Shown here: in pieces, positions 1-64,000 of the stretch | How positions within the stretch are numbered: the first letter of the stretch is position 1 | Layout: every line of letters begins with the position of its first letter | Source of the DNA: Candidatus Dormiibacterota bacterium | GTDB lineage: Bacteria > Acidobacteriota > Polarisedimenticolia > Gp22-AA2 | Direction: 5' to 3' | Assembly: GCA_035635555.1 (NCBI GenBank) | Contig: DASQAT010000037.1 | Coordinates: 1 to 64,000, forward strand | DNA length: 64,000 nt | Made by a program: the position numbers and the translations under genes | Notes under the pieces: generated by a model | Seen by the model: only the letters and a program-made list of their open reading frames with translations | Database searches by the model: none | Told to the model about the DNA's origin: nothing

Positions 1-2
1 CT

Positions 3-874
<872 letters not shown>

Positions 875-875
<1 letters not shown>

Positions 876-1564
876 TGGAGCACACCAGCCGGCATTACGA
901 GATGGAGCTCGTGGAGCTGAAGGAGAAGATCCTCTTCGTCGGCGGCATGGTCGAGGAGATGATCGGCTCGGCGATGCGCTCCCTCCTGGACCGGGATCCC
1001 GAGCTGGCGCGCCAGGTCATCGACTCGGACCCCAGGGTCGACGTCGCCGAGCTGGAGGTCGATCACCTCTGCCTGAACCTGCTGGCGCTGCGGCAGCCGG
1101 CCGCGTCGGACCTGAGGTTCATCGCCACCGCCCTCAAGATCGTGACCGACCTCGAGCGCATCGGCGACCTTGCGGTCAACATCGCCGAGCGCTCGATCGA
1201 GCTGAACGAAGAGCCGCCGCTCAAGCCGTACATCGACATCCCCCGCATGGCGTCGGCCGCGGCGGGGATGGTCCGCCAGTCGCTCGACGCCTTCGTGAAA
1301 CGGGACCCCTTCCTGGCGCGCCAGGTGCTGCGGGCGGACGCCGCCGTGGACGAACTGAACGTCCAGCTGTTCCGCGAGCTCCTGACCTACATGATCGAGG
1401 AGCCGAAGAACGTCAGCCGGGCCCTGCGCATCACCTTCATCGCGAAGTACCTCGAGCGCGTCGCCGATCACGCCACCAACATCGCCCAGATGGTCATCTT
1501 CATGTGCGAGGGGCGCGACGTGCGTCATCCCGGCGCCCAGAAGCGCGCGGGCGGGGAGTCCTGA
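875..1564 (+). CDS. phoU: Phosphate signalling protein PhoU
   Basis: PhoU links the Pst transporter to the PhoR sensor kinase and restrains Pho signalling when phosphate is plentiful. The 229-residue product has the two expected three-helix PhoU repeats. The metal-binding helices are visible as DLERIGDLAVNIAE in the first repeat and YLERVADHATNIAQ in the second. Length matches the family. The ATG is joined to the pstB stop as TGATG, so translation is probably coupled. An in-frame opening continues upstream through pstB but has no homology, so the ATG at 875 is chosen. Confidence 0.95.
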
Positions 1565-1729
1565 AAGCGCCCGAAGTCGCCGGAAACAGCACGAGACGGA
1601 CGCGCAGGACCCACAGCACGCCTCTGCGGTGAAACCCGGCGACACCGCAAAACTCGTCCCAGATGCCGCTTCCCCTCCCCGTTGGTTCGGCGATACCCCT
1701 TAGTGACACCTTGGATGGCGCGATCTCCC

Positions 1730-1758
1730 TTGACCCACAACGTCGCTGACGGCATAAT
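1730..1758 (+). promoter_or_regulatory. Candidate sigma-70 promoter for the Kelch-like protein gene
   Basis: TTGACC at 1730-1735 and CATAAT at 1753-1758 are separated by exactly 17 bases and lie about 80 bases upstream of the GTG at 1840. The region 1565-1839 holds no other gene I can support. The call is by eye; no transcript data are available. Confidence 0.45.
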
Positions 1759-1839
1759 CTTTCCATACGTCCCTCGCAACCTCTTCCAGGAAGAGCGAGC
1801 TCCGGCGAGCCACGTCTCGACCTTACTCGGGAGGCTCGA

Positions 1840-4800
1840 GTGAAGCCAAGACTCGCGGTCCAGATTGTGGTCGTCGTAGCCAGTCTGTCGGCGACAGCTC
1901 CGGTGCTGGCGCGTGATCTGACCTTCGAAGAACGAGTCCTCGCACAGGAAGCCATCGAGCGCGTCTACTATTCTCACCAGATCGGTACGTCCAGGTCGTT
2001 CGAAGACGCCGTCCCTCGCACGCTCCTCGAGCGGAAAGTACGAACCTACCTCAAGGAGAGCGTGGCGCTCGAGAAGTTCTGGCACACGCCCGTCACCGCC
2101 GCGATGCTGCAGGGCGAATTAATCCGACTGACGCAGCGAACCCGAATGCCCGAGCGCCTGCGGGAGCTTTATTCGGCGCTGAACGCCGATCCGTTTCTCA
2201 TCCGGGAGTGCTTCGCCCGCCAGATCCTGGTCGCGCGCCTAACCAGGAATCTCTTCGCCTACGACCAATCGCTTCATCTGGGGTCTCGGCTGGCGGCCGA
2301 GTCCCTGCGCGACGGTTTTGTGCGCGGGGACCTCGATCCATGGGCCGAGCAGCCGAGCCGTACCGTTGTCGACTTCGTACGAAGTGACCTCCCGACTGTC
2401 AGAGGCCCGTGCGGCGGTACGCAGGTGTCGAGGGGAAGGGAGCCCGATGAGATTCGCGTGGAGCTCTCACCCGATCAATTTGCAACCTGGATGGCGCGTG
2501 TCCCGACGAACGTCGGCGAAACTGGGCCGCTGGTTGAGGAACGCGAGAAATTCATCCTTCGCGTCGCTCTTACGAGACAACCGGACGAACTCCGCGTCGC
2601 GAGCTTCGCGGTTCCGAAGCAAGGATGGCAGGACTGGTGGACGCAGGTGGTGAGCAATCTCGACGAGCGATCGGTCGTCGCCGTCGCCGCGTCCGATCTG
2701 TCACTGCCATGGCCGGAATCAAGCACGTCCTGCACGGACGACACCTGGGACAACGGGTCGCTCGACGACACGCCGATCCCACGCGAGGGCCATTCGGCAG
2801 TCTGGACCGGCACCGAGATGATTATTTGGGGGGCTATTCGGGGAGCCACGGTTGACGAGGACAAGAGGGGTGCGAGATACGATCCGGCGACCGATACCTG
2901 GGCCCCCATCTCGGCGGTGAACGCGCCGTCGGCACGCAACGGGCACACGGCCGTGTGGACGGGAAGCGCGATGGTGATCTGGGGCGGAATCTTCGGAAGC
3001 ACCTACATGAATACTGGTGGGCGATACGAGCCGAATTCGGACTCCTGGACGACGATGTCAACGACGAATGCACCGGAGCCGCGCCAGAGCCATACTGCGA
3101 TCTGGACGGGAGGACGGATGATCGTTTGGGGTGGCTATGGCGGTGCCGGTCGCCTCGGTACCGGGGGCTCCTACGACCCCGCGACGGATACGTGGATTTC
3201 CATCTCGACGATTAACGCGCCACCGGCGCGGACGGGACATACAGCCGTTTGGACCGGAAGCAGGATGATCGTCTGGGGGGGCGACCCGGACAGCACCGGA
3301 GGTCAGTACGACCCTTCCGCCGACTCCTGGTCATCCGTCTCCTTGCTGAATGCTCCGTCCGTCCGCTCCGGGCATTCGGCCGTGTGGGCCGGAAGCCAGA
3401 TGGTGGTCTGGGGCGGGTACGCCGGCAACGGCGTATATCTGAATGACGGAGGGCGGTACGATCCAGTCGCAGATATCTGGCGGCCGACCTCTTTGATCAA
3501 CGCGCCGTCGAGCCGTGGCGGCGCGACGGCGATCTGGACAGGCAAGGAGATGATCGCGTGGGGCGGCACTAATCACGGAAGCCTGAACACTGGCGGCAGG
3601 TACGATCCGTCCTCCGACACCTGGAAAGCGGTGGCCACGCTCAACGCTCCGGAGAAGCGAGGGATCCATTCGGCCGTGTGGACCGGCGACCTCATGATCA
3701 TCTGGGGGGGCTCCAACGATCAAATCGATCTCAACACCGGAGGCCGCTACGATCCGGCCACCGGCAGTTGGACACCGACCTCGACCGGTGGGGCCCCATC
3801 GCCACGCAGCGGTCACAGGGTCGTTTGGACAGGCAACCTGATGGTGATCTGGGGTGGGTTCGATGGCCAGTTTCTCACCACCGGGGGCAGATACGACCCG
3901 ATGACCGATACCTGGTCGCCGACCTCCGTTCTGAACGCTCCGGTTGGACGCGACGTGCCGACGGTGGTCTGGACGGGTCATGTCATGGTGGTCTGGGGCG
4001 GGACGAACTCCGCCAAGACGGCCTTTTACTATACAGGGGGGCGCTACGACCCGGTGGCCGACACATGGGCGCCCACCTCCACCAGCGCGCCTCTCGGCCG
4101 CGCCGGCCATACGGCTATCTGGACGGGTAAGGTCATGGTGGTGTGGGGAGGATATGCCTACACTCCGCAACTCTTCTACCTCAACACCGGTGGCCGTTAC
4201 GATCCGGTGGCCGATACATGGAGCCCTACCTCGACCCCAGGCGCCCCGACTGGGAGAACGGATCAAGCGGCGGTTTGGACCGGCGGCGTCATGGTGGTCT
4301 GGGGAGGGTACGCAGGCAACGGCATTTATCCAATTGATGGAGGGCGGTACGATCCGACTGCCGATACATGGATTCCGACCTCGACGACCGGCTCTCCACC
4401 GGGAAGGATCGGCCCGGTCGGCGCATGGACCGGAGATCGGGCGATATTCTGGGGAGGCGATGTGAATACCGGCGGGCAGTACGATCCTCTGTCCGACACC
4501 TGGGCACCGACGTCTGTCCTGAATGCTCCGGGTGCCGGCAGGAGCCTCCCGTTCGTCTGGACGGGGAGCGAGATGCTGGTTTTCGCGTCCGAGCAAACGC
4601 CTCCGGGAGCTCGTTATGACCCGCTCGCTGATACGTGGAGGTCCATCTCCGCCCTCGGATCGCCAACCGGCGCCGGTGCGCCCGCCGTCTGGACCGGAAG
4701 CCAGATGATCGTGTGGGGCGGGAGCGTCTCCGTCGGCGGTATATACGTCAACACCGGTGGACGTTACTGCGCATGCACGCCGGTGACCTACTTCCTGGAC

Positions 4801-5223
4801 GCCGACGGCGATGGCTTCGGAGATCCCTTGGTCTCCGCTCAATCCTGCGCCCAGTCACCGGGTTATGTCTCGAACGCCGCAGACTGTGATGACACGGATG
4901 GAGCCACTTGGGCAATCCCCTCGGAGGTCCTGGGAGATCAGTTCGTGGATGATGTGACGCTCACGTGGTCTCCGCCGTCGGCCCCAGGGGCGGCAGTAGA
5001 TGCGTACGACGTGCTGCGGTCCACAGACTCCGCAGACTTTGTGGGTGCAGCGGTCTGCGTTGGCACGAGATCTACGGCCACGAGTCTCGCAGACGGTGCG
5101 ACGCCTCCGTTGGGTCAAGCCTTCTTCTACCTCGTGCGGGCCGACGATGCCTGTCCGAACGGGCTCGGTTCGCTGGGGACCTCTTCGAGCGGCGTGGCGC
5201 GAACCGGACGCAACTGTCCTTAG
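1840..5223 (+). CDS. Large secreted Kelch-like repeat protein with MopE-type segment
   Basis: An 1127-residue exported protein. A signal peptide (about residues 1-24, ending VLARD) is followed by an unrecognised, mostly helical domain to about residue 300. Then come 14 repeats of about 49 residues built around GHTAVWTG..M.VWGG....NTGGRYDP..DTW.PTS, the pattern of Kelch beta-propeller blades. Near residue 985 is a DADGDGFGDP calcium- or metal-binding type segment with CDDTDG. The C-terminus (about 1027-1127) is a fibronectin-III-like domain ending in a Cys-rich tail. GTG start chosen because it directly precedes the signal peptide. Function unknown; surface binding or adhesion is a guess. Confidence 0.85.
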   Translation: MKPRLAVQIVVVVASLSATAPVLARDLTFEERVLAQEAIERVYYSHQIGTSRSFEDAVPRTLLERKVRTYLKESVALEKFWHTPVTAAMLQGELIRLTQRTRMPERLRELYSALNADPFLIRECFARQILVARLTRNLFAYDQSLHLGSRLAAESLRDGFVRGDLDPWAEQPSRTVVDFVRSDLPTVRGPCGGTQVSRGREPDEIRVELSPDQFATWMARVPTNVGETGPLVEEREKFILRVALTRQPDELRVASFAVPKQGWQDWWTQVVSNLDERSVVAVAASDLSLPWPESSTSCTDDTWDNGSLDDTPIPREGHSAVWTGTEMIIWGAIRGATVDEDKRGARYDPATDTWAPISAVNAPSARNGHTAVWTGSAMVIWGGIFGSTYMNTGGRYEPNSDSWTTMSTTNAPEPRQSHTAIWTGGRMIVWGGYGGAGRLGTGGSYDPATDTWISISTINAPPARTGHTAVWTGSRMIVWGGDPDSTGGQYDPSADSWSSVSLLNAPSVRSGHSAVWAGSQMVVWGGYAGNGVYLNDGGRYDPVADIWRPTSLINAPSSRGGATAIWTGKEMIAWGGTNHGSLNTGGRYDPSSDTWKAVATLNAPEKRGIHSAVWTGDLMIIWGGSNDQIDLNTGGRYDPATGSWTPTSTGGAPSPRSGHRVVWTGNLMVIWGGFDGQFLTTGGRYDPMTDTWSPTSVLNAPVGRDVPTVVWTGHVMVVWGGTNSAKTAFYYTGGRYDPVADTWAPTSTSAPLGRAGHTAIWTGKVMVVWGGYAYTPQLFYLNTGGRYDPVADTWSPTSTPGAPTGRTDQAAVWTGGVMVVWGGYAGNGIYPIDGGRYDPTADTWIPTSTTGSPPGRIGPVGAWTGDRAIFWGGDVNTGGQYDPLSDTWAPTSVLNAPGAGRSLPFVWTGSEMLVFASEQTPPGARYDPLADTWRSISALGSPTGAGAPAVWTGSQMIVWGGSVSVGGIYVNTGGRYCACTPVTYFLDADGDGFGDPLVSAQSCAQSPGYVSNAADCDDTDGATWAIPSEVLGDQFVDDVTLTWSPPSAPGAAVDAYDVLRSTDSADFVGAAVCVGTRSTATSLADGATPPLGQAFFYLVRADDACPNGLGSLGTSSSGVARTGRNCP
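2740..4770 (+). repeat. Fourteen tandem Kelch-like coding repeats
   Basis: About 147-base coding repeats, each with the core WTGxxMxVWGG and RYDP...DTW. Fourteen WTG-type cores can be counted. Repeats 12 and 13 are the most divergent (AIFWGG and MLVFAS). Fourteen blades would fit two seven-bladed propellers. The near-identity of several units suggests duplication and homogenisation. Confidence 0.8.
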
Positions 5224-5256
5224 CTGCCGTCCTCTCGTCACGTCTTCCGCCGTTGA

Positions 5257-5433
5257 TTAAGAGAGCGAATCCGTGGCAAGTCTCCATCGGAGTCTGAGCG
5301 GGTAGCGTCGAAGTCGATTTCCCTCCCGGCCCTGCGCATCCGAGTCGTTCAGGTCCGCCACCCTCCGGACATCCCGCAGATACCGTGACAGGACGGTCCG
5401 GCGATCCCGGCCGTCGGCTTCCATCGTGGACAT
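5257..5433 (-). CDS. Small ORF of unknown function
   Basis: A 58-codon frame starting ATG at 5433 and stopping at 5257. A GGGAGG ribosome-binding sequence lies 7 bases before the ATG. It follows sixA (ends 5525) on the same strand, so it could be the last gene of the tmk-tmk-sixA operon. The product is Arg- and Asp-rich, with no signal peptide or recognisable domain. Support is only the ribosome-binding site and position. The rest of 5224-5524 shows nothing I can identify. Confidence 0.35.
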   Translation of the reverse strand: MSTMEADGRDRRTVLSRYLRDVRRVADLNDSDAQGREGNRLRRYPLRLRWRLATDSLS

Positions 5434-5524
5434 GCGCGATCCTCCCAGGGCGACATCAGGGTGCGCCCGCCGGGGGAAGGCCGCGTGCCGGTCCGGTGTC
5501 CTTGCGGTAACGATCCGGTCCGCC

Positions 5525-6040
5525 TCAGCGCGATCGGGGCGCCAGGCGGCGGAGGATCTTCGGCGTGAGCAGGAAGACCAGGCGCCCGTGCCCCGGTCTG
5601 GCCGATCCCTCGAAATCGATCCGGCAGAGCCCGCCCTTCTTGAATTCCAGGGCGATGTCGCCGCGAGGTTCGAGCGTCATGGCTCCCGCCAGGCGGGCGA
5701 GGTCCGGCTCGTGACCGACGAGCAGGACGGCGGCCTCGGCGGGGACCGCCTCCAGCGCGGCGAACACGCCGCCGGTTCCGCCGCCGGGCGACAGGGGGCG
5801 AAGGGCGCGCAGGGCAGGACGGGGACGGAACACCGGGAGGACGATGCGGGCGGTCTGCCGGGCGCGCACCAGAGGCGAGGTCAGCACCAGATCGAAACGC
5901 AGGCCCAGGGAGCGCATGCCGCGCGCGGCGCGGGCCATCCGGTTGCGTCCCTCGCGCGTCAGGGGTCGATCGGCGTCGACGGGGTAACGCTCCGGATCGC
6001 GGGTCTCGGCGATGGCGTGGCGGAGGAGGTAGATCTGCAT
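5525..6040 (-). CDS. sixA: SixA-type phosphohistidine phosphatase
   Basis: Histidine phosphatase superfamily protein of 171 residues. The N-terminal LLRHA motif carries the phospho-accepting histidine, and TSPLVRARQTA and the second histidine in LVGHEPDLARL complete the active site. SixA proteins remove phosphate from HPt domains or from nitrogen-PTS proteins. In this window the gene lies 24 bases downstream of a thymidylate-kinase-like gene on the same strand. Its real substrate here cannot be read from sequence. Confidence 0.85.
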   Translation of the reverse strand: MQIYLLRHAIAETRDPERYPVDADRPLTREGRNRMARAARGMRSLGLRFDLVLTSPLVRARQTARIVLPVFRPRPALRALRPLSPGGGTGGVFAALEAVPAEAAVLLVGHEPDLARLAGAMTLEPRGDIALEFKKGGLCRIDFEGSARPGHGRLVFLLTPKILRRLAPRSR

Positions 6041-6064
6041 CGCTGCCGGGGGCCGGAGCGGATC

Positions 6065-6910
6065 TCAGTCCCGGGAGGGAGCGCGCGCCGCGCGGGCCGG
6101 CGCCTCGTCGGCGCCCCGGACGGTGGTCCCGGCGGCCACCGGCTCCTCGTCCTCGGCCTCGAACAGGAGCGGGCGCAGGGTCTCGAGGCTGCTGGACAGG
6201 GACTGCATCCGCCGATCGTCGAGGAGCGCCTGCACGCGCCGCCGGATGCGCGCCTGGATCTCCTCGGGGCCCTGCGTGGCGTCGACGGTCACGAAGCCGA
6301 ACTCGCGCGACATCTTGTTGTACTCGCGGATCAGGCGCCACTGGTACTTGCGGAACGATTCGAACAGGTCGGTGCCGAGGTGCATGTCCATCCCGGCTTC
6401 CCAGTAGTCGATGCCGCGCGTGCGCAGGACACGCGGGATCAGCGTGTCGGCGTCGATCTTGAGATAGAGCGTCAGGTCGGGGACCAGCGCGAACCCGAAC
6501 ACGCTGCGGATCCACGCCGGATCGGCCCCGCGCACGACGCTGCGGGCGAAGGCGGTGAACACGTAACGGTCTGCGAGAACGACGAACCCCGAGCGCAGCG
6601 CCGGCAGGATGATCTTCTCCAGTCGATCGGCGAAATCGGTGGCGTAGAGCAGGCTGAAGGTGATCTGGTTGAGATTGTGGCCCGCCTTGGCGGCGCCGAT
6701 CGTCTCGGACATCAGCTCGGAGCGGGTCCAGCCGGTCTCGATGACGCCGTACCCCTGCACCTCCAGCCACTCCTTGAGGAGACTCACCTGCGTCGAGCGC
6801 CCGACCCCGTCGGTCCCCTCGATCGTGATCAGCGTCCCCTTGAGATCACGGATGTCGGTGTAGGGGAGACCGTGGCCGTAGTATTTGGCGCCGTCCTTGC
6901 CGGGAGTCAT
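6065..6910 (-). CDS. Thymidylate-kinase-like protein with altered P-loop
   Basis: A 281-residue homologue of dTMP kinase. The core has ITIEGTDGVGRSTQ (about residues 28-41), the TMP-binding DRY segment (VLADRYVFTAFAR) and FDxD-type beta strands (LTLYLKIDAD). Position 38, which should be the catalytic P-loop lysine, is arginine. There is also an unusual C-terminal tail of about 60 Ala/Glu/Arg-rich residues. The start overlaps the stop of the neighbouring paralogue by four bases (ATGA). The pair may form a heteromer in which this subunit is weakly active or regulatory. Family assignment is firm; activity is uncertain. Confidence 0.8.
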   Translation of the reverse strand: MTPGKDGAKYYGHGLPYTDIRDLKGTLITIEGTDGVGRSTQVSLLKEWLEVQGYGVIETGWTRSELMSETIGAAKAGHNLNQITFSLLYATDFADRLEKIILPALRSGFVVLADRYVFTAFARSVVRGADPAWIRSVFGFALVPDLTLYLKIDADTLIPRVLRTRGIDYWEAGMDMHLGTDLFESFRKYQWRLIREYNKMSREFGFVTVDATQGPEEIQARIRRRVQALLDDRRMQSLSSSLETLRPLLFEAEDEEPVAAGTTVRGADEAPARAARAPSRD

Positions 6911-7569
6911 GATGCCTCCGCCAGAGCGGGCTCGTTGTAGAGACGGGTCACGATGGATCTCACCTGCTGCTGCTGGCTGTCGATGTTGCGCGTCCCGTCG
7001 ATGACGCGGAAGCCGAATTCGCCGGTCATGCGGTCGTACTCCTCGATGACGCGTCCCTGGAAGAGACGGAAGCTCTCGACCGGATCCTGGCTCAGACGGA
7101 GATCCATGCCGGCCTCGTAGAACTTGATCTTCTCCCGCGAGCCCAGGATGCGGTCAACCGCGACGTCGATCGGCACGCGGAAATAGAGCGCCACGTCCGG
7201 CTTGACCGCGAACGAGTAGAGGTCGCGCGCCCAGCGCGGATCGACGCCGCGCGCGATGTCACGCGCGAAGGCGGTGTAGATGTACCTGTCCGCCAGGACG
7301 GTCGTGCCGGCCTTGAGATACGGGATGATGCGATAGGTCAGCCGATCCGCGAAGTCGGTGGCGTGCAGCAGGCTGAACGTCGTGGGGGTCAGGAGATTCT
7401 TCTTCTTGCCGCGCTTCGTCGCCTGTCTCACCAGGTCGGACGAGTTCCACTCGGTGAACACGACCTGATGCCCGCGCGCCACGAGCCACTTGTGCAGGAG
7501 CTTGATCTGGGTGCTCTTGCCGGAGCCGTCGATCCCTTCGACAACGATGAGCTTGCCACGCCTGAGCAA
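6907..7569 (-). CDS. tmk: Thymidylate kinase
   Basis: dTMP kinase family, phosphorylating dTMP to dTDP. P-loop VEGIDGSGKSTQ with the lysine intact (residue 18), TMP-site DRYIYTAFARD and a C-terminal IDGT segment are visible. I choose the TTG at 7569: it has a GGGGCGGA stretch just upstream, gives 220 residues (typical for Tmk), and lies about 40 bases downstream of the predicted transcription start. A TTG at 7599 is the alternative. The frame stays open to 7863 but that part overlaps the divergent CHAD gene and has no homology. Confidence 0.85.
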   Translation of the reverse strand: MLRRGKLIVVEGIDGSGKSTQIKLLHKWLVARGHQVVFTEWNSSDLVRQATKRGKKKNLLTPTTFSLLHATDFADRLTYRIIPYLKAGTTVLADRYIYTAFARDIARGVDPRWARDLYSFAVKPDVALYFRVPIDVAVDRILGSREKIKFYEAGMDLRLSQDPVESFRLFQGRVIEEYDRMTGEFGFRVIDGTRNIDSQQQQVRSIVTRLYNEPALAEAS

Positions 7570-7616
7570 TTGTCCGCCCCGCGACTTTCCCTCTTCCAAA
7601 GTATGAGGAAGGCCAG

Positions 7617-7645
7617 AGTATAGCCCAGGGAGACTGCGGTGTCGA
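7617..7645 (-). promoter_or_regulatory. Candidate sigma-70 promoter for the tmk operon
   Basis: On the minus strand, TCGACA (7645-7640) and TATACT (7622-7617) are separated by 17 bases, placing the transcript start near 7610, about 40 bases before the TTG start at 7569. Confidence 0.55.
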
Positions 7646-7646
7646 T

Positions 7647-7664
7647 GTGACAACCTTGTGACAA
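7647..7664 (-). promoter_or_regulatory. Pho-box-like direct repeat
   Basis: On the minus strand, TTGTCAC occurs twice separated by four bases (AAGG), an 11-base period. The enterobacterial Pho box consists of CTGTCAT-type 7-mers with the same 4-base gap. It sits just upstream of the tmk -35 element and about 50 bases upstream of the divergent CHAD/exopolyphosphatase operon. Binding by a PhoB-type regulator is inferred, not shown. Confidence 0.45.
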
Positions 7665-7698
7665 ATGGGCAACTTCCAGGTAACCCCAGGAGATCCTG

Positions 7699-7704
7699 TA
7701 TGAT
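7699..7704 (+). promoter_or_regulatory. Possible -10 element giving a leaderless CHAD transcript
   Basis: TATGAT lies six bases upstream of the GTG at 7711, where a -10 box would place the transcript start at or next to the start codon. No matching -35 is seen at 16-18 bases. Weak, position-based call. Confidence 0.25.
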
Positions 7705-7710
7705 GCGCGC

Positions 7711-8649
7711 GTGAGCGGGACGAGGAGTCCGCGCGGCGGACGAGCCACGAAATTCCCGGCGGCGACCACCGACTGGCCCCGGGAGATCGTCTCGGCGCGC
7801 GGTCGCGACGTCCTCAAGGCTCGCCGTCGCGTGCTGCGCAGAGGCGACGGCGAAGCGATTCATGATCTGCGCGTGGCGACGCGGCGTCTTCAGGCGACGC
7901 TGGAGATCGTCGGGGACCGGTTGCCGGATCGTCCCAGACGAAGGCTCGATCGCCGCGCGCGCACGCTGCGGCGGCGGCTCGGCGCGGCGCGCAACACCTG
8001 GGTCCTGTTGGGATTGCTCGGTGAGTTCCGATCCGTCCCGGGGCGCGAGGAACGAAAGTTCGTGGCGGACCTGGCCCGCCGCCTGGAGAGTACCGCCGGG
8101 TCACGCCCCTCGAAGAAGCGACGGCGCCTTCCCGGTATCCGCAAACGGATCCGGACGCTGCTGCGGGAGATCGCGAACAGGCCCCCAGACTCCGCCGCAC
8201 CGGCGGGGGACGCCATGGGGGGCCACGTGCGGGCGGTGCTGCGGGCCCGCGCCGAAACCCGTGACGGTGATCCGGAAGCGATGCACCGGCTGCGCATCGC
8301 CATCAAGCGCTACCGCTATGCTCTCGAGGCTCTCACCGAGGCGGGCGCGTCGGGCCTGCGGCCTGCCATCCAGGCGGCGCGATCGCTGCAGAGCGACCTT
8401 GGAAGTCTTCACGATCTCGATGTCCTGATCGAGGTCGTGCGCCGGAACGATCACGTCCCGGGTGCCGGCGGCTTCCTGAGCCACCTCCTGCGCGGCCGCA
8501 CACGCCAGGCCGAAAAGTCCCTGCGCCGCCTGGCCGGCTTCCGTCCCGTCTTCGCGGCCCCCTCCGGGGGCGGCGAGCGTCCGGGACGGGTCGCCGCGAG
8601 GCGCGGGTCACTCCCGCGTCAGGCGCAGACGGGATGGACGGCGGCATGA
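7711..8649 (+). CDS. CHAD domain protein (polyphosphate-binding)
   Basis: CHAD domains are histidine-rich helical bundles that bind inorganic polyphosphate. Both halves are recognisable: AIHDLRVATRRLQATLEI near residue 50 and AMHRLRIAIKRYRYALEAL near residue 190, each with the conserved His and basic residues. There is no CYTH triphosphatase domain, so this is a stand-alone CHAD protein of 312 residues. The gene overlaps the exopolyphosphatase gene behind it, which strongly suggests a shared role in polyphosphate metabolism. Confidence 0.85.
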   Translation: MSGTRSPRGGRATKFPAATTDWPREIVSARGRDVLKARRRVLRRGDGEAIHDLRVATRRLQATLEIVGDRLPDRPRRRLDRRARTLRRRLGAARNTWVLLGLLGEFRSVPGREERKFVADLARRLESTAGSRPSKKRRRLPGIRKRIRTLLREIANRPPDSAAPAGDAMGGHVRAVLRARAETRDGDPEAMHRLRIAIKRYRYALEALTEAGASGLRPAIQAARSLQSDLGSLHDLDVLIEVVRRNDHVPGAGGFLSHLLRGRTRQAEKSLRRLAGFRPVFAAPSGGGERPGRVAARRGSLPRQAQTGWTAA

Positions 8650-10238
8650 AGCGGACCCTCCTCGGCGTCGTGGACATCGGCTCGAACACCATCCGCTCTC
8701 TCATCGTCGAGGCCCACTCCGACGGCGCCTTTCGCACGCTCGATGACGAGCGCGAGGTGGCGCGCCTGGCGGCCGGGCTCAACCGCCAGGGGCGGCTGTC
8801 TCAGGCGGCCATGCGCCGCGCCGTGACCGCGCTCAAGAGGATGGCGGAGATCGCGCGCGCCCGCGGCGTCGAGCGCATGTCGGTCGTGGCGACGAGCGCC
8901 ATCAGGAACGCCGCCAACCGGAAACCGTTCGTCGAGCGGGTTCGCGCCGAGACCGGCCTGCGTGTGCGGGTGATCTCCGAGCAGGAGGAGGCCGAGCTGG
9001 CCTTCGAGAGCGCCGCCCGCAGCTTCGACCTCGCCGATCGCCCGTGCGCCGTCGCGGACGTGGGCGGCGGCAGCACCGAGGTGATTCTGGCCCTGGGGAG
9101 CCATATCCAGCAGGTCCACTCGCTGCACCTGGGATCGGTGACGTTGACCGAGGAGTTCCTGCGCTCCGACCCGATGCGGCGGCGCGAGTTCAAGGCGCTC
9201 CGTCGGCAGGTGCGCCGGCGTATCGACGAGGCGCGCATCGAAGCGGACCCGCCGCCCCAGCTCCTGATCGCCTCGGGCGGAACGGCGACCTCCGTTGCGC
9301 AGATGACGATGGCCCGGCAGGGCCTGGCCGGGCGGCCGGTCCAGGGTTTCGAGATGACGCAGGCCGAGCTCCTGCATCTGCATGAGGCTCTGCTGCGTCG
9401 CAGCCTGAGCGAACGGCGGGAGATGCCGGGACTGTCGCCCGACAGGGCGGACATCATCATCGCCGGCGTCACCATCCTCTACGAGCTGATGGCCCGGCTG
9501 CGCGTGAACGCTCTGCGCGTCAGCGCGCACGGCATCCGCCACGCCCTCCTGAACCGCATGATCGCCCGGCGCTTCCACACGGTCTCTCCGCCCTCGCGGC
9601 CGCGGCGTCTGGCGGCGGCCGAGGCGTTCGCGCGCTCGCTGCACTTCGAGGAGCCGCACGCCGCCCAGGTGCAGCGGATCGCCCTGTCGATCTTCGACCA
9701 GGTCGCCGGACCGCTCGGGCTCGATCCGGACGGACGCGATCTCCTGGGGGCGGCCGCGCTCCTGCACGACATCGGATACGTGGTCGGATTCAAGGGCCAC
9801 CACAAGCACACCTACAGGCTGATCGCCCACGCCCAGCTCGACGGCTTCACGCCGAGGGAGCGTGAGGTCATCGCCCTCGTGGCCCGTTTTCACCGCCGCT
9901 CGGGCCCGAAGAAGAGGCATCGCGCCTGGGCCGCCCTGGCGCGGGACGACCGCAGCCAGGTGCGTCGGCTCGCGGCTCTGCTGCGGGTCGCGGACGCCCT
10001 CGACCGCCGCCATTCGCAGCGCCTCAGAGAAATTCGCTGCCGGGTCACACGGGGCCGTGTCCGCCTCACCCTCATCTCGGCGCAGGACCTCGGAGTCGAG
10101 CTCCACGCGGCCGAGGCCAAGGCCAACCTGTTCCGCAAGGTATTCGGCCGGGACATCTCGCTCGACGTTGCGCGTACGGCCGGCACCATCCCCGCCACCC
10201 CCGGCCGCCTCCGGCTCGTCCGTCGCCTGACCGCCTGA
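8646..10238 (+). CDS. ppx: Exopolyphosphatase, Ppx/GppA family with HD domain
   Basis: Releases phosphate from polyphosphate ends, or hydrolyses pppGpp. The ASKHA fold shows the first phosphate loop VVDIGSNTIRSLIVE, the second loop VADVGGGSTEV, and SGGTATS. The C-terminal half contains an HD-type region with HDIGYVVGFKGHHKH. ATG 8646 is chosen because it overlaps the CHAD stop as ATGA and starts directly on the fold; ATG 8634 would add four residues. About 530 residues, the length of the long Ppx form. The preceding CHAD gene supports a polyphosphate rather than a purely pppGpp role. Confidence 0.9.
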   Translation: MKRTLLGVVDIGSNTIRSLIVEAHSDGAFRTLDDEREVARLAAGLNRQGRLSQAAMRRAVTALKRMAEIARARGVERMSVVATSAIRNAANRKPFVERVRAETGLRVRVISEQEEAELAFESAARSFDLADRPCAVADVGGGSTEVILALGSHIQQVHSLHLGSVTLTEEFLRSDPMRRREFKALRRQVRRRIDEARIEADPPPQLLIASGGTATSVAQMTMARQGLAGRPVQGFEMTQAELLHLHEALLRRSLSERREMPGLSPDRADIIIAGVTILYELMARLRVNALRVSAHGIRHALLNRMIARRFHTVSPPSRPRRLAAAEAFARSLHFEEPHAAQVQRIALSIFDQVAGPLGLDPDGRDLLGAAALLHDIGYVVGFKGHHKHTYRLIAHAQLDGFTPREREVIALVARFHRRSGPKKRHRAWAALARDDRSQVRRLAALLRVADALDRRHSQRLREIRCRVTRGRVRLTLISAQDLGVELHAAEAKANLFRKVFGRDISLDVARTAGTIPATPGRLRLVRRLTA

Positions 10239-10268
10239 AACCGGCTGCTAATCCTGCCGTTTATCCTG

Positions 10269-10297
10269 TTGTCCATGCAGGGGTCTCGACGTATACT
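10269..10297 (+). promoter_or_regulatory. Candidate sigma-70 promoter
   Basis: TTGTCC (10269-10274) and TATACT (10292-10297) are separated by 17 bases. They lie 25 bases upstream of the ATG at 10322, whose ribosome-binding sequence GAGGAGG follows. Confidence 0.55.
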
Positions 10298-10321
10298 CCC
10301 CCGCAATCGAGGAGGTTGAAC

Positions 10322-10675
10322 ATGACACGTGACGGGACCTCTCGTTCTATCCGTCGCGGCGTGGTAGCGCTTCTCGCGGTGTGGATGGCGGTCTTCGCCG
10401 TCGTCACCGCGGTGCACAACCACGGGATCCTGGGTTTCTCGGCACGGCACGCCACGCTGGAGCAGTCGGTGGCGGGGTCCTTGCGGGTCGCCTCGTGTCC
10501 CGCGTGTCTGGCGTCCCACGTCCCGGTTCCGGCCCCCGATGGGCCGGTCATCCTCTCGGCGCCGGTCGAAACCAGCGGAGTCGTACCCGTCTGCCGGTTG
10601 CTGCACGTCCGGCCCGCCTCCATCACCACCCGGTCTTCGCGCGCTCCACCCGCCTCCATCGACTTCGCGGCCTGA
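10322..10675 (+). CDS. Small membrane-anchored protein with CxxC motif
   Basis: A 117-residue protein with one hydrophobic segment (about residues 14-34) preceded by Arg residues, then an exported part containing HNHG, a CPAC motif near residue 59, SHVPVP and one further Cys. I do not recognise the family. The GAGGAGG sequence six bases before the ATG makes the start convincing. It precedes a TonB-dependent receptor, and the His/Cys pairs would fit periplasmic metal handling, but that is inference from position and composition only. Confidence 0.7.
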   Translation: MTRDGTSRSIRRGVVALLAVWMAVFAVVTAVHNHGILGFSARHATLEQSVAGSLRVASCPACLASHVPVPAPDGPVILSAPVETSGVVPVCRLLHVRPASITTRSSRAPPASIDFAA

Positions 10676-10697
10676 TTCGATCTCATAACTGAACAAT

Positions 10698-10820
10698 CCC
10701 CGACAATGTCGGGGCGGCAGGGCTCGATCCCTGACGGCGACGCGTGCATCCGCGCCCGGCGCGCCAGGGGGTCGATCTCCATCCACGCGTCGTTCAAGGC
10801 GTGATCGGGGATCGTCCCCG
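10698..10820 (+). other. Series of short hairpins in the leader before the TonB receptor
   Basis: Three perfect hairpins lie between the CxxC gene and the receptor: a 7-bp stem with 3-base loop (10698-10714), a 5-bp stem with 6-base loop (10718-10733) and a 6-bp stem with 3-base loop (10806-10820). None is followed by a T run, so they are not simple terminators. No cobalamin-riboswitch B12 box was found. They may attenuate or stabilise the transcript. Confidence 0.3.
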
Positions 10821-10897
10821 GCGTCCGGTCACACGGGATGCTCACGCGCCGGCACCTGATTGATCCCCTGACCGTGATTCATTCATGGAGGCTATTC

Positions 10898-13324
10898 GTG
10901 TCGCTCATCAGGAAGTGTGCGGGACATTGTGTGCTTTGGATCATGATGATCGGAATTGTTGTTTCGTTCTCCATCGCCGCCGACGTGGGAACAATCCACG
11001 GCAAGACCGTCGGGCCCGACGACCAGGGGAAGGAGGGCGCGGTCGTCGAGCTGCGCAATGCCGTGACCGGTTTCCTCGCGCAGGTGAAGACAGGCGCGGA
11101 CGGGTCCTTCCAGTTCTTCAATGTGCCGTTCAATCCTTACATGCTGCGCGTCGACGCAACCAGCTTCCAGACGGTCTACAAGCAGCTGGAGGTCCGCTCG
11201 CCCATTCCCCTCGAAATCAAAGTCGAGCTCACGACCACCCTGACCGAATCGGTCAAGGTCACGGCGGAAAAGGAGGCTCAGCTCGAGACCGACACGTCCA
11301 CGAGCCACGTCGACATCGACAAGTCGTTCATCGCCAAGGCCCCCGCTCCGATTGCCTCGCGCGCCATGGAGCAGATCGTCACCTCGACTCCCGGTTTCGC
11401 CAAGGACGAGAACGGACGTTTTCATTTCCAGGGGGCGCACAGCCAGAACGAGTACGTCGTCGACGGCCAGACCATCTCGGACCAGACGGGCCTGACCTTC
11501 TCGAACTCCATCGACCCGGGGATCGCCCAGGCGATCGAGGTGATCTACGGCAACGTCCCGGCGCAGTTCGGCGAGAAGGTCGGGGCCGTAATCAACCTCG
11601 CCACCAAGTCCGGCCTGGGCTCGGGTGGCTTCAAGGGGGACGTTCTCGCGGGCGGCTCGCGTTTCGGCACCTACGAGGGGGGCGTCTCGACCACGTACGG
11701 AACCGACACGTTCGGATTGTTCGCCTCGTTCAACGGATCGAAGTCCGACCGCTTCCTCGATCCGGTCAACCCGGCGAACCTGAACAACGACGGCGACACC
11801 GGGAGGGGATTCGTCCGGCTTGACTGGGCCCCGAGCGCCGAGAACAAGTTTCGCTGGACGATGCTTGCCGGCCAGACGAAACGGGGCGTGCCGAACACGT
11901 TCACGCAGGAGGCGGCCGGGCAGGATCAGCGGGTGACGACCAAGGACCAGAACGTCAACTTCGGCTGGCAGCATATCCATTCGGCGAAGAGCTTCCTCGA
12001 CGTGGACGTCTTCGGTCGTTTTTCGTCCTTCCGTCTCGACCCGTCGCCGAACGACACCCCGGTCACGGCCCTCTCGGACCGGTCGCTCGACAACTACGGC
12101 GTCAACCCGTCGATGACGTGGATCGCCGGCGTCCACGAATTCAAGATTGGAGGGGTCTTCAAGCGGATTCCGGTCGACGAGACCTTCGAGTTCGGACTGA
12201 CAGACCCGAACGACAACGATCCGGTGTCGCCCGACTTCAACCCCAATCTCGCGCCGTACGACTTGACGCGCGGCGGCACTCTGTTCCAGTTCCACGGCAA
12301 GCGCACCGGGACCTACTATGCGGGCTACGTCCAGGACGACATCCGTCTCAAGCATGTGACGGCGAACCTGGGTCTGCGCTACGACCACAACAACCTGCCG
12401 GTCGCCGACTCGCAGCTCGAGCCCCGCCTCGGCGTCGCCTGGACTCTGCCGGGTGAGCGAACTGTCTTGCGCGCGTCGTACAACCGCGTCCTCTACACGC
12501 CGGAGTATGAGAACATCCTGTTCAGCTCCTCCGCGGAGGCGGCGGCGCTCGTCCCGCCCGCCATCCAGGCTACGCAGCCACTTGGCGGCGGCGTCCTCGC
12601 CGTCCGCTCGGAGAGGCAGAACGCCTACGACGCCGGCTTCCAGCAGGCGATCGGGAAGCGCCTCAGGCTCGACGTCGACTTCTGGCAGCGCCAGGGGCAC
12701 TTCGCCGGGGACCAGGACCAGTTCCTCAACACGGGGATCGTCTTCCCGCTTGCCTTCTCGCACGGCCGCTTCCACGGCTGGAACATCAGGCTCGATCTCG
12801 CGGAAACGGCGGGGGTCAGAGGGTTCGTGTCGGCGGGACACACACGGGCGATCTACGGGGCCCCGCCTGTGGGGGGTCTCTTCCTCGACCAGGGGGCGAT
12901 CGGCGATCTCACGGCGGGCGAATTCCTGATCGATCACGACCAGAATCTGCAGATCCAGACCGGCTGGACCTACGACTTCCACAAGAGCGGCTTCTGGGTC
13001 GGGACGAACATCCGCTACGACTCTGGTCTGGTGACCGACGCCGATCCCGCCACGCTGGCCGCCGACCCCGACAACGCCTTCGCGGCGCCGTTCGTCAGCG
13101 TCCACAGCGGTGCGCGCTTCGATCCGAACCGTATCAAGGCCCGGACGATCTGCGACTTTTCGCTCGGCTTCGACCTGGACCATGACCGATCGCCGATCAG
13201 TATTCAGGTGGATCTGCTGAACGCCTTCGACAAGGAGGGGGTCTACAACATCGAGTCGGTCTTCGGCGGAACACACGTCATCCCGCCGCGGACGCTGGCG
13301 GCCCGCATGCGGTACCGCTTCTAG
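10898..13324 (+). CDS. TonB-dependent outer-membrane receptor with carboxypeptidase-regulatory domain
   Basis: An outer-membrane beta-barrel importer of about 808 residues. After a signal peptide (hydrophobic stretch around residues 8-27), a CarboxypepD_reg-like domain (GTIHGKTVGPDDQGKEG...) is followed by a plug domain (VDGQTISDQTG, IEVIYGNVPAQFGEKVGAVINLATK) and a long barrel ending in the aromatic RMRYRF. GTG 10898 is preferred to the upstream ATG 10838 because GGAGG lies six bases before it and it begins directly on the signal peptide. Substrate unknown. ExbB/ExbD/TonB genes 2 kb downstream could energise it, and a broken metal-ATPase gene behind it hints at a metal. Confidence 0.88.
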   Translation: MSLIRKCAGHCVLWIMMIGIVVSFSIAADVGTIHGKTVGPDDQGKEGAVVELRNAVTGFLAQVKTGADGSFQFFNVPFNPYMLRVDATSFQTVYKQLEVRSPIPLEIKVELTTTLTESVKVTAEKEAQLETDTSTSHVDIDKSFIAKAPAPIASRAMEQIVTSTPGFAKDENGRFHFQGAHSQNEYVVDGQTISDQTGLTFSNSIDPGIAQAIEVIYGNVPAQFGEKVGAVINLATKSGLGSGGFKGDVLAGGSRFGTYEGGVSTTYGTDTFGLFASFNGSKSDRFLDPVNPANLNNDGDTGRGFVRLDWAPSAENKFRWTMLAGQTKRGVPNTFTQEAAGQDQRVTTKDQNVNFGWQHIHSAKSFLDVDVFGRFSSFRLDPSPNDTPVTALSDRSLDNYGVNPSMTWIAGVHEFKIGGVFKRIPVDETFEFGLTDPNDNDPVSPDFNPNLAPYDLTRGGTLFQFHGKRTGTYYAGYVQDDIRLKHVTANLGLRYDHNNLPVADSQLEPRLGVAWTLPGERTVLRASYNRVLYTPEYENILFSSSAEAAALVPPAIQATQPLGGGVLAVRSERQNAYDAGFQQAIGKRLRLDVDFWQRQGHFAGDQDQFLNTGIVFPLAFSHGRFHGWNIRLDLAETAGVRGFVSAGHTRAIYGAPPVGGLFLDQGAIGDLTAGEFLIDHDQNLQIQTGWTYDFHKSGFWVGTNIRYDSGLVTDADPATLAADPDNAFAAPFVSVHSGARFDPNRIKARTICDFSLGFDLDHDRSPISIQVDLLNAFDKEGVYNIESVFGGTHVIPPRTLAARMRYRF

Positions 13325-13346
13325 ACCGAGGCGCGGGAGACAAAGG

Positions 13347-13538
13347 GTGATCGAGTCCCGGGCCTCGCCGGACGCCGCCGGACGACGCGAGCCGGAGATC
13401 GTACGGATCATCCTCGTGGCGCTAGCGGCGGGGGAGGTGGAGATCCGCCTGTGGGAGCCGTTCCCGGGCTTCAGCCCGGTCGCACAGCGGATTCCAGAAG
13501 CACGACCCCACCCTGGCCGCCATCCGTGCAGATGCTGA
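13347..13538 (+). pseudogene. Probable 5' remnant of a heavy-metal P-type ATPase gene
   Basis: A GTG at 13347, 22 bases after the receptor stop and with GGGAGAC upstream, opens a 63-codon frame. Its first 45 residues contain EIVRIILVALAAG and RLWEPFPGFS. These resemble from memory the first membrane helix of Cd/Zn-type P-type ATPases (…LVALAA…RLWEPFP…). Similarity stops near 13480, where the thiolase gene on the other strand begins. The rest of the roughly 600-residue ATPase is missing. Family recognition is by pattern only and needs a database search. Confidence 0.35.
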
Positions 13539-14793
13539 CGATGCCGTAGCGACCCGGTCGGACGTTGGACAACTCTTTCACCGCCTGACTCAGGATTCGC
13601 GCTCCCGTCGCACCGAACGGGTGGCCGAGCGCGACACTGCCGCCGTTCGGATTCACCCGTTCGCGCGGGAACTTGCCCAGGTCGGCATCGACACCGGCCT
13701 TGTCGCGCACGAAGTCCACGCTCTCGAGCGCCTTGATGTGGAAGAGGACCTGGGCCGCGAACGCTTCGTGGATCTCCCACAAATCGATGTCGGCGTAGCC
13801 CAGCCCGTGGCGGGCCAGCAGACGCGGGATTGCGAAGGCCGGCGCCATGAGCAGTCCCTCGGTGCGGAAATCGATCGACGCGATCTCCCAGTCGATCAAC
13901 CTGGCCGCGGGGCTGCCGGCAGGCAGCCTCTCCAGACCGGCCGGCGAGGCAACCCAGAGACCGGCGGCGCCGTCCGTCAAGGGGGAGGAGTTGCCCGCGG
14001 TGAGCGTGCCTCGGCCTGTGGTTCGGTCGAACGACGGAGTCAGGCGCGCCAGCTTTTCGAGCGAGGTGTCTGCACGGGGGATTGAATCACGGCGCAGGCC
14101 GCCGACAGGGATGACCAGATCGTCGAAGAAGCCGCGCTCCCACGCGGCCACGGCATGCCGGTGACTCTCGAGCGCGACCCGATCCTGTTCTTCACGCGGT
14201 ATGTCCCACTCCTTCGCGGTGATCTCCGTGTGCTCGCCCATGCTCTTCCCGGTCGTGCGATTGGTCACGGACGGAATATAGAGCCGGATATCGCCCAGTC
14301 TCAGGTCCGCCAGATGCGAGGCCTTCTGCCCGAGAGACCGCGCGTGCTGAAATTGCCGGACCCAATCGGAGAGGGATTGGCCCAGGCCCAGCTGGACGCG
14401 GCTCATGCTCTCCGCGCCGCCGACGAGCGCGAGATGGCGGTCGATGCCGTCGATCATTCCCGCCGCCTGGATCGCTCCGATCATGCTGGTCGCGCACGCC
14501 ATGATCGTGGAGAAAGCCGAGATCTCCGGACTGACGCCCGCATCCATGAGGACTTCGCGGGCGATATTGCTCCAGGCAAGATTCGGAATGACGGCTCCCC
14601 ACACGGCAAATTCCGGCTCAGGTCCGCGCAGGCTGTCAATCATGGCCCGCACGACGGGCACGGAGAGGGCGATCGCGTCGAGCTTGGCGAGCGCACCGTC
14701 CACTTTTGCGAAGGGTGTTCTCACTCCGGCGGCCAGCCAGATCTCTGTTCGAAGGGAATTGACCCCTGTCGTCCCCCGTCGCGAGGATTCCAC
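13471..14793 (-). CDS. Thiolase (acetyl-CoA C-acyltransferase, FadI-like)
   Basis: Cleaves 3-ketoacyl-CoA in beta-oxidation, or runs in the condensing direction. The nucleophilic cysteine is in MACATSM (about residue 107), followed by GGAESMS. The histidine is in HPFGATGAR and the second cysteine in ICTDGGQGG. HEAFAAQVL is also present. The length of 440 residues fits the FadI branch. The GTG start at 14793 has no clear ribosome-binding site and lies two bases after the stop of a 69-codon ORF, so coupled translation is possible. No other beta-oxidation genes are nearby, and the flanking genes appear broken, which suggests a rearranged block. Confidence 0.88.
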   Translation of the reverse strand: MESSRRGTTGVNSLRTEIWLAAGVRTPFAKVDGALAKLDAIALSVPVVRAMIDSLRGPEPEFAVWGAVIPNLAWSNIAREVLMDAGVSPEISAFSTIMACATSMIGAIQAAGMIDGIDRHLALVGGAESMSRVQLGLGQSLSDWVRQFQHARSLGQKASHLADLRLGDIRLYIPSVTNRTTGKSMGEHTEITAKEWDIPREEQDRVALESHRHAVAAWERGFFDDLVIPVGGLRRDSIPRADTSLEKLARLTPSFDRTTGRGTLTAGNSSPLTDGAAGLWVASPAGLERLPAGSPAARLIDWEIASIDFRTEGLLMAPAFAIPRLLARHGLGYADIDLWEIHEAFAAQVLFHIKALESVDFVRDKAGVDADLGKFPRERVNPNGGSVALGHPFGATGARILSQAVKELSNVRPGRYGIVSICTDGGQGGVVLLESAVRPG

Positions 14794-14795
14794 GT

Positions 14796-15005
14796 TCAGA
14801 GGTCGACCCGGCGCGGGTCTTTCATCACCTTCTTGTTGACGCGATCGCGGTGCGCTCGCGACACCGTCTCACCGCGTTTGAGCTTGACGCTCTGGGGGAA
14901 GAACGTGACTTTCCCCATCTTCACGTCGTCCCGGGCGCTTTCCCGGTACTCGATGGCGCCACGATAATCCTCCTGACCGGTGGATAGCCGGTCGCGCCGC
15001 GTCAC
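14796..15005 (-). CDS. Short ORF or gene remnant upstream of the thiolase
   Basis: A 69-codon GTG-initiated frame ending two bases before the thiolase start. The product is basic, with VKMGKVTFFPQSVKLKRG in the middle and a Lys/Arg-rich end. I do not recognise it. It may be a real leader gene coupled to the thiolase, or the surviving 3' end of a longer gene, because this stretch lies next to a truncated DUF3450 frame. The interval 15005-15184 holds no gene I can support. Confidence 0.3.
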   Translation of the reverse strand: MTRRDRLSTGQEDYRGAIEYRESARDDVKMGKVTFFPQSVKLKRGETVSRAHRDRVNKKVMKDPRRVDL

Positions 15006-15184
15006 CCGCGGCCTGGGAGCGCGGGCTCAAGACCCGCGCGAGCGAACCACACGCCGAACTCTCGTGCCCCGGCGGACAGTCAGAATCGCGGTGACTCAAC
15101 TTTTTACTCCTGACCGGCGGGGAAGTCAAAGCGAGGCTAGCCACTTTCCCTCCCAACTTTGCGCATAGGACCAAGGTCTCATAG

Positions 15185-15406
15185 ACATCCGGCTCGTCTT
15201 CCGCCGACACTCGCTCTCTGGACGAGAAAACGAGGCAGGCCTACTTCGTCAGCGCGAAGGGGGAGGCGGGGGTCGGCCGGCCGGGACCGGACGGCTGGAC
15301 GTGGGAGATCGATCATCGTATCGCGCCGGACGTCGCGCAGGTGGTCGAGATCCTCCAGGCGAAATCCAAACCAAAGCTCGTCTCTCTTCCGGTGAGCATC
15401 CAATGA
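15185..15406 (+). pseudogene. 3' remnant of a DUF3450 gene
   Basis: The frame ending TGA at 15404-15406 encodes SLDEKTRQAYFV, then W-x-W and a C-terminal helix ending LVSLPVSIQ. This looks like the last third of DUF3450 proteins (…YQTLD…W…LPV), the periplasmic coiled-coil partners that precede ExbB genes. No ATG, GTG or TTG opens the frame before a late GTG, and a TAG stands at 15182. The 5' two thirds, including the signal peptide, are gone. The stop still overlaps the ExbB start as ATGA, showing the ancestral operon order. Confidence 0.5.
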
Positions 15407-16926
15407 CCCCACGCGCGTTCTTCGCTCCGGGCACAGCACTCCTGATCGCGGCGCTGTTCACGCCGGCACAGGCCCAGGACTCGCCGGCCGCCCCGCTGGG
15501 GGACGCCGCGCGGGCGGCGCGGCAGGATCTCGATCGCAGCGTCAAGGCGCTCGCCGATCTGCGCGAGTCCATCCGGTCCGAGACCGTGCCGCTCACGAAG
15601 GAGCTGGCGGAGGCGGAGGGGCGCCTGGCGGACGAAAAACGGACGTACGACGAGGTCTCCCGCCGCCAGGACGGGGCGCGCCTGGAATACGAAAATCTCG
15701 GGCAGGCGATCAAGCTGCGGCAGGAGGAGGCGGCGTACGTCGGCAATCTTCTTGACGAGTACGCGCGCGGGTTCGACACGGTCCTGCACGTGGGGGAGCG
15801 GCCGAGAGTCGCGGCGGACCTCGAGGCCGCCCGGCAGGCGCCGCAGGAGCGGGACCTGACTCCGCGCGAGCGTTGCGCCCGGCAGGTCGGGCTCTTGAAT
15901 GCATCGGTCGCCCGGCTGAACGACCTCCTCGGAGGAACACTCTTCCCGGGGCAGGCGGTCGATCCGGGCGGGACGGTGAGACCGGGGACGTTCGCCCTCA
16001 TCGGCCCGGTGTCATTGTTCGCCGCCGCCGACGGCGTGGCGGGGATCGCCCTGCCGCAGGCCGGATCGGATTCGGTGGCGGTGCGGCCCCTGGACGAAGC
16101 CGGGAACGCGGAGGTCGCGCAGGTGGCGGCGGCCGGCAAGGGGCTCTTCCCGTTCGACGCCTCGCGCGGCGGCGCGCTTCAGGAGCTGATCAACCGCGGC
16201 AGCCTCGTAGGCTACTTCAAGAAGGGGGGGCCGATCATGTGGCCGCTCCTGTGCGTCTCGATCCTGGCGATGTCGGTGATCCTGGAGCGCCTGTTCTTCC
16301 TGGCGCGCGAGAGACGGCGCCGGGACCCGGACACCGTGGCCGAGATCATGTCCCGCCTGGAGTCGGGAGACGCGGACGGGGCCCTGCGCGCGGGAGAGGG
16401 GTCGCGCGATTACGTCGCGCGCTCTCTCACCTATGCCCTGGCGCACCGGCAGAAGTCGTTCTCCGACGCCCTGATGCGCGCGACCAACCAGGAGACGGTC
16501 CGGTTCGAGCGCGCCATTCCGATCCTCGACACGATCGTCACGATGGCCCCGATGCTGGGGCTTCTGGGGACGGTCACCGGCATCATGAACTCGTTCGGCA
16601 TGCTGGGGGGCGGAGAGCTGGGAGCGCCGGCCCAGATCACGGGCGGCATCGCCGAGGCCCTCATCGCCACCGCCTTCGGTCTCGGGATCGCCATCACCAC
16701 GCTCATCCCGATGAACTATCTGCACACGCGCAGCGAGGAGGCCCGGAACGAGCTGGGGGACGCGGCCACCCACCTGGAGCTGCTCATGAAGCCGATCCTG
16801 GACGCCGAGATGAGGCTGCGCGGCGCCAGGATGTCGCGAGCCGCCGCCCCCGACCTGGCCGACGGCATTCCGCCCGGCTGGCGAACCAGCGCCGAGACGC
16901 TGGCCCGGGCCCGAGGTGACGCATGA
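15403..16926 (+). CDS. exbB: MotA/TolQ/ExbB proton-channel protein with N-terminal coiled-coil domain
   Basis: Proton channel subunit that powers TonB. The 507-residue product has a signal peptide (about residues 1-23, ending AQAQD), a periplasmic coiled-coil region to about residue 260, then the ExbB fold: a first membrane helix (MWPLLCVSILAMSVILERLFFLARE), and the paired helices TMAPMLGLLGTVTGIMNSF and ALIATAFGLGIAITTLIPMNYL. The extended N-terminus is typical of ExbB proteins found with DUF3450. ATG 15403 is chosen as it starts on the signal peptide; the frame is open upstream without homology. Confidence 0.88.
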   Translation: MTPRAFFAPGTALLIAALFTPAQAQDSPAAPLGDAARAARQDLDRSVKALADLRESIRSETVPLTKELAEAEGRLADEKRTYDEVSRRQDGARLEYENLGQAIKLRQEEAAYVGNLLDEYARGFDTVLHVGERPRVAADLEAARQAPQERDLTPRERCARQVGLLNASVARLNDLLGGTLFPGQAVDPGGTVRPGTFALIGPVSLFAAADGVAGIALPQAGSDSVAVRPLDEAGNAEVAQVAAAGKGLFPFDASRGGALQELINRGSLVGYFKKGGPIMWPLLCVSILAMSVILERLFFLARERRRRDPDTVAEIMSRLESGDADGALRAGEGSRDYVARSLTYALAHRQKSFSDALMRATNQETVRFERAIPILDTIVTMAPMLGLLGTVTGIMNSFGMLGGGELGAPAQITGGIAEALIATAFGLGIAITTLIPMNYLHTRSEEARNELGDAATHLELLMKPILDAEMRLRGARMSRAAAPDLADGIPPGWRTSAETLARARGDA

Positions 16927-17333
16927 CGACCGTTCGCGCCCCGCGCCGCCGCAAGGCGCGCATCGAGATCATCCCGCTCATCGACGTGATGTTCTTTCTG
17001 CTGGCCACGTTCATCATGGTGTCGCTGTCGATGACGCGGAACACCGGCATGCAGGTCGCCCTGCCCTCGGCCAGCACCGCGGAGAAACAGCCGTCGCGCG
17101 ACGATTCCGTGACCCTGACGGTGACCGAGGACGCCCAGGTCTTCTTCAACAAGGAGAAGATCACGCTGGCCCAGCTCCCGTTCAAGCTGCAGACCTTCAA
17201 GGCCTCGAGCAAGGACCCCAAGGTCGTCGTGAGCGGGGCCGCCGACGCCAATTTCAAGGTGGTGGTGGCGGTGCTCGACGAGGCCCGCAAGATCGGCATC
17301 CAGAAGGTCGGCATCTCCACGCAGAAGAAATGA
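16923..17333 (+). CDS. exbD: ExbD/TolR biopolymer transport protein
   Basis: Second subunit of the TonB energising complex, 136 residues. A single N-terminal membrane helix carries the essential aspartate in IPLIDVMFFLLATFIM, followed by a periplasmic domain. Start and stop overlap the neighbours by four bases (ATGA at both ends), so exbB, exbD and tonB are translated as one coupled operon. Confidence 0.92.
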   Translation: MTTVRAPRRRKARIEIIPLIDVMFFLLATFIMVSLSMTRNTGMQVALPSASTAEKQPSRDDSVTLTVTEDAQVFFNKEKITLAQLPFKLQTFKASSKDPKVVVSGAADANFKVVVAVLDEARKIGIQKVGISTQKK

Positions 17334-18058
17334 GCCGCTTCCAGATCGCGGCCGTCGTCGGTGCGCTCCTGCTGCACGCGGGAATCCTCCTGTTCGGCGG
17401 GCTCGTCCTGCCCCGCAGGCCCGAAGGGGCGGAGGTGCGGAAGGACGTGGCGCTGATCGACGAGGCCGATCCGGACAAGACGGACAAGGCCGACAAGAAG
17501 GACGAGGAGAAGGTGAAGACCGACGAGCGCCAGGACGAGGACCGGCCTCCGGAGATCTCCGTTACGGCCGAGCCGATGCCGGACACCCGGAATCTGGCCA
17601 ATCTCGATGCGGAGGCCGCCGGCCCCGCGCTCGATGCCCTGAGCCTGAACGACCTCGAAGGGGCCCTCAATCCCGGCGAGGGGGGGATGTCGTTCGGCCA
17701 GGGGTTCAGTCTTGCGTCCGGCGGCCGGATCGGGGCGGCGGGGGGGCCGGGAGGTCCGAGCCTCGAGGAGATCGCCGCAGTCGCCGACCTCGATCAGCGC
17801 CCGCAGGCCGTCGCCCAGAACGCCCCGATGTATCCCGCCGAACTCAGGAGGCGCCGGGTCGAGGGGACGGTGACCCTGGTCTTCCTGGTGGACACCGAGG
17901 GGCGCGTGGTCAACCCGACCGTCGAGAAATCGACCGATCCGGGCTTCGAGAGACCGGCCCTGGAGGCGGTCCGTCGCTGGCGCTTCGAGCCCGGCACGCG
18001 CCAGGGACACAAAGTGCAGTTCAAGATGCGCGTGCCGATCACCTTCCGTGCGGGTTGA
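17330..18058 (+). CDS. tonB: Energy transducer TonB
   Basis: TonB of 242 residues linking the ExbBD motor to outer-membrane receptors. A membrane anchor (about residues 6-27) is followed by a charged Lys/Asp/Glu linker and a glycine-rich stretch, then the C-terminal TonB domain with YPAELRRRRVEGTVTLVFLVDTEG and the VRRWRFEPG motif. ATGA overlap with exbD. Likely partner of the TonB-dependent receptor at 10898. Confidence 0.92.
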   Translation: MSRFQIAAVVGALLLHAGILLFGGLVLPRRPEGAEVRKDVALIDEADPDKTDKADKKDEEKVKTDERQDEDRPPEISVTAEPMPDTRNLANLDAEAAGPALDALSLNDLEGALNPGEGGMSFGQGFSLASGGRIGAAGGPGGPSLEEIAAVADLDQRPQAVAQNAPMYPAELRRRRVEGTVTLVFLVDTEGRVVNPTVEKSTDPGFERPALEAVRRWRFEPGTRQGHKVQFKMRVPITFRAG

Positions 18059-18064
18059 TTGACG

Positions 18065-19450
18065 ATGCCGAACAGCGACACCACGTCCCGCCGCGTTCTG
18101 CGCGCCGTTCTGGCGCTCGCCGCTCTGGCCCTGTGGCCGGGGCCGGCGCGGGCCTCGGACGACCCGTCCCCCGATCTCTGGAAGGATCCCGCCTTCCAGA
18201 AGGCGTTCCTCGGATCGTATGGCGTGCAGTCGGAGCTCGAGCCGAAGCTGACGCAGATCGAGCTGCAGCAGATGCAGAAGCTCCTGCCGCTCATGGACAC
18301 CGACCCCGATGCCGCCGCCCGAAAGCTGCAGGGGCTCGCCAAGCCGAACGCCAGCGCCGTGTTCGATTTCACCCTGGGGAACCTGGCCTTCCAGAAGGAC
18401 CGGCCCGAGGACGCGGAGGCGCATTACCGCGTCGCTGTCTCGAAGTTCCCGAACTTCCGCCGGGCCCTGCGCAATCTCGGCCTCATCCAGGTCCGCCTCG
18501 GCCAGTACGAGGACGCCGCGCGCTCCCTGTCGCGCGTCATCGAGCTGGGGGGCGGGGAGGGGCTGACCTACGGGCTTCTCGGGTACGCCTACGCGGCGAT
18601 GGGTCAGTCCCTGTCGGCCGAATCCGCCTACCGCAGCGCCGTCCTCCTGCAGCCGGACCTCCTCGACTGGAAGGTCGGCCTCGCCCAGACGCTGCTGAAG
18701 CAGCAGAAGCACGGAGAAGCGGCGGCGCTGTGCGGCGAGCTCCTGGAGCGCGATCCGGGACGGACCGACCTGTGGCTTCTCCAGGCGGGGGCCTACGTCG
18801 GTCTAGGGCAGCCGCTCAAGGCGGCCGAGAACTACGAGATCCTGCGCCGGATGGGGAAGGGGACCGTCGGCAGCCTTTCGACCCTCGGCGACATCTACGT
18901 GAACGAAGGACTCTGGGACCTCGCCGCCTCGGCGTACAGCGCCGCCCTGGATGCCGACCCGCAGCAGGATCCGGGCCGCCCGCTGCGCTGGATCGCGATC
19001 CTTTCGCAGAGAGGGGCGAACGCCCAGGCGCGCGCGCTCCTCGATCGCACCACGAGCATCTACGGCGATCGGCTGGACGCCGCGGCGCGCAAGGACCTCC
19101 TGCGTCAGAAGGCAAGACTGGCGTCCGCCGAGGGGATGGACGGGGAGGCGTTGGGTGTGCTGCAGGAGATCGTCGCTCTCGATCCGCTCGACGGGGAGGC
19201 CCTGCTGCTCCTGGGCCAGCACTACGTCCGCGCCGACGATCTCGAGCAGGCCCAGTTCTACTACGAGCGGGCCGAGAGCCTGGAGGCGTTCGAGGCCGAG
19301 GCGAAGGTGCGGCGGGCGCAGATCCTCGTCCGACAGTCGAAATATCGCGACGCCGTCCCCCTCTTGAAGAGGGCGCAGGAGATCAAGCCGCGCGACGACG
19401 TGGCCCGTTACCTCGAGCAGGTGGAGCGTCTCGCGAAGACCCGCGGCTGA
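18065..19450 (+). CDS. Exported TPR-repeat protein
   Basis: A 461-residue protein with a signal peptide (ending ARASD) and at least nine tetratricopeptide-like helix pairs, for example FDFTLGNLAFQKDRPEDAEAHYRVA and GEALLLLGQHYVRADDLEQAQFYYERA. It starts seven bases after the tonB stop, so it closes the exbB-exbD-tonB operon, a common arrangement. ATG 18065 is preferred to TTG 18059. It probably scaffolds the periplasmic side of the Ton system; the partner is unknown. Confidence 0.85.
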   Translation: MPNSDTTSRRVLRAVLALAALALWPGPARASDDPSPDLWKDPAFQKAFLGSYGVQSELEPKLTQIELQQMQKLLPLMDTDPDAAARKLQGLAKPNASAVFDFTLGNLAFQKDRPEDAEAHYRVAVSKFPNFRRALRNLGLIQVRLGQYEDAARSLSRVIELGGGEGLTYGLLGYAYAAMGQSLSAESAYRSAVLLQPDLLDWKVGLAQTLLKQQKHGEAAALCGELLERDPGRTDLWLLQAGAYVGLGQPLKAAENYEILRRMGKGTVGSLSTLGDIYVNEGLWDLAASAYSAALDADPQQDPGRPLRWIAILSQRGANAQARALLDRTTSIYGDRLDAAARKDLLRQKARLASAEGMDGEALGVLQEIVALDPLDGEALLLLGQHYVRADDLEQAQFYYERAESLEAFEAEAKVRRAQILVRQSKYRDAVPLLKRAQEIKPRDDVARYLEQVERLAKTRG

Positions 19451-19494
19451 CGGCGCCGCCGCGCTCCTCGGCGCGCCGGAGCGGCCGGTCGAGA

Positions 19495-20184
19495 TCAGGC
19501 ATCGGCCCGCGTGGCAACGACGGGAGGAGGAGGCGCTTGAGACGGCGGGAGTGGCAGGTCGGCCTCGGACATGTGTGCCCGGGCGTGCTCCCACATGTGG
19601 CTGACCAAGTCGACCGCCAGCTTGCAGACGACGACCGACACCGAGAAGGCCGTCGAGCGGCCGGCGCCCGGCACGAGGCGCGTGAGCAGAAACCCCAGAG
19701 CGAACACCGCCGCCATCAGCGCCAGGCGCGCGTAGGGCTGCACCAGCAGGGCGACAAAGCTCACGCTCCGGAACTCCGCGTGGCCCAGGTAGTTCCACAC
19801 GAACGACACGCCATGGCTCAGCGCGAAGATCAGCATGAGTCGTGGGATCTCCTTCCCGTCACCGTGGATTCCAAAACCCAGGGCCAGGACGAGAAAAAAG
19901 AATGCCGCCAAATAATAGGGGACCAGGACCATCACCAGCGCCAGGCGCGTGCCGGCCTCGCGCAGATCGGTAAGAGTGTTCAAGGGTTTCCGGAACAGCG
20001 CCCAGACGAACATCTTCAGGACGTTGACGACGCCGATGATCATCGTCTCGATCCAGTACACGCGGACCACGTCGGCCCATCCCCAGCGGCCGTGGAAAGC
20101 GGCGACCGCCACGACCAGGTTGGCCGCGACCAGAGCGACGACGGCGAACCGGCTCCCGGTCCTTCTGCGCCGTGTCGGATTCAT
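19495..20184 (-). CDS. Polytopic membrane protein (DUF6498-like)
   Basis: A 229-residue inner-membrane protein with about six hydrophobic helices, including VVALVAANLVVAVAAF and RLALMAAVFALGFLL, and a Pro-rich C-terminal tail. VYWIETMIIGVVNVLKM and the HxxH-type spacing near the end (SHMWEHARAHM) resemble the DUF6498 group. Its ATG overlaps the PPK2 stop as ATGA, so it is co-translated with ppk2. Function unknown. Confidence 0.75.
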   Translation of the reverse strand: MNPTRRRRTGSRFAVVALVAANLVVAVAAFHGRWGWADVVRVYWIETMIIGVVNVLKMFVWALFRKPLNTLTDLREAGTRLALVMVLVPYYLAAFFFLVLALGFGIHGDGKEIPRLMLIFALSHGVSFVWNYLGHAEFRSVSFVALLVQPYARLALMAAVFALGFLLTRLVPGAGRSTAFSVSVVVCKLAVDLVSHMWEHARAHMSEADLPLPPSQAPPPPVVATRADA

Positions 20185-20975
20185 CGCTTGCCCGCCTCGG
20201 CGCGGGGCGCGGGGTATTTCAAGCGCATGTCCTCGAGAGCCCGCACGATGCGCTCGGACACCAGCAGGTCCCGATACCACTTCTTGTTGGCCGGGATGAT
20301 GTGCCACGCCGCCCACGAGGTATTGCAGCGCCTCATCGCCTCCTCGTAGGCGGCCACGTAGTCCTTCCAGAGCTTCCGGTTCTCCCAGTCGACCGGGTCG
20401 AACTTCCAGGCGCGGCGCGGATCCTCGAGACGCTTCTCGAGACGTTCCTTCTGCTCCTGCTTCGAGATGTGCAGGAAGAACTTCAGGATGGTCACGCCGC
20501 TGTCGGCCAGGAGCTTCTCGAAGGCGTTGATGTGCGCGTACCGGTCGCGCCACACGGCCGGCGGCACGAGCTTCCTGACGCGCGCCGCCAGCACGTCCTC
20601 GTAGTGGGACCGGTTGAAGACACCGATCATGCCGAGCGGCGGGACCTCTCTGTGCACGCGCCAGAGGAAATCGTGCGACAGCTCCTCGGAGGTCGGGGCC
20701 TTGAACCCGGTCACGCGGCAGCCCTGAGGGTTCAGCCCCGACAGGACGTGGCGGATCGTGCCGTCCTTGCCCCCTCCGTCCATCGCCTGGAGGACGACCA
20801 GGAGAGCGTGCTTCCCCTCGGCGAACAGGACCCGCTGCAGATCGACCATGCGGCGGACGTGTTTCGCGACCGACTCCTGCGCCTCCTCCTTGTCGCCGCA
20901 CCGGGAGGTATCGCCCGGGTCGAAGTCCCGCAGCCGCACTCGCGCGCCCGCAGGGATGTGGATCGGTTGCGTCAT
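20181..20975 (-). CDS. ppk2: Polyphosphate kinase 2 family protein
   Basis: PPK2 enzymes use polyphosphate to phosphorylate nucleotides, or the reverse. Walker A is seen in MDGGGKDGTIRHV, Walker B in VFNRSHYEDVL, and the lid region in RRAWKFDPVDWENRKLW. The 264-residue length fits a single-domain PPK2, of the class I or class III type. ATGA overlaps on both sides tie it to the MOSC gene upstream and the membrane protein downstream. With the CHAD and Ppx genes it makes polyphosphate a theme of this region. Confidence 0.9.
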   Translation of the reverse strand: MTQPIHIPAGARVRLRDFDPGDTSRCGDKEEAQESVAKHVRRMVDLQRVLFAEGKHALLVVLQAMDGGGKDGTIRHVLSGLNPQGCRVTGFKAPTSEELSHDFLWRVHREVPPLGMIGVFNRSHYEDVLAARVRKLVPPAVWRDRYAHINAFEKLLADSGVTILKFFLHISKQEQKERLEKRLEDPRRAWKFDPVDWENRKLWKDYVAAYEEAMRRCNTSWAAWHIIPANKKWYRDLLVSERIVRALEDMRLKYPAPRAEAGKR

Positions 20976-21646
20976 CGATCGGCCTCGTGTCCGCGAGCCT
21001 GGCGGTCCGCTTCGAGAAGCTCCACCTCGTCCCCCACGGAGACGGCTCCCTCCCGGATCACCAGGGCGTTGAGGGCCAGCCGGCCGTCGAACTCGCGGTG
21101 GATACGCTTCAGCACCGAGACATCCTGTTCCAGCGTGTCGGGATCGAACGTGGTCATGACACAGCGGGCCCGCAGGCTGTGCAGTCCGATCAGGGCCGTG
21201 CCGGCGCGCAGGGTGCGTCCCTCCCAGCCGCGCTCGGCGAGCCCCGGCACCCCTTCGATCAGGAGGTTCGGCCGCAGGCGCCGCCGGTCGAATCCGAACG
21301 CCTCGATGGCGCCGTCGGTCGCGACCAGCAGGGGAAGGACGTCGAAGCGCTCCTCACCGTCGTAGCGCACCAGCCGGGCGTCCGCGCCCGCCGCCGCGAC
21401 GACGTCGCGCGCCACGTCCGCGGAGCTCCACGGACGTCCGTCCACGAGCGGCTCGCCATCCGGCCCGAGGATGCTGCGGTGGCCGAGCAGGCGAGGACGG
21501 GTCCGCGCCGTGATCACCTGACCGCGCGCGTCCTGCACGTGCACGACGCGGTCCCCGGCGAGGCCGTCGCGGCGCACCTCGGCGCGCTGGAGCGGCTCGC
21601 CCGCCATCGACTTCACCGGGTAACGCCACAGCTCCGCGATGCGCAG
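20972..21646 (-). CDS. MOSC domain protein, probably CTG-initiated
   Basis: MOSC N-terminal and C-terminal domains: LWRYPVKSMAGEPL at the start, then the sulfur-carrier core with the conserved Cys in LRARCVMTTFDPDT, and LALNALVIREGAVSVGDEVELLE. No ATG, GTG or TTG lies in the right place to include the conserved RYPVKSM strand. A CTG at 21646 with GGCGGA five bases upstream gives 224 residues, while the first ATG (21607) would cut the motif. Such proteins deliver sulfur or act in N-hydroxylated-compound reduction; the substrate here is unknown. Confidence 0.75.
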   Translation of the reverse strand: MRIAELWRYPVKSMAGEPLQRAEVRRDGLAGDRVVHVQDARGQVITARTRPRLLGHRSILGPDGEPLVDGRPWSSADVARDVVAAAGADARLVRYDGEERFDVLPLLVATDGAIEAFGFDRRRLRPNLLIEGVPGLAERGWEGRTLRAGTALIGLHSLRARCVMTTFDPDTLEQDVSVLKRIHREFDGRLALNALVIREGAVSVGDEVELLEADRQARGHEADR

Positions 21647-21693
21647 GGAGTCCGCCTTTCGAGCCGAGGGATTCGGGCCGCTCGGCGGCCGGC

Positions 21694-22689
21694 TCAGAGC
21701 TTGATGACTGCCCGGTAGCGGACCTTGCCGGCCTCGAGACGCTCGCGCGCCTCGTTGATGCGATCGAGCGGATAGACCTCGAGCCGCGGCTTCACCTTCC
21801 CCGCGGCGGCGAGGTCGAGCGCCTCGACCAGGTCGCGCCTCAGGTTCTGCTTGCTGCCGACCAGCCGGACCTGCTGCGACAGGAAGTGAAGCGGATCCAC
21901 CTGGATCGGTCCATCGACGAGCCCCATGTTGACCATTCGTCCTTCGGGCCGCAGGCCGCGCAGCGCCTGCGTCGCCTGCGCCGCCGAGTTGGTGGTGCCG
22001 AGGATCACGTCCGCCCCGCCGGCGTCGAGCAGGGCCTGGCCCGCGTTCTTGGACGCTACGATGACCTCGTCGGCGCCCAGCTTCCGGGCTTCCTCCTTCT
22101 TGTCGGCGCTGCCGGTGATCGCGATGACCTGAAGCCCGAGCGCCCGGGCGTATTGCACAGCCAGGTGGCCGAGCCCGCCGACGCCGAGGACCGCGACCGT
22201 GTCGCCGGGTCGCGGCGCAGCGTTGCGCAGACCGCTCATCACCGTGAAGCCGGCGCAGAAGATCGGCGCCGCCTCCTCGTCGCTCAGGCCGGACGGCACG
22301 AGCGTGCAGCCCGTCGCCCAGGCCAGCATCAGCTCGGAGTTGCCGCCGCCCATCTGGACCCACGACTGGTACTCGGCGCAGTAGGACACGCGATCCTCCT
22401 GGCAGAAGTGGCAGCGCCCGCACCCCCTCTGGGCCCACGACACTCCGACCCGGTCCCCCCTGCGCAGGCCGGCGACTCCCGCCCCGACCTCCTCGATCGT
22501 CCCGACCGGCTCGTGTCCCAGGACCATCGGGAGGGGAACGGCCATGACACCGTGCTGCACGTGCAGGTCGGTGCCGCACATGCCGCTGGCCTTGATCCTC
22601 ACGAGCACCTGCCCGGGCTGCGGCTTCGGGTCGGGCAGCGTCTTGATCGTCCACGGTTTCCTGATTTCGGTCATCACCGCTGCGCGCAT
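21694..22689 (-). CDS. Zinc-dependent alcohol dehydrogenase
   Basis: Medium-chain dehydrogenase of 331 residues. The catalytic zinc cysteine is in GMCGTDLH, with the GHEPVGTIEEVG histidine, and the structural zinc site has four cysteines (CGRCHFC...YC). The NAD-binding GVGGLG motif follows in VAVLGVGGLGHLA. A near-perfect ribosome-binding sequence, AAGGAGGTGA, precedes the ATG. Length and motifs fit AdhP-like enzymes. The MOSC gene follows 48 bases downstream on the same strand. Confidence 0.9.
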   Translation of the reverse strand: MRAAVMTEIRKPWTIKTLPDPKPQPGQVLVRIKASGMCGTDLHVQHGVMAVPLPMVLGHEPVGTIEEVGAGVAGLRRGDRVGVSWAQRGCGRCHFCQEDRVSYCAEYQSWVQMGGGNSELMLAWATGCTLVPSGLSDEEAAPIFCAGFTVMSGLRNAAPRPGDTVAVLGVGGLGHLAVQYARALGLQVIAITGSADKKEEARKLGADEVIVASKNAGQALLDAGGADVILGTTNSAAQATQALRGLRPEGRMVNMGLVDGPIQVDPLHFLSQQVRLVGSKQNLRRDLVEALDLAAAGKVKPRLEVYPLDRINEARERLEAGKVRYRAVIKL

Positions 22690-22784
22690 CGGTTCACCTC
22701 CTTAAAGCATCGAAACCTCACGGGACCATGATAGGACGGATCGTCCGGAGTCGGAGATTCGCACCGCAGTGGAGACAAGAAAAA

Positions 22785-22807
22785 GGCGGGGAGGTTGGGT
22801 CCCCGCC
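22785..22807 (-). terminator. Intrinsic terminator downstream of the DUF885 gene
   Basis: An 8-bp GC-rich stem with a 7-base loop; on the minus strand it is followed by five T residues (22784-22780). It lies about 175 bases after the DUF885 stop. The interval 22808-22980 shows no other feature. Confidence 0.6.
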
Positions 22808-22980
22808 ATTTGTTTCCGGGAGGAAGGGCGGCCGTGTGGAAGGCGTTGGTCGCAGGCCGCCGCGACGGATGCGCCGGACCCCGCGAGAGATCCGACTCGA
22901 TGTCCGCCACTATCGGAGTTCTCCGTGTCGCTCTCGTGGACGTGAGGTGACGGGAGGGAGACGAAAGTACCGCACGACGC

Positions 22981-24741
22981 CTAACCGGGATGCGAGGGCT
23001 GGTCGAGGAGCGCCCGAGCGTCGCGCGGCGGAATCGTCCCGAAGGACAGCAGGCGCTCGTTGAACGCGCGCAGGCGGAACCGGTCCCCCTCCCGCCTCCG
23101 CGCCTCGCGCAGCAGGTCGGACATCTCCAGGTAGCCGACGAAATACGTGGAGAGCTGCGTGGACGACACCTTGGCCCGGCGCAGCTTGCCCCGCGCCTCC
23201 GCCTCCTCCTGGAACCCGGGTCCGCGCAGCAGGTCCATGGCGAAGCGATCCGCCGCCTCGTCGGACATCGCGGTCGTGTGAAGGCGAGCGTCGAGGATGG
23301 CGTTGAGGGGCACGCGCAGGGTCTGCTTGAGATGGACCAGGAGATTCTCCGGCTCGTCCGAGGCGTAACCGTTCTCGAACATCAGCCTCTCGGCCAGGAC
23401 CGCCCAACCTTCGGCGAAGGTCCCGGAGGAGAAGAGCTTCTTGTAGATCGTGGCGATGGGTGAGCGCAGGGCGTGCCAGTACTGCACGTAGTGGCCGGGG
23501 AAGGCCTCGTGGATGGTGAGCCCCTGCAGGGCGTAGTCGTTGTACTCGCGCAGGAAGGATTCGGTTTCGCCGCGGGGCACGGAGGAGATCCAGAACGACT
23601 TTTTCAGGTCGGGCTCGAGCACCGGCGGCGGATTGAAGAACGCCACCGCGACGCCGTCCATGAAGCCGGGGGTCGGCTCGACCACGAAGTTGTCGTCGTC
23701 CGGGGGGAGGCCGATGAGGTCGCGCTCGCGGATGAACGCCTTGATCCGGTCGACGGCGCGCCGTGTGTCGCGGAACAGCGTGTCCGGGGTCGAGTGCCGC
23801 TTGGTCACCTCGTCGAGCACCTCGCGGACGATGGTGTTGACCAGCGCGTCCCCCTTCTCGGCGTGACGGTGGCCCGGGTGGAGGCGGTCGTGCAGGGGAG
23901 CGGCGACCTCGAGCATGTGCGTCCTGTCGGTCTCGAGCTGTGCCTGCGCCCGTCGCAGGATCTCCTCGGGCGTCAGGGACGACTGCAGCGTGTGCCGCAG
24001 CTTTTTCGTCCACAGGTCCGTGCCGAGCCTCCAGTCTCCGAGCGACCGCGGCAGGAGGTCGTTCTCGAGCCAGACCTTGAACTCCTTCAGCGCCGCGATG
24101 ACCTTTCCGGTTTCCGTCTCGAGATGCCGGCGGATCTTCGGGGCCTTCGCGAACAGAGGGGGAGCGACCGTCTCGAAGAAGCCGACGCTTCCGCCGCTGG
24201 TGTGGATCGTCAGATCGGTCACGACGCGCGCCGGGTTCTTGAGGTTCGCCTGCGCCGCCCGCAGGAGGGACGGGATCGCCTCCATGCGTTTGAGAAGGGC
24301 TTCGAGGCGTTCCGGCCACAGCGGGGAGTCCGCCTCCTGCAGGGTCAGGAAGAGCGTGGTGTTGCCCAGCAGGTCGATGTAGTTCTGTGGATCGCGCTCA
24401 TACGGGCGGATCTCCTCGAGGGCGAAGATCGACGCCTCGATGTCGGTGCGGACCAGGTGATAGTCGATGCGGGCGCTCGTGGACAGACGCTCCGGGGCGA
24501 CGGCCCGGAGCTCCGCCAGGTAGTTCGTCGCCAGGCGCAGCTTCTCCCCGATCCCCGCGGTCGTCAGATCTTCCAGGAGCGAGTCGTACTTGTGGTAGCC
24601 GGCGAGGGTCGCCTGCGTCGGATAGGCGTGCAGCGAATCATCGAGGTAGCGATCGGCGATGCGGTAGAACTCGAGGTCGGGCCCCTGCGCTCCGGCCGGA
24701 ATACCGCCCGGGAACCGTGACTGGACACGCTCGACCGTCAT
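22981..24741 (-). CDS. DUF885 family protein, putative metallopeptidase
   Basis: A 586-residue member of the DUF885 family, whose HExxxGH motif is thought to bind zinc. Here it reads TIHEAFPGHYVQ, followed by FAEGWAVLAERLM with a likely third ligand glutamate and RVPLNAILDARLHT. ATG 24741 is chosen because homology-like sequence (LEFYRIADRYLDD) starts soon after. The frame is open further upstream but the extension is low-complexity and overlaps the pgl gene. No signal peptide is evident. Confidence 0.82.
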   Translation of the reverse strand: MTVERVQSRFPGGIPAGAQGPDLEFYRIADRYLDDSLHAYPTQATLAGYHKYDSLLEDLTTAGIGEKLRLATNYLAELRAVAPERLSTSARIDYHLVRTDIEASIFALEEIRPYERDPQNYIDLLGNTTLFLTLQEADSPLWPERLEALLKRMEAIPSLLRAAQANLKNPARVVTDLTIHTSGGSVGFFETVAPPLFAKAPKIRRHLETETGKVIAALKEFKVWLENDLLPRSLGDWRLGTDLWTKKLRHTLQSSLTPEEILRRAQAQLETDRTHMLEVAAPLHDRLHPGHRHAEKGDALVNTIVREVLDEVTKRHSTPDTLFRDTRRAVDRIKAFIRERDLIGLPPDDDNFVVEPTPGFMDGVAVAFFNPPPVLEPDLKKSFWISSVPRGETESFLREYNDYALQGLTIHEAFPGHYVQYWHALRSPIATIYKKLFSSGTFAEGWAVLAERLMFENGYASDEPENLLVHLKQTLRVPLNAILDARLHTTAMSDEAADRFAMDLLRGPGFQEEAEARGKLRRAKVSSTQLSTYFVGYLEMSDLLREARRREGDRFRLRAFNERLLSFGTIPPRDARALLDQPSHPG

Positions 24742-24863
24742 CGACGTGCCCCCCGATGCCCCTCGCGCGTGGCACGGGGCGGCCGCCATTCCGTATTGGG
24801 GCGTCGCATCGGCGAGGCACACTATCACATCCGCCCTGCCGGGCAAAAGCGGCGCTGCTGGCC

Positions 24864-25616
24864 TCATCGGACGAGATGCGCCGCTCCGCGATCGGCGATG
24901 ACGACGACGCGGCCGCGCGCCTCCTGGAGAAGCCGCGCCGGGCACTCGTCCAGGCTGCCCTCGGGGGCGAGCGCGCGCCGCAGCGCCTCCGCCTTGGCGT
25001 CGCCGCTGACCAGGACCATGACGCTCGCGGCATTCCGGATGACGGGAGGAGTGAGCGTGATCCGGCGGGCCCGCATCGGCTCGACCCAGGGGGCCGTGAC
25101 GAGACGCCTGGGTTCACGCAGCGCCTCGCTCCCCGGAAAGAGGGACGCCACGTGGCCGTCGGCCCCGAGACCCAGGAGGATCAGGTCGAAGCGCGGAGCC
25201 TGTCCCTCCTTCAGCCCGAAATACGACTTCAGCGTCGACTCGTACGCGCTCGCCGCGGCCGCGGCGTCCGGGCTCTCCGCCGGGATCCGGTGCACGTTCC
25301 CGGGCGGCACCGGCACCTTCGACAGCAGAGTTTCCAGCGCCATCCGGTAGTTGCTGTCGGGATGGTCCGGCGGGACGTGACGCTCGTCCCCCCAGAAGAA
25401 CTGGAGCGCCGGCCAGGGAACCAGGTCGCGGTACGGGGCCTGCGTGACGCGCGTGTACGCCCCCCGCGGCGTGGCGCCGCCGGAGAGCGCGACGGTGAAC
25501 GGTCGCTTCGGACCCGCGCCCCGCGCCAGGCGAGCGAATTCGCCGGCTCCGGCCCGCTCCAGCTCTTCGAGGTCGGAGACGACGCGCAGTTCAGGTTTCG
25601 GGGACGGTTTGCTCAT
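24864..25616 (-). CDS. pgl: 6-phosphogluconolactonase
   Basis: Second enzyme of the oxidative pentose phosphate pathway, 250 residues. Family motifs are VALSGGATPRGAY near residue 43, FFWGDERHVPPDHPDSNYRMA, and the catalytic region LILLGLGADGHVASLFPGS. No zwf or gnd gene is adjacent. ATG 25616 is preferred: the frame runs further upstream into the tRNA-Ser gene, which cannot be coding. Confidence 0.92.
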   Translation of the reverse strand: MSKPSPKPELRVVSDLEELERAGAGEFARLARGAGPKRPFTVALSGGATPRGAYTRVTQAPYRDLVPWPALQFFWGDERHVPPDHPDSNYRMALETLLSKVPVPPGNVHRIPAESPDAAAAASAYESTLKSYFGLKEGQAPRFDLILLGLGADGHVASLFPGSEALREPRRLVTAPWVEPMRARRITLTPPVIRNAASVMVLVSGDAKAEALRRALAPEGSLDECPARLLQEARGRVVVIADRGAAHLVR

Positions 25617-25657
25617 GACCAGGCTGTTGCAGAACGGCCCGCCGACAGGGTGAATGG

Positions 25658-25748
25658 CGGAGAGGGTGGGATTCGAACCCACGTGGGGCTGATTAGGCCC
25701 CAACCCGCTTTCGAGGCGGGCCCGTTGCGACCACTTCGGTACCTCTCC
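25658..25748 (-). tRNA. tRNA-Ser (anticodon CGA)
   Basis: On the minus strand a 7-bp acceptor stem (GGAGAGG/CCTCTCC), a D arm, the anticodon arm CCCGC-CTCGAAA-GCGGG with anticodon CGA, a long variable arm (GGGGC/GCCCC) and a T arm with GTTCGAATC can be drawn. The long variable arm is typical of serine tRNA. The 3' end is followed by CC, so CCA is not fully encoded. 91 bases. Confidence 0.93.
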
Positions 25749-25833
25749 GCCGGTAACTCTACCATCGGGCGCGAACCGAACGCCAGGCGCCCGGTGCGCA
25801 GGCAGATGGCACGCGGCGGAAAGGCCGGCGGTT

Positions 25834-27159
25834 TCAGGCGGCCGCGGCCCGATCGAGGTCGTCCGGCAGATAGCGCGAGCCCGCGAGGAGCAGGACGCCG
25901 GAGACGAGCATCGCGGCGACGGCGAGCAGGATGCCGTGCTGCAGGCTCGATCGATCCGACACCCAGCCGATGAGAAAGGGGGACGGGGCGTCCCCCAGGA
26001 TGTGGATGATGACGATGTTCGCGGCCACCGCCATCGAGCGCAGGCGCACCGGGCTGACGCTGATGATGACGGCGTTGAGGGGGCCCGTGTTCAGGAACAG
26101 GAAGAAGATCGCGACCGCGAAACAGATCGAGAAGGTCCGGCGATCGGGGGAGGCGATGGCGATCCAGGCGAACGGAATGGCGATCAGGACCCCGAGGCCC
26201 GAGAACAGCATGTAGGCGCGCCGCGTCCGGCGCATCAGCAGATCCCCCGCAAACCCCCCCACCAGCGTCCCGAGCAGCCCGGCCGCGGCGACGATCCCGC
26301 CCGTGAGGCGGTTCGACTCCTCGAGGGAGATCCCCTTGATCGTCTCGAGGTAGCGCGGCATCCAGAACGCCATGCCACCGATGGCGAAGGTGAGCGCCGC
26401 GTAGCCGAGGTTCGTGAACAGATAGGAGCGCGCGCGGATCAGCCGCCGGTAGGTCGACACGACCCGTGCGATGCGCTCCCTGTAGGAGAAGGCCGCTGCC
26501 GCCTCGGCAGTGTCCGCGGAGGGTGCATGCGCGCCGGGCCCGTCCATCGCCCCGCGGACCGGCTCTCTCAGGAACAGGATCGGGACCGCCAGAAGGAGGC
26601 CGGGGATTCCCGCCAGGAGAAAGAAGAACCTCCAGCCCCGCTCCGCGCCAAGGAGAGGCACGAGGAGGTACGCGAGGGCCGCCCCCGCCGGGATGGTCAG
26701 GAAGAACGTCGCCATCACCCGGCCGCGTTTGCGTGCCGGGAAGAAGTCGGCAAGAAAAGGCGGCGACAGCGTCCCGAACGAGGCCTCGCCGATGCCGACC
26801 AGTCCGCGCGACAGCAGAAGGACGCCGTAGGAGCGCGCGAACGCGGAGCAGGCGGTCGCGAGACTCCAGAGCGCGGCGCCCAGCGCCAGGATCCGGCGGC
26901 GCGGGTAACGGTCGCCGAGATGACCGAACACCGGGGCCGTCGTCAGGTAGACCAGGAAGAAGAGGGTGCCGAAGAGGCCGTACTCGGCGTCGGTGATCGG
27001 GAAGTCCTTCCGGATCAGGGTCTGGACCGAGGCGATGATGTAGCGATCGAGGTAGTCCAGGAGGTTGAGGCAGGTGAGGAGGGCGAGGACGTACCTGGCG
27101 TAAGCGACGCGCTCGCCGTCGTGCGCTGCGAGGGGGGGGCCGCCCGACGTCATGGCCAT
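25834..27159 (-). CDS. MFS transporter (spinster-like)
   Basis: Major facilitator superfamily permease of 441 residues with 12 predicted membrane helices. NLLDYLDRYIIASV in helix 1, the motif-A loop GHLGDRYPRRR between helices 2 and 3, and GIGEASFGTLSPPFLADFFPARKRGR around helices 4-5 match the spinster/YjjL-like group. ATG 27159 has GGGAGAGAG upstream; ATG 27153 is an alternative. The substrate cannot be told. The frame runs upstream beyond the divergent mpg start with no homology. Confidence 0.85.
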   Translation of the reverse strand: MAMTSGGPPLAAHDGERVAYARYVLALLTCLNLLDYLDRYIIASVQTLIRKDFPITDAEYGLFGTLFFLVYLTTAPVFGHLGDRYPRRRILALGAALWSLATACSAFARSYGVLLLSRGLVGIGEASFGTLSPPFLADFFPARKRGRVMATFFLTIPAGAALAYLLVPLLGAERGWRFFFLLAGIPGLLLAVPILFLREPVRGAMDGPGAHAPSADTAEAAAAFSYRERIARVVSTYRRLIRARSYLFTNLGYAALTFAIGGMAFWMPRYLETIKGISLEESNRLTGGIVAAAGLLGTLVGGFAGDLLMRRTRRAYMLFSGLGVLIAIPFAWIAIASPDRRTFSICFAVAIFFLFLNTGPLNAVIISVSPVRLRSMAVAANIVIIHILGDAPSPFLIGWVSDRSSLQHGILLAVAAMLVSGVLLLAGSRYLPDDLDRAAAA

Positions 27160-27272
27160 CTCTCTCCCGGACCGTCGCGCGGAGGGAGGCTCCGCCGCAG
27201 CACGAATCTTAGCGGAGGATCCCGGCGGCGCGGCCTGAAATAGTGTCTGCGGTAAACTGCGGCGTGACGACC

Positions 27273-28001
27273 ATGATCCGCGCCTGCGCGCCTGACGCGC
27301 CCGCATCGTTCGCGCCGCTGCCCCGCTCTTTCTACGCCCGGCCGGTCCACGAGGTCGCGCGCGATCTCCTCGGGACGATCGTCGTGCGGACGATCATGGA
27401 TCGGCACGGCGCGCCGTCGCGGCTCGCGGGGCGCATCGTCGAGGTCGAGGCGTACGACGGCCCGCGCGACCTGGCGTGCCACGCCGCCAAGGGGCGGACG
27501 CCGCGCACGGAGGTGATGTTTGGCGAAGCGGGGCATGCGTACGTCTATCTCGTGTACGGCATGCACCGCTGCCTGAACGTCGTGACCGGGCCGGTCGGAT
27601 ATCCCGCGGCGGTGCTCATCCGGGCGCTCGAGCCGGTCGAAGGGGTCGACGCCATGGATCCCGGCCGCGCCGCCCCGCGCCTGCTGGCCGCCGGGCCGGG
27701 GCGTCTGACGCGCGCGCTGCGCATCGACCTGTCCCTGAATCGCGCGGACCTCTGCGGCTCCGGACCTCTCCACATCGAGCCGGGAGTCGAGATTCGGGAC
27801 GCGGAGGTCGTGCGGGGACCGCGCATCGGCGTGGACTACGCGGGGAGGTGGGCCGGCAAGCCGTGGAGGCTGGGGGTGCGGGGGTCGGAGTCGCTGTCCG
27901 GTCCGTTCCCTAGCCGGAGCGCCGGCGGCGGAAGAACTCGCGCAGGAGCCCGGAGGCCGCCTCGGCGCGCACACCACCGCGCAGCTCGAAGCGGTGGTTG
28001 A
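27273..28001 (+). CDS. 3-methyladenine DNA glycosylase (Mpg/AAG family)
   Basis: Removes alkylated purines from DNA by base excision. AAG-family motifs are FYARPVHEVARDLLGTIVV, RIVEVEAYDGPRDLACHAAKGRTPRTEVMFG, and YVYLVYGMHRCLNVV with the active-site Tyr/His environment, then GPGRLTRAL. After KPWRLGVRG the homologous part should end, but the frame continues about 35 residues in an Arg-rich tail that overlaps the 3' end of tadA on the other strand by 92 bases. Start is uncertain: ATG 27273, GTG 27264 and GTG 27243 are all possible and none has a strong ribosome-binding site. Confidence 0.88.
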   Translation: MIRACAPDAPASFAPLPRSFYARPVHEVARDLLGTIVVRTIMDRHGAPSRLAGRIVEVEAYDGPRDLACHAAKGRTPRTEVMFGEAGHAYVYLVYGMHRCLNVVTGPVGYPAAVLIRALEPVEGVDAMDPGRAAPRLLAAGPGRLTRALRIDLSLNRADLCGSGPLHIEPGVEIRDAEVVRGPRIGVDYAGRWAGKPWRLGVRGSESLSGPFPSRSAGGGRTRAGARRPPRRAHHRAARSGG

Positions 28002-28362
28002 GCCCGCGCCGCGCCCGCCTCAGCAGCGACGTCCCTCCCACTTTTGGGTCGCGGGCCCCGAACACCAGCCGCCCGACGCGCGCGTGCACCATCGCCCCGA
28101 GGCACATCAGGCAGGGCTCGAGCGTGACGTACAGCGTGGCGCCGGTGAGCCGGTAGTTGTGGGCGGCGCGGGCCGCGCGCCGGAGCGCGACGACCTCGGC
28201 GTGCGCCGTGGGGTCGTGCGCGCCGATGGTCCGGTTGGCGCCGCGGCCGACGATGCGGCCTCCGGAGACCACCACGGCCCCGACCGGCACCTCCCCCCTG
28301 CGTCCCGCGGCGCGCGCCAGGCGGATCGCCGCGTCCATCCACGTCTCGTCGCTCGATCGCAC
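27910..28362 (-). CDS. tadA: tRNA adenosine(34) deaminase TadA
   Basis: Converts A34 to inosine in tRNA-Arg(ACG), decoding CGN codons. Zinc-site motifs HAEVVALRRA and PCLMCLGAMVHARV are intact, with NYRLTGATLYVTLEPC between them. 150 residues, GTG start. Its tRNA-Arg(ACG) substrate gene is also in this window (34302-34378). Its 3' end overlaps the convergent mpg gene. Confidence 0.93.
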   Translation of the reverse strand: MRSSDETWMDAAIRLARAAGRRGEVPVGAVVVSGGRIVGRGANRTIGAHDPTAHAEVVALRRAARAAHNYRLTGATLYVTLEPCLMCLGAMVHARVGRLVFGARDPKVGGTSLLRRARRGLNHRFELRGGVRAEAASGLLREFFRRRRSG

Positions 28363-28377
28363 GCGCGGGAGTCTAGC

Positions 28378-28408
28378 AAAAAAGAACGGCGGCCCGACGG
28401 GCCGCCGT
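28378..28408 (-). terminator. Intrinsic terminator after the cupredoxin gene
   Basis: A perfect 10-bp stem with GAC loop (28386-28408), followed on the minus strand by TTCTTTTTT. It lies 48 bases after the cupredoxin stop and just before tadA, separating the two transcripts. Confidence 0.85.
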
Positions 28409-28456
28409 CCACTTCCCCCCGGAGTGGTTGCCGGGGGAGCCCAGGCGTCAGCCGGG

Positions 28457-28873
28457 CTAGTTCACCACGAGCGTGCCGTTCTTGCTCCAGCGCTTGAAGC
28501 TCACCGACTTGGAGCAGCGGAACTCGAAGGTCCCGGCCGTCGTCGGCGTCAGGACGACGACCGCCGGCTTCTCCGGGGAGACCTTGTCGCTGATCTCGAA
28601 GTCGGGGAACTTGATGGAGTAGGTGCTGTCCTTGCTCACGAACGTGATCTGCACCTTGTCTCCCCGCTGCACGCGCAGCGTGCTGGGAGCGATCTTGCCA
28701 TCGTACGCCGTCACGTGGAACTTCTTCACCTGGCCAGGGGCGACGGCCTTGGCGGCGGCCGTCCCGCGGTTCTGATGCCCCTTCTGGTCGGGCTGCTCGG
28801 CGGTCGCGATGGCGGCGCCGAAGGCCAGGACGGTCAGGGTCAACAGCGTGCCTCTCAATATTCCGGATCGCAT
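28457..28873 (-). CDS. Exported cupredoxin-like protein lacking copper ligands
   Basis: A 138-residue protein with a signal peptide (about residues 1-25, ending ATAEQ) and one cupredoxin domain (FHVTAYDGKIAPSTLRVQRGDKVQITFVSKDSTYSIKFPDF...GTFEFRC...NGTLVV). CuA-type cupredoxins have CxxxCxxxH near the end; here only the first Cys remains (CSKSVSFKRW), with Val, Arg and Lys at the other ligand positions. GGGAGG before the ATG supports the start. A non-copper structural or binding role is likely; this is my inference. Confidence 0.8.
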   Translation of the reverse strand: MRSGILRGTLLTLTVLAFGAAIATAEQPDQKGHQNRGTAAAKAVAPGQVKKFHVTAYDGKIAPSTLRVQRGDKVQITFVSKDSTYSIKFPDFEISDKVSPEKPAVVVLTPTTAGTFEFRCSKSVSFKRWSKNGTLVVN

Positions 28874-29082
28874 GCTTTCCTCCCACCACGAATTGAGGAC
28901 AGGCGCCGTGTCCCGTCCGGTTGCGCGCGCTGCGCCGTACCCGATGAATTTCGTGCGCGGCCCCGGGTCCGTCAAGGGAGTTGCACAAATGAGATCCGGG
29001 CAAGAGCGCCTGCGGCAAAGGTTTGCGAGCGACACGAACCGACGCACCGTGTCGGATTTCAGGCGGAGGGTAGAAGGGGCCT

Positions 29083-29904
29083 TCAGCGGGCCAGGGTGAA
29101 CTCGACCATCACCTGGATGTAGGCGGCAACCGGACCGCCGTTCATGAGAGCCGGCTGGTAGCGCCACTGCTTCACCGCGTCGATCGCGGCCAGGTCGAAG
29201 CCCCAGCGCTGGTCGGGGCTCTTGACGACTTCGATCTCGCCCACCGTGCCGTTCTTCTCGATGACGGCGAGGAGGATGACCGTCCCCTGCAGCCCCGCCC
29301 TGCGCGCCAGGTCGGGATACTTCGGCAGGGCGCGGCTGCCGGGAACGAGTGTCGGGGGGATCAGCCCCAGAGTACCCTGCACGTAGGGTCCGTCATGCCC
29401 GCCGCCGGGGCCAAACGGTCCCTCGTCGGGACAATCCAGACAGGAACCGCCCGGGCCACCGTTCGGCTTGTCTCCGTGGCCGTCGGGATCGCCCGGCACT
29501 CCAGCCGGTCCCGTCGAACCGTTCGTCGGTTCGTCGACTGCCGCCTTCTCCGGCTCGGGAGGGGGAAGCAGGCTTTCCGCCGGCCTGGGCGCGGCCTTCT
29601 TTGCGCTGGCCTTCGTCGCCGCACCGGGGCGCGCTTCGCTGCCGGCGCCGCCTGTCCCTTGACGAATGTTCCCGGCCGGAATCTTGTGGTGGCCGCCGGG
29701 AGGTTTGAAGACGACGCGCAGGTCGACGCTCGCCTTGGGCGGATCCATCACCTCCATGACCAGCAGCGGGGCGAGGAGGAGGGCCGTCAGGCCGAAGCCG
29801 TAGAACGCGACCGCCACGACCAGGCCTCGCCCCCTCGCGAAGAGGACGGCGCGGGAGCCGGGGCGGGACACGACGAGCGATGAGAACTCTGGCGCTGCGA
29901 GCAT
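29083..29904 (-). CDS. Energy transducer TonB, orphan
   Basis: A 273-residue TonB-family protein. A membrane helix (about residues 29-52), a long Pro/Gly/Glu-rich periplasmic linker with SCLDCPDEGPFG, and a C-terminal TonB domain (YPDLARRAGLQGTVILLAVIEKNGTVGEIEVV, VKQWRYQPA) are visible. There are no ExbB or ExbD genes next to it, so it may borrow those at 15403-17333. GAGGTGAC precedes the ATG. Confidence 0.87.
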   Translation of the reverse strand: MLAAPEFSSLVVSRPGSRAVLFARGRGLVVAVAFYGFGLTALLLAPLLVMEVMDPPKASVDLRVVFKPPGGHHKIPAGNIRQGTGGAGSEARPGAATKASAKKAAPRPAESLLPPPEPEKAAVDEPTNGSTGPAGVPGDPDGHGDKPNGGPGGSCLDCPDEGPFGPGGGHDGPYVQGTLGLIPPTLVPGSRALPKYPDLARRAGLQGTVILLAVIEKNGTVGEIEVVKSPDQRWGFDLAAIDAVKQWRYQPALMNGGPVAAYIQVMVEFTLAR

Positions 29905-30352
29905 GAGTCACCTCGCACGGGAATGGAACGGGTCCCAGCTCCGGAAAACGCGGAGTTTGACTGGAAGGGAACTGTATCTGCCGTGTGCCAAGCGGGAAAA
30001 GCGGTGAGCCGGGAGCATGGGACCCCATTTCGAGTTCTTTTTGGGCCGATCCGCCCCCGGCCCCTCAGGCGGCCGGTGCAAGGAGGCCTCAGGGGGCGAT
30101 TCAGTGATCGGGACCGGACCGGCCCTACTAACTAATGACGGAACTGTACTGTCTGATAACCCCGCCGTCCGCTCCAGGCGATCCGGCAGCGGTGCATCGG
30201 AGCAGCAGACGAAGGCGGAGTCCGGACCGCAGCGCGGTCCACATGGCGGACCGCGGCCGGGAAGGGGGGGGCGGCGGCCGACGGCCTCCCCCGACTTGAT
30301 CTCCGATGATGGAGGCATAGATTTGATCCCGGTTCGGAGCGTCCGGAGGGAG
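29905..30352 (+). other. 448-base divergent intergenic region
   Basis: Lies between the orphan tonB (minus) and the lipoprotein gene (plus). A frame is open from 30017 on the plus strand but its translation is low-complexity with no homology I can see. A 7-bp stem hairpin with AGC loop occurs at 30224-30240. No convincing promoter pair was found on either strand. Confidence 0.4.
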
Positions 30353-31147
30353 ATGATGAGCCGCAATCAAGCCGCAGTCCTGGGAGTCCTCGTCGGGCTG
30401 AGCGTTCTCCTGCCCGCCTGCTTCAGCAAACCGGCGAACCTGGCGGCGGACCCTGCCCGCCGCAAGGAAGTCATCGAAGCGCTCGCCGCCAATCCGGCCG
30501 CGCGCGCCGAGGTGATCGACCGCCTGGTCGGGCCGCCCGAATACCGGGCCGCCGTCATCGATCGGATCCTGAAGGACGAGTCGGCCGCCGGCGACCTGGT
30601 GGCGAAGATCATCCTGCAGGACCGTGGCAAGGCGATCGTGGCGAGCAAGATCGCCGCGGACCCCACCGCGAAGACGTTCATCCGGATGCTGATGCTGACC
30701 GGCGTGATGGGGGAGTCGCTGACCCAGCAGCAGGCCGACGCGCTCGGCATGGGCGAGCCGTTCGCCTACGGAAACCAGACCCGCACGATGCGCGACCTCA
30801 AGGCTGTCGGTGCTCTCCTCGACGGCTTCGCGAAGAAGCAGGCCCAGGAGCAGGGGCCGCGCTTCCCCGTGTGCTTCGACTTCGCCGCGCTCGATACCTG
30901 CCTGGCCAAGAAACTCCCGGCCGGGAGCCTGGATAATCTGAAGACGAAGGACGCCTGGGGACACGCGTTCCAGTACCACAGCGATCGCGAAGGGAAGGGG
31001 TACATCCTGGTCTCCTACGCCAGCGATGGAAAGTACGACGAGCTGGGCAAGGTGGGGCCGACGCAGGGCTACGACTGCGACATCGTTTTCTCGGACGAGG
31101 GCTTCATCCAGTGGCCCGGCTGGATCCGCAGGAACGAGGTGCGCTAG
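30353..31147 (+). CDS. Lipoprotein with GspG-like C-terminal domain
   Basis: A 264-residue exported lipoprotein: signal peptide with lipobox LLPACF. The N-terminal half is helical (ARRKEVIEALAANPAARAEVIDRL, then VIDRILKDES). The C-terminal part, KTKDAWGHAFQYHSDREGKGYILVSYASDGKYDE, matches the end of type II secretion major pseudopilin GspG (DPWG...YxY...SxGaDGK), although the pilin-type N-terminal helix is missing. ATG 30353 follows GGAGGGAG. Probably an envelope protein that has borrowed the calcium-binding pseudopilin loop; not a true pseudopilin. Confidence 0.75.
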   Translation: MMSRNQAAVLGVLVGLSVLLPACFSKPANLAADPARRKEVIEALAANPAARAEVIDRLVGPPEYRAAVIDRILKDESAAGDLVAKIILQDRGKAIVASKIAADPTAKTFIRMLMLTGVMGESLTQQQADALGMGEPFAYGNQTRTMRDLKAVGALLDGFAKKQAQEQGPRFPVCFDFAALDTCLAKKLPAGSLDNLKTKDAWGHAFQYHSDREGKGYILVSYASDGKYDELGKVGPTQGYDCDIVFSDEGFIQWPGWIRRNEVR

Positions 31148-31160
31148 AGACCCGGCGCGC

Positions 31161-32036
31161 TCAGCCGCCCGGGGCAGGGGGAGTCGCGAGCGCCTGGACG
31201 TCTTCGATCCAGGGCTCGAGACGGCGGCCGTAGCTCAGGGTGACCCGGTAGCGCGGCGGACCCTGGAGGTAGGCGGCGTACCCTCCGTAGTCGATCCAGC
31301 CGATCGGATTCTCGTTCTTGAATTGCGCCTGCCTCACCTCGTCCAGCACGCTTCTCCTGTCGAGCGGAACGTGGATCTCCGAGGGGAGAATTTCCGAGAC
31401 GGTCCCCTCCAGGCGCGCACCCTTCCATGTCTTCGTGCTCTCGTCCCACGACCTCCCGAGCTGCAGGCGGGCGACCGCGCCGGTGACGATGTAGCGGGAT
31501 CGGTCCGCGTAACGGCCCCGCAGCGCGACGCGGTCCAGCCCCACGTCCACGACGAAGAGTCTCGAGTGACCCGTGCGCTCCGACTCCAGCTGCTTCTGGC
31601 GCTGCTCGAGCGTCTGCGACACGCTGGTGCCCGGCGCCGGGTTCAGGAGCTCCTGCTCCCGCCGGGAGATCCAGGATTTCCAGGCCTCTCCGTCGAATTC
31701 CAGAACGGCGTACAGACGCCTGGGGAGGGCCTTCTCGTAGAAGAGCTCGGCCGTCGGGTCGGCCGGGGGGACGGCGCAGTCGAACCCGATCTCCTCGAGC
31801 TTCCTCTGGTCGAACCATCCCGGTCCCGTGGCGGCCCAGCGATCGGCATCGCTGGCGTCGAGCCGCAGCCAGAGACCGGTGTTCTCCTTCTCCTCGTAGC
31901 CGAGCCGCAGCTCCCTTTCGGTGAGGACCAGCCGCGCCTCCGGCTCCCCCCGACGGTTGTACGCGACCCCCACGAGCACGACCGCGTTCGTCAGCAGAAG
32001 GAGGGCGCAGGCGATGAGAGGACCGAGGCGTCTCAC
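31161..32036 (-). CDS. DUF4824 family membrane-anchored protein
   Basis: A 291-residue protein with one N-terminal membrane helix (about residues 5-25) and an exported beta-rich domain (ARLVLTERELRLGYEEKENTGLWLRL...RYADRSRYIVTGAVARLQ). These features and the partner gene match the DUF4824 family, which is regularly encoded next to DUF2157. The GTG start overlaps the DUF2157 stop as GTGA. Function unknown. Confidence 0.8.
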   Translation of the reverse strand: MRRLGPLIACALLLLTNAVVLVGVAYNRRGEPEARLVLTERELRLGYEEKENTGLWLRLDASDADRWAATGPGWFDQRKLEEIGFDCAVPPADPTAELFYEKALPRRLYAVLEFDGEAWKSWISRREQELLNPAPGTSVSQTLEQRQKQLESERTGHSRLFVVDVGLDRVALRGRYADRSRYIVTGAVARLQLGRSWDESTKTWKGARLEGTVSEILPSEIHVPLDRRSVLDEVRQAQFKNENPIGWIDYGGYAAYLQGPPRYRVTLSYGRRLEPWIEDVQALATPPAPGG

Positions 32037-33088
32037 GCCGCTCCCTTCAGGCTGACCGTCCGCAGTCTCTTGAGAAGCAGGAGCAGCCCGACCGCGATGC
32101 TCCCCAGGATGAAGAAGAACAGATACTTCGGCATCCAGTCCCACCACCAGTCGAAGAACTTCGTGTAGAGGTAGATGACGAAGAAGGTGCAGGCGAGGTT
32201 CGTCACCTCGCGGAGGCGCTGCCTGATCCCCAGCCAGATGGCGACGCCCGAGACCGCGAACCCGGCGATCTGATACAGCGACTCGACGCGGGCGTTGGGG
32301 ACTCTCAGGTAGCTGATCTCTCCCCAGTTCGCGAGCACCAGGATCGGCAGGAAGACGCCCAGGAGTCCGAAGATCCGGTAGATCGGCAGGAAATCGCGAT
32401 AGGCCCGGTGGGGCACGAGAGGGATCAGGATGAGGACCAGCGCCGCGGGGAAGAAGTTTTCGGGGCGCTCGCCGAAGGACAGCCAGTAGCAGCCGCTCCA
32501 GGTTCCCATCGTGGCCGACAGCCAGCCGGCCAGGCTCAGGATGCCCGCCGCCAGGAGGATCCGCAGGCCGTACGTGTAGGCCAGGATGAAGCCGAAGGCG
32601 GCCCACGGCAGGAAGGCGCTCGGCGACGGGGCGATGTTGAAGACCGTGCCCAGGACGACGAGATCGAGCACGAAGCAGCCGAACGCCACGAGCCCCACGA
32701 TTCCGGCGATGTAGAGCGTCCTCTCCTTGCGCGCGGCGAATTCCGTTCCGATCAAGGCCAGGAGCGGGGCGGCCAGGACCAGGGCGACCTGCGCCGCTGT
32801 GCCGAACAGGCCCCAGAATCTATAGAAGAAGAGATAGACCGAGGCGCACAGGGCGAGCGCTCCCAGGAACGAGGCGATGCGCATCCCCCAGGACATCTGC
32901 TTCTGGGCTTCGGTCGTATCGATGTCGAACGCCTGCGACAGCCGGCGCAGCGTCTCGTCGTGGTGCCTTGCGAGGCTCAGTTTTTGCTCGTCCGGCAGCG
33001 CGAGGACTCCCTCCGCCTCGAGGGTCCGGAGCTCTTCCCGGAAGGCGCGGATGCGGTCGGCACGTTTCTGGGCGTCAGCCTGGCTCAT
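32033..33088 (-). CDS. DUF2157 polytopic membrane protein
   Basis: A 351-residue protein. A short cytoplasmic N-terminal region (LRTLEAEGVLALPDEQ...) is followed by about ten membrane helices and ends in FFFILGSIAVGLLLLLKRLR. This arrangement defines DUF2157. It forms a two-gene operon with the DUF4824 gene through a GTGA overlap; the two probably make one membrane complex of unknown role. Confidence 0.82.
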   Translation of the reverse strand: MSQADAQKRADRIRAFREELRTLEAEGVLALPDEQKLSLARHHDETLRRLSQAFDIDTTEAQKQMSWGMRIASFLGALALCASVYLFFYRFWGLFGTAAQVALVLAAPLLALIGTEFAARKERTLYIAGIVGLVAFGCFVLDLVVLGTVFNIAPSPSAFLPWAAFGFILAYTYGLRILLAAGILSLAGWLSATMGTWSGCYWLSFGERPENFFPAALVLILIPLVPHRAYRDFLPIYRIFGLLGVFLPILVLANWGEISYLRVPNARVESLYQIAGFAVSGVAIWLGIRQRLREVTNLACTFFVIYLYTKFFDWWWDWMPKYLFFFILGSIAVGLLLLLKRLRTVSLKGAA

Positions 33089-33263
33089 GCGCTGACCGGC
33101 ATCCTATCCCACCCGGCGGATCGGGTGTCAACCCGCTTTCTCGGTCTTTTCGCTGTTGACAGACCCGCCGCCACGGAGTACTAGAACTGGCAGACTCAAC
33201 CCGAGCGGCCCTCGGGAAGTCAGATAGAGTGCGTGGCCTCCGCCAGGCCACCGAGGAGGGTTC

Positions 33264-34274
33264 ATGAGACTATCCGGGCACGCCAGTCCGAGATCGACCT
33301 CAAGGATCAGAACCGCGCTGCTGCCGGCGGTCGTCGTTTGCGTTCTTCTCGCCGCGACGGGCACCGCCGCCGCCCAGACCGCGACCAATACGCTGCCGGT
33401 CCTCTACCGCCTCGACAAAGGGAGCAACTACGAGCAGGGATGCTTCGGCCCCTGTGCCTGCCCGGTGCTGATCAGCACGGAGGCGGTGGGGACGCTGGTC
33501 CTGACGCCGGCCGGGTTCGACGGCCTGTACAACACGTTCAAGGTGACCGATATCAACTGGATCGTGTCGATCAACGGCACCGATACCTTCGTCACCGGCT
33601 CCGGCACCTACAAGGTGGGCGGCGAGGTCGCGCTGCAGCAGGAGCTGACGCTCGACCTGAAGGTGGGGGACGACGCGGTGCAGCGCTTCGACAGCGGTCT
33701 GGTCGGGGTGAGGGCTCCCTATCCCGCCATCGACGTGACGATCTCGATCAACGGCATGACCTGCTTCGACACGGTCTTCCACGTCGCCACCTCGCCGGTG
33801 CCGATCGACCAGATCATTCCCTACCGGCTGCTCGCCGGAAGCACCTTCCAGAGAGGGTGCTTCAACGCCTGCGACTGCGCCGTCGGCCAGAAGCTCCCGA
33901 TGACCGGGGCCTTCGCCCTCGTGCCGCTGTCGCCGACGCCGCTTTTCAACAGGTTCGCCGTGATCAACGCGCGCTGGCGCGTCCAGGACCCCACGGCGAC
34001 CGGCTCGTCCGCCGGCTTCCCGGTGCGCGGTGCGGGCATGTATCTCTATGGCGGCGAGTTCGCGGTGCAGCAGAGGATGAACATGATCCTGAAGGTGGAC
34101 AAGGAGGCTCCGGCCCACTTCGACAGCGGTCTGGTCCTGGGCGGCGGCACCCCGCGCATCGACATCAGGATGTCCGTGGTCGGCGCGGTCTGCCTCGACA
34201 CGGTCCTGGAGATCCACGCGGAACCCCGCCTGCTGTTCCGCCAATCGCCCCGCACCGACGGAGACGCTCCTTAG
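33264..34274 (+). CDS. Secreted protein with a duplicated Cys-rich domain
   Basis: A 336-residue exported protein (signal peptide ending AAAQT). Two copies of a domain of about 140 residues follow, each with Y-R-L-x-x-GS-x-(Y/F)-x-x-GCF-x-x-C-x-C near its start and FDSGLV near its end. Copy 1 covers about residues 44-180 and copy 2 about 185-320. GGAGG precedes the ATG. I do not recognise the domain. The conserved CF..C.C pattern suggests disulfides or a metal site. Confidence 0.75.
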   Translation: MRLSGHASPRSTSRIRTALLPAVVVCVLLAATGTAAAQTATNTLPVLYRLDKGSNYEQGCFGPCACPVLISTEAVGTLVLTPAGFDGLYNTFKVTDINWIVSINGTDTFVTGSGTYKVGGEVALQQELTLDLKVGDDAVQRFDSGLVGVRAPYPAIDVTISINGMTCFDTVFHVATSPVPIDQIIPYRLLAGSTFQRGCFNACDCAVGQKLPMTGAFALVPLSPTPLFNRFAVINARWRVQDPTATGSSAGFPVRGAGMYLYGGEFAVQQRMNMILKVDKEAPAHFDSGLVLGGGTPRIDIRMSVVGAVCLDTVLEIHAEPRLLFRQSPRTDGDAP

Positions 34275-34301
34275 ATCAGGAGAACGCTGCACGAGGCGGG
34301 G

Positions 34302-34378
34302 TGGTGCGCCCAGCAAGACTCGAACTTGCGACCTTCGGATTCGTAGTCCGACGCTCTATCCAGCTGAGCTATGGGCGC
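34302..34378 (-). tRNA. tRNA-Arg (anticodon ACG)
   Basis: Minus strand, 77 bases including an encoded CCA. The acceptor stem is GCGCCCA/TGGGCGC. The D arm is GCTCAGCTGGATAGAGC, and the anticodon arm CGGAC-TACGAAT... holds anticodon ACG. The T arm is GCAAGTTCGAGTCTTGC. This is the TadA substrate tRNA. Confidence 0.95.
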
Positions 34379-34439
34379 ACATCCCGAACAGTTGCTTCCT
34401 GCAGGAGCGGAAGTCTAACACAGGACGGCGGAGGTCGCT

Positions 34440-35819
34440 TCAAGCGCGGGCACGGTAGGCGCGCCAATAGGCCTGGCCCGACTCCGGCAGGGTGTAGATC
34501 GGGTCGTAGTACTCGTGGCGCTTTGCGAGCGCGCCGTCGTCGTCCGACTCGAGGGCGGTGCGGTAGTTCTTCGTCCAGAAGGTGATCCCCTTCTCGCGGT
34601 CGTAGTCCTTGATCTGGTGCACCCAGCGCTTGCCGACGAACGGCACGTCGCAGACGATGCGCGGCGTGGCGAAGCCGGGGAGATACCCCATGATGTCGTG
34701 CTGCAGCTGCTGGGCCTCGTGCACCGCCAGCCGCCAGTGCTCGCTGTTCGGGATCATGTCGCACATGTAGAAGTAGTACGGCATGATCCGCGCGTGGTCG
34801 AGCAGGGTGAAGCACAGATCCAGCAGCGCCTTGGCGCTGGCGTTCACGCCGCGCATCAGCACCCCCTGGTTGCGCACGTCGCGGAACCCCATGTCGAGCA
34901 GGTGCACGACCGCCTTGGCCACGAGGGGCGTGAGCGACTCGGCGTGGTTCACGTGCGTGTGCACCGCGAGGTCGACGCCGCGCTCCCGCGCCTTTTTCGC
35001 CAGCCGCTCGAGACCGCGCAGGACGTCGTCCTGCAGGAAATGCTGCGGCAGGGCCATCAGCCCCTTGGTCGCCAGGCGGATGTCGCGGATGGTGTCGATG
35101 TCCATGAGGCGCGACACGAAGTTCTCGAGCACGGAGATCGGCAGGTTGGCGATGTCGCCGCCCGACACCACGACGTCGCGCACCTGCGGCGTCTTGCGCA
35201 GGTGATCGAGAATCTGCGTGTAGCGGTCCTTCTGCTGGATGCTGAACTTGTGCTTCTCCACTTGAGGCACGTCGTTGCCGACGAGATCCATGCGCGTGCA
35301 GTGGCCGCAGTACTGCGGGCAGGTGGACAGGAGCTCCGCCAGGACCTTCGTCGGGTAGCGGTGCGTCAGCCCCTCGACCACCCACATGTCGGCCTCGTGC
35401 AGGCTGTCGCGCTGCGACTTCGGATGGCTGGGCCAGTCCGGGTCCCGGTCCTCGAACGCGGGGAGCATGTAGCGGCGCACGGGATCGTTCCACAGGTCCT
35501 CGACCTGCATCGTGTTGAGCATCTGCGGCGGCACCAGGAGCGACATCGTGGCGCGCTCCTTCTGGTCCCGCTCGATCCCCGCCGCCAGGGATTCGGGCAG
35601 CAGCGGCCCGAGGGCCTCGCCGAGCTCCTTCAGGTTCTTGACCGTGTTCTTGCGCTGCCACAGGGCGCTCTCCCACTCGGCCTGCGTGGTGTCCCGGTAC
35701 CCGGGGATGCGCCGCCAGTCCGGCTCGACGAACGGTCGCCTGAGGGGGTACTCGAAAGGCTGGTGGGACGGCGTGGCGGGCCTCAAGGCCGTCGTCGTGC
35801 GTGGGGTGTGATCGCTCAT
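34440..35819 (-). CDS. kamA: KamA-family radical SAM protein (lysine 2,3-aminomutase-like)
   Basis: Radical SAM and PLP-dependent aminomutase family. The iron-sulfur cluster cysteines are C167, C171 and C174 in TCPQYCGHCTR. The SAM/PLP-region motifs VVVSGGDIANLP, HTHVNHAESLTP and QGVLMRGVNASAKAL are present. Length of 459 residues fits KamA/EpmB-type enzymes. Neither lysine-fermentation genes nor epmA are adjacent, so the substrate could be free lysine (beta-lysine osmolyte) or another amino acid. ATG start at 35819. Confidence 0.88.
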   Translation of the reverse strand: MSDHTPRTTTALRPATPSHQPFEYPLRRPFVEPDWRRIPGYRDTTQAEWESALWQRKNTVKNLKELGEALGPLLPESLAAGIERDQKERATMSLLVPPQMLNTMQVEDLWNDPVRRYMLPAFEDRDPDWPSHPKSQRDSLHEADMWVVEGLTHRYPTKVLAELLSTCPQYCGHCTRMDLVGNDVPQVEKHKFSIQQKDRYTQILDHLRKTPQVRDVVVSGGDIANLPISVLENFVSRLMDIDTIRDIRLATKGLMALPQHFLQDDVLRGLERLAKKARERGVDLAVHTHVNHAESLTPLVAKAVVHLLDMGFRDVRNQGVLMRGVNASAKALLDLCFTLLDHARIMPYYFYMCDMIPNSEHWRLAVHEAQQLQHDIMGYLPGFATPRIVCDVPFVGKRWVHQIKDYDREKGITFWTKNYRTALESDDDGALAKRHEYYDPIYTLPESGQAYWRAYRARA

Positions 35820-36006
35820 TCCGCTGGCCTCGCGCCCGGTTTCGGATTGTGCAACGCTGTTTCCGTGGCGCCGTCCATTGTCTCAGGAACCGGCCCCCTT
35901 CGCAAGCGCGGGGCGGGACCCCTTCGGCGTCATTATAAGTAGTGCCCAAAGCGGCCCTCGGGCAAGCGCGGCGGCGGGTCGAGGGGGGCCTGTATAATGC
36001 GCCCCC

Positions 36007-36954
36007 ATGGCCGTGCTCCTCTTCTCCCACCTGCGCAAGGCCTACGCGGCGACCGTCGCGGTCTACGATGTCACGTTCGAGGTCCGCCCGGGAGAGGTGT
36101 TCGGGCTCCTGGGCCCGAACGGGGCGGGGAAGACGACCCTCATCCGCATGCTCATCGACATCATCGCGCCGGACGCGGGGGAGATCCTCCTGGACGGCCG
36201 CCCGCTGTCGCGCGCCGACCGCGGGCGCATCGGCTACCTGCCGGAGGAGCGGGGTCTGTACCGCAAGGAGAAGGTCCTCGACATCCTGGTCTACTTCGGG
36301 ATGCTGAAGGGTCTCGACAGGGGCGCCGCCCGCGCCCGATCGCTCGAATGGCTCTCCAGGGTCGGCCTGCCCGAGGCGGCCGGACGCCGGGCGGACTCTC
36401 TCTCGAAGGGGATGCAGCAGAAGGTTCAGATCGCCGGGGCGCTTCTGCACGATCCCGCCATCCTGGTGATGGACGAGCCGTTCACGGGGCTTGACCCGCT
36501 GAACGCCGTGCTCGTCAAGGACCTGCTGCGGGAGAGACGGGACCGGGGGAGCCTGGTCATCCTGTCGACGCACCAGATGCCGATGGTGGAGGAGCTGTGC
36601 GACCGCGTGGCGATGATCGATCGCGGGCGGCTGGTGCTGTACGGCGACCTGGATGAGATCCGACGCAGCCACGGTGAGTCGATCGTGCTCGTCGATACCG
36701 ACGCCGACCTCGGGGCGCTGCCGATCGTGGCGCGCGTCGAGCGCCAGGGGGGGCTGCATCGAGTCGTCCTGCGGGACGGATCGCGACCGCGCGATCTGAT
36801 GGCGCTCCTGCAGGAGCGGCGGATCGCCGTCGATCATTTCGAGGCCCTGCGCACGCCGGTGGAGGAGATCTTCGTGCGCACCGTCCGCTCGCAGGGGGGA
36901 GTTCCCGCGCCGCCGCCGGTTCTCGCGGCGTCCCACCCGGTCGAGCCGGCGTGA
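36007..36954 (+). CDS. ABC transporter ATP-binding protein (NatA-like)
   Basis: A 315-residue ATPase. Walker A LLGPNGAGKTTLIRM, signature DSLSKGMQQKVQIAGALLHDP, Walker B ILVMDEPFTGLDP and H-loop LSTHQMPMVEELC are intact, with a DUF4162-like C-terminal extension. The next gene is its permease, overlapping as GTGA. Homologues export sodium or unknown compounds; the substrate is not known. Confidence 0.9.
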   Translation: MAVLLFSHLRKAYAATVAVYDVTFEVRPGEVFGLLGPNGAGKTTLIRMLIDIIAPDAGEILLDGRPLSRADRGRIGYLPEERGLYRKEKVLDILVYFGMLKGLDRGAARARSLEWLSRVGLPEAAGRRADSLSKGMQQKVQIAGALLHDPAILVMDEPFTGLDPLNAVLVKDLLRERRDRGSLVILSTHQMPMVEELCDRVAMIDRGRLVLYGDLDEIRRSHGESIVLVDTDADLGALPIVARVERQGGLHRVVLRDGSRPRDLMALLQERRIAVDHFEALRTPVEEIFVRTVRSQGGVPAPPPVLAASHPVEPA

Positions 36955-38294
36955 GCAAGGTCGGCGTCGTCGCGGGCCGGGAGTTCCTCTCGACGGTGAA
37001 GCGCCGCTCGTACCTCATCGTCACCTTCGGCATGCCGTTCTTCCTGAGCGCCTACGTCGCGATCGTCGGCCTGCTGCCGGCCTATTTCATGAGCCGGTCC
37101 GGGACATCGGTCAAGCCGATCGGCATCGTGGACCTCGCGCGCGTCGTCCGCCCGGAGGTGATCGACGTGGTCGCGAAGGAGCACGACGTCGCGGCACGCG
37201 TGGCCGGCGAGCTGGTGCGGCGCGTGGCGCCCGGCGCTTCCAGCGACAGCGCCGTCACGTCTCTGCTCGAGGAGTTCGTGCGGCCGCTGGCGTTCGTCAA
37301 GGTCGCCTCGAAGGACGAGGCGCTGCGGCAGCTGCGGGACGGTGTCGTGCAGCGCGTCTTCGTGCTGCCCGTCGACTACATCGGGAGCGGCGCCGTCGAG
37401 ACGTACCAGACGGAAGCCGCGCCCATGACGAGAGGCTCGGAGCGGGCCGAGCGGGCCCTGGCCAGGATCCTTCGCCAGTCCCTGGCGGCCGGACGCGTGC
37501 CCGAGGACGTCGGCACGCGTCTGGAGCAGCCGATCGACTCGTCGGCGTCATCCTCGTTCCTGGTGCGCGCGGACGGCGGCGTGGAGCCGGACAGGGCGAG
37601 CGAGCGGATCGCGCGTCTGGTCATCCCCGGTGTTTTCGCGATCCTCCTGCTCATGTCCCTTCTCACGACCGCCGGCTACCTCCTGCAGGGTGTGGTGGAG
37701 GAGAAGGAGAACCGCGTCATCGAGGTGATCCTGTCGTCGGTGACGCCGCAGGACCTGCTGTTCGGAAAACTTCTCGGGCTCGGGGCCGCGGGGCTGCTCC
37801 AGCTGGGAGTGTGGGTGACGGTGGCCGGCCTCGCCTCGAGCCTCCTCGCGGCGGCGGCGCTCGCCTATTTGAACTGGAGCCTGTTCCTGTTCTGCCTGCT
37901 GTTCTTCATCGGCGGGTACATGATGGTGGGCAGCCTGATGACGGGCACCGGTGCGCTGGGCACGAATGCCCGCGAGAGCCAGCAGTTCTCCGTGATCTGG
38001 ACGCTGTGCCTGGTGATCCCGCCGGCCGTCACGTGGATGCTGATCGTGGACGATCCGAACAGCTGGATGGCGCGCGTTCTCGGCTGGTTCCCGCTGACGG
38101 GTCCGATCACGATGATGATCCGCCTCGGCACCGGGAAGGTTCCGGCCTGGGACGCCGCGGTGGCGCTCGCGTGCCTGGCCGCGGGAGTCTACCTCAGCAT
38201 CCGCGGCTCGGCCGCGCTCTTCCGGCTCGGCCTCCTGATGTACGGCAAGCGTCCGTCACTGCGCGAGATCGTCCGCCAGCTCAGACACGCCTGA
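36951..38294 (+). CDS. ABC-2 type permease (NatB-like)
   Basis: A 447-residue permease with one N-terminal membrane helix, a large extracytoplasmic domain (about residues 45-220), then five to six helices starting LVIPGVFAILLLMSLLTTAGYLLQGVVEEKENRVIEVILSSV, the characteristic ABC-2 motif. GTG start coupled to the ATPase gene. Its 3' end overlaps the convergent capA gene by 39 bases. Confidence 0.88.
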   Translation: MSKVGVVAGREFLSTVKRRSYLIVTFGMPFFLSAYVAIVGLLPAYFMSRSGTSVKPIGIVDLARVVRPEVIDVVAKEHDVAARVAGELVRRVAPGASSDSAVTSLLEEFVRPLAFVKVASKDEALRQLRDGVVQRVFVLPVDYIGSGAVETYQTEAAPMTRGSERAERALARILRQSLAAGRVPEDVGTRLEQPIDSSASSSFLVRADGGVEPDRASERIARLVIPGVFAILLLMSLLTTAGYLLQGVVEEKENRVIEVILSSVTPQDLLFGKLLGLGAAGLLQLGVWVTVAGLASSLLAAAALAYLNWSLFLFCLLFFIGGYMMVGSLMTGTGALGTNARESQQFSVIWTLCLVIPPAVTWMLIVDDPNSWMARVLGWFPLTGPITMMIRLGTGKVPAWDAAVALACLAAGVYLSIRGSAALFRLGLLMYGKRPSLREIVRQLRHA

Positions 38295-39413
38295 GCTCCG
38301 CTTCAGGCGCAGGGTGCCGCGCCCCGCCTCGATCCGCAGCTCGGGCCCTGTCGGCCCCGAGATATCCACCAGCCGGCGGAGCGCTCTATCCGCAGCCCCT
38401 CCCCGGAGCACTTTCGGCTGGTAGCGCACGCGCGGATCGCGGTTCTTCACGTACAGGGGAAAGGCGCTCACGACGGTCTCGTCATCCTCGAATCGAACGG
38501 CGATCAGCAGACCCTCGGCATGGCTGTTGCGGGACCCGAAGGTGAAATTCCCGACGCTGTAGAAGATCGGGCAGCCGTGGTAGATCTCGAACGGCTGCAC
38601 GATGTGAGGGTGATGACCGATCACCACGTCGGCGCCGCAGTCCACGGCGAATCGTGCCTTGGCTCTGTTCTCGGGGGAGGGCTCGCGATAATAGGGAACA
38701 CCCCAGTGGAACGTGACCACGACCCTGTCCACTCTTTCCCGGAGTGCGCCGATATCGGCCTTCAAGGCCTCCGGCGTGTCCATCGCGGCGCCCGGCAGAT
38801 CGGCCGTCGCCGCGCACCTCTCGTTCCAGTAATATCCGAGGAGACCGACCCGCCAGGGACCCGCCCGCCGGATCAGCGGCCGGTGAGCCGCCGACCGGTC
38901 GACCCCGGCGCCGATCGCGTCCGCCCCCGCTGACGCCAGCGCATGGAGTGTCTCGATGACTCCGTCGCGTCCGCAATCCAGCGCATGGTTGTTGGCGAGC
39001 GTCAGCACGCTGATCCTCGCTCGAGTCAGCGCGGCGGCCAGTCCCGGATTGACCTTGTAGGAGTAGTTCCGGGGCTCCTTGGCGGCATTTCGCGCCAGAG
39101 GCCCCTCGAGGTTCCCGAGGACGATGAAGGCGCTCTTGAGGAGCGGGAGAACGGCCTCGAAGGGGTAGTCGTTGTCTCCGCCTCGCAGTGCCTTCCTGGC
39201 GTGATCGCCGAGCATGATGTCCCCGACGGCGACGACGGAGAACGGCGGCTCTCCCAGGGCGGTGAGATGCGCGTCGAGGTCCGTCGGGGTGTAAAGGTCT
39301 TCCGAGACCGGGATCTCCTCGGGCGGGAGGTGTCGCAGCAGGATCTGCATGTTCCGTTCGCCGGCATCGGGCGGGGCTGCGTCCCATGATCGATCGGCGG
39401 GGGGGCGACTCAC
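38256..39413 (-). CDS. CapA family metallophosphatase-fold protein
   Basis: PGA_cap (CapA) family, 385 residues. Motifs are VAVGDIMLGDHARKAL, LGNLEGPLAR, LTLANNHALDCGRDGV, VTFHWGVPYY and VIGHHPHIVQPFEIYHGCPIFYSVGNF, all fitting the metallophosphoesterase-like fold of proteins needed for poly-gamma-glutamate capsules. No signal peptide is seen, unlike Bacillus CapA. The last gene of a five-gene minus-strand unit; its GTG overlaps the barrel-protein stop. The true polymer or substrate is unknown. Confidence 0.87.
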   Translation of the reverse strand: MSRPPADRSWDAAPPDAGERNMQILLRHLPPEEIPVSEDLYTPTDLDAHLTALGEPPFSVVAVGDIMLGDHARKALRGGDNDYPFEAVLPLLKSAFIVLGNLEGPLARNAAKEPRNYSYKVNPGLAAALTRARISVLTLANNHALDCGRDGVIETLHALASAGADAIGAGVDRSAAHRPLIRRAGPWRVGLLGYYWNERCAATADLPGAAMDTPEALKADIGALRERVDRVVVTFHWGVPYYREPSPENRAKARFAVDCGADVVIGHHPHIVQPFEIYHGCPIFYSVGNFTFGSRNSHAEGLLIAVRFEDDETVVSAFPLYVKNRDPRVRYQPKVLRGGAADRALRRLVDISGPTGPELRIEAGRGTLRLKRSSGVSELADDLAQ

Positions 39414-40585
39414 GGCGTCATCCTCTCTCTGTCGCCTGTGCCGAACGCGTACCCGAAGGTCGCCGTATAGAGATTCTCGTCGTAGTCGGTGGCGTCGCTC
39501 GGGTCGGACGTCAGCCCGGCCGCGGCGAAATGTGATCGATTGACATCGCGCTCCGCCGCCACGGCCAGGAACCAGCCTCCATTCAGGTCGGCGCGGAAGG
39601 TGAGCGTCGTGTAGCTGCGCCTGTCCGTGCGGTCGAAGTGGAAGGCGTCATTCACGTCCGTCGTGACATACGTGCGCTTCTCCCCTTCGTACTCCGCGCT
39701 GAGGGACTTCCTGCGTCCCTTTGCGCCCCAGCGCCAGCGCCCCGCTATCGTGAGGACGTTCCGACGGCTGGAGACGTCGTCGTGGATGAACGGATCACCC
39801 TGGCTGCCGCGGGCGTGCAGATCTTCCCTGCGGAAGGTCGCGACCAGGCGGAGCCGGCCGCCCGCGAGCGGCGTCCAGATCGGCCCCGCGGAGTAGTACG
39901 GCATCCGGCTGTCGCGCTCGTTGAAGAAATGGTCGTAGTTGCGCTCCTCGTTCCCCCCCGCCACCTCGATCCAGAGCCGGTCGGGCAGGATCGCCTGGTC
40001 CAGTTCGACCTGCCGGATCACCTTCTTGTACCTGGTCTCGAGGCGACGCACGGGGCTGGTCAGAGGGACGACACCCTCCTCGACGGCGATGTCGCTGACC
40101 ATGTTGCGGCTGTAAAAGCTGGGGAGAAGACTGGAGCTGAGGCGAACCGTGGTCGTGTGCCTGCCGCCGTGAAGCGGTTGCAGGACCGCGAAACGGTAGG
40201 ACTCGTAGTCCTTGATCGGGTTGTCCCGGTATCGATAGAACGATCCGTCGAGGCTGAAACCCGTCGGCAGATCGCGCAGCCACTTCGCGCGCAGGCCGAC
40301 GGACAAGCGAGGGGTCGATACGAAATCGTCGGCGGTGTCGATCGAGAAGCGGTTGGACGCGAGGTTGCGGGCCTCCTGCGTCGGGGACGGGTGCTGCAGG
40401 CGGTCGAGGTCGCGTTGCGAAAGCTGAATGATGTTATCGTCGTACCTCTCGTCGAGCGCGAGACGCAGGTTCCAACTCGTCTCCGCCGCCCACGCTGGCG
40501 GTGGCGGCACCACGGTCGGGACCGACAGGACGAACGCCGCCAGTCCGATGGTGCGCACCCACGATCGGCCTGGCGCGGAGTCCAC
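39410..40585 (-). CDS. Predicted outer-membrane beta-barrel protein
   Basis: A 391-residue exported protein: signal peptide (about residues 1-34, ending AWAAE), then alternating aromatic/polar strands such as FSLDGSFYRYRDN, LRLVATFRREDLHARG and SYTTLTFRADLNGGWFLAVAAERD, ending in TATFGYAFGTGD. I do not recognise the family. It sits between the CapA gene and a repeat-protein gene, three bases after the latter, so it likely forms the outer-membrane part of the same system. Confidence 0.72.
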   Translation of the reverse strand: MDSAPGRSWVRTIGLAAFVLSVPTVVPPPPAWAAETSWNLRLALDERYDDNIIQLSQRDLDRLQHPSPTQEARNLASNRFSIDTADDFVSTPRLSVGLRAKWLRDLPTGFSLDGSFYRYRDNPIKDYESYRFAVLQPLHGGRHTTTVRLSSSLLPSFYSRNMVSDIAVEEGVVPLTSPVRRLETRYKKVIRQVELDQAILPDRLWIEVAGGNEERNYDHFFNERDSRMPYYSAGPIWTPLAGGRLRLVATFRREDLHARGSQGDPFIHDDVSSRRNVLTIAGRWRWGAKGRRKSLSAEYEGEKRTYVTTDVNDAFHFDRTDRRSYTTLTFRADLNGGWFLAVAAERDVNRSHFAAAGLTSDPSDATDYDENLYTATFGYAFGTGDRERMTP

Positions 40586-40588
40586 CGC

Positions 40589-43078
40589 CTACTCCACCCT
40601 GTAGAAATACGTCATGCCGTCGCCGTCGGCACCCACGTCGGTAAAGGTGGTGGCCCCGGTGATCGCGAGGAGCTGGGTCTGTCCGAATTGACGCGGCGAC
40701 GTGCTGCGGTAGATCGTGTAAGAAGCCTGTCCGGTCGAGGGCCAGGACAGTACGATGCTGAAAGGACCGCGTGTCACCGTGAGATCGATCGGGACGGCCG
40801 CCGGAGTGAAGGTGAACGCCGACGGCAAAACCGCCGTGCCTGAGCCGACATTGCCGACCGCGAGGTCGACTACGACTCCCTGTGGGCCCAGCGGAAAGGC
40901 GGGGGCCAGGGCGTTGATCTGACCGGTGCTCACGACGTCGACGCCGGACAGGGTGAGGCCGCCCAGGGTCACCGTTGCGGCCGGCTGGAAATTGGAACCC
41001 AGGATGGTGACGGGGGTTCCGCCCGACGACGGTCCCGAATTCGGGGCGATCGAGCTCACGCCGGGCAGCAGCGCCTGACCGAGGATGACATCCGGAAGCC
41101 CCACGTCCGACTGCACGGCGACACCATTCACCCTCGCCATCGCCAGGCCGCTCATCGTGACAGGAGGCGTGAAGACAATGTCGTAGGTCCCGGGCGGAAC
41201 GAAGACGCTGTAGAACCCGGTTGCGTCGGTGTTGTCCAGCGACACGATCTGCCGGGTCGTGGTCCCGGACACGTAGAAATTCAAGTCAACCGCCGGGACG
41301 ATCTGCGCCGAGGAGTTGCGGACGAAGCCGGAGACCGCGAAGGCACCGGGGAGCACGGCGTTGAACCCGCTCCTGCTCGCCGTGATCACGACGTTGGGCA
41401 CACGCACCGTAGCCAGAGGTGTGCCCGGGGGTGGAATGAAGTTGACGTTATACGTCCTCGGCGGCACGACCACGCTGTAGTTGCCGCTGGCGTCGGTGTT
41501 GTCGTGTGGTGTCTCGGACTTGAGGCCGGTGTAGACGTCGAAAAAGCTGAGGTCCGCCGTGTCCACCGGTAAACCGAGCGAGTCCGTCACCTGGCCGGAA
41601 ACCACGAACCCCTGCTCGAGCAGCACGTCACCCAGGTTCCGATCTCCGCTGACGCCGACGCCGAACAGCCGCTTGGCCGCCAGATTGGTCGTCGCGGGCT
41701 CGAAGCGGACGTCGTAGTTTCCCGGCACGACCACGACCGCGAAATTTCCAGCGCTGTCGGTGTGGTGATGGCCGACGAACAGCTTGTTGGTGGCGCTGCC
41801 CGCCAGGAAGAAGGTCAGATCGACGTTGGCGATCGGCGCGCGGGCGACCGTGATGCTCCTTCCCGTCACGAGGAAGCCGTCCGGGAACTGGACGGTCGGC
41901 AGGGGCGGGGGATTGTTGTTGATTCCGACGCCCGCAACCCGCACGGCGACCAGGCGCTGCGTCACCGGCGGGCAGCCCGTCGTTAACGGCGGGAAGTAAT
42001 CGATGGTGTAGGTGTCGCTAGCAGGGATGACGGCACTGTAGGCGCCCGTGGCGTCCGTATGGTCGTCCCAGGTCAGAACCTGCACGAGCTTGTTGGTCAC
42101 GGGGTCGCTGTGAAAGTAATTCGTGTTGGCCTCGGACACGGGTGTGCCCCGCGTGTCCGTCACCATGCCCTTCACCAGAACGCCCCCCGCGAGATTGACG
42201 CGGGGAAGCGTCATGTCGGCGGCCACGGTGACGGGGGCGGATTCCTGGGCGACGAGCAGAGTACATTTCTCGGGCTTGGTGTCGATGAGATACGTGCCCG
42301 GCGGCACGGCGACCGAGTAGGTGCCCGTGCCGTCGGTGCGATCGTGCGACAGATCGAGAACGATGCCGCTGACCGCGTCGACGACATCGATGTTGACGTT
42401 GATGACCGGGTGTCCGGGTCCCGCTGTGTCATAGACCGTGCTGCTCAGGAGCACGCCCGTGGAGAGGGCCACCGCCGGGAGCGTCGTGTTCCCCGTGATC
42501 GGGACCGAGAGACGGGCGAGGACCAGATAGCGGGTCCCCGACGGAGGGCCGTACCGGACGTCGTACAGGCCGCAGGGAATCGTCGGGACGACCACGCTGT
42601 AGTTGCCAGACAGATCCGTCTTGTCGCGCACGGTGAAGAAACGGTCGCTCGCGCCCGGGGGATAGAAATGGACGTACACGTTCGCCAGCCCGGTGCCGGC
42701 TGCATCCGTCACGCGCCCCGAGATGATGATGCCGAATGGCAGGACGACGGTCGCGAGCGTCCTGCTCGAGGTGAGATCGAAGCTGAGAATCCGTTGTGCC
42801 GCGAACAGGCTGCCCGAAGTGGGAGTGATCTCCAGGTCGTAGATCCCCGCGTTGACGCCCGCCTGGAACGAGCCGGTGGACGACGTGACGTTGTTGATCG
42901 CACCGGCCACGACACCGGTGCAGGAGTCGACGAAATTGATCGTGACGTTGAAGATGCCACCGCCGTTCTGGTCGGTCACCTTGCCGGTCAGCGTGACCAG
43001 CGCCGCCGACGCCGGGTAAGAGAGGGACAGCCAGAGCCCCATCGGAACGATGACTCGACCGAACCTTCCCAGCTTCAT
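40589..43078 (-). CDS. Secreted protein of carboxypeptidase-regulatory-like repeats with TIG and FN3-like domains
   Basis: An 829-residue exported protein (signal peptide ending PASAA). At least seven repeats of about 90 residues follow, each of the form VSGxVTDxxGxPVxxAxLxFF...T..DNTDASGNYSVVVPPGTYDVxFxPP, the CarboxypepD_reg/SdrD-B-like fold. An IPT/TIG domain (ISSIAPNSGPSSGGTPVTILGSNF type, about residues 640-730) and an FN3-like end (SYTIYRSTSP...YFYRVE) complete it. Its ATG overlaps the ABC exporter stop as ATGA. Probably a surface-exposed or fibrous product of the operon. Confidence 0.82.
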   Translation of the reverse strand: MKLGRFGRVIVPMGLWLSLSYPASAALVTLTGKVTDQNGGGIFNVTINFVDSCTGVVAGAINNVTSSTGSFQAGVNAGIYDLEITPTSGSLFAAQRILSFDLTSSRTLATVVLPFGIIISGRVTDAAGTGLANVYVHFYPPGASDRFFTVRDKTDLSGNYSVVVPTIPCGLYDVRYGPPSGTRYLVLARLSVPITGNTTLPAVALSTGVLLSSTVYDTAGPGHPVINVNIDVVDAVSGIVLDLSHDRTDGTGTYSVAVPPGTYLIDTKPEKCTLLVAQESAPVTVAADMTLPRVNLAGGVLVKGMVTDTRGTPVSEANTNYFHSDPVTNKLVQVLTWDDHTDATGAYSAVIPASDTYTIDYFPPLTTGCPPVTQRLVAVRVAGVGINNNPPPLPTVQFPDGFLVTGRSITVARAPIANVDLTFFLAGSATNKLFVGHHHTDSAGNFAVVVVPGNYDVRFEPATTNLAAKRLFGVGVSGDRNLGDVLLEQGFVVSGQVTDSLGLPVDTADLSFFDVYTGLKSETPHDNTDASGNYSVVVPPRTYNVNFIPPPGTPLATVRVPNVVITASRSGFNAVLPGAFAVSGFVRNSSAQIVPAVDLNFYVSGTTTRQIVSLDNTDATGFYSVFVPPGTYDIVFTPPVTMSGLAMARVNGVAVQSDVGLPDVILGQALLPGVSSIAPNSGPSSGGTPVTILGSNFQPAATVTLGGLTLSGVDVVSTGQINALAPAFPLGPQGVVVDLAVGNVGSGTAVLPSAFTFTPAAVPIDLTVTRGPFSIVLSWPSTGQASYTIYRSTSPRQFGQTQLLAITGATTFTDVGADGDGMTYFYRVE

Positions 43079-44895
43079 GTCGCGATCCTTTCAAGCAGCA
43101 GCTGCTCCCTGCAAATGCGTGTGTACGGCCCGTTCTTGAGATACAGGGTGTCGTGCGTCCCCTCTTCGACGATGAGACCACTGTCCATCACCACAATCCG
43201 GTCGGCGCGCTGCACGGTGGAGATGCGATGCGCGATGACGAAGACCGTGCGTCCTTGCATCAAACGAAGCAGGGCCTCGCGGATGAGGCGGTCGGACTCC
43301 GCGTCGACCGCCGACGTCGCCTCGTCGAGGATGAGAATCGGCGGGTTGTTGATGATGGCCCGCGCCAGCGCAATCCTCTGGACCTGCCCCCCGCTCAGGC
43401 GCTGGCCGCGCTCGCCGACCTGCGTGCGAAAGCCCTCGGGCAGGGCGCTGATGAAGTCGAAGGCGTTGGCGACCTTCGCCGCCTGCCACACTTCCTCCTC
43501 GGTCGCGGCCGGGCGGCCGTAGCGGATGTTGTCCTCGATCGTCCCCGAAAACAGGAACGGCTCCTGGGTGACGATGCCGATCTGGCGGCGCAGCGAGGCC
43601 AGGGTTGCCTCGCGCAGGTCCTGGCCGTCGATCAGGACGCGCCCCCCGGCCGGATCGATGAAGCGCGGCAGGAGACTCAGAAGCGTCGTCTTGCCGGACC
43701 CGTTCGGCCCGACGAGCGCGACTACCTGCCCGCCCTCGATCCGGACGCTGATGCCGCGCAGCACAGGCACGCCCGGCACGTAGGAAAACCGCACGTCCTC
43801 GAAGAGCACGTCGCCGCGCGTCACCGTGAGCTCCCTCGCACCGTCCCGCTCCTTGAGCGGCGTGGTCTCGTCCAGGAAGTCGAGGATGCGGTCGAGGGAC
43901 ACGCGCGCCGCCTGGTAGGTCTCGTTGGTGCGGGCCAGCCGGCGAAGCGGTGGGAAGAGCATGGCGGCCAGGGCGTAGAAGGCCATGAGCCCGCCCTTCG
44001 TCATGCGCTCGTTCAGGACGTCGTTGCCGCCAATCCACAGGATCAGGGCGCCGCCGATTGCCACCGCGACGTTGGCCAGCGCCGAAAGCTTGCCGCCGAT
44101 CCGCGCCTTCTCGATCAGCCAGTCGCGCAGGCGCGCCGTCTGCGACTCGACCAGGGCCTCTTCCGCCGCTTCCTGGTGATAGGCCTTGACGACCACGCGG
44201 CCGGCGATCTTCTCCTGGAGAGTGCCCGACAGCGCCACGCGCTCGTGCCGCGCCTTCCGGCCGGTGCGCCGCAGGGCTGGGCTGAACCTGACGAATGTGA
44301 GGGCGTAGAACGGCAGGACCGACATCACCACGAGCGCCAGCCGCCAGTTCAGGGCGAGGATGACGCAGGCGACTGTAGCGATCGTAATCCCGTCCATGAG
44401 GGCGCGCAGGAAGCCGTCGGTGATCATGTCGAGGACGGCGTTGATGTCCCCCATGAAGCGCAGCATGATCCGGCCGGTCGACGCGTTCTTGAAGAACGGC
44501 ATCGACAAGGACTGGAGGTGCCGGTAAAGGTCGAGCCGGAGCTCATAAATCATTCTCTGGCCCATTTTTTCGCTCGCCGTGCGCTGGAAGTAGGTGAGGG
44601 TCCCCTTGACAAGAGCCAGGGCGACCAGGCTCGCGAAGATGACCAGCAGGAACTGCTGAGGCGGAAGGTCGAGCCCGAAAATGTGCAGGGACTCGTGGCG
44701 CCTGAGGACGGCGTCGATGACCTTCTTCAGGAAGAAGGGAAGGGGTACGTCGATGACGGACAGGGCGACGCTCAACAGAAGCGTCGCGCCGAAGAGGACG
44801 CGGTGCGGCCGGGCGTACGGCAGAAGACGCCGTATCTCATCCCAGGCTCCCCACTCCTTCTGCGGCGAAGGGAGGGCGGAGGGAGTCTCGTTCAC
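43075..44895 (-). CDS. ABC exporter, fused membrane and ATPase domains (MsbA-like)
   Basis: A 606-residue half-transporter. A six-helix exporter domain covers about residues 30-330 (FGATLLLSVALSVIDVPLPFFLKKV...). The ATPase domain has Walker A LVGPNGSGKTTLLSLL, Q-loop TQEPFLFSG, signature LSGGQVQRIALARAI, Walker B ILILDEATSAVD and H-loop IAHRIST. No N-terminal C39 peptidase domain, so it is not a leader-cleaving peptide exporter. GTG 44895 is chosen; it lies 11 bases after the P-loop gene. The frame is open further upstream through that gene without homology. Confidence 0.9.
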   Translation of the reverse strand: MNETPSALPSPQKEWGAWDEIRRLLPYARPHRVLFGATLLLSVALSVIDVPLPFFLKKVIDAVLRRHESLHIFGLDLPPQQFLLVIFASLVALALVKGTLTYFQRTASEKMGQRMIYELRLDLYRHLQSLSMPFFKNASTGRIMLRFMGDINAVLDMITDGFLRALMDGITIATVACVILALNWRLALVVMSVLPFYALTFVRFSPALRRTGRKARHERVALSGTLQEKIAGRVVVKAYHQEAAEEALVESQTARLRDWLIEKARIGGKLSALANVAVAIGGALILWIGGNDVLNERMTKGGLMAFYALAAMLFPPLRRLARTNETYQAARVSLDRILDFLDETTPLKERDGARELTVTRGDVLFEDVRFSYVPGVPVLRGISVRIEGGQVVALVGPNGSGKTTLLSLLPRFIDPAGGRVLIDGQDLREATLASLRRQIGIVTQEPFLFSGTIEDNIRYGRPAATEEEVWQAAKVANAFDFISALPEGFRTQVGERGQRLSGGQVQRIALARAIINNPPILILDEATSAVDAESDRLIREALLRLMQGRTVFVIAHRISTVQRADRIVVMDSGLIVEEGTHDTLYLKNGPYTRICREQLLLERIAT

Positions 44896-44906
44896 GACGC
44901 TCCCCG

Positions 44907-45938
44907 TCAGGCCACCGACGCCGGCGTCAGGACATCGTTCAGGGCCCCCGACAGGATCATCTCGCCGTTGAGGCACGGCACCCCGGTCGCCTGCCGCACT
45001 TCCTCCATCCCAAGGCGGCTGTTCGCGACCATGCCGCTGACGGCCCCAACCGTGTACCCCCAATCGCGCAGCCAGCGCACACCGCTCTCGCATGACGGGC
45101 TCTCGGGCGCAGCGTACAGGGCCACGTCGATCGTTTCCTGGAACGATCGCTCTTCCAGGAGGAGCCGGGTCTCGCGCTGGAAGATGCCGTCGGCGAGCTC
45201 GTAAACGATGAACTCCGGCCGGTCCTCGAGGAGCATGGCGCGCAGGTCGGCGGCCAGCGCCAGGAGGTCGCGCGTCGGCAGGTTCGCAGTGGACGGATGG
45301 CCGACGCAGGTGAAGTCGAGCACGCGCAGAGCACCGGCATCCTCCATGATGCCGGGGTCCTTGCGGCAGGCCGTCCCCGTGATCTTGGCGGCCACCACGC
45401 GGCGCCCCTGGCCGCTCAGGCTGCGGATGACCTGGGCGGCGGTGGTCGTCTTGCCGGCGTTCATCGAAGCACCGACCACCAGGACGGTCCGCGGCCTGGG
45501 GGCGGAGATCTGCGTCTTCGGCCTGCGGGCGAAGTCTTTCAGGTAGAGCGCCTTGCCCGTTCCGTTCGCGAGCGATCCGATCCACTCGAGAGTCGTCGGC
45601 TCGGGCATCTTTTCATTCTTGCTCGCAATGAATCCACACACCCCGCCCATGCTCAGGAGGTGTGCGGCCGGGCCGTCGGCGATCGGGAGTCCCTCGTACT
45701 GGTCGGTAGCGTAGCGGTAGGCCAGGCACCCCCCGATCACGTCGCCGGGGAAAAGGGTGAGCCTCCGGCCATCCGTGCCCTCGACCTCCTTGTTCTTCCC
45801 GAGGCACAGGACTCGTGCCAGGACGAGCCGGCCGGGATCAGGATCCGAGCCCAGGAGGCCGATCCCCCTGACGGCGGAGCGGTCCACGCGGTGGGTCGTG
45901 TAAGTCCATTTGATCCGAATGTTGCCAAAATATTCCAT
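44907..45938 (-). CDS. P-loop NTPase of unknown role (distantly DUF1611/MobB-like)
   Basis: A 343-residue cytoplasmic protein. The N-terminal domain (about residues 1-145) contains GDVIGGCLAYRYATDQYEG and a GxCGFIAS segment. The C-terminal half is a SIMIBI-type NTPase: P-loop VGASMNAGKTTTA (about residues 155-167), AAKITGTACRKDPGIMEDAGA, and VYELADGIFQRET as the likely Walker B region. It resembles DUF1611 and MobB proteins in outline only. First gene of the five-gene unit ending at capA. Start ATG 45938 follows GAAGCGAGG. Confidence 0.72.
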   Translation of the reverse strand: MEYFGNIRIKWTYTTHRVDRSAVRGIGLLGSDPDPGRLVLARVLCLGKNKEVEGTDGRRLTLFPGDVIGGCLAYRYATDQYEGLPIADGPAAHLLSMGGVCGFIASKNEKMPEPTTLEWIGSLANGTGKALYLKDFARRPKTQISAPRPRTVLVVGASMNAGKTTTAAQVIRSLSGQGRRVVAAKITGTACRKDPGIMEDAGALRVLDFTCVGHPSTANLPTRDLLALAADLRAMLLEDRPEFIVYELADGIFQRETRLLLEERSFQETIDVALYAAPESPSCESGVRWLRDWGYTVGAVSGMVANSRLGMEEVRQATGVPCLNGEMILSGALNDVLTPASVA

Positions 45939-46045
45939 CGAAACCTCGCTTCCGCTCGCTCCGGCACGGATCGCCGGGCGGACGGCATGGATGAATGCGT
46001 CTGCCTTCGGGAAGAAAGAACTCGCGTCGCGGCCTTATGCGATGG

Positions 46046-46651
46046 TCAGGCCACGAGTCCGGGGAGCGGCAGGCAGGGAACGACCGTGCCTTCGCGGGGG
46101 CGAGGGATGGAGTGGCAGGGACCGGAACCATAATGCGTCAGGACGTCAGACGCGTCGGTCGAGCGCGGGGAATCGGTCTGGATGTGCACCCGCAACATCG
46201 CCAGGAACTCCCCGGCCGGCCGAATCTTGGGGGGCTCCTGCAGCGACCAGAACAACGTCTTGATCTTGGCGGCACGCCTCCCCTTCTTCATGCTGGAGTC
46301 TTCGTCCTGCGGGTCGGCGGCGGCCTGGCAGGGCTGCAGGTTCGACTCGTCGAGCGCTTCGGCGAGCTGCGCGGCGGCGTCGACGTCGTCCTGCTCGTCC
46401 GCGGTCGCCCGCGCCGCGACGACCTCACCGAGGGCGTGCTCGAGCCGCGCGCGTGCTTCCTCGCGACGCTTCTTGCGCTCGGCCCGGCGCAGGATCCTGG
46501 CGCGGTCGTCCGGGTCAGGATGGTGCCGTCTCAGGTGGTGCTCACAGGTGGCGTGGCGTCTGTGAGTGCGTTCGGGATCGAGTATGCGCGGCGAGGGCAT
46601 CAGGAAGATGCCGAGCAGGATGCAACTCGCGCTCGCACGAATGAGGCTCAC
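46046..46651 (-). CDS. Hypothetical protein with N-terminal hydrophobic segment
   Basis: A 201-residue frame from GTG 46651, with GAGGAG upstream. A short hydrophobic start (SLIRASASCILLGIFL) is followed by a His/Arg/Glu-rich helical segment (ERTHRRHATCEHHLRRHHPDP, RRAERKKRREEARARLEHAL) and an acidic stretch. No family recognised. Ribosome-binding site and position support it moderately; the composition leaves some doubt that it is translated. Confidence 0.5.
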   Translation of the reverse strand: MSLIRASASCILLGIFLMPSPRILDPERTHRRHATCEHHLRRHHPDPDDRARILRRAERKKRREEARARLEHALGEVVAARATADEQDDVDAAAQLAEALDESNLQPCQAAADPQDEDSSMKKGRRAAKIKTLFWSLQEPPKIRPAGEFLAMLRVHIQTDSPRSTDASDVLTHYGSGPCHSIPRPREGTVVPCLPLPGLVA

Positions 46652-46790
46652 GAGTCTTGCTCCTCGATGGGGGTGAAGGTACCCCCACCCATCTCGGCGG
46701 TCAACAACCATTTGACATGAACTCCACGCAGGCTTCGCGGGGCTCGATACCGCTGCGAACCCCCCGCGCCAGGTCGGCGAGACGCGCAGG

Positions 46791-49094
46791 TTATTTTCCG
46801 CCGGCTCCGGAAGCAAGGTCCCGCGCGACGCCAATCTTCTGGGTCGCGGCATCGATCCTTTCGACGACGATGCGCAGGGCCAGCTGCAGGGCCTCGGCGT
46901 CCCGGTCTCGAGTGGCCTGGACGACGGCCGGGAACGGCCACGCGGAATAACCGGTCGTCAGTCCGGGGGCGTACAACGTGTGCTGGAACCACGGGCGCCC
47001 GGGAAGGCCGTTCTTGTCCAGGAAGGCGCGCTCGATCTGCACGATCGCGTCGTTGAGTCGGGCCAGGGCCGCGGAATCGGGAGGGGCGAAGGTCTCATGC
47101 TGGAGCCGATCGAGAAGCGCGTCGAGCTCGTTGGCGGCCGTCGTGAGGCGGTCGACGGCCTTGGCCAGCGGCGAGAAATCGGGCTGGAGCGCCGGCTTCT
47201 TGCGCGCTTCGACGGCGGCCTGCGATCCCGGCTCGACGGTGCCGGGTCCGCTGCGCGCCGCCTCCCAGATGCGCCGCTCGCGGACCGTCTCGCGGCGCAG
47301 GAGCTCCAGGTCGCGCGACAGGGCCCGCCCGTAGGCGCCGTAGCGCAGGGGCGCGACCTCGGCCGATCCCAGCCGCATGGCGAGAAGGCCGTACAGACGC
47401 GACGCGACCGTGTGGTAGAGGAACTCGGGATCACCGAAGTGCTCCATCCAGAACAGGTCGTCGTAGATCGAATGGTAGACGCCGTACGGTCCTTCGAAGG
47501 AGAAGTCGGCGCTGGCGATCCCGACGTGGTCGGCGAAGGCGGTGTAGTCCGAGCCGGATCCCAGGGGCTCGAGCTGCAGGTCGAAGACCGCCGCGTCCGG
47601 CCCGCAGGCCGGCTCGCTCTTCGCCCACTCGCGCTGCCGGCGCGAGCGCCAGGCTTCGACGACCGAGCCGCCGCGGCGCGGGTCGTCGAGATCGCCGGCC
47701 GCCTCGACGATCAGGTCGCGCAACGACGGGATCCCGGAGACCTCCAGGTCGCCCCCCGTCACCGAGGAGTCGAGATTGATGTAGGCGACGGCGTTCTGCT
47801 GCAGCGCCTGCACGCGGTCCTCGACCCACTCGGTCGAACCGAGCAGGCCGTACTCCTCGCCGTCCCAGGACGCCAGGAGGATCGTCCGCCGCGGCTTCCA
47901 TCCGCCCTTCAGGGCGGCGGCCAGGCCGCGGGCCGTCTCGAGAAACGATGCGGTCCCCGAGTTGGGGTCGACGGCGCCGTACGTCCAGGCGTCGCGGTGG
48001 TTGCCGAGGACGACGAGCCTGTCGGGCTCGGCGGTTCCCGGGACAGTGGCGACCACGTCGTACAGGGGCCTTATGGCGTAGTCCATCTCGACCGACATCT
48101 CGACCTCGGCGGGACCGGGTCCGAGGTGGTAGGCGAACGGCAGGCCGCCCTGCCAGTCGTCCGGCACACGGTCGCCGGCCAGCGCCTTCAGGATCTTCGA
48201 CGCCTCGCCGTACGACAGCGGCAGCGACGGGATCTTCGGGATGCCGTTCATCTGCTCGCGCCCGACCCGCTTCGCCCCCTTGGTCGAGGCGTAGCCGGGC
48301 GTCGATGGATCGCCGGGACCGGACGACAGGAACTGCACCGAGCCTCGCTGGATGGCGGACGGCGGGCGCATCGGACCGTCCGGATAGACGTCCCCCTTCA
48401 TGTAGCCGTCGTCGGCCGGGTCGCTGTAAATGATGACCCCCTTCGCGCCGCGCAGCTGCGCCTCCTTCACCTTGAGACCACGGAACACCTTCCCGTAACG
48501 GACCAGGGCGATCCGCCCCTCGACCGACAGGCCGAGCGACTCGAGCCGCTCGAAGTCCTCGTGCGTCCCGTAGTTGACGTACACCACCTGACCGGCGGCC
48601 TTGCCCGCTGCGCCGTATCCGTGGAATGCCGGGTAGGCGTCCTCGCTGTAGGAGTCCTTGTCGCGCGGGTTCCCCTCTTCACGGAGCGACAGGGAGGCCG
48701 GCTCCGGTTTCAGGAGCTTGAGGCTGACGGCCGTCGGGAGGTTGAGCCAGATTTCGTACGGCACGAGCTCGGTCTTGAGTCCGAACTCGACGAGACGGTC
48801 ACGCACGTACTCGGCGACTTTCTTCCCCTGCGGCGTTCCCGCCACGTGCGGTTCTTCGGTGAGGGCGTGCAGCCAGGCGCGCTCGCGCTCGGGCGTCGGC
48901 GTGGCCAGCATCTCCCTCTCGGCACGGCGCTCCGCCGCGACGCTTCCGGCGAGAAAGCCGAGCCGCGGCCGGGGCGCGTCGGTCTCGGCGGGCGCGCCGC
49001 CGGCGGCCGCGGGGGCTGGTGCCGCGGCCAGGAAGAGCGCGGCCAGCAACAGCGCGCCGCGCGCGGTGAGTCCACGGATCTGCGCAGGTGGCAT
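46791..49094 (-). CDS. M28 family metallopeptidase (glutamate carboxypeptidase II-like)
   Basis: A 767-residue secreted zinc peptidase. Signal peptide (ending PAAAG), a protease-associated domain (GRIALVRYGKVFRGLKVKEAQLRGAKGVIIYSDPADDG) and the M28 catalytic domain with metal ligands in GNHRDAW, GAVDPNSG, WDGEEYGLLGSTEW, INLDSSV and VYHSIYD. A C-terminal TFR-type dimerisation domain follows. This order matches glutamate carboxypeptidase II and related plant and bacterial peptidases. ATG 49094 starts directly before the signal peptide. Confidence 0.9.
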   Translation of the reverse strand: MPPAQIRGLTARGALLLAALFLAAAPAPAAAGGAPAETDAPRPRLGFLAGSVAAERRAEREMLATPTPERERAWLHALTEEPHVAGTPQGKKVAEYVRDRLVEFGLKTELVPYEIWLNLPTAVSLKLLKPEPASLSLREEGNPRDKDSYSEDAYPAFHGYGAAGKAAGQVVYVNYGTHEDFERLESLGLSVEGRIALVRYGKVFRGLKVKEAQLRGAKGVIIYSDPADDGYMKGDVYPDGPMRPPSAIQRGSVQFLSSGPGDPSTPGYASTKGAKRVGREQMNGIPKIPSLPLSYGEASKILKALAGDRVPDDWQGGLPFAYHLGPGPAEVEMSVEMDYAIRPLYDVVATVPGTAEPDRLVVLGNHRDAWTYGAVDPNSGTASFLETARGLAAALKGGWKPRRTILLASWDGEEYGLLGSTEWVEDRVQALQQNAVAYINLDSSVTGGDLEVSGIPSLRDLIVEAAGDLDDPRRGGSVVEAWRSRRQREWAKSEPACGPDAAVFDLQLEPLGSGSDYTAFADHVGIASADFSFEGPYGVYHSIYDDLFWMEHFGDPEFLYHTVASRLYGLLAMRLGSAEVAPLRYGAYGRALSRDLELLRRETVRERRIWEAARSGPGTVEPGSQAAVEARKKPALQPDFSPLAKAVDRLTTAANELDALLDRLQHETFAPPDSAALARLNDAIVQIERAFLDKNGLPGRPWFQHTLYAPGLTTGYSAWPFPAVVQATRDRDAEALQLALRIVVERIDAATQKIGVARDLASGAGGK

Positions 49095-49262
49095 CGTCCC
49101 GTTTCTCCGAATGAGTTGTGGTGGAGCTTCGAACGCCCGGGAGCGTAACACGAAACGGCGGCCGGAGGATGGAATAGGGGAACGAGGGACCGTCCCGGTG
49201 CGTCCAGGACCATCGCCCGCATCTTCCCGGCCTCCGTCGCCGTCACAGCCGGATCGGGCCGT

Positions 49263-49700
49263 TCACTCGAGGGTCTTCTCGTACACGTGCTGCGATTTGC
49301 CGATGACGTAGCCCCTGCCCTCGTAGAATGGCCGGGCTTCGAGGCGCTTGACGTTGGAGCGCACGCGCATCGTCGCGTAGCCGCGACTCTTCGCCCAGGT
49401 CTCGGCCGCCGCCACGAGCGCCCGGCCGGCTCCCTGGCGACGCGCGCATCGGTCGACCACCAGGCCGGCGAGCTCGGCGTACGGGTCCGACTCCAGGAAG
49501 ATCCTCGCGATGACGTGCGTCCACCCGACGATCCGGCCGTCCTCGTCTTCCGCGACGAAAACGGCCGACCCCGGATCGCCCGATACCGAATCGAAGCGCC
49601 TGCGAATCTGCGCCTCGGTCGAAGGGTAGCCCAGCTGTCCGGCGAGATCGGCGACCACCCGGGTGTCCCGTTCCGTCATGGGCCGCACGCGCACGCTCAT
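49263..49700 (-). CDS. GNAT family N-acetyltransferase
   Basis: A 145-residue GNAT enzyme. The acetyl-CoA loop is seen in LVVDRCARRQGAGRALVAAAETWA (R-R-Q-G-A-G-R), with FVAEDEDGRIVGWTHV before and YEGRGYVIGKSQHVYEKTLE after. A stand-alone gene; the acceptor substrate cannot be told. Confidence 0.85.
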   Translation of the reverse strand: MSVRVRPMTERDTRVVADLAGQLGYPSTEAQIRRRFDSVSGDPGSAVFVAEDEDGRIVGWTHVIARIFLESDPYAELAGLVVDRCARRQGAGRALVAAAETWAKSRGYATMRVRSNVKRLEARPFYEGRGYVIGKSQHVYEKTLE

Positions 49701-49786
49701 CGAGGCGCCTGCGATGTCAGGGGGAGCATGCCGGCGATCCTATCGCAAGTACCCTCGGCCGTGGTCGGCCCGACCCCCAAGACGGG

Positions 49787-49823
49787 AAAACGCGCACGCC
49801 GGTCATCACACCGGCGTGCGCGT
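49787..49823 (-). terminator. Intrinsic terminator with a 14-bp stem
   Basis: A perfect 14-bp stem (49790-49803 with 49810-49823) and 6-base loop CATCAC, followed on the minus strand by TTTT. It lies about 80 bases after the stop of the barrel gene at 49902 and should end the BON-barrel transcript. Confidence 0.8.
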
Positions 49824-49901
49824 CCTGCCCGAGGGCCAGACGATCGTCGGGGGCGTGGCGGAGGAACGCGCCGAGATCGTCCTGGTCACCGGGCCATGCG
49901 C

Positions 49902-50399
49902 TTAGAACCGGACGCCGACGCCCACGACCGCCTCGGTGTCGTTGGCCAGAACGACCTTCATCTGGCCGTAAGGACGGACGTCACCCTTTCGCCCGCCGAC
50001 ACCCAGCACCAGGTTCACGCCGGTATCGGTCGTGTCGGACTGGCCGGGGGTGTTCCGGTCCCTGAAGATCAGGGTCGGCCCGGCGCCTGCCCAGACGGTA
50101 TACGGCTGCCCGCTGGGGAAGTCGTAGTGGAAGTCGAAGCTGAGCGCCGTCAAGTCGGAGGAGCCGGAGTCGGCGAACGCATGTTCGAGGTTCGGATTGC
50201 CGAACCAGCGCTGACCGGTCCCGACTGTGAACAGAGCCTCGGCGCCGAGAAACGGCTTGTCGTTCTCGGCGTAAGCGCCGCCCCTCACGCCGAAATCGGT
50301 CTTCGCCTGTCCCGGGGTGATCGACAGGGCCCCGGAGAGAACGCACGCGCTCGCGAACAACAGAACTCGCACGGCAGAGTACTTGCGGATCGTCATCAT
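49902..50399 (-). CDS. Small exported beta-rich protein, probable outer-membrane barrel
   Basis: 165 residues with a signal peptide (ending GQAKT) and strands such as SFDFHYDFPSG, YTVWAGAGPTLIFRDR, GVNLVLGVGG, and a terminal aromatic (VGVGVRF), typical of small eight-stranded barrels. A strong AAGGAGG precedes the double ATG. It follows the BON lipoprotein gene by 21 bases and shares its terminator. Confidence 0.75.
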   Translation of the reverse strand: MMTIRKYSAVRVLLFASACVLSGALSITPGQAKTDFGVRGGAYAENDKPFLGAEALFTVGTGQRWFGNPNLEHAFADSGSSDLTALSFDFHYDFPSGQPYTVWAGAGPTLIFRDRNTPGQSDTTDTGVNLVLGVGGRKGDVRPYGQMKVVLANDTEAVVGVGVRF

Positions 50400-50420
50400 C
50401 TGGACCTCCTTTCCGTCAAA

Positions 50421-51008
50421 TCAACCGCGGACCTGGAGCTGGTTCACGACGTGCTTGACGCCCTCGGTGTCGTGGGCGACGCGGGCGGCGAGCTGCCGCT
50501 CGGCTTGTGAGTCGACTTCACCCGCCAGGGTCACAGTCCCCCGGTCGGTGTGGACGGTGATGTGCGACGCCTTCACGCCGCGCTCGAAGGCGAGCGACAG
50601 CTTGATGGAGGCGCTGGTGGAGGCGTCACGGACGGCCTCGCTGAAGCTCTTGTCGGCTTCCGTCGGCCCGTCTCCGCCGCCCTGCGCGATCGTCAGCTGG
50701 TTGTCGACGCTCTTGACGCCGTCGGCGTTCTTGGCGATCTCGCCGGCGAGATCGCGGTGAACGTCGCTCGGCACGGTTCCGTGCAGGGTGACGACGCCGT
50801 CGCGGGTATCGACGTTGATGCGGAACGGATTGAGGTGGCCGTTGAACAGGTACGTGGTCTTGATGCGCATCGTGATCGAAGCGTCGTGCAGCGAATCACC
50901 GGCGGTGCGCTCCACTTCGGCCTTCGAGTGCGCCTGTGAGCATCCGAGAGAAAGGATCGCAAGAAGCGCCGGCATCGTGAGCGTTCGAACGAGAAGTCGA
51001 TGCATCAT
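50421..51008 (-). CDS. BON-domain lipoprotein (OsmY-like)
   Basis: A 195-residue lipoprotein (lipobox LSLGC) with two BON domains: DASITMRIKTTYLFNGHLNPFRINVDTRDGVVTLHGTVPS and a second with ASIKLSLAFERGVKASHITVHTDRGTVTLAGEV. BON domains bind membranes, and OsmY-type proteins respond to envelope or osmotic stress. AAAGGAG precedes the double ATG. Probably co-transcribed with the barrel gene downstream. Confidence 0.88.
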   Translation of the reverse strand: MMHRLLVRTLTMPALLAILSLGCSQAHSKAEVERTAGDSLHDASITMRIKTTYLFNGHLNPFRINVDTRDGVVTLHGTVPSDVHRDLAGEIAKNADGVKSVDNQLTIAQGGGDGPTEADKSFSEAVRDASTSASIKLSLAFERGVKASHITVHTDRGTVTLAGEVDSQAERQLAARVAHDTEGVKHVVNQLQVRG

Positions 51009-51200
51009 GGTCTCCTTTCCAGCGACACGTAACGAGCAAAGCCGGTGCCACCGGCGTGCATCGCGCTGATTCGGCGTCGCAAGTCACCGGGGCTCAGTGA
51101 CCTGGAGACATGCGCGGCGCCGTTGTTTGCGTCCCGCGAGAGGGGCAAAGTGTCCTCCCCAGGGGACCTTCGGGAGACCGGGACCCGGGCGGGCGGGTGT

Positions 51201-51734
51201 TTACCGACCCCAGCGCCACACGAGGCCCGCGTTAGCCGCGATGCCGTCGAACTTGGCGTTCCTGTCGAAGGACGCCAGGCTGACGTGGGTCTCCATCTTC
51301 CTCCAGAGCGCCTCCACAAAGAACCGGGAGGCCGCGGAGCCGAGCTCGATGCCCGCCTGGCCGTAGATTCCGTTCTTGTCGTCAATCGAGCCCTGATCGG
51401 AATCCAGGAAGTATCGGGTGACTCCCGCCCCGACGTAGGGCGTGAACGGGAAGGAAGGAAGAAAGTTGACGCGCAGGCCGGCGTCCACAGGCTTCGCCTT
51501 GACGTCGACCGCCTGGCCGTTCACGTCGGTGGTGAAACTCGAATAGTAGGTCCCGTGGAAGTCGAGCTCGAGGAACTTCACGAAGGAGAACCCGATCCGT
51601 CCCCCTCCGCCCGCGCTGTTGTCGGCCTGGTCTGAATTCCAGTAGGAGCCGTAAACACCGAGACTGCCCGCCAGAGCCGGAGCGCACAGAAACGCCGTCG
51701 CGGCGATCGCCGTCATTATCATCTTCCATTTCAT
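51201..51734 (-). CDS. Outer-membrane beta-barrel protein (OmpW/OmpA-barrel-like)
   Basis: A 177-residue exported protein: signal peptide (ending PALAG) then eight likely strands, for example GRIGFSFVKFLELDFHGTYYS, VDAGLRVNFLPSFPFTPYVGAGV and a terminal GLVWRWGR. GGGAGGTG lies just before ATG 51734. Function unknown; such barrels are often stress-related. The 190 bases to the BON gene show no terminator. Confidence 0.78.
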   Translation of the reverse strand: MKWKMIMTAIAATAFLCAPALAGSLGVYGSYWNSDQADNSAGGGGRIGFSFVKFLELDFHGTYYSSFTTDVNGQAVDVKAKPVDAGLRVNFLPSFPFTPYVGAGVTRYFLDSDQGSIDDKNGIYGQAGIELGSAASRFFVEALWRKMETHVSLASFDRNAKFDGIAANAGLVWRWGR

Positions 51735-51838
51735 GGGCACCTCCCTCAACGAGACAGTGCCCCACCCAGACCGGCTGAAAATGCGGTCCCACGCTATCGC
51801 AGGATCGGGACGACGGCAAATGCGCGGCGGGCGGGAGG

Positions 51839-51866
51839 TTGCGTCAGCGGGCCCGATATCTATATT
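51839..51866 (+). promoter_or_regulatory. Candidate promoter for the glycosyltransferase operon
   Basis: TTGCGT (51839-51844) and TATATT (51861-51866) are separated by 16 bases, placing the transcript start about 20 bases before the GTG at 51892. This supports the GTG over an in-frame opening further upstream. Confidence 0.4.
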
Positions 51867-51891
51867 GACTCCGGTATCCGGGGAGACTCGC

Positions 51892-53061
51892 GTGTCGGCC
51901 TACTTTTACATTATCGTGATCTTCATCCTGGTGGACGCGCTCAAAGTCTACCTGGAAATCTGGAACCGCCCGGTCCGGCGCGATTTCACCACGGATCTCT
52001 CCAAGGTCACGGCGCTCATCCCGACGCACAACGGCCAGGCGGTCATCCGCGAGACGGTGGAGGACCTGATCCGCGCCGGGTTCGCGCGTGATCGGATCCT
52101 GGTCGTGGACGACGGCTCGACCGACGACACGCCGAAGATCCTCGAGCAGCTGAAGGTCCGCACCTATCGCATCCCCAACATGGGGAAGGTCTCGGCGATC
52201 AACTTCGGCATCCACCGGGTGCAGACGCCGCTCGTGCTGCTGCTCGACGACGACACGCGCATCGGGGACGCGCGGATTCCGACCTCGCTGCTCGACCACT
52301 ACGACGCCGCGGCGTTCAACGTCGTGCCCGATCGGCGCAGCCGGTACGGACCGAAGGGCTCGGGACTGATCTCGTGCCTGCAGCGCTACGAGTACTGCAA
52401 GTCCATGGAGATCGGCCGCCGCTTCCAGGACGGGACGGCGAGCATCTCCTGCGTCTCGGGGGCGATCGGCCTGTTCAAGAAGGAGCGTCTGCAGGCGTTC
52501 CACCACAAGCACACCGGCGTCTTCCAGGGAGAGGACCTGCAGCGGACGATCATCGAGCTCCTGAACGAAGGGGACGTCGTGTTCGTGGACGAGCTGGTGT
52601 GGACCGTGGTGCCCGACCGGATCGGAGCCCTCGCGCGCCAGCGGATCCTGAACTGGTACCCGGCCCACTACCACGTCTTCGCCTCCTACCTGAGGCTCCT
52701 GACCGGGCGGAACTCGCGGTGGCGGCTGCGCTACGAGATGGCCTACAACGTGTTCGTGGTCCTCACGGACCCGTTCCGCTTCTGGTCGCTCGTCATGATC
52801 CTCTACAGGCGGCGCTGGGACGAAATCGCCTTGATCTACGGCCTGTATCTTCTGCTCGAGCTCTACCCGTTCCTCACCATCCAGCGCAAGGTGAACAGCG
52901 GGTACAAGTACCTGGTCCTCGTCCTCTATCCGATTTTCGGCCTGGGCAACGCCGCGCTGCGCGCCCTGGCGTGGTTCGTCTGGGCCTACAAGCGATTCGT
53001 GACCGGCGAGATGCGCCGGAAAACGGAGAAGGATCGGAAATGGAGCGCCACATCCAACTGA
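51892..53061 (+). CDS. Membrane glycosyltransferase, family 2
   Basis: Processive-type GT2 of 389 residues. A short N-terminal membrane helix (YFYIIVIFILVDALKVYL) precedes the GT-A domain with VVDDGSTDDT, DxD in LLLDDDTRIG, SGAIGLFKKERL, acceptor-site GEDLQRTI and a QRxLNW motif (a variant of QxxRW), then several C-terminal membrane helices. GTG 51892 follows GGGGAG. The next gene overlaps by 22 bases and may be its secreted partner. Polysaccharide product unknown. Confidence 0.85.
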   Translation: MSAYFYIIVIFILVDALKVYLEIWNRPVRRDFTTDLSKVTALIPTHNGQAVIRETVEDLIRAGFARDRILVVDDGSTDDTPKILEQLKVRTYRIPNMGKVSAINFGIHRVQTPLVLLLDDDTRIGDARIPTSLLDHYDAAAFNVVPDRRSRYGPKGSGLISCLQRYEYCKSMEIGRRFQDGTASISCVSGAIGLFKKERLQAFHHKHTGVFQGEDLQRTIIELLNEGDVVFVDELVWTVVPDRIGALARQRILNWYPAHYHVFASYLRLLTGRNSRWRLRYEMAYNVFVVLTDPFRFWSLVMILYRRRWDEIALIYGLYLLLELYPFLTIQRKVNSGYKYLVLVLYPIFGLGNAALRALAWFVWAYKRFVTGEMRRKTEKDRKWSATSN

Positions 53062-53822
53062 CGAGACGGGTCCGCGTCCTGCCGTGGCGGACCACCCTCC
53101 TCGCCGCGCTCGCGTGCGGCGCAGCGATTGGCTCGGCCCGCGCGGCCACACCTCCGACGAGGGAGGACTCCCGCGCCAAGCCCGCCCCGCCGGCGGCCGC
53201 CGCCCCGCTGGGGAAGATGATCGTGCAGTGGGACCACATCATCGATTCGAACGACAACACCTTCGAGGACTTCTGGGGATACCTGTCCTACAGGCAGATG
53301 CACGTTCAGGCCTGGTACGGCGATTTCACGAAGGGGGGGGAGATCGGCGGGTTCCTGCGCGATCACCGGCGCTCGACCTGGTCCGGCTTCTACCGCTACC
53401 GCAAGGACTTCGATCAGGTCGTGGAAATCGACACCGAGCAGATTCTCAAGAAGGGTTTCGTGCTGGCCGCCCTGCTGCGAGGCATCCACGTGATCCCCGA
53501 CAACGCCCCCGACGCTCAGAACCAGCTGCAGTACGGCAGCGGGTTCGACTACTACTGGGGGGACTACGACTTCCTGTCGTTCCGCACCATCAGCGACCCG
53601 CGACAGGGGGGGCGCTGGTCGTTCATCGCCTCGACGCGGCTGCATCGTGGCGAGACGATCTACGTGCAGCCCGGCCTGGTCAAGCACACCGACGGCTCGA
53701 CCGGCTGGTTCGTGCAGGGGAAGGTCAAGCTGTTCCGCTGGAGCGCCGGCAAGTACAACCAGTTCGACTGGACCGAGGTCGACAGGACGATCTACAGCGC
53801 CGGCCTCGAGTGGACCTACTGA
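53040..53822 (+). CDS. Exported protein, probable partner of the GT2
   Basis: A 260-residue exported protein: signal peptide (about residues 18-35, ending ARAAT), a short Pro/Ala linker, then a beta-rich domain with strong aromatic content (GFYRYRKDFDQVVEID, YGSGFDYYWGDYDFLSFRTIS, YSAGLEWTY at the end). Could be an outer-membrane barrel. I do not recognise the family. Overlaps the GT2 gene, so a role in the same polysaccharide pathway is inferred from position. Confidence 0.72.
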   Translation: MERHIQLTRRVRVLPWRTTLLAALACGAAIGSARAATPPTREDSRAKPAPPAAAAPLGKMIVQWDHIIDSNDNTFEDFWGYLSYRQMHVQAWYGDFTKGGEIGGFLRDHRRSTWSGFYRYRKDFDQVVEIDTEQILKKGFVLAALLRGIHVIPDNAPDAQNQLQYGSGFDYYWGDYDFLSFRTISDPRQGGRWSFIASTRLHRGETIYVQPGLVKHTDGSTGWFVQGKVKLFRWSAGKYNQFDWTEVDRTIYSAGLEWTY

Positions 53823-53826
53823 GTCC

Positions 53827-54042
53827 TCATCGACCAGCCTGGTACTTGAAGGACACCTTCACCTTGGCCCTGTAGGCCTTGATCTTCCCGTTGTCGATTT
53901 GCAGGTCGAGCGTCGTCACCTCCGCGATCCGCAGATCGCGCAGGCTCTTGGAGGCCATGCTGACAGCGGCCATCGCCGCCTTCTCCCACGATTCCGTGCT
54001 GGTCCCCACGAGCTCGATGATCTTGTAGACGCTCTCGGCCAT
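53827..54042 (-). CDS. Dodecin family flavin-binding protein
   Basis: A 71-residue dodecin. MAESVYKIIELVGTSTESWEKAA, SLRDLRIAEVTTLDLQIDNGKI and YRAKVKVSFKYQ cover the single beta-alpha-beta fold that forms hollow 12-mers storing flavin. Full length for the family. AAGGAGG precedes the ATG. Lies 13 bases after the AlkA-like gene on the same strand and is convergent with the gene ending at 53822. Confidence 0.93.
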   Translation of the reverse strand: MAESVYKIIELVGTSTESWEKAAMAAVSMASKSLRDLRIAEVTTLDLQIDNGKIKAYRAKVKVSFKYQAGR

Positions 54043-54055
54043 CGGATCCTCCTTG

Positions 54056-54808
54056 TCATGAAGTCGAACGGGTCCGTTCCGCCAGGTAATCCTGCCACAT
54101 CATCCTCGCCGCCACCGATCGGTAGGGGCGCCAGGCGTCGGCGAGGCGCGCGACGCGCTCCGGCGACGCGCGGCCGCGCAGCCGCTTCACGCTGCGCACC
54201 GCGTGCACCAGCGCGATGTCCCCCGCCGGCCAGATGTCCGGGCGACGCAGCGCCATCAAAAGATAGATATCGGCCGTCCAGGGCCCCACGCCCTTGAGTC
54301 GCGTCAGCGTAAGGGCGACGTCCGCGTCGTCCATGCGCGCGACGGTCTTCAGATTGAGACTCCCGCCGCTCACCGCCTCGGCGACATGAAGGCAGTACGC
54401 CGCCTTCTGCCGGGTCACGCCGAGCAAGCGCAGGCGGGCGGTCCCCATCTCGACGAATCGCTCGGGCGTGAACGGCACCACGCCCCGCGCGAGCCGCCGG
54501 AAGATCGCCCGGGCCGAGGCCAGCGAGACCTGCTGCTCCAGGATGATCCGCACGAGCGTCGCGAAGCCCGGACGCCGCCCCCACAGCGGAGGCGGACCAT
54601 GGGTCTTCAAGATACGCCGGAGATCCCGATCCCGTCCGGCCAGATGGCGCGCCGCCTCCGGAAGGTCGCGCCTGGTCAGCGTCGCGGGTCGCGGGGCGCG
54701 CAGGACGTTCATGCCGAACGACGTGACACCGAGTCCGCGTCCGGCGTACAGGAACTGCGCCTGGTAGCCGTCGAGCTCCTCGAGCCGCTTGAAGGTGACG
54801 TCGGCCAT
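54056..54808 (-). CDS. AlkA-type DNA-3-methyladenine glycosylase with a foreign N-terminus
   Basis: HhH-GPD glycosylase of 250 residues, excising alkylated bases. FATLVRIILEQQVSLASARA, the helix-hairpin-helix LTRLKGVGPWTADIYLLMAL, and the catalytic aspartate in WPAGDIALVHAV are present. The first 38 residues (MADVTFKRLEELDGYQ...LGVTSFGMNVL) do not belong to this family; they look like the start of a cupin protein. GAGGAGG lies just before ATG 54808, so the fused form appears to be the translated one. A junction created by deletion is likely. Confidence 0.85.
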   Translation of the reverse strand: MADVTFKRLEELDGYQAQFLYAGRGLGVTSFGMNVLRAPRPATLTRRDLPEAARHLAGRDRDLRRILKTHGPPPLWGRRPGFATLVRIILEQQVSLASARAIFRRLARGVVPFTPERFVEMGTARLRLLGVTRQKAAYCLHVAEAVSGGSLNLKTVARMDDADVALTLTRLKGVGPWTADIYLLMALRRPDIWPAGDIALVHAVRSVKRLRGRASPERVARLADAWRPYRSVAARMMWQDYLAERTRSTS

Positions 54809-54830
54809 GGTTCCTCCTCGTGACCGCATT

Positions 54831-55715
54831 CTACCCGGATCGACTGCCGGGTCGACCCTCGCGTCCCGCAAGGGTGAGCGCGACTCCTCCGAGGATCAGG
54901 ATCGCCGCCGCAGCCAACCGCGGCGACACGCTCTCTCCCAGGACCATCACGCCCCCTGCCGCGGCCAGCGCCGGCACCGACAGCTGCACCGTGGCGGCGC
55001 GGGACGCGCTCAATCCCTTCAAAGCGGCGTACCAGAGGACGTAGCCGAGACCGGAGGCGACGACCCCCGAGGCCAGGGCCAGGAGGATGCCACCCGGGCT
55101 CGCATGCAGATGACGGGCGGAGAGCAGGCTGACCGTCAGGGCGAAGGGGATCGAGCGGATGAAGTTGCCGGTCGTCTCGGGCAGCGGACCGGCGGGGCCG
55201 CGGCCCCGCAGAGAATAGATCCCCCAGGAGATCCCGCCGACAGTCATGAGCATGGCGCCGCCCGGGGAAGGGGCCCGCAGCCCCGGAAGCACCAGGATCA
55301 CCAGGCCCGCCACCGCAAGCGCGAGGCCGACCCAGTGGCGGGGGCGCGGACGTTCCCCCGACCCGATCGCGGCCAGGAGCATGGTCGCCTGGACCGACCC
55401 GAACAGGATGAGCGCCCCCGTCCCGGCCCCCAGGCTCGTGTAGGCGAACGAGAACGGGATGGCGTAGAGGAAGAGCAGGGCGGCCGATCCCCAGTTTCCA
55501 CCGACCCGGAGCGGCCGGCCGCGCATCCCCAGGGACAGCAGGACCAAGGCGACCGCCCCCGACGCCAGGCGAATGGTCGAGAAGCTCGCCGCGTCGATCT
55601 CCGCGCGGCCGAGGGCCAGCCGGCAGAGCACCGAGTTCGCCGCGAAGGCGACGAGCGCCGACGCCGTGCAGAGGACCGTGGTGCCGGAGGGACCCCCGCC
55701 CCGCGCCGACGTCAC
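54831..55715 (-). CDS. EamA/DMT family transporter
   Basis: A 294-residue permease with ten membrane helices in two EamA repeats (VLCTASALVAFAANSVLCRLAL, then ALTVSLLSARHL... LASGVVASGLGYVLWYAALKGLSASRAATVQLSVPALAAAGGVMVLGE). The GYVLWYAALK segment is a hallmark of the second repeat. GTG start at 55715, ten bases after the thioredoxin-fold gene stop, so it belongs to the same transcript. Substrate unknown. Confidence 0.87.
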   Translation of the reverse strand: MTSARGGGPSGTTVLCTASALVAFAANSVLCRLALGRAEIDAASFSTIRLASGAVALVLLSLGMRGRPLRVGGNWGSAALLFLYAIPFSFAYTSLGAGTGALILFGSVQATMLLAAIGSGERPRPRHWVGLALAVAGLVILVLPGLRAPSPGGAMLMTVGGISWGIYSLRGRGPAGPLPETTGNFIRSIPFALTVSLLSARHLHASPGGILLALASGVVASGLGYVLWYAALKGLSASRAATVQLSVPALAAAGGVMVLGESVSPRLAAAAILILGGVALTLAGREGRPGSRSG

Positions 55716-55725
55716 CGGCCTCGCG

Positions 55726-56481
55726 TCACTTGAGAAGAGAGGCGAGCGCCGTCTCGGCCTCGGTGTGCAGCGTCGGGGGGGCGCCGTAATACGTCGCGAC
55801 GGCGTGCCCCTCGCCGTCGAACAGCAGGAGCGTCGGCACGGCGCTCACGTCGCCGAACGCGCGCACGACCTCGGGTGTGCCGATCGCGAACACGAACGGC
55901 AGCTTGAGCTCGGACACGAGCTTGCGCACGTCCGGCTCCTCGGACTGCACGGAGATCGCCACGACCGCGAGGCGGTCCCCATGGAGCTTCTTGAGATCTC
56001 CGAGCCACGCGAGAGTGCCGCGGCAGGGAGGACACCAGGTGGCCCAGAGCTCGACCGCCACCGGCCGTCCCGCCAGTGTGGACCGGTCCACGGATCTGCC
56101 GTCGAGGTCGGTGATTGTCACGGCCGGCCATTCGGCGATCGCGGCCGCGGGCGCGGGGGCCGCCGCGGCGTGGGCAGCGTCCTTGTCCCCTTCCAGGACC
56201 AGCCGGATCATGCGCGACAGATCGGCCCGGAAGCGTTCGTGGGCCGCAGCGCTCTTGAGCGGCGCGTACCGACCCCCCACCTCGGCCGCCCCCTTGCCGT
56301 AGAAGCCGAAATCGTCGGGTGTGGCCGCCAGGACGTCGTCGACGAAGATCGCCGGGTAGCGCGTGACCCCGAAGCGCTTCGCCAGCTTCGAGTCTCCGTA
56401 GTTCTCCGACACGAACCGCACCTTCCCCCCGAATTCCTGAACCACGCTCTGCGCCAGCAGACCTGCCGGGTCGGAGATGTT
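55726..56481 (-). CDS. C-terminal segment of candidate selenoprotein: thioredoxin fold plus TlpA-like domain
   Basis: This frame directly continues the gene at 56482-57573 after a UGA. It has no plausible own start: the first in-frame candidate is a GTG at 56445 with no ribosome-binding site, inside the first helix of a thioredoxin fold. The first part, from NISDPAGLLAQSVVQEFGG to VTRYPAIFVDD, is a thioredoxin fold lacking its first strand and active site, both of which lie before the UGA. After an Ala/Pro linker comes a TlpA-like domain with WATWCPPCRGTL. Read as one, the protein has 615 residues with selenocysteine at 364. If the UGA is a plain stop, this is an N-terminally truncated fragment. 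Confidence 0.8.
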   Translation of the reverse strand, partial: NISDPAGLLAQSVVQEFGGKVRFVSENYGDSKLAKRFGVTRYPAIFVDDVLAATPDDFGFYGKGAAEVGGRYAPLKSAAAHERFRADLSRMIRLVLEGDKDAAHAAAAPAPAAAIAEWPAVTITDLDGRSVDRSTLAGRPVAVELWATWCPPCRGTLAWLGDLKKLHGDRLAVVAISVQSEEPDVRKLVSELKLPFVFAIGTPEVVRAFGDVSAVPTLLLFDGEGHAVATYYGAPPTLHTEAETALASLLK

Positions 56482-56484
56482 TCA
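56440..56484 (-). other. In-frame UGA with candidate bacterial SECIS hairpin
   Basis: UGA at 56484-56482 is followed after 12 bases by a 6-bp stem (56469-56464 with 56459-56454; one G-U pair) and a four-base loop GGUC. The loop begins 18 bases after the UGA and has G in its first two positions. Both fit the published description of bacterial selenocysteine insertion elements (loop 16-37 bases from the UGA, G among the first two loop bases). A CUC/GAG pairing can extend the stem below an internal loop. Structure drawn by eye, not energy-calculated. Confidence 0.6.
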
Positions 56485-57573
56485 GGTGTACGGCCAGCGG
56501 ACGAGCGTGACCGTGGCGCGCGGTGCTGCCTTCGGCGCCTCCGGGATCGCCGGCTCGAGCGCCGCGAAGTAGCGCGGCAGCACGTCCGCGACGATCGCCG
56601 CGGCGATCGCGGGATCGCCCGCCGGCGCCGGGTCCGACAGGTTGGCCTGGGCCGACTCGAGGAAGATCCTGCCCAGGCTGTGATCGGTGCCGCCCTCGGA
56701 CAGACGGGCGTCGAGCTCGCGGAGTCGCGCGGCGATCGTCCCGGTGTCGAGGGCCGGCTGCGCCTGGCGCAGCGGTGCGAATCGCAGGGCGGCCTCCAGG
56801 TAGCGCAGCAGGGCGCCGTGTCGCAGTCCCGCGGCGTCCAGCTCTCGTGCCTCGTTCAGGGTGGAGTTGGCGACGATGAACTCGCGGTGCCTGTCGATCG
56901 ACACCGGCGGCCTGTAGACGGCGAGGAGATCGCGCTGCAGGGCGTCGATCTCCCCCTGCAGCGCGCGCAGCCTCGGCGCCGCGCCGGCCGTCGGCGCGGC
57001 GAGGGAGCGGCAGAAGGCCGCGAACTCCTTCTGCGCCTGCGCCGACGCCAGGTAGAAGAAACCGAAGTCCGGCATGGTGTTGCGCCCGTACTCGAGACTC
57101 GACTCGTAGAAGGCGCGCACCTGGGGAAGGGCCGCCTCGGCCACGGCCCGCACGGCCGCGGGGCGCAGGCCGTCCAGAGCACCGGCCGAGGGACCGCGCA
57201 GGTCGGCCTTCAGCGCCTTCCCGAGGCGCGCCCACTCCGCCTCGAAGCCGGCGTCGTCCTTGCGCTCCCGGGGCGACCGTCGTTCCAGGGACTCCGAAGC
57301 GGCCAGATTCACGCGCACGGCGGCCAGACGCTGCAGCGCCAGCCAGCGACGGCCGTCGTGGAGCGCCTTGTCGGCGCGCTCGAGGATCGGCGCGCTGGCC
57401 TCCTTCACCTGGACCCAGAGCTCGTCCGTGGACGTGTTGTTCTTCAGAAAGACGGACCAGCGCGCGATCTCGGCTGCGAGCGGGTCGGCGGTTGCGGCGC
57501 CCGCCCGGGGATGCGCCAGCGCCAAGGCGACCAGGAGGGCGCACACTCCTGAGGAAACGGCTCGAATGTTCAT
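56482..57573 (-). CDS. N-terminal segment of candidate selenoprotein: exported helical domain
   Basis: 363 codons from ATG 57573 to a UGA. A signal peptide (ending GAATA) is followed by a long helical domain (about residues 28-335: WLALQRLAAVRVNLAASESLERR, FGFFYLASAQAQKEFAAFCRSL, ALLRYLEAALRFAPLRQ). The last 25 residues are a Pro/Ala linker and then ATVTLVRWPYT, which is exactly the first strand of a thioredoxin fold leading into the active site. The UGA then stands where the first active-site cysteine would be, and the fold continues in frame. I did not identify the helical domain. It is exported, so the thioredoxin parts would work in the periplasm. Confidence 0.8.
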   Translation of the reverse strand: MNIRAVSSGVCALLVALALAHPRAGAATADPLAAEIARWSVFLKNNTSTDELWVQVKEASAPILERADKALHDGRRWLALQRLAAVRVNLAASESLERRSPRERKDDAGFEAEWARLGKALKADLRGPSAGALDGLRPAAVRAVAEAALPQVRAFYESSLEYGRNTMPDFGFFYLASAQAQKEFAAFCRSLAAPTAGAAPRLRALQGEIDALQRDLLAVYRPPVSIDRHREFIVANSTLNEARELDAAGLRHGALLRYLEAALRFAPLRQAQPALDTGTIAARLRELDARLSEGGTDHSLGRIFLESAQANLSDPAPAGDPAIAAAIVADVLPRYFAALEPAIPEAPKAAPRATVTLVRWPYT

Positions 57574-57641
57574 GACAGGGATCTCGGGATTGCAAAGGCT
57601 TCCCTCGGCAGGGAGGGAAGAGCGTCACCGGGAGTGACGCC

Positions 57642-58940
57642 TTATGATAGCCCAAGAACCGAGTCCGGGATGCGGAGGCCCTGCTTGAAGCGCATCCGGA
57701 TGTCCTTCACCTTCTCGAAATCGGCCAGCGGGTCGCCTCCCAGGACCAGGAAGCTCGCCTCGTATCCTTCCTGGAGATGCCCGATCTTCCGCTTCGGGAA
57801 GATCGTCCCGGCGGTCGTCTCGCACCAAGCCTTGAGGAGGGCGCGGTTGTCGAGGACGTTCAGGGTGTGCACGTTCAGCGCTTCGGCGAGGGCGGTGACG
57901 CCGTAAACGTCGGGGCCGAGCGCGATCTTGACGCCCGCGTCGCGCAGCAGCCCCAGATTCCCCGCCTGGATCTGCCTCGCCGTCTTCAGCTGCGCGGCCT
58001 CCTCGGGCCTGGCCATCTCCGCCGCGGCCACGTAGGTCGTCGTGACCACGACGACGCCCTGGCGCGCGGCAAGCGCCGCGTCCTGCGCCGTGATCGGGAA
58101 CCACTCCTGGTGCTCGGGTGTCGGGAAGTAGCCGGGCATGTGGTTGATCTCGTCCACCCCCGCCGCCAGCGCGTTGCGGAAATCGACCGCCGTCTCGATG
58201 TGGCAGGACACGCGCAGGTGATCGGCGTGCGCCCGATCGACGATCGAGCGCAGGACCTTCGGGTCGAGTCCCCGGTGGCCGTAGTAGGCCGGGTCGTTCC
58301 GCCTCGTCTCGAACTCCTCGGAATAGAGCAGGTGACCCTTGATGAAATCGGGAGCGCCGGCCATGATCATCGGCCACTTCTTCTCCAGATCCGCGTCGTT
58401 GTCGATGATGACGTATCCGAGATTTTCGAACGTCCCGTCGGGCCCCGGGGTCTTCACCTTCCTGAGGTACTCCTCGTACAGCCTGACGGGATGCCCCCCC
58501 GCGGCGGTGATTCCCGCGTTCGCGAACACCACGTCGACGCCGTCCGGCCGGTTGATCTTGTCCTTGATCTTGCCGGTGTCGCGCGCGATGCTGGCGGGGT
58601 TCTTGGCATAGAAGATCCCGTCCCGAAGGTACTGCCGGAGGATGTTGTCGATGTCGTGCGGGCCGGCGATGTAGTGGTTGTGCGCGTCGCCGAACGGCGG
58701 CACGACGTAGCCGTCCTTCAAATCGACCACCTCGTCGACAGCCGCCGGCGCCTTGACGGTCAGCACGCCTCCGGCGGCGTAGAAGACCCGGCGCCTGAAC
58801 ACCGTCCCGTCGAACCATCTCCCGTTGACGAGCTTGCAGACCTTGTCCTTGACGGGGGAGGGGAGGGCTTGCGGCTGCGGCGCCTCCCCGCGCGAGGCGG
58901 TGAGGACCAGGGCCAGCGTCAGGCCGGCTGCGGAAAGCAT
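57642..58940 (-). CDS. Exported amidohydrolase-family protein
   Basis: A 432-residue metal-dependent hydrolase with a signal peptide (ending SRGEA). Metal-ligand motifs are DAHNHYIAG (HxH), GHRGLDP, VSCHIETAVDF, EINHMPGY and LGPDVYG; the composite-domain end ASFLVLGGDPLADF is typical of the imidazolonepropionase/prolidase-like group. ATG 58940 starts on the signal peptide. Lies 68 bases upstream of the candidate selenoprotein gene on the same strand. Substrate unknown. Confidence 0.85.
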   Translation of the reverse strand: MLSAAGLTLALVLTASRGEAPQPQALPSPVKDKVCKLVNGRWFDGTVFRRRVFYAAGGVLTVKAPAAVDEVVDLKDGYVVPPFGDAHNHYIAGPHDIDNILRQYLRDGIFYAKNPASIARDTGKIKDKINRPDGVDVVFANAGITAAGGHPVRLYEEYLRKVKTPGPDGTFENLGYVIIDNDADLEKKWPMIMAGAPDFIKGHLLYSEEFETRRNDPAYYGHRGLDPKVLRSIVDRAHADHLRVSCHIETAVDFRNALAAGVDEINHMPGYFPTPEHQEWFPITAQDAALAARQGVVVVTTTYVAAAEMARPEEAAQLKTARQIQAGNLGLLRDAGVKIALGPDVYGVTALAEALNVHTLNVLDNRALLKAWCETTAGTIFPKRKIGHLQEGYEASFLVLGGDPLADFEKVKDIRMRFKQGLRIPDSVLGLS

Positions 58941-58983
58941 CCGTGCGCTCCCGGCCTGATCCCGCCGATGATCCCGGCGGTCT

Positions 58984-61710
58984 TCAAGGGCAGGCCAGAA
59001 TCGAGGTGTCCTGCTGGCTCGTGCCGTAGGTGCCGGCCCCGCACGAGTTCTCTCCGCGCGCCAGGTACCAGTACGCCTGGCCAACCGGGGGAGCCGGCCG
59101 GGTATCGGGGAACGAGGTGCCTCCGCCCTCCAGCGCGCAGGCGGCGGAGGAGAAGTTCACGGACCCACTGGACAGGATCTCCCCCGAGACCAGGTCGTAC
59201 ACGGTCTCGGGACCGACCAGGACGCCCTGGCTGTCCCACGCCAGGCCGGTCGGATCGGCTCCCGCCACAGATAGATTGGTCACTGCCACGGGCGCGCTCC
59301 AGACGAAGGGATTGTTGTCGTTGCAGTCGTCCCCACCGCACAGGGAGCCGCGGTGTCCGTCGCCGTCCGCGTCCAGGACACCACCGCCGCTGCAGACGCC
59401 CGCCTGGCAGGTGTCGGCCTGCGTGCACGGATTGCCGTCGTTGCAGGCCGAGCCGTCGCCGATCACCGCGGCCGTAGTGACCGAGGCGTCCGAGGTGCAT
59501 CCGCCCAGCGTGACGCTCACCCTGTACGTTCCCGAGGCGGCGGTCGTGGCGCCCGGGATCGAAGGATTCTGCGCGCTCGAAGCGAAGCCGTTCGGACCGG
59601 TCCAGCTGTAGGTGGCGCCGGCCACAGTCCCGGCCGACAGCTGCAGGGTCGCGCCGGCGCAGATCGGGCCGTTGTTCGACGCGGCCGGGGAGGAGGCGCC
59701 GTTGACCGTCAAGAGCCCGACCCCGGTCGACGACTGCCCGTCGGGGTTGGTCAGGGTGATGTCATGGACGCCCGGCGCGGCTCCGACGGTCGACAGGCTC
59801 AGGGCGACATGAGTGGGATCCGCGAACGTGACGCCGTTGACCCCGACACCACCGCTCACCGTGGCCGAAAGATGGTTGGGGTAGCCCGGACCGCCCGCGT
59901 CGGCCCCAGGGTCGAAGAACTCCGAGCCGGCCGATGACGCACCGGCGATGGTGACGTCGACCGTCGCCTGACCTGCGCAGATGCTCGAGGGGACCGCGCC
60001 GGTGGGCGACGCCGGCGGCGGCGCCTTGAGCTGCACGACCTGGACCCCCCACGAATTGGTCGCGTCGCACCACTCCTGGAACGTCCAGAGCGTCATGTCA
60101 TCGGTGGGATCGACGACGGTGTGCGAATAGTCGCCCCAGCGCTGGCCGTCCACGCTTTGCTGGTTGTAGGCGCTCGCGGAGATCTGCGCCAGGGATGGGA
60201 CCTTGATCGTGCCCAGGGCGTCGGTCCGCAAGCGGCCGGCGGTCGCGACGCCCGCGAAATCATTCGTGCTCGCGTAGCTGGAACCGAGGGCCATGTGCCC
60301 CTGACCGCTCGCCGCCACCGTGTCGATCCAGAAGCCGCGCGGGTTGGTGGACACCGTGTCGAAGAGCGTGCCGGCCTGGTTGAGCGACGGCGTCCCGCCC
60401 AGGTTCGTGAACTCGTACCAGCGCGAACCGTTGCGGGTGCCGTGCGTGGACACGACCCCGCTGGAATTCACTTCGAAGTTGTGCGCGGTCCAGAGGCTCG
60501 TCGCGCCGGTGATCTTGTTCTTGTGGATCGATGCCGCGAACAGACGATCGTCCAGCGCGTCGAGCCTGCGGTTGCTGGCCGATCCCTTGACGGCCTGCGG
60601 GATCGGGAGGGTCGTCGCCGGGACGGTGAGGACGATGTTGCCGGAGATCGACGGGGTACCCCCCGGATTGCTCACGCGCAGGATGTCGATCTGGCTGAAG
60701 AGAATCGTGTCGACTCCGATGAAGAACCCCTGGGTGGCGGCGGGATCGTCGTTGTCGACGCCGCGCGGGGACCAGGGCCCCGCTATGGCCGCGGATGCGA
60801 TCCGGCGGAATGCCGTGACCGTCAGCGTCCCGGCCAGGAGCCCCGCCTTGTTGATCACGTAGCCGGTCGATCCCAGGTAGACCGTCCCCGCCGCATTGAA
60901 GACGTTCACGCCGATGTAAAGGGCGGACCGATCCACGCCGAGGCTGTCGTAGTCGGCGAACCCCCCCGTATCGTTGTTGGGAGTCGTCCCGACGAGATCG
61001 TGCTGGAACGCGAAGAACGTAAAGCTGGAGGACGAGGAGATCGTCGGGCCGGAGCTGACGGCGATCAGGATCTTGTTTGGAGTCGTGGTAGTCAATTCGG
61101 TGACGAACCAGCGCCCCGAGAGCCTGTCGTAGCGCACCTGGGGGTCCGTGATGTCGGACCCGCCGGTCACTGAAGCGAAGAAGACGCCATCGGTCACGTT
61201 GAGCCCGCCGAGGCTCCCGGTCTTGTCGAACACCTTGATCCGGCCGTTGGCCATCGCCAGGATCTGGGTCGGACCGACATCCCCGACGCTGTCCGGGGGG
61301 ATGAACATGGATTCGTTCGGGGAGTTCAGTGAGATCGCCTTGAAGTTGGTCCCGACGACCTGGGGCGCGAGCGGCGTCACGGCCTCCGACGTGAGGGGCT
61401 GGGTCTGGCTCGGGGGCGGCCATTGCGACACGGGGGGCGCCGCCGGGTTCTCCCTGATCGGCCCCGGCCGGCCTTCCGGCTCCTCCCTCAGACGGGGGAA
61501 GGCCCGGATCTTCGGGGCCCTGGCCTCGCGCTCCATGAGATCAGCGACTGATTCCCGGACCCCCCGTCCCCCCGTCCAGGGGACCCCCACTGTTTCGCCC
61601 GGTTCGACCCTTGCGCGTCCCACGGACTCGTCCTGGGCCGGGGACGACCCCAGCGCGACCGATGCGACGAGGATTCCGCTCAGGACGGACCTATGACGGG
61701 GGGAAGGCAT
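58984..61710 (-). CDS. Large secreted multidomain protein with MopE-type segment
   Basis: A 908-residue exported protein (signal peptide ending SPAQD). Residues about 120-600 form an unrecognised domain with propeller-like strands (GDVGPTQILAMANGRIKVFDKTG, DPQVRYDRLSGRWFVTELT). Ig/PKD-like domains with paired cysteines follow (about 605-745), then a CNDGNPCTQADTC EGF-like stretch, DADGDGHRGSLCGGDDCNDN near residue 775, and a C-terminal FN3-like end (PPVGQAYWYLARGENSCGAGTYGTS). The end resembles that of the Kelch-like protein at 1840. Function unknown. Confidence 0.83.
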   Translation of the reverse strand: MPSPRHRSVLSGILVASVALGSSPAQDESVGRARVEPGETVGVPWTGGRGVRESVADLMEREARAPKIRAFPRLREEPEGRPGPIRENPAAPPVSQWPPPSQTQPLTSEAVTPLAPQVVGTNFKAISLNSPNESMFIPPDSVGDVGPTQILAMANGRIKVFDKTGSLGGLNVTDGVFFASVTGGSDITDPQVRYDRLSGRWFVTELTTTTPNKILIAVSSGPTISSSSSFTFFAFQHDLVGTTPNNDTGGFADYDSLGVDRSALYIGVNVFNAAGTVYLGSTGYVINKAGLLAGTLTVTAFRRIASAAIAGPWSPRGVDNDDPAATQGFFIGVDTILFSQIDILRVSNPGGTPSISGNIVLTVPATTLPIPQAVKGSASNRRLDALDDRLFAASIHKNKITGATSLWTAHNFEVNSSGVVSTHGTRNGSRWYEFTNLGGTPSLNQAGTLFDTVSTNPRGFWIDTVAASGQGHMALGSSYASTNDFAGVATAGRLRTDALGTIKVPSLAQISASAYNQQSVDGQRWGDYSHTVVDPTDDMTLWTFQEWCDATNSWGVQVVQLKAPPPASPTGAVPSSICAGQATVDVTIAGASSAGSEFFDPGADAGGPGYPNHLSATVSGGVGVNGVTFADPTHVALSLSTVGAAPGVHDITLTNPDGQSSTGVGLLTVNGASSPAASNNGPICAGATLQLSAGTVAGATYSWTGPNGFASSAQNPSIPGATTAASGTYRVSVTLGGCTSDASVTTAAVIGDGSACNDGNPCTQADTCQAGVCSGGGVLDADGDGHRGSLCGGDDCNDNNPFVWSAPVAVTNLSVAGADPTGLAWDSQGVLVGPETVYDLVSGEILSSGSVNFSSAACALEGGGTSFPDTRPAPPVGQAYWYLARGENSCGAGTYGTSQQDTSILACP

Positions 61711-61764
61711 CGTCCGTGAATCTTACGACGAGACCCACCAGCCTGCAATGCCGATCTCGCAAGA

Positions 61765-61998
61765 TCACCGCCGGGCGCCGGCTTTCTGGCCGAGGATCAG
61801 GCTACTTGACCCCTGGGCCGTCATCCGCAGGAAGGCGGGCTTGTCGAGAACCGAACCATCGGATTCGATGCAGACGAACTCATCGGCCAGGTGGGATCGG
61901 TACCACTCGACGTCTCCCGCCAGGGATGCCGCCACGTACTCCTCGTTCAATCGGCGCAGCTGTTGATCCTGAGACACGGAATCCTCTCCATCAATCAT
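61765..61998 (-). pseudogene. Truncated DUF4440/SnoaL-like gene
   Basis: From ATG 61998 the product begins as a normal DUF4440 protein (LRRLNEEYVAASLAGDVEWYRSHLADEFVCIESDGSVLDKPAFLRMTAQG). It then changes to an unrelated tail and stops after 77 residues, where family members have about 130. The missing half of the fold is not found in 61711-61764. The start overlaps the 3' end of the GT39 gene by eight bases. It may be non-functional or a recently shortened protein. Confidence 0.6.
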
Positions 61999-63505
61999 AG
62001 TGCTTGATCTGCGCCCAGGTCTCGGCGACCGGCGCGCGGAGCCCACGGCACACCCACACGGGACGCCCGTTCTCGTAGGGCATGCATCGTCCGCAGTCGA
62101 TGGTCGCGGCGCGCTCGACCGCCTCGAACCGGTCGCCCAGCCGGTCCTCTTCGCCGCCGACTACGATCAGGACGCGTCCGTCCCAGCCGCGCGGACCCCA
62201 GAGCCAGTAGTTGTTGTGGGCGCTGATCGCCTGTGGGAGGCCCTGCCTGCGGCCCAGCAGGTCGAGAGCGCCGGCGACGCCGTAGTCGGGGGCGAAGATC
62301 CGCGCCGCGGTCGCGTCCTGGGCCGGCAGGGGTCGGTAGACGTCTGCGATCGTTCCAACGATCGCGTCCCAGCCCTGCATGTCGGCATAGAACTGTCCCA
62401 GCTCTCCGAGCTCCTTGCGCTCCTCGGTCGAGGGCCGCTCGCCGAGCGCGCGCGAGTAGCGGATATAGGTGTCGACCGGCAGGAGAGGCAGCGCGAGCGG
62501 GGCGGTCACGGCCCCGGCGACGATCAGCAGGACGACCGCGACCGGGCGCAGCCAGGCGAGGTGCTTCCGGTCGAGGAGCCTCTCGCCCGCCACACCACCG
62601 GCCGCGAACAGCCAGGTGTAGGCGGGTGCCAGATAGCCGGACCGGCTCGAGCCGGAGAGCACCAGGATGGAAAAGACGGTGAGGTAGATCCAGCCCAGCA
62701 GATAGTGCCTCTTGCCGTCTGCGTGCAGGAACAGCCAGGCGAGGCCACCCATCCAGAGCGGCAGGGTCAGCGGATGCACCATCCTGATCTGGCCGATCAG
62801 GAAGTCGAGCGGCGCGACCGCGACCATCTTGTCGGTCGTGGCGTTGTGGATGAACTCCAGGGTCGGCCAGCCGTGTCGCACCTGCCAGAACAGGTAGGGA
62901 GAGAAGAGGACCAAGGCGATGGCTCCGCACAGCCAGGTCCAGCGCGTCGCCAGCCAGCGCCGCTGCGGCGTGGCGACGAGCCCCGCGAGCAAACCGGCCC
63001 CCAGCCACAGGACGCTGATCTTGTTGGCGAGCCCCAGACCCAGGACCAGCCCCAGAAGCAGCCAGAGCCGCGGGTCCGCACCGTCGATCAGGCGGATGAG
63101 CAGGAAAGCGGCGAGCGCCCAGAAGACGATGTCGAACGCGTTCATCGAGTAGAAGTGATCGAGCGCGAGATATTCCGGGGCGACCAGCGCTCCGGTCATC
63201 GCCAGCGCGACCGCCCAGCGGCCGCCGCCGAGCGCCCGCGCCATCAGACCCGCGAGCGCCACCGTCGCCGCCCCGAGCACCGCCGGCAGCAGGCGCAGGG
63301 CGGGACGCGAATCACCGAGCAGATGCCTGACGGCCCACAGGAAGAGGATCGACAGCGACGGATGATCGACGTACCCGGGCGCGAGGTGCTCGGTGCAGGC
63401 GAGATAGTAGAGCTCGTCCCGGAAGTAGCCGTAGCCCGTGCTGGTGGCGAGATGCAACAGCAGCTTGGCGAGCGCGAACAGCCCGATCAGGCGTAATCGG
63501 CTCAT
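61991..63505 (-). CDS. Membrane glycosyltransferase, family 39 (ArnT/PMT-like)
   Basis: A 504-residue integral membrane protein with about 11-12 helices in the first 370 residues and a soluble C-terminal domain. The first external loop has YFRDELYYLACTEHLAPGYVDHPSL, the acidic motif that binds the polyprenyl-phosphate sugar donor in PMT/ArnT enzymes. Likely transfers a sugar from a lipid carrier in the periplasm; acceptor unknown. ATG 63505. Confidence 0.87.
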   Translation of the reverse strand: MSRLRLIGLFALAKLLLHLATSTGYGYFRDELYYLACTEHLAPGYVDHPSLSILFLWAVRHLLGDSRPALRLLPAVLGAATVALAGLMARALGGGRWAVALAMTGALVAPEYLALDHFYSMNAFDIVFWALAAFLLIRLIDGADPRLWLLLGLVLGLGLANKISVLWLGAGLLAGLVATPQRRWLATRWTWLCGAIALVLFSPYLFWQVRHGWPTLEFIHNATTDKMVAVAPLDFLIGQIRMVHPLTLPLWMGGLAWLFLHADGKRHYLLGWIYLTVFSILVLSGSSRSGYLAPAYTWLFAAGGVAGERLLDRKHLAWLRPVAVVLLIVAGAVTAPLALPLLPVDTYIRYSRALGERPSTEERKELGELGQFYADMQGWDAIVGTIADVYRPLPAQDATAARIFAPDYGVAGALDLLGRRQGLPQAISAHNNYWLWGPRGWDGRVLIVVGGEEDRLGDRFEAVERAATIDCGRCMPYENGRPVWVCRGLRAPVAETWAQIKHYD

Positions 63506-63533
63506 GGCCGGTGCGAGCGCACGTCTCTGTGGT

Positions 63534-63689
63534 CTATCGCCCCAGCAGGATCAGAGCGCCGGCAGCCGCCGCGAGGATGGACATGAGAGTCCCGAGCGCC
63601 GAAAAGCCACGATTCAGCAGCGGCATCAGCCCCGTCAAAATGAGCCAGACGCCCAACAAGAGCATGCCGAGATTCTTGGTCAGTTTCAT
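63534..63689 (-). CDS. Small two-helix membrane protein
   Basis: A 51-residue frame starting ATG 63689 with GGGGG six bases upstream. The product is MKLTKNLGMLLLGVWLILTG followed by a short loop (NRGFSALGT) and a second hydrophobic helix ending ILLGR, a common pattern for conserved 50-residue membrane proteins of unknown role. It precedes the GT39 gene by 28 bases and is probably co-transcribed with it. Confidence 0.75.
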   Translation of the reverse strand: MKLTKNLGMLLLGVWLILTGLMPLLNRGFSALGTLMSILAAAAGALILLGR

Positions 63690-63819
63690 CGGGCGGCCCC
63701 CTTCTCAAGCGGTCAGTGTTTGTCCGTCTGTGCTTTCGAGGTGCGGTGTCGCGGTGTGATGACCTTCCGGTATCGGTCTGGGTGCCATGCGTCTCCTTTC
63801 ATCGCGGAGCTTCGCTCTC

Positions 63820-64000
63820 CTACGCCGACTTGTTGGACTTCCCCTCCATCAGGGTCTGCCAGGCGCCGTCGTCGCCGAGGATCTCCCACTTGAAGGTGTA
63901 GCTCGTCGGTGAGATCTCCTGGATCGTGTAGCGCGACTTGACCATCTTGCCGCCCATCTTCGCCTCGTCGTCGTAGACCCAGCTCCTGTCCTGGACCGTG
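63820..64000 (-). CDS. 3' end of a DUF1579-like protein
   Basis: The last 59 codons of a gene that starts beyond the window. The product end, DRSWVYDDEAKMGGKMVKSRYTIQEI, then SYTFKWEILGDDGAWQTLMEGK, fits the C-terminal beta strands of DUF1579-type proteins (…YTFTWEMS.DGG.W...MEGK). The intergenic stretch 63690-63819 shows nothing else. Confidence 0.65.
   Translation of the reverse strand, partial: TVQDRSWVYDDEAKMGGKMVKSRYTIQEISPTSYTFKWEILGDDGAWQTLMEGKSNKSA

Follow-up and report, generated by a model that had tools for sequence, protein, structure and literature searches.

A very probable selenoprotein of Acidobacteriota with a lone selenocysteine in a predicted thioredoxin-fold domain

A gene on the minus strand of the 64,000-nucleotide stretch of DNA analysed here (the window) raises the question of whether an in-frame UGA ends a protein or encodes selenocysteine (Sec). 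The gene starts with ATG at 57573 and runs for 363 codons to the residues TLVRWPYT, where it meets the UGA; the same frame then continues for 251 more codons to a terminal UGA at 55726–55728. Without that terminal stop, the coding frame (55729–57573, minus) comprises 615 codons, the single in-frame UGA being residue 364 (Table 1). An ordinary ORF listing splits the gene into ORFs of 363 and 239 amino acids. Sequence comparison makes it very likely (probability about 0.95, a figure that covers Sec decoding only) that this is a genuine, functional selenoprotein gene with Sec at codon 364; there is no experimental proof of Sec.

The neighbouring genes, all on the minus strand, appear by eye, without a family search, to encode an amidohydrolase (57642–59084), an EamA-type transporter (54831–55715) and a DNA glycosylase (54056–54871), and lie outside any gene set conserved at other loci. 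Across 34 loci and the window, no conserved neighbour genes were found beyond the gene's own parts, except in small groups of close relatives, nor was any conserved substrate or redox partner gene found nearby.

Table 1. Features of the putative selenoprotein gene in the window
Feature	Positions	Strand	Residues	Remarks
Whole selenoprotein gene	55726..57573	minus		615 codons, one of them for Sec, and the terminal UGA; aligned to 34 loci
Signal peptide, approximate	57496..57573	minus	1–26	MNIRAVSSGVCALLVALALAHPRAGA; homologues have similar leaders; helix 7–19 in the model
Helical domain	56560..57483	minus	31–338	No match in Pfam; invariably accompanies the Sec domain
Divergent thioredoxin-fold domain with Sec (predicted)	56188..56523	minus	351–462	Profile, model and fold matches
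Sec-encoding UGA (very likely)	56482..56484	minus	364	N-terminal Cys position of CxxC; U-N-I-S
Bacterial SECIS-type hairpin	56454..56469	minus		CCGGCA-GGUC-UGCUGG; loop at 56460–56463
TlpA/ResA-like thioredoxin domain, C-terminal	55729..56148	minus	476–615	Sequence and fold matches
CPPC active site of TlpA-like domain	56023..56034	minus	514–517	Cys514 and Cys517 invariant in 35 members

Conservation of the UGA and its reading frame

Counting the window, 48 distinct loci (47 further) in Acidobacteriota, Planctomycetota and Armatimonadota emerged from searches that covered 60 near genomes, a set of 84,980 species genomes (queried with a pattern and with tblastn), 396 genomes from the host phylum, and 251 and 392 genomes from the phyla of two further loci (L081 and L084, respectively). 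A plasmid search returned, in the rows listed, matches to the TlpA region only. The aligned Sec position is TGA in 46 of the 48 loci and TGC (Cys) in the other two (L081 and L108), and the 46 TGA codons share the motif RWP[YF]T-U-xxSDPA. Protein identity of the relatives to the window copy is 33–66%. Recurrence of the same UGA, its context and the hairpin behind it at 45 further loci places the pattern far above chance.

Comparison of these sequences shows the Sec codon and the conserved residues around it. In an alignment of 35 members, R359, W360, P361, T363, D368, P369, A370, L372 and L373 are invariant, the residues straight after the UGA being conserved as strongly as those before it, and positions 364, 514 and 517 are the only ones occupied by Cys or Sec in every member. 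Nearly all members have U-x-x-S, with U-x-x-C in L077; the Sec domain does not meet the CxxC/UxxC criterion, which includes a resolving Cys. Of the two Cys homologues, L081, from an Armatimonadetes MAG, is full length and has all three domains (RWPYTCSLSDPAS), and L108 is a paralogue sharing its contig with a Sec copy. Two criteria for a bacterial selenoprotein, a UGA with a conserved frame on either side and homologues with Cys at the Sec position (L081, L108), are thus met.

In a tree of 44 members, forms in which the Sec part is a separate gene are scattered over several positions, and L081, with Cys, has a long branch of 1.86 changes per site next to some of these forms (support 97/81), which leaves the direction of Sec/Cys change unsettled. 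Four loci labelled Planctomycetota (L052, L059, L062 and L067) fall inside Acidobacteriota clades of this gene tree; gene transfer and mislabelled MAGs are both possible causes. The gene is patchy among close relatives, being missing from three genomes of the same genus (G002, G003, G004) and two of the same family (G005, G007), some of them incomplete; a SelB match was obtained in all of these except G007.

The hairpin behind the UGA and the decoding machinery

The window sequence following the UGA, AACATCTCCGACCCGGCAGGTCTGCTGG, contains a 6-bp hairpin with a GGUC loop that spans +13 to +28 after the UGA, with 18 nt from UGA to loop and −7.9 kcal/mol (RNA fold). The bacterial SECIS model specifies an apical loop of 3–9 nt with a G within its first two positions, a stem of 4–16 bp, a loop 16–37 nt after the UGA and an MFE of at most −7.5 (PMC13188914), and the window hairpin, by its 4-nt loop, 6 bp, 18-nt spacing and energy, meets it. 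Shuffled sequences fold with similar energy (z −0.23) and the stem is short, so the SECIS case rests on conservation. A scan of the UGA region against Rfam gave no match at any threshold, which neither supports nor refutes a SECIS element, and nothing was found on SelB–loop structure in the literature searched.

Comparison shows the hairpin to be kept 13–28 nt past the UGA in 46 of 46 TGA loci, with a GGUC or AGUU loop and with 6/6 stem pairs in 43 of them and 5/6 in the other three. The TGC loci retain 4 and 3 pairs without the loop pattern, so that the hairpin is lost in both. Among 44 TGA loci read to 60 nt, a set that includes one duplicate (L058 = L012), no variation occurs at positions +13, +14, +16 to +18, +20, +21 and +23 to +27. 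The loop-closing pair, formed by the outermost loop bases, covaries (of 43 rows, 25 have A-U, 18 have G-C and none has a mismatch), and 99.0% of cells are paired as drawn, versus 4–50% with the hairpin slid. Whereas the loop change at +19 swaps Gly and Ser, that at +22 (CTG/TTG) leaves the amino acid unaltered and hence is not demanded by the protein sequence alone; the G-C/A-U change follows clades and may therefore represent one or a few events.

Synonymous conservation, gauged against the codon use of each gene itself, is highest among 564 columns at codons +3, +6, +7 and +9 (z 11.5 to 13.6; next 9.5), and Ala+6 is GCA and Leu+9 is CTG in 34/34. The Ser codon at +3 (56473–56475, minus), TCC in 28/34 and unusually conserved synonymously, lies outside the hairpin stem.

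The host genome (4.28 Mb, 99% complete) encodes SelA (451 bits), SelB (334 bits) and SelD (366 bits; L047, G000:C46:119634-120566), each over cut-off, and a tRNA-Sec (75.9 bits; ARAGORN tRNA-SeC, anticodon TCA (UCA)). With all four present, Sec decoding is expected to be active in the host. SelB exceeds its cut-off in 15 of 15 carriers in the phylum sample, versus 253 of all 396 genomes sampled there (P about 0.001, ignoring kinship, as related genomes are not independent), and is present in 12/12 individually tested genomes, including ones labelled Planctomycetota and Armatimonadetes, one of the 12 being shared with the 15. The host SelD has its own in-frame TGA (GGUAAK) and is itself a predicted selenoprotein. 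A tRNA-Ser (CGA) at 25658–25748 (minus) exceeds the Rfam tRNA-Sec cut-off (50.4 bits) and is not the Sec tRNA.

A preliminary description made from sequence alone had proposed a 363-codon gene ending RWPYT-UGA in a frame that continues, a UGA at the first Cys of a CxxC (U-N-I-S), a 6-bp GGUC hairpin with its loop 18 bases from the UGA, and a gene that ordinary callers would split. All of these held, the UGA position in both the sequence and the aligned relatives; the strand, which it left unstated, is minus. It had also named outcomes that would refute it. A lack of Sec machinery is ruled out by the four components found; homologues ending or starting at the UGA are absent, split members breaking upstream; and TGC or TGT misread as TGA is excluded, since TGA at 46 of 48 loci means that the window TGA is not a read error. 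Homologues with U or Cys at residue 364, which it proposed to seek, are the 46 TGA loci and the two Cys loci.

Domain structure and split forms

The domain order follows from sequence comparison. An AlphaFold2 model built from 35 sequences (mean pLDDT 86.7, pTM 0.82) places helices over residues 31–338, then a strand (353–359), Sec364, a helix (367–379) and strands at 385–391, 408–411 and 414–417, followed by a TlpA-type domain to residue 615. Invariant P407 precedes strand 408–411, and the thioredoxin-fold criterion, a strand–helix unit plus a Pro at the cis-Pro position, is met. W360, four residues before the first Cys, is what we take to be the equivalent of E. coli thioredoxin W28. Because matches to the TlpA domain dominated fold searches with the entire protein, the Sec domain was modelled separately (pLDDT 83.6); it matched mostly thioredoxins (Foldseek best E 4e-3, probability about 1; Z to 8.7 over 83 residues), and its sequence profile placed thioredoxins first among PDB chains (E 0.02). 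This match is modest, and the Sec domain is predicted by the model as a likely divergent thioredoxin fold. A Pfam scan of the Sec domain gave no rhodanese, arsenate reductase or peroxiredoxin match.

The C-terminal part meets the TlpA/ResA criterion (WCxxC with a Redoxin/AhpC-TSA profile) through its WCPPC and a Redoxin match at residues 482–609 (E 1.3e-14, 54.7 bits, cut-off 26.6). It is present in 35/35 aligned members and matches ResA and DsbE structures with Foldseek E to 1e-7 and Z to 18.6. The helical domain gave no Pfam match in the 35 members and no meaningful PDB sequence match. It was detected in 10 of 247 sampled genomes, all ten being carriers with the match at the Sec locus, and either precedes the Sec domain, as a fusion or as a gene directly upstream, or, in L107, follows the TlpA domain. 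Since it is always found with the Sec domain (or its Cys form in L108), the two domains appear functionally linked.

Two unusual arrangements share a contig (G1037:C131, minus). In one (L107, L109), a Sec copy is read in one frame with the swapped order leader, Sec-thioredoxin, TlpA and helical domain. In the other (L108, also L109; 4362–6410), an ECF-type sigma factor with Sigma70_r2 and r4 is followed by a hydrophobic segment, a Cys thioredoxin domain (RWPFLCRLSDPAS) and, at 82 bits, the helical domain. No TlpA match was obtained in this fusion, which is possibly a membrane redox-signalling sigma factor.

In seven loci (L016, L017, L075, L080, L082, L098 and L101) a separate gene encodes the Sec part, beginning about 38–54 codons ahead of the UGA with a leader peptide, and the helical domain is encoded just upstream in 7/7. 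The break lies upstream of the UGA, never at it, and, given these starts, a stop at the UGA would reduce the split genes to little beyond a leader and one strand. Across loci, the first in-frame ATG or GTG after the UGA comes at codon 10–50; in the window gene it is a GTG, codon 377, within predicted helix 367–379.

The remaining claims of the preliminary description concern this architecture. A strand before the UGA and a helix after it held in the model, as did a first downstream start inside that helix, and a TlpA-like WCPPC domain held through the Redoxin match. A 615-residue selenoprotein of helical, Sec-thioredoxin and TlpA-like domains is supported, with Sec incorporation and export inferred. 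Three points go beyond it: the family consists almost entirely of Sec members, a helical domain is their constant partner, and conservation of the hairpin extends to synonymous sites.

Proposed mechanism, rival explanations and known systems

In the mechanism we propose, SelB with Sec-tRNA would decode the UGA at codon 364 owing to the hairpin immediately behind it, and the product would be one 615-residue chain of signal peptide, helical domain, Sec-thioredoxin domain and TlpA/ResA-like WCPPC domain, its export being inferred. Sec364 would stand alone at the start of the Sec domain's first helix, in U-x-x-S without a resolving Cys. In the periplasm it may act as a nucleophile on an oxidised substrate held by the helical domain, to give a selenenyl-sulfide or, with a peroxide-type substrate, a selenenic acid. 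With Ser at +3, Sec364 cannot resolve itself, so the attached Cys514/Cys517 most likely do so, and would re-reduce it within the chain. Electrons for that Cys pair would come from a DsbD/CcdA-type thiol transporter in the membrane; ResA, TlpA and DsbE proteins are exported and reduced via CcdA/DsbD-type membrane proteins.

The electron path is inferred. A cis relay, with the TlpA domain reducing Sec in the same chain, rests on the lack of other conserved Cys, without domain-distance data, and could as readily prove wrong as right. The substrate class (disulfide, oxidised thiol or peroxide), likewise a matter of inference, is left undetermined, and the sigma-factor relative keeps a signalling role possible. 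A bolder reading, on which we lean neither way, is an unlisted, nearly obligate Sec family comprising a monoselenol thioredoxin reduced in cis by TlpA, a dedicated helical domain for substrate or signal, and a Cys offshoot connected to an ECF sigma factor.

Among the alternatives, the same selenoprotein could possibly be a periplasmic peroxidase or a metalloid/thiol-adduct reductase recycled by the TlpA domain. A lone Sec without a resolving Cys resembles glutathione-peroxidase-like chemistry; against this, the Sec domain has no peroxidase family match. It is unlikely that the protein is a redox sensor or signaller, not a bulk reductant, in which Sec meets an oxidant and the helical domain relays the change. 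The Cys relative in G1037, behind an ECF-type sigma factor with the helical domain kept and no TlpA match, favours this, but the fusion is a single paralogue, the Sec genes have no conserved regulator next to them, and 35/35 aligned members have a TlpA domain resembling a recycling partner.

Alternatives to Sec decoding itself fare worse. That the UGA is a true stop, with two genes or a nearby restart giving a helical protein and a separate TlpA protein, is suggested by the two ORFs of the ordinary listing, but is very improbable: residues after the UGA are equally conserved, an SD-like 4-mer precedes the first ATG or GTG in only 2/44 loci, the seven split loci break upstream, and two homologues have Cys and no stop. 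Suppression, with the UGA read through as Trp or Cys, has comparably little in its favour. A near-cognate Trp tRNA can read through UGA, but every component of the Sec machinery is present in the genome, the hairpin conforms to the bacterial SECIS model (PMC13188914), and both non-TGA homologues have Cys, none Trp. Trp read-through and the two-gene reading were rejected on these respective grounds. A pseudogene or sequencing error, that is, a nonsense change in a formerly intact Cys gene, is all but excluded: a lone in-frame TGA can always be an error, but the comparison across 48 loci refutes it, TGA recurring in 46 of them, in separate genomes and at 33–66% identity to the window copy, with the hairpin retained.

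The selenoprotein reading adds a family from bacteria of soil and sediment; Acidobacteriota and Planctomycetota, where it occurs, are common in soils and groundwater. Its motif, RWPYTUxxSDPA, is in none of the 119 prokaryotic selenoprotein families and subfamilies catalogued in 2026 (PMC13188914, Table 1). No NCBIfam release 20.0 model scored above cut-off for the whole protein or for 23 Sec domains, and Pfam recognised only the TlpA part of the family. Literature searches for the motif string, and for selenoprotein with TlpA or with Acidobacteriota, returned nothing relevant; GenBank protein annotation and most subscription papers were outside their scope. The family is thus absent from the selenoprotein catalogues consulted, and an unlisted annotation elsewhere remains possible. 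The authors of deep-Sep state that selenoproteins without Cys homologues may be filtered out (PMC12013277), and with only 2 Cys homologues in 48 loci, the usual search for many Cys/TGA pairs would tend to miss this family. Gene callers would truncate it at the UGA, leaving little but the leader peptide of the split forms. The fixed three-domain set makes the recycling of a lone Sec outside the cytoplasm directly testable.

The C-terminal domain is like the TlpA, ResA and DsbE (CcmG) oxidoreductases in sequence, fold and WCPPC; unlike in those proteins, it is one of three parts and itself lacks Sec. The WAxxUGC selenoproteins (NF041054) are, like the present protein, TlpA/ResA-like, but judged by name their Sec lies in the ResA-like motif, whereas here it lies in a separate, preceding domain; NF041054 scored 29 bits against the window protein (cut-off 300), over the TlpA part only. 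Catalogued UxxS entries (rhodanese form 1, arsenate reductase and peroxiredoxin-like; PMC13188914) share U-x-x-S with the present family, but Pfam finds none of those domains in its Sec domain. With the catalogued thioredoxin-fold selenoproteins (PMC13188914) the family shares Sec in place of the N-terminal active-site Cys, a hairpin SECIS behind the UGA and a redox fold; most of those entries are UxxC or CxxU, whereas the present family carries U-x-x-S without a resolving Cys.
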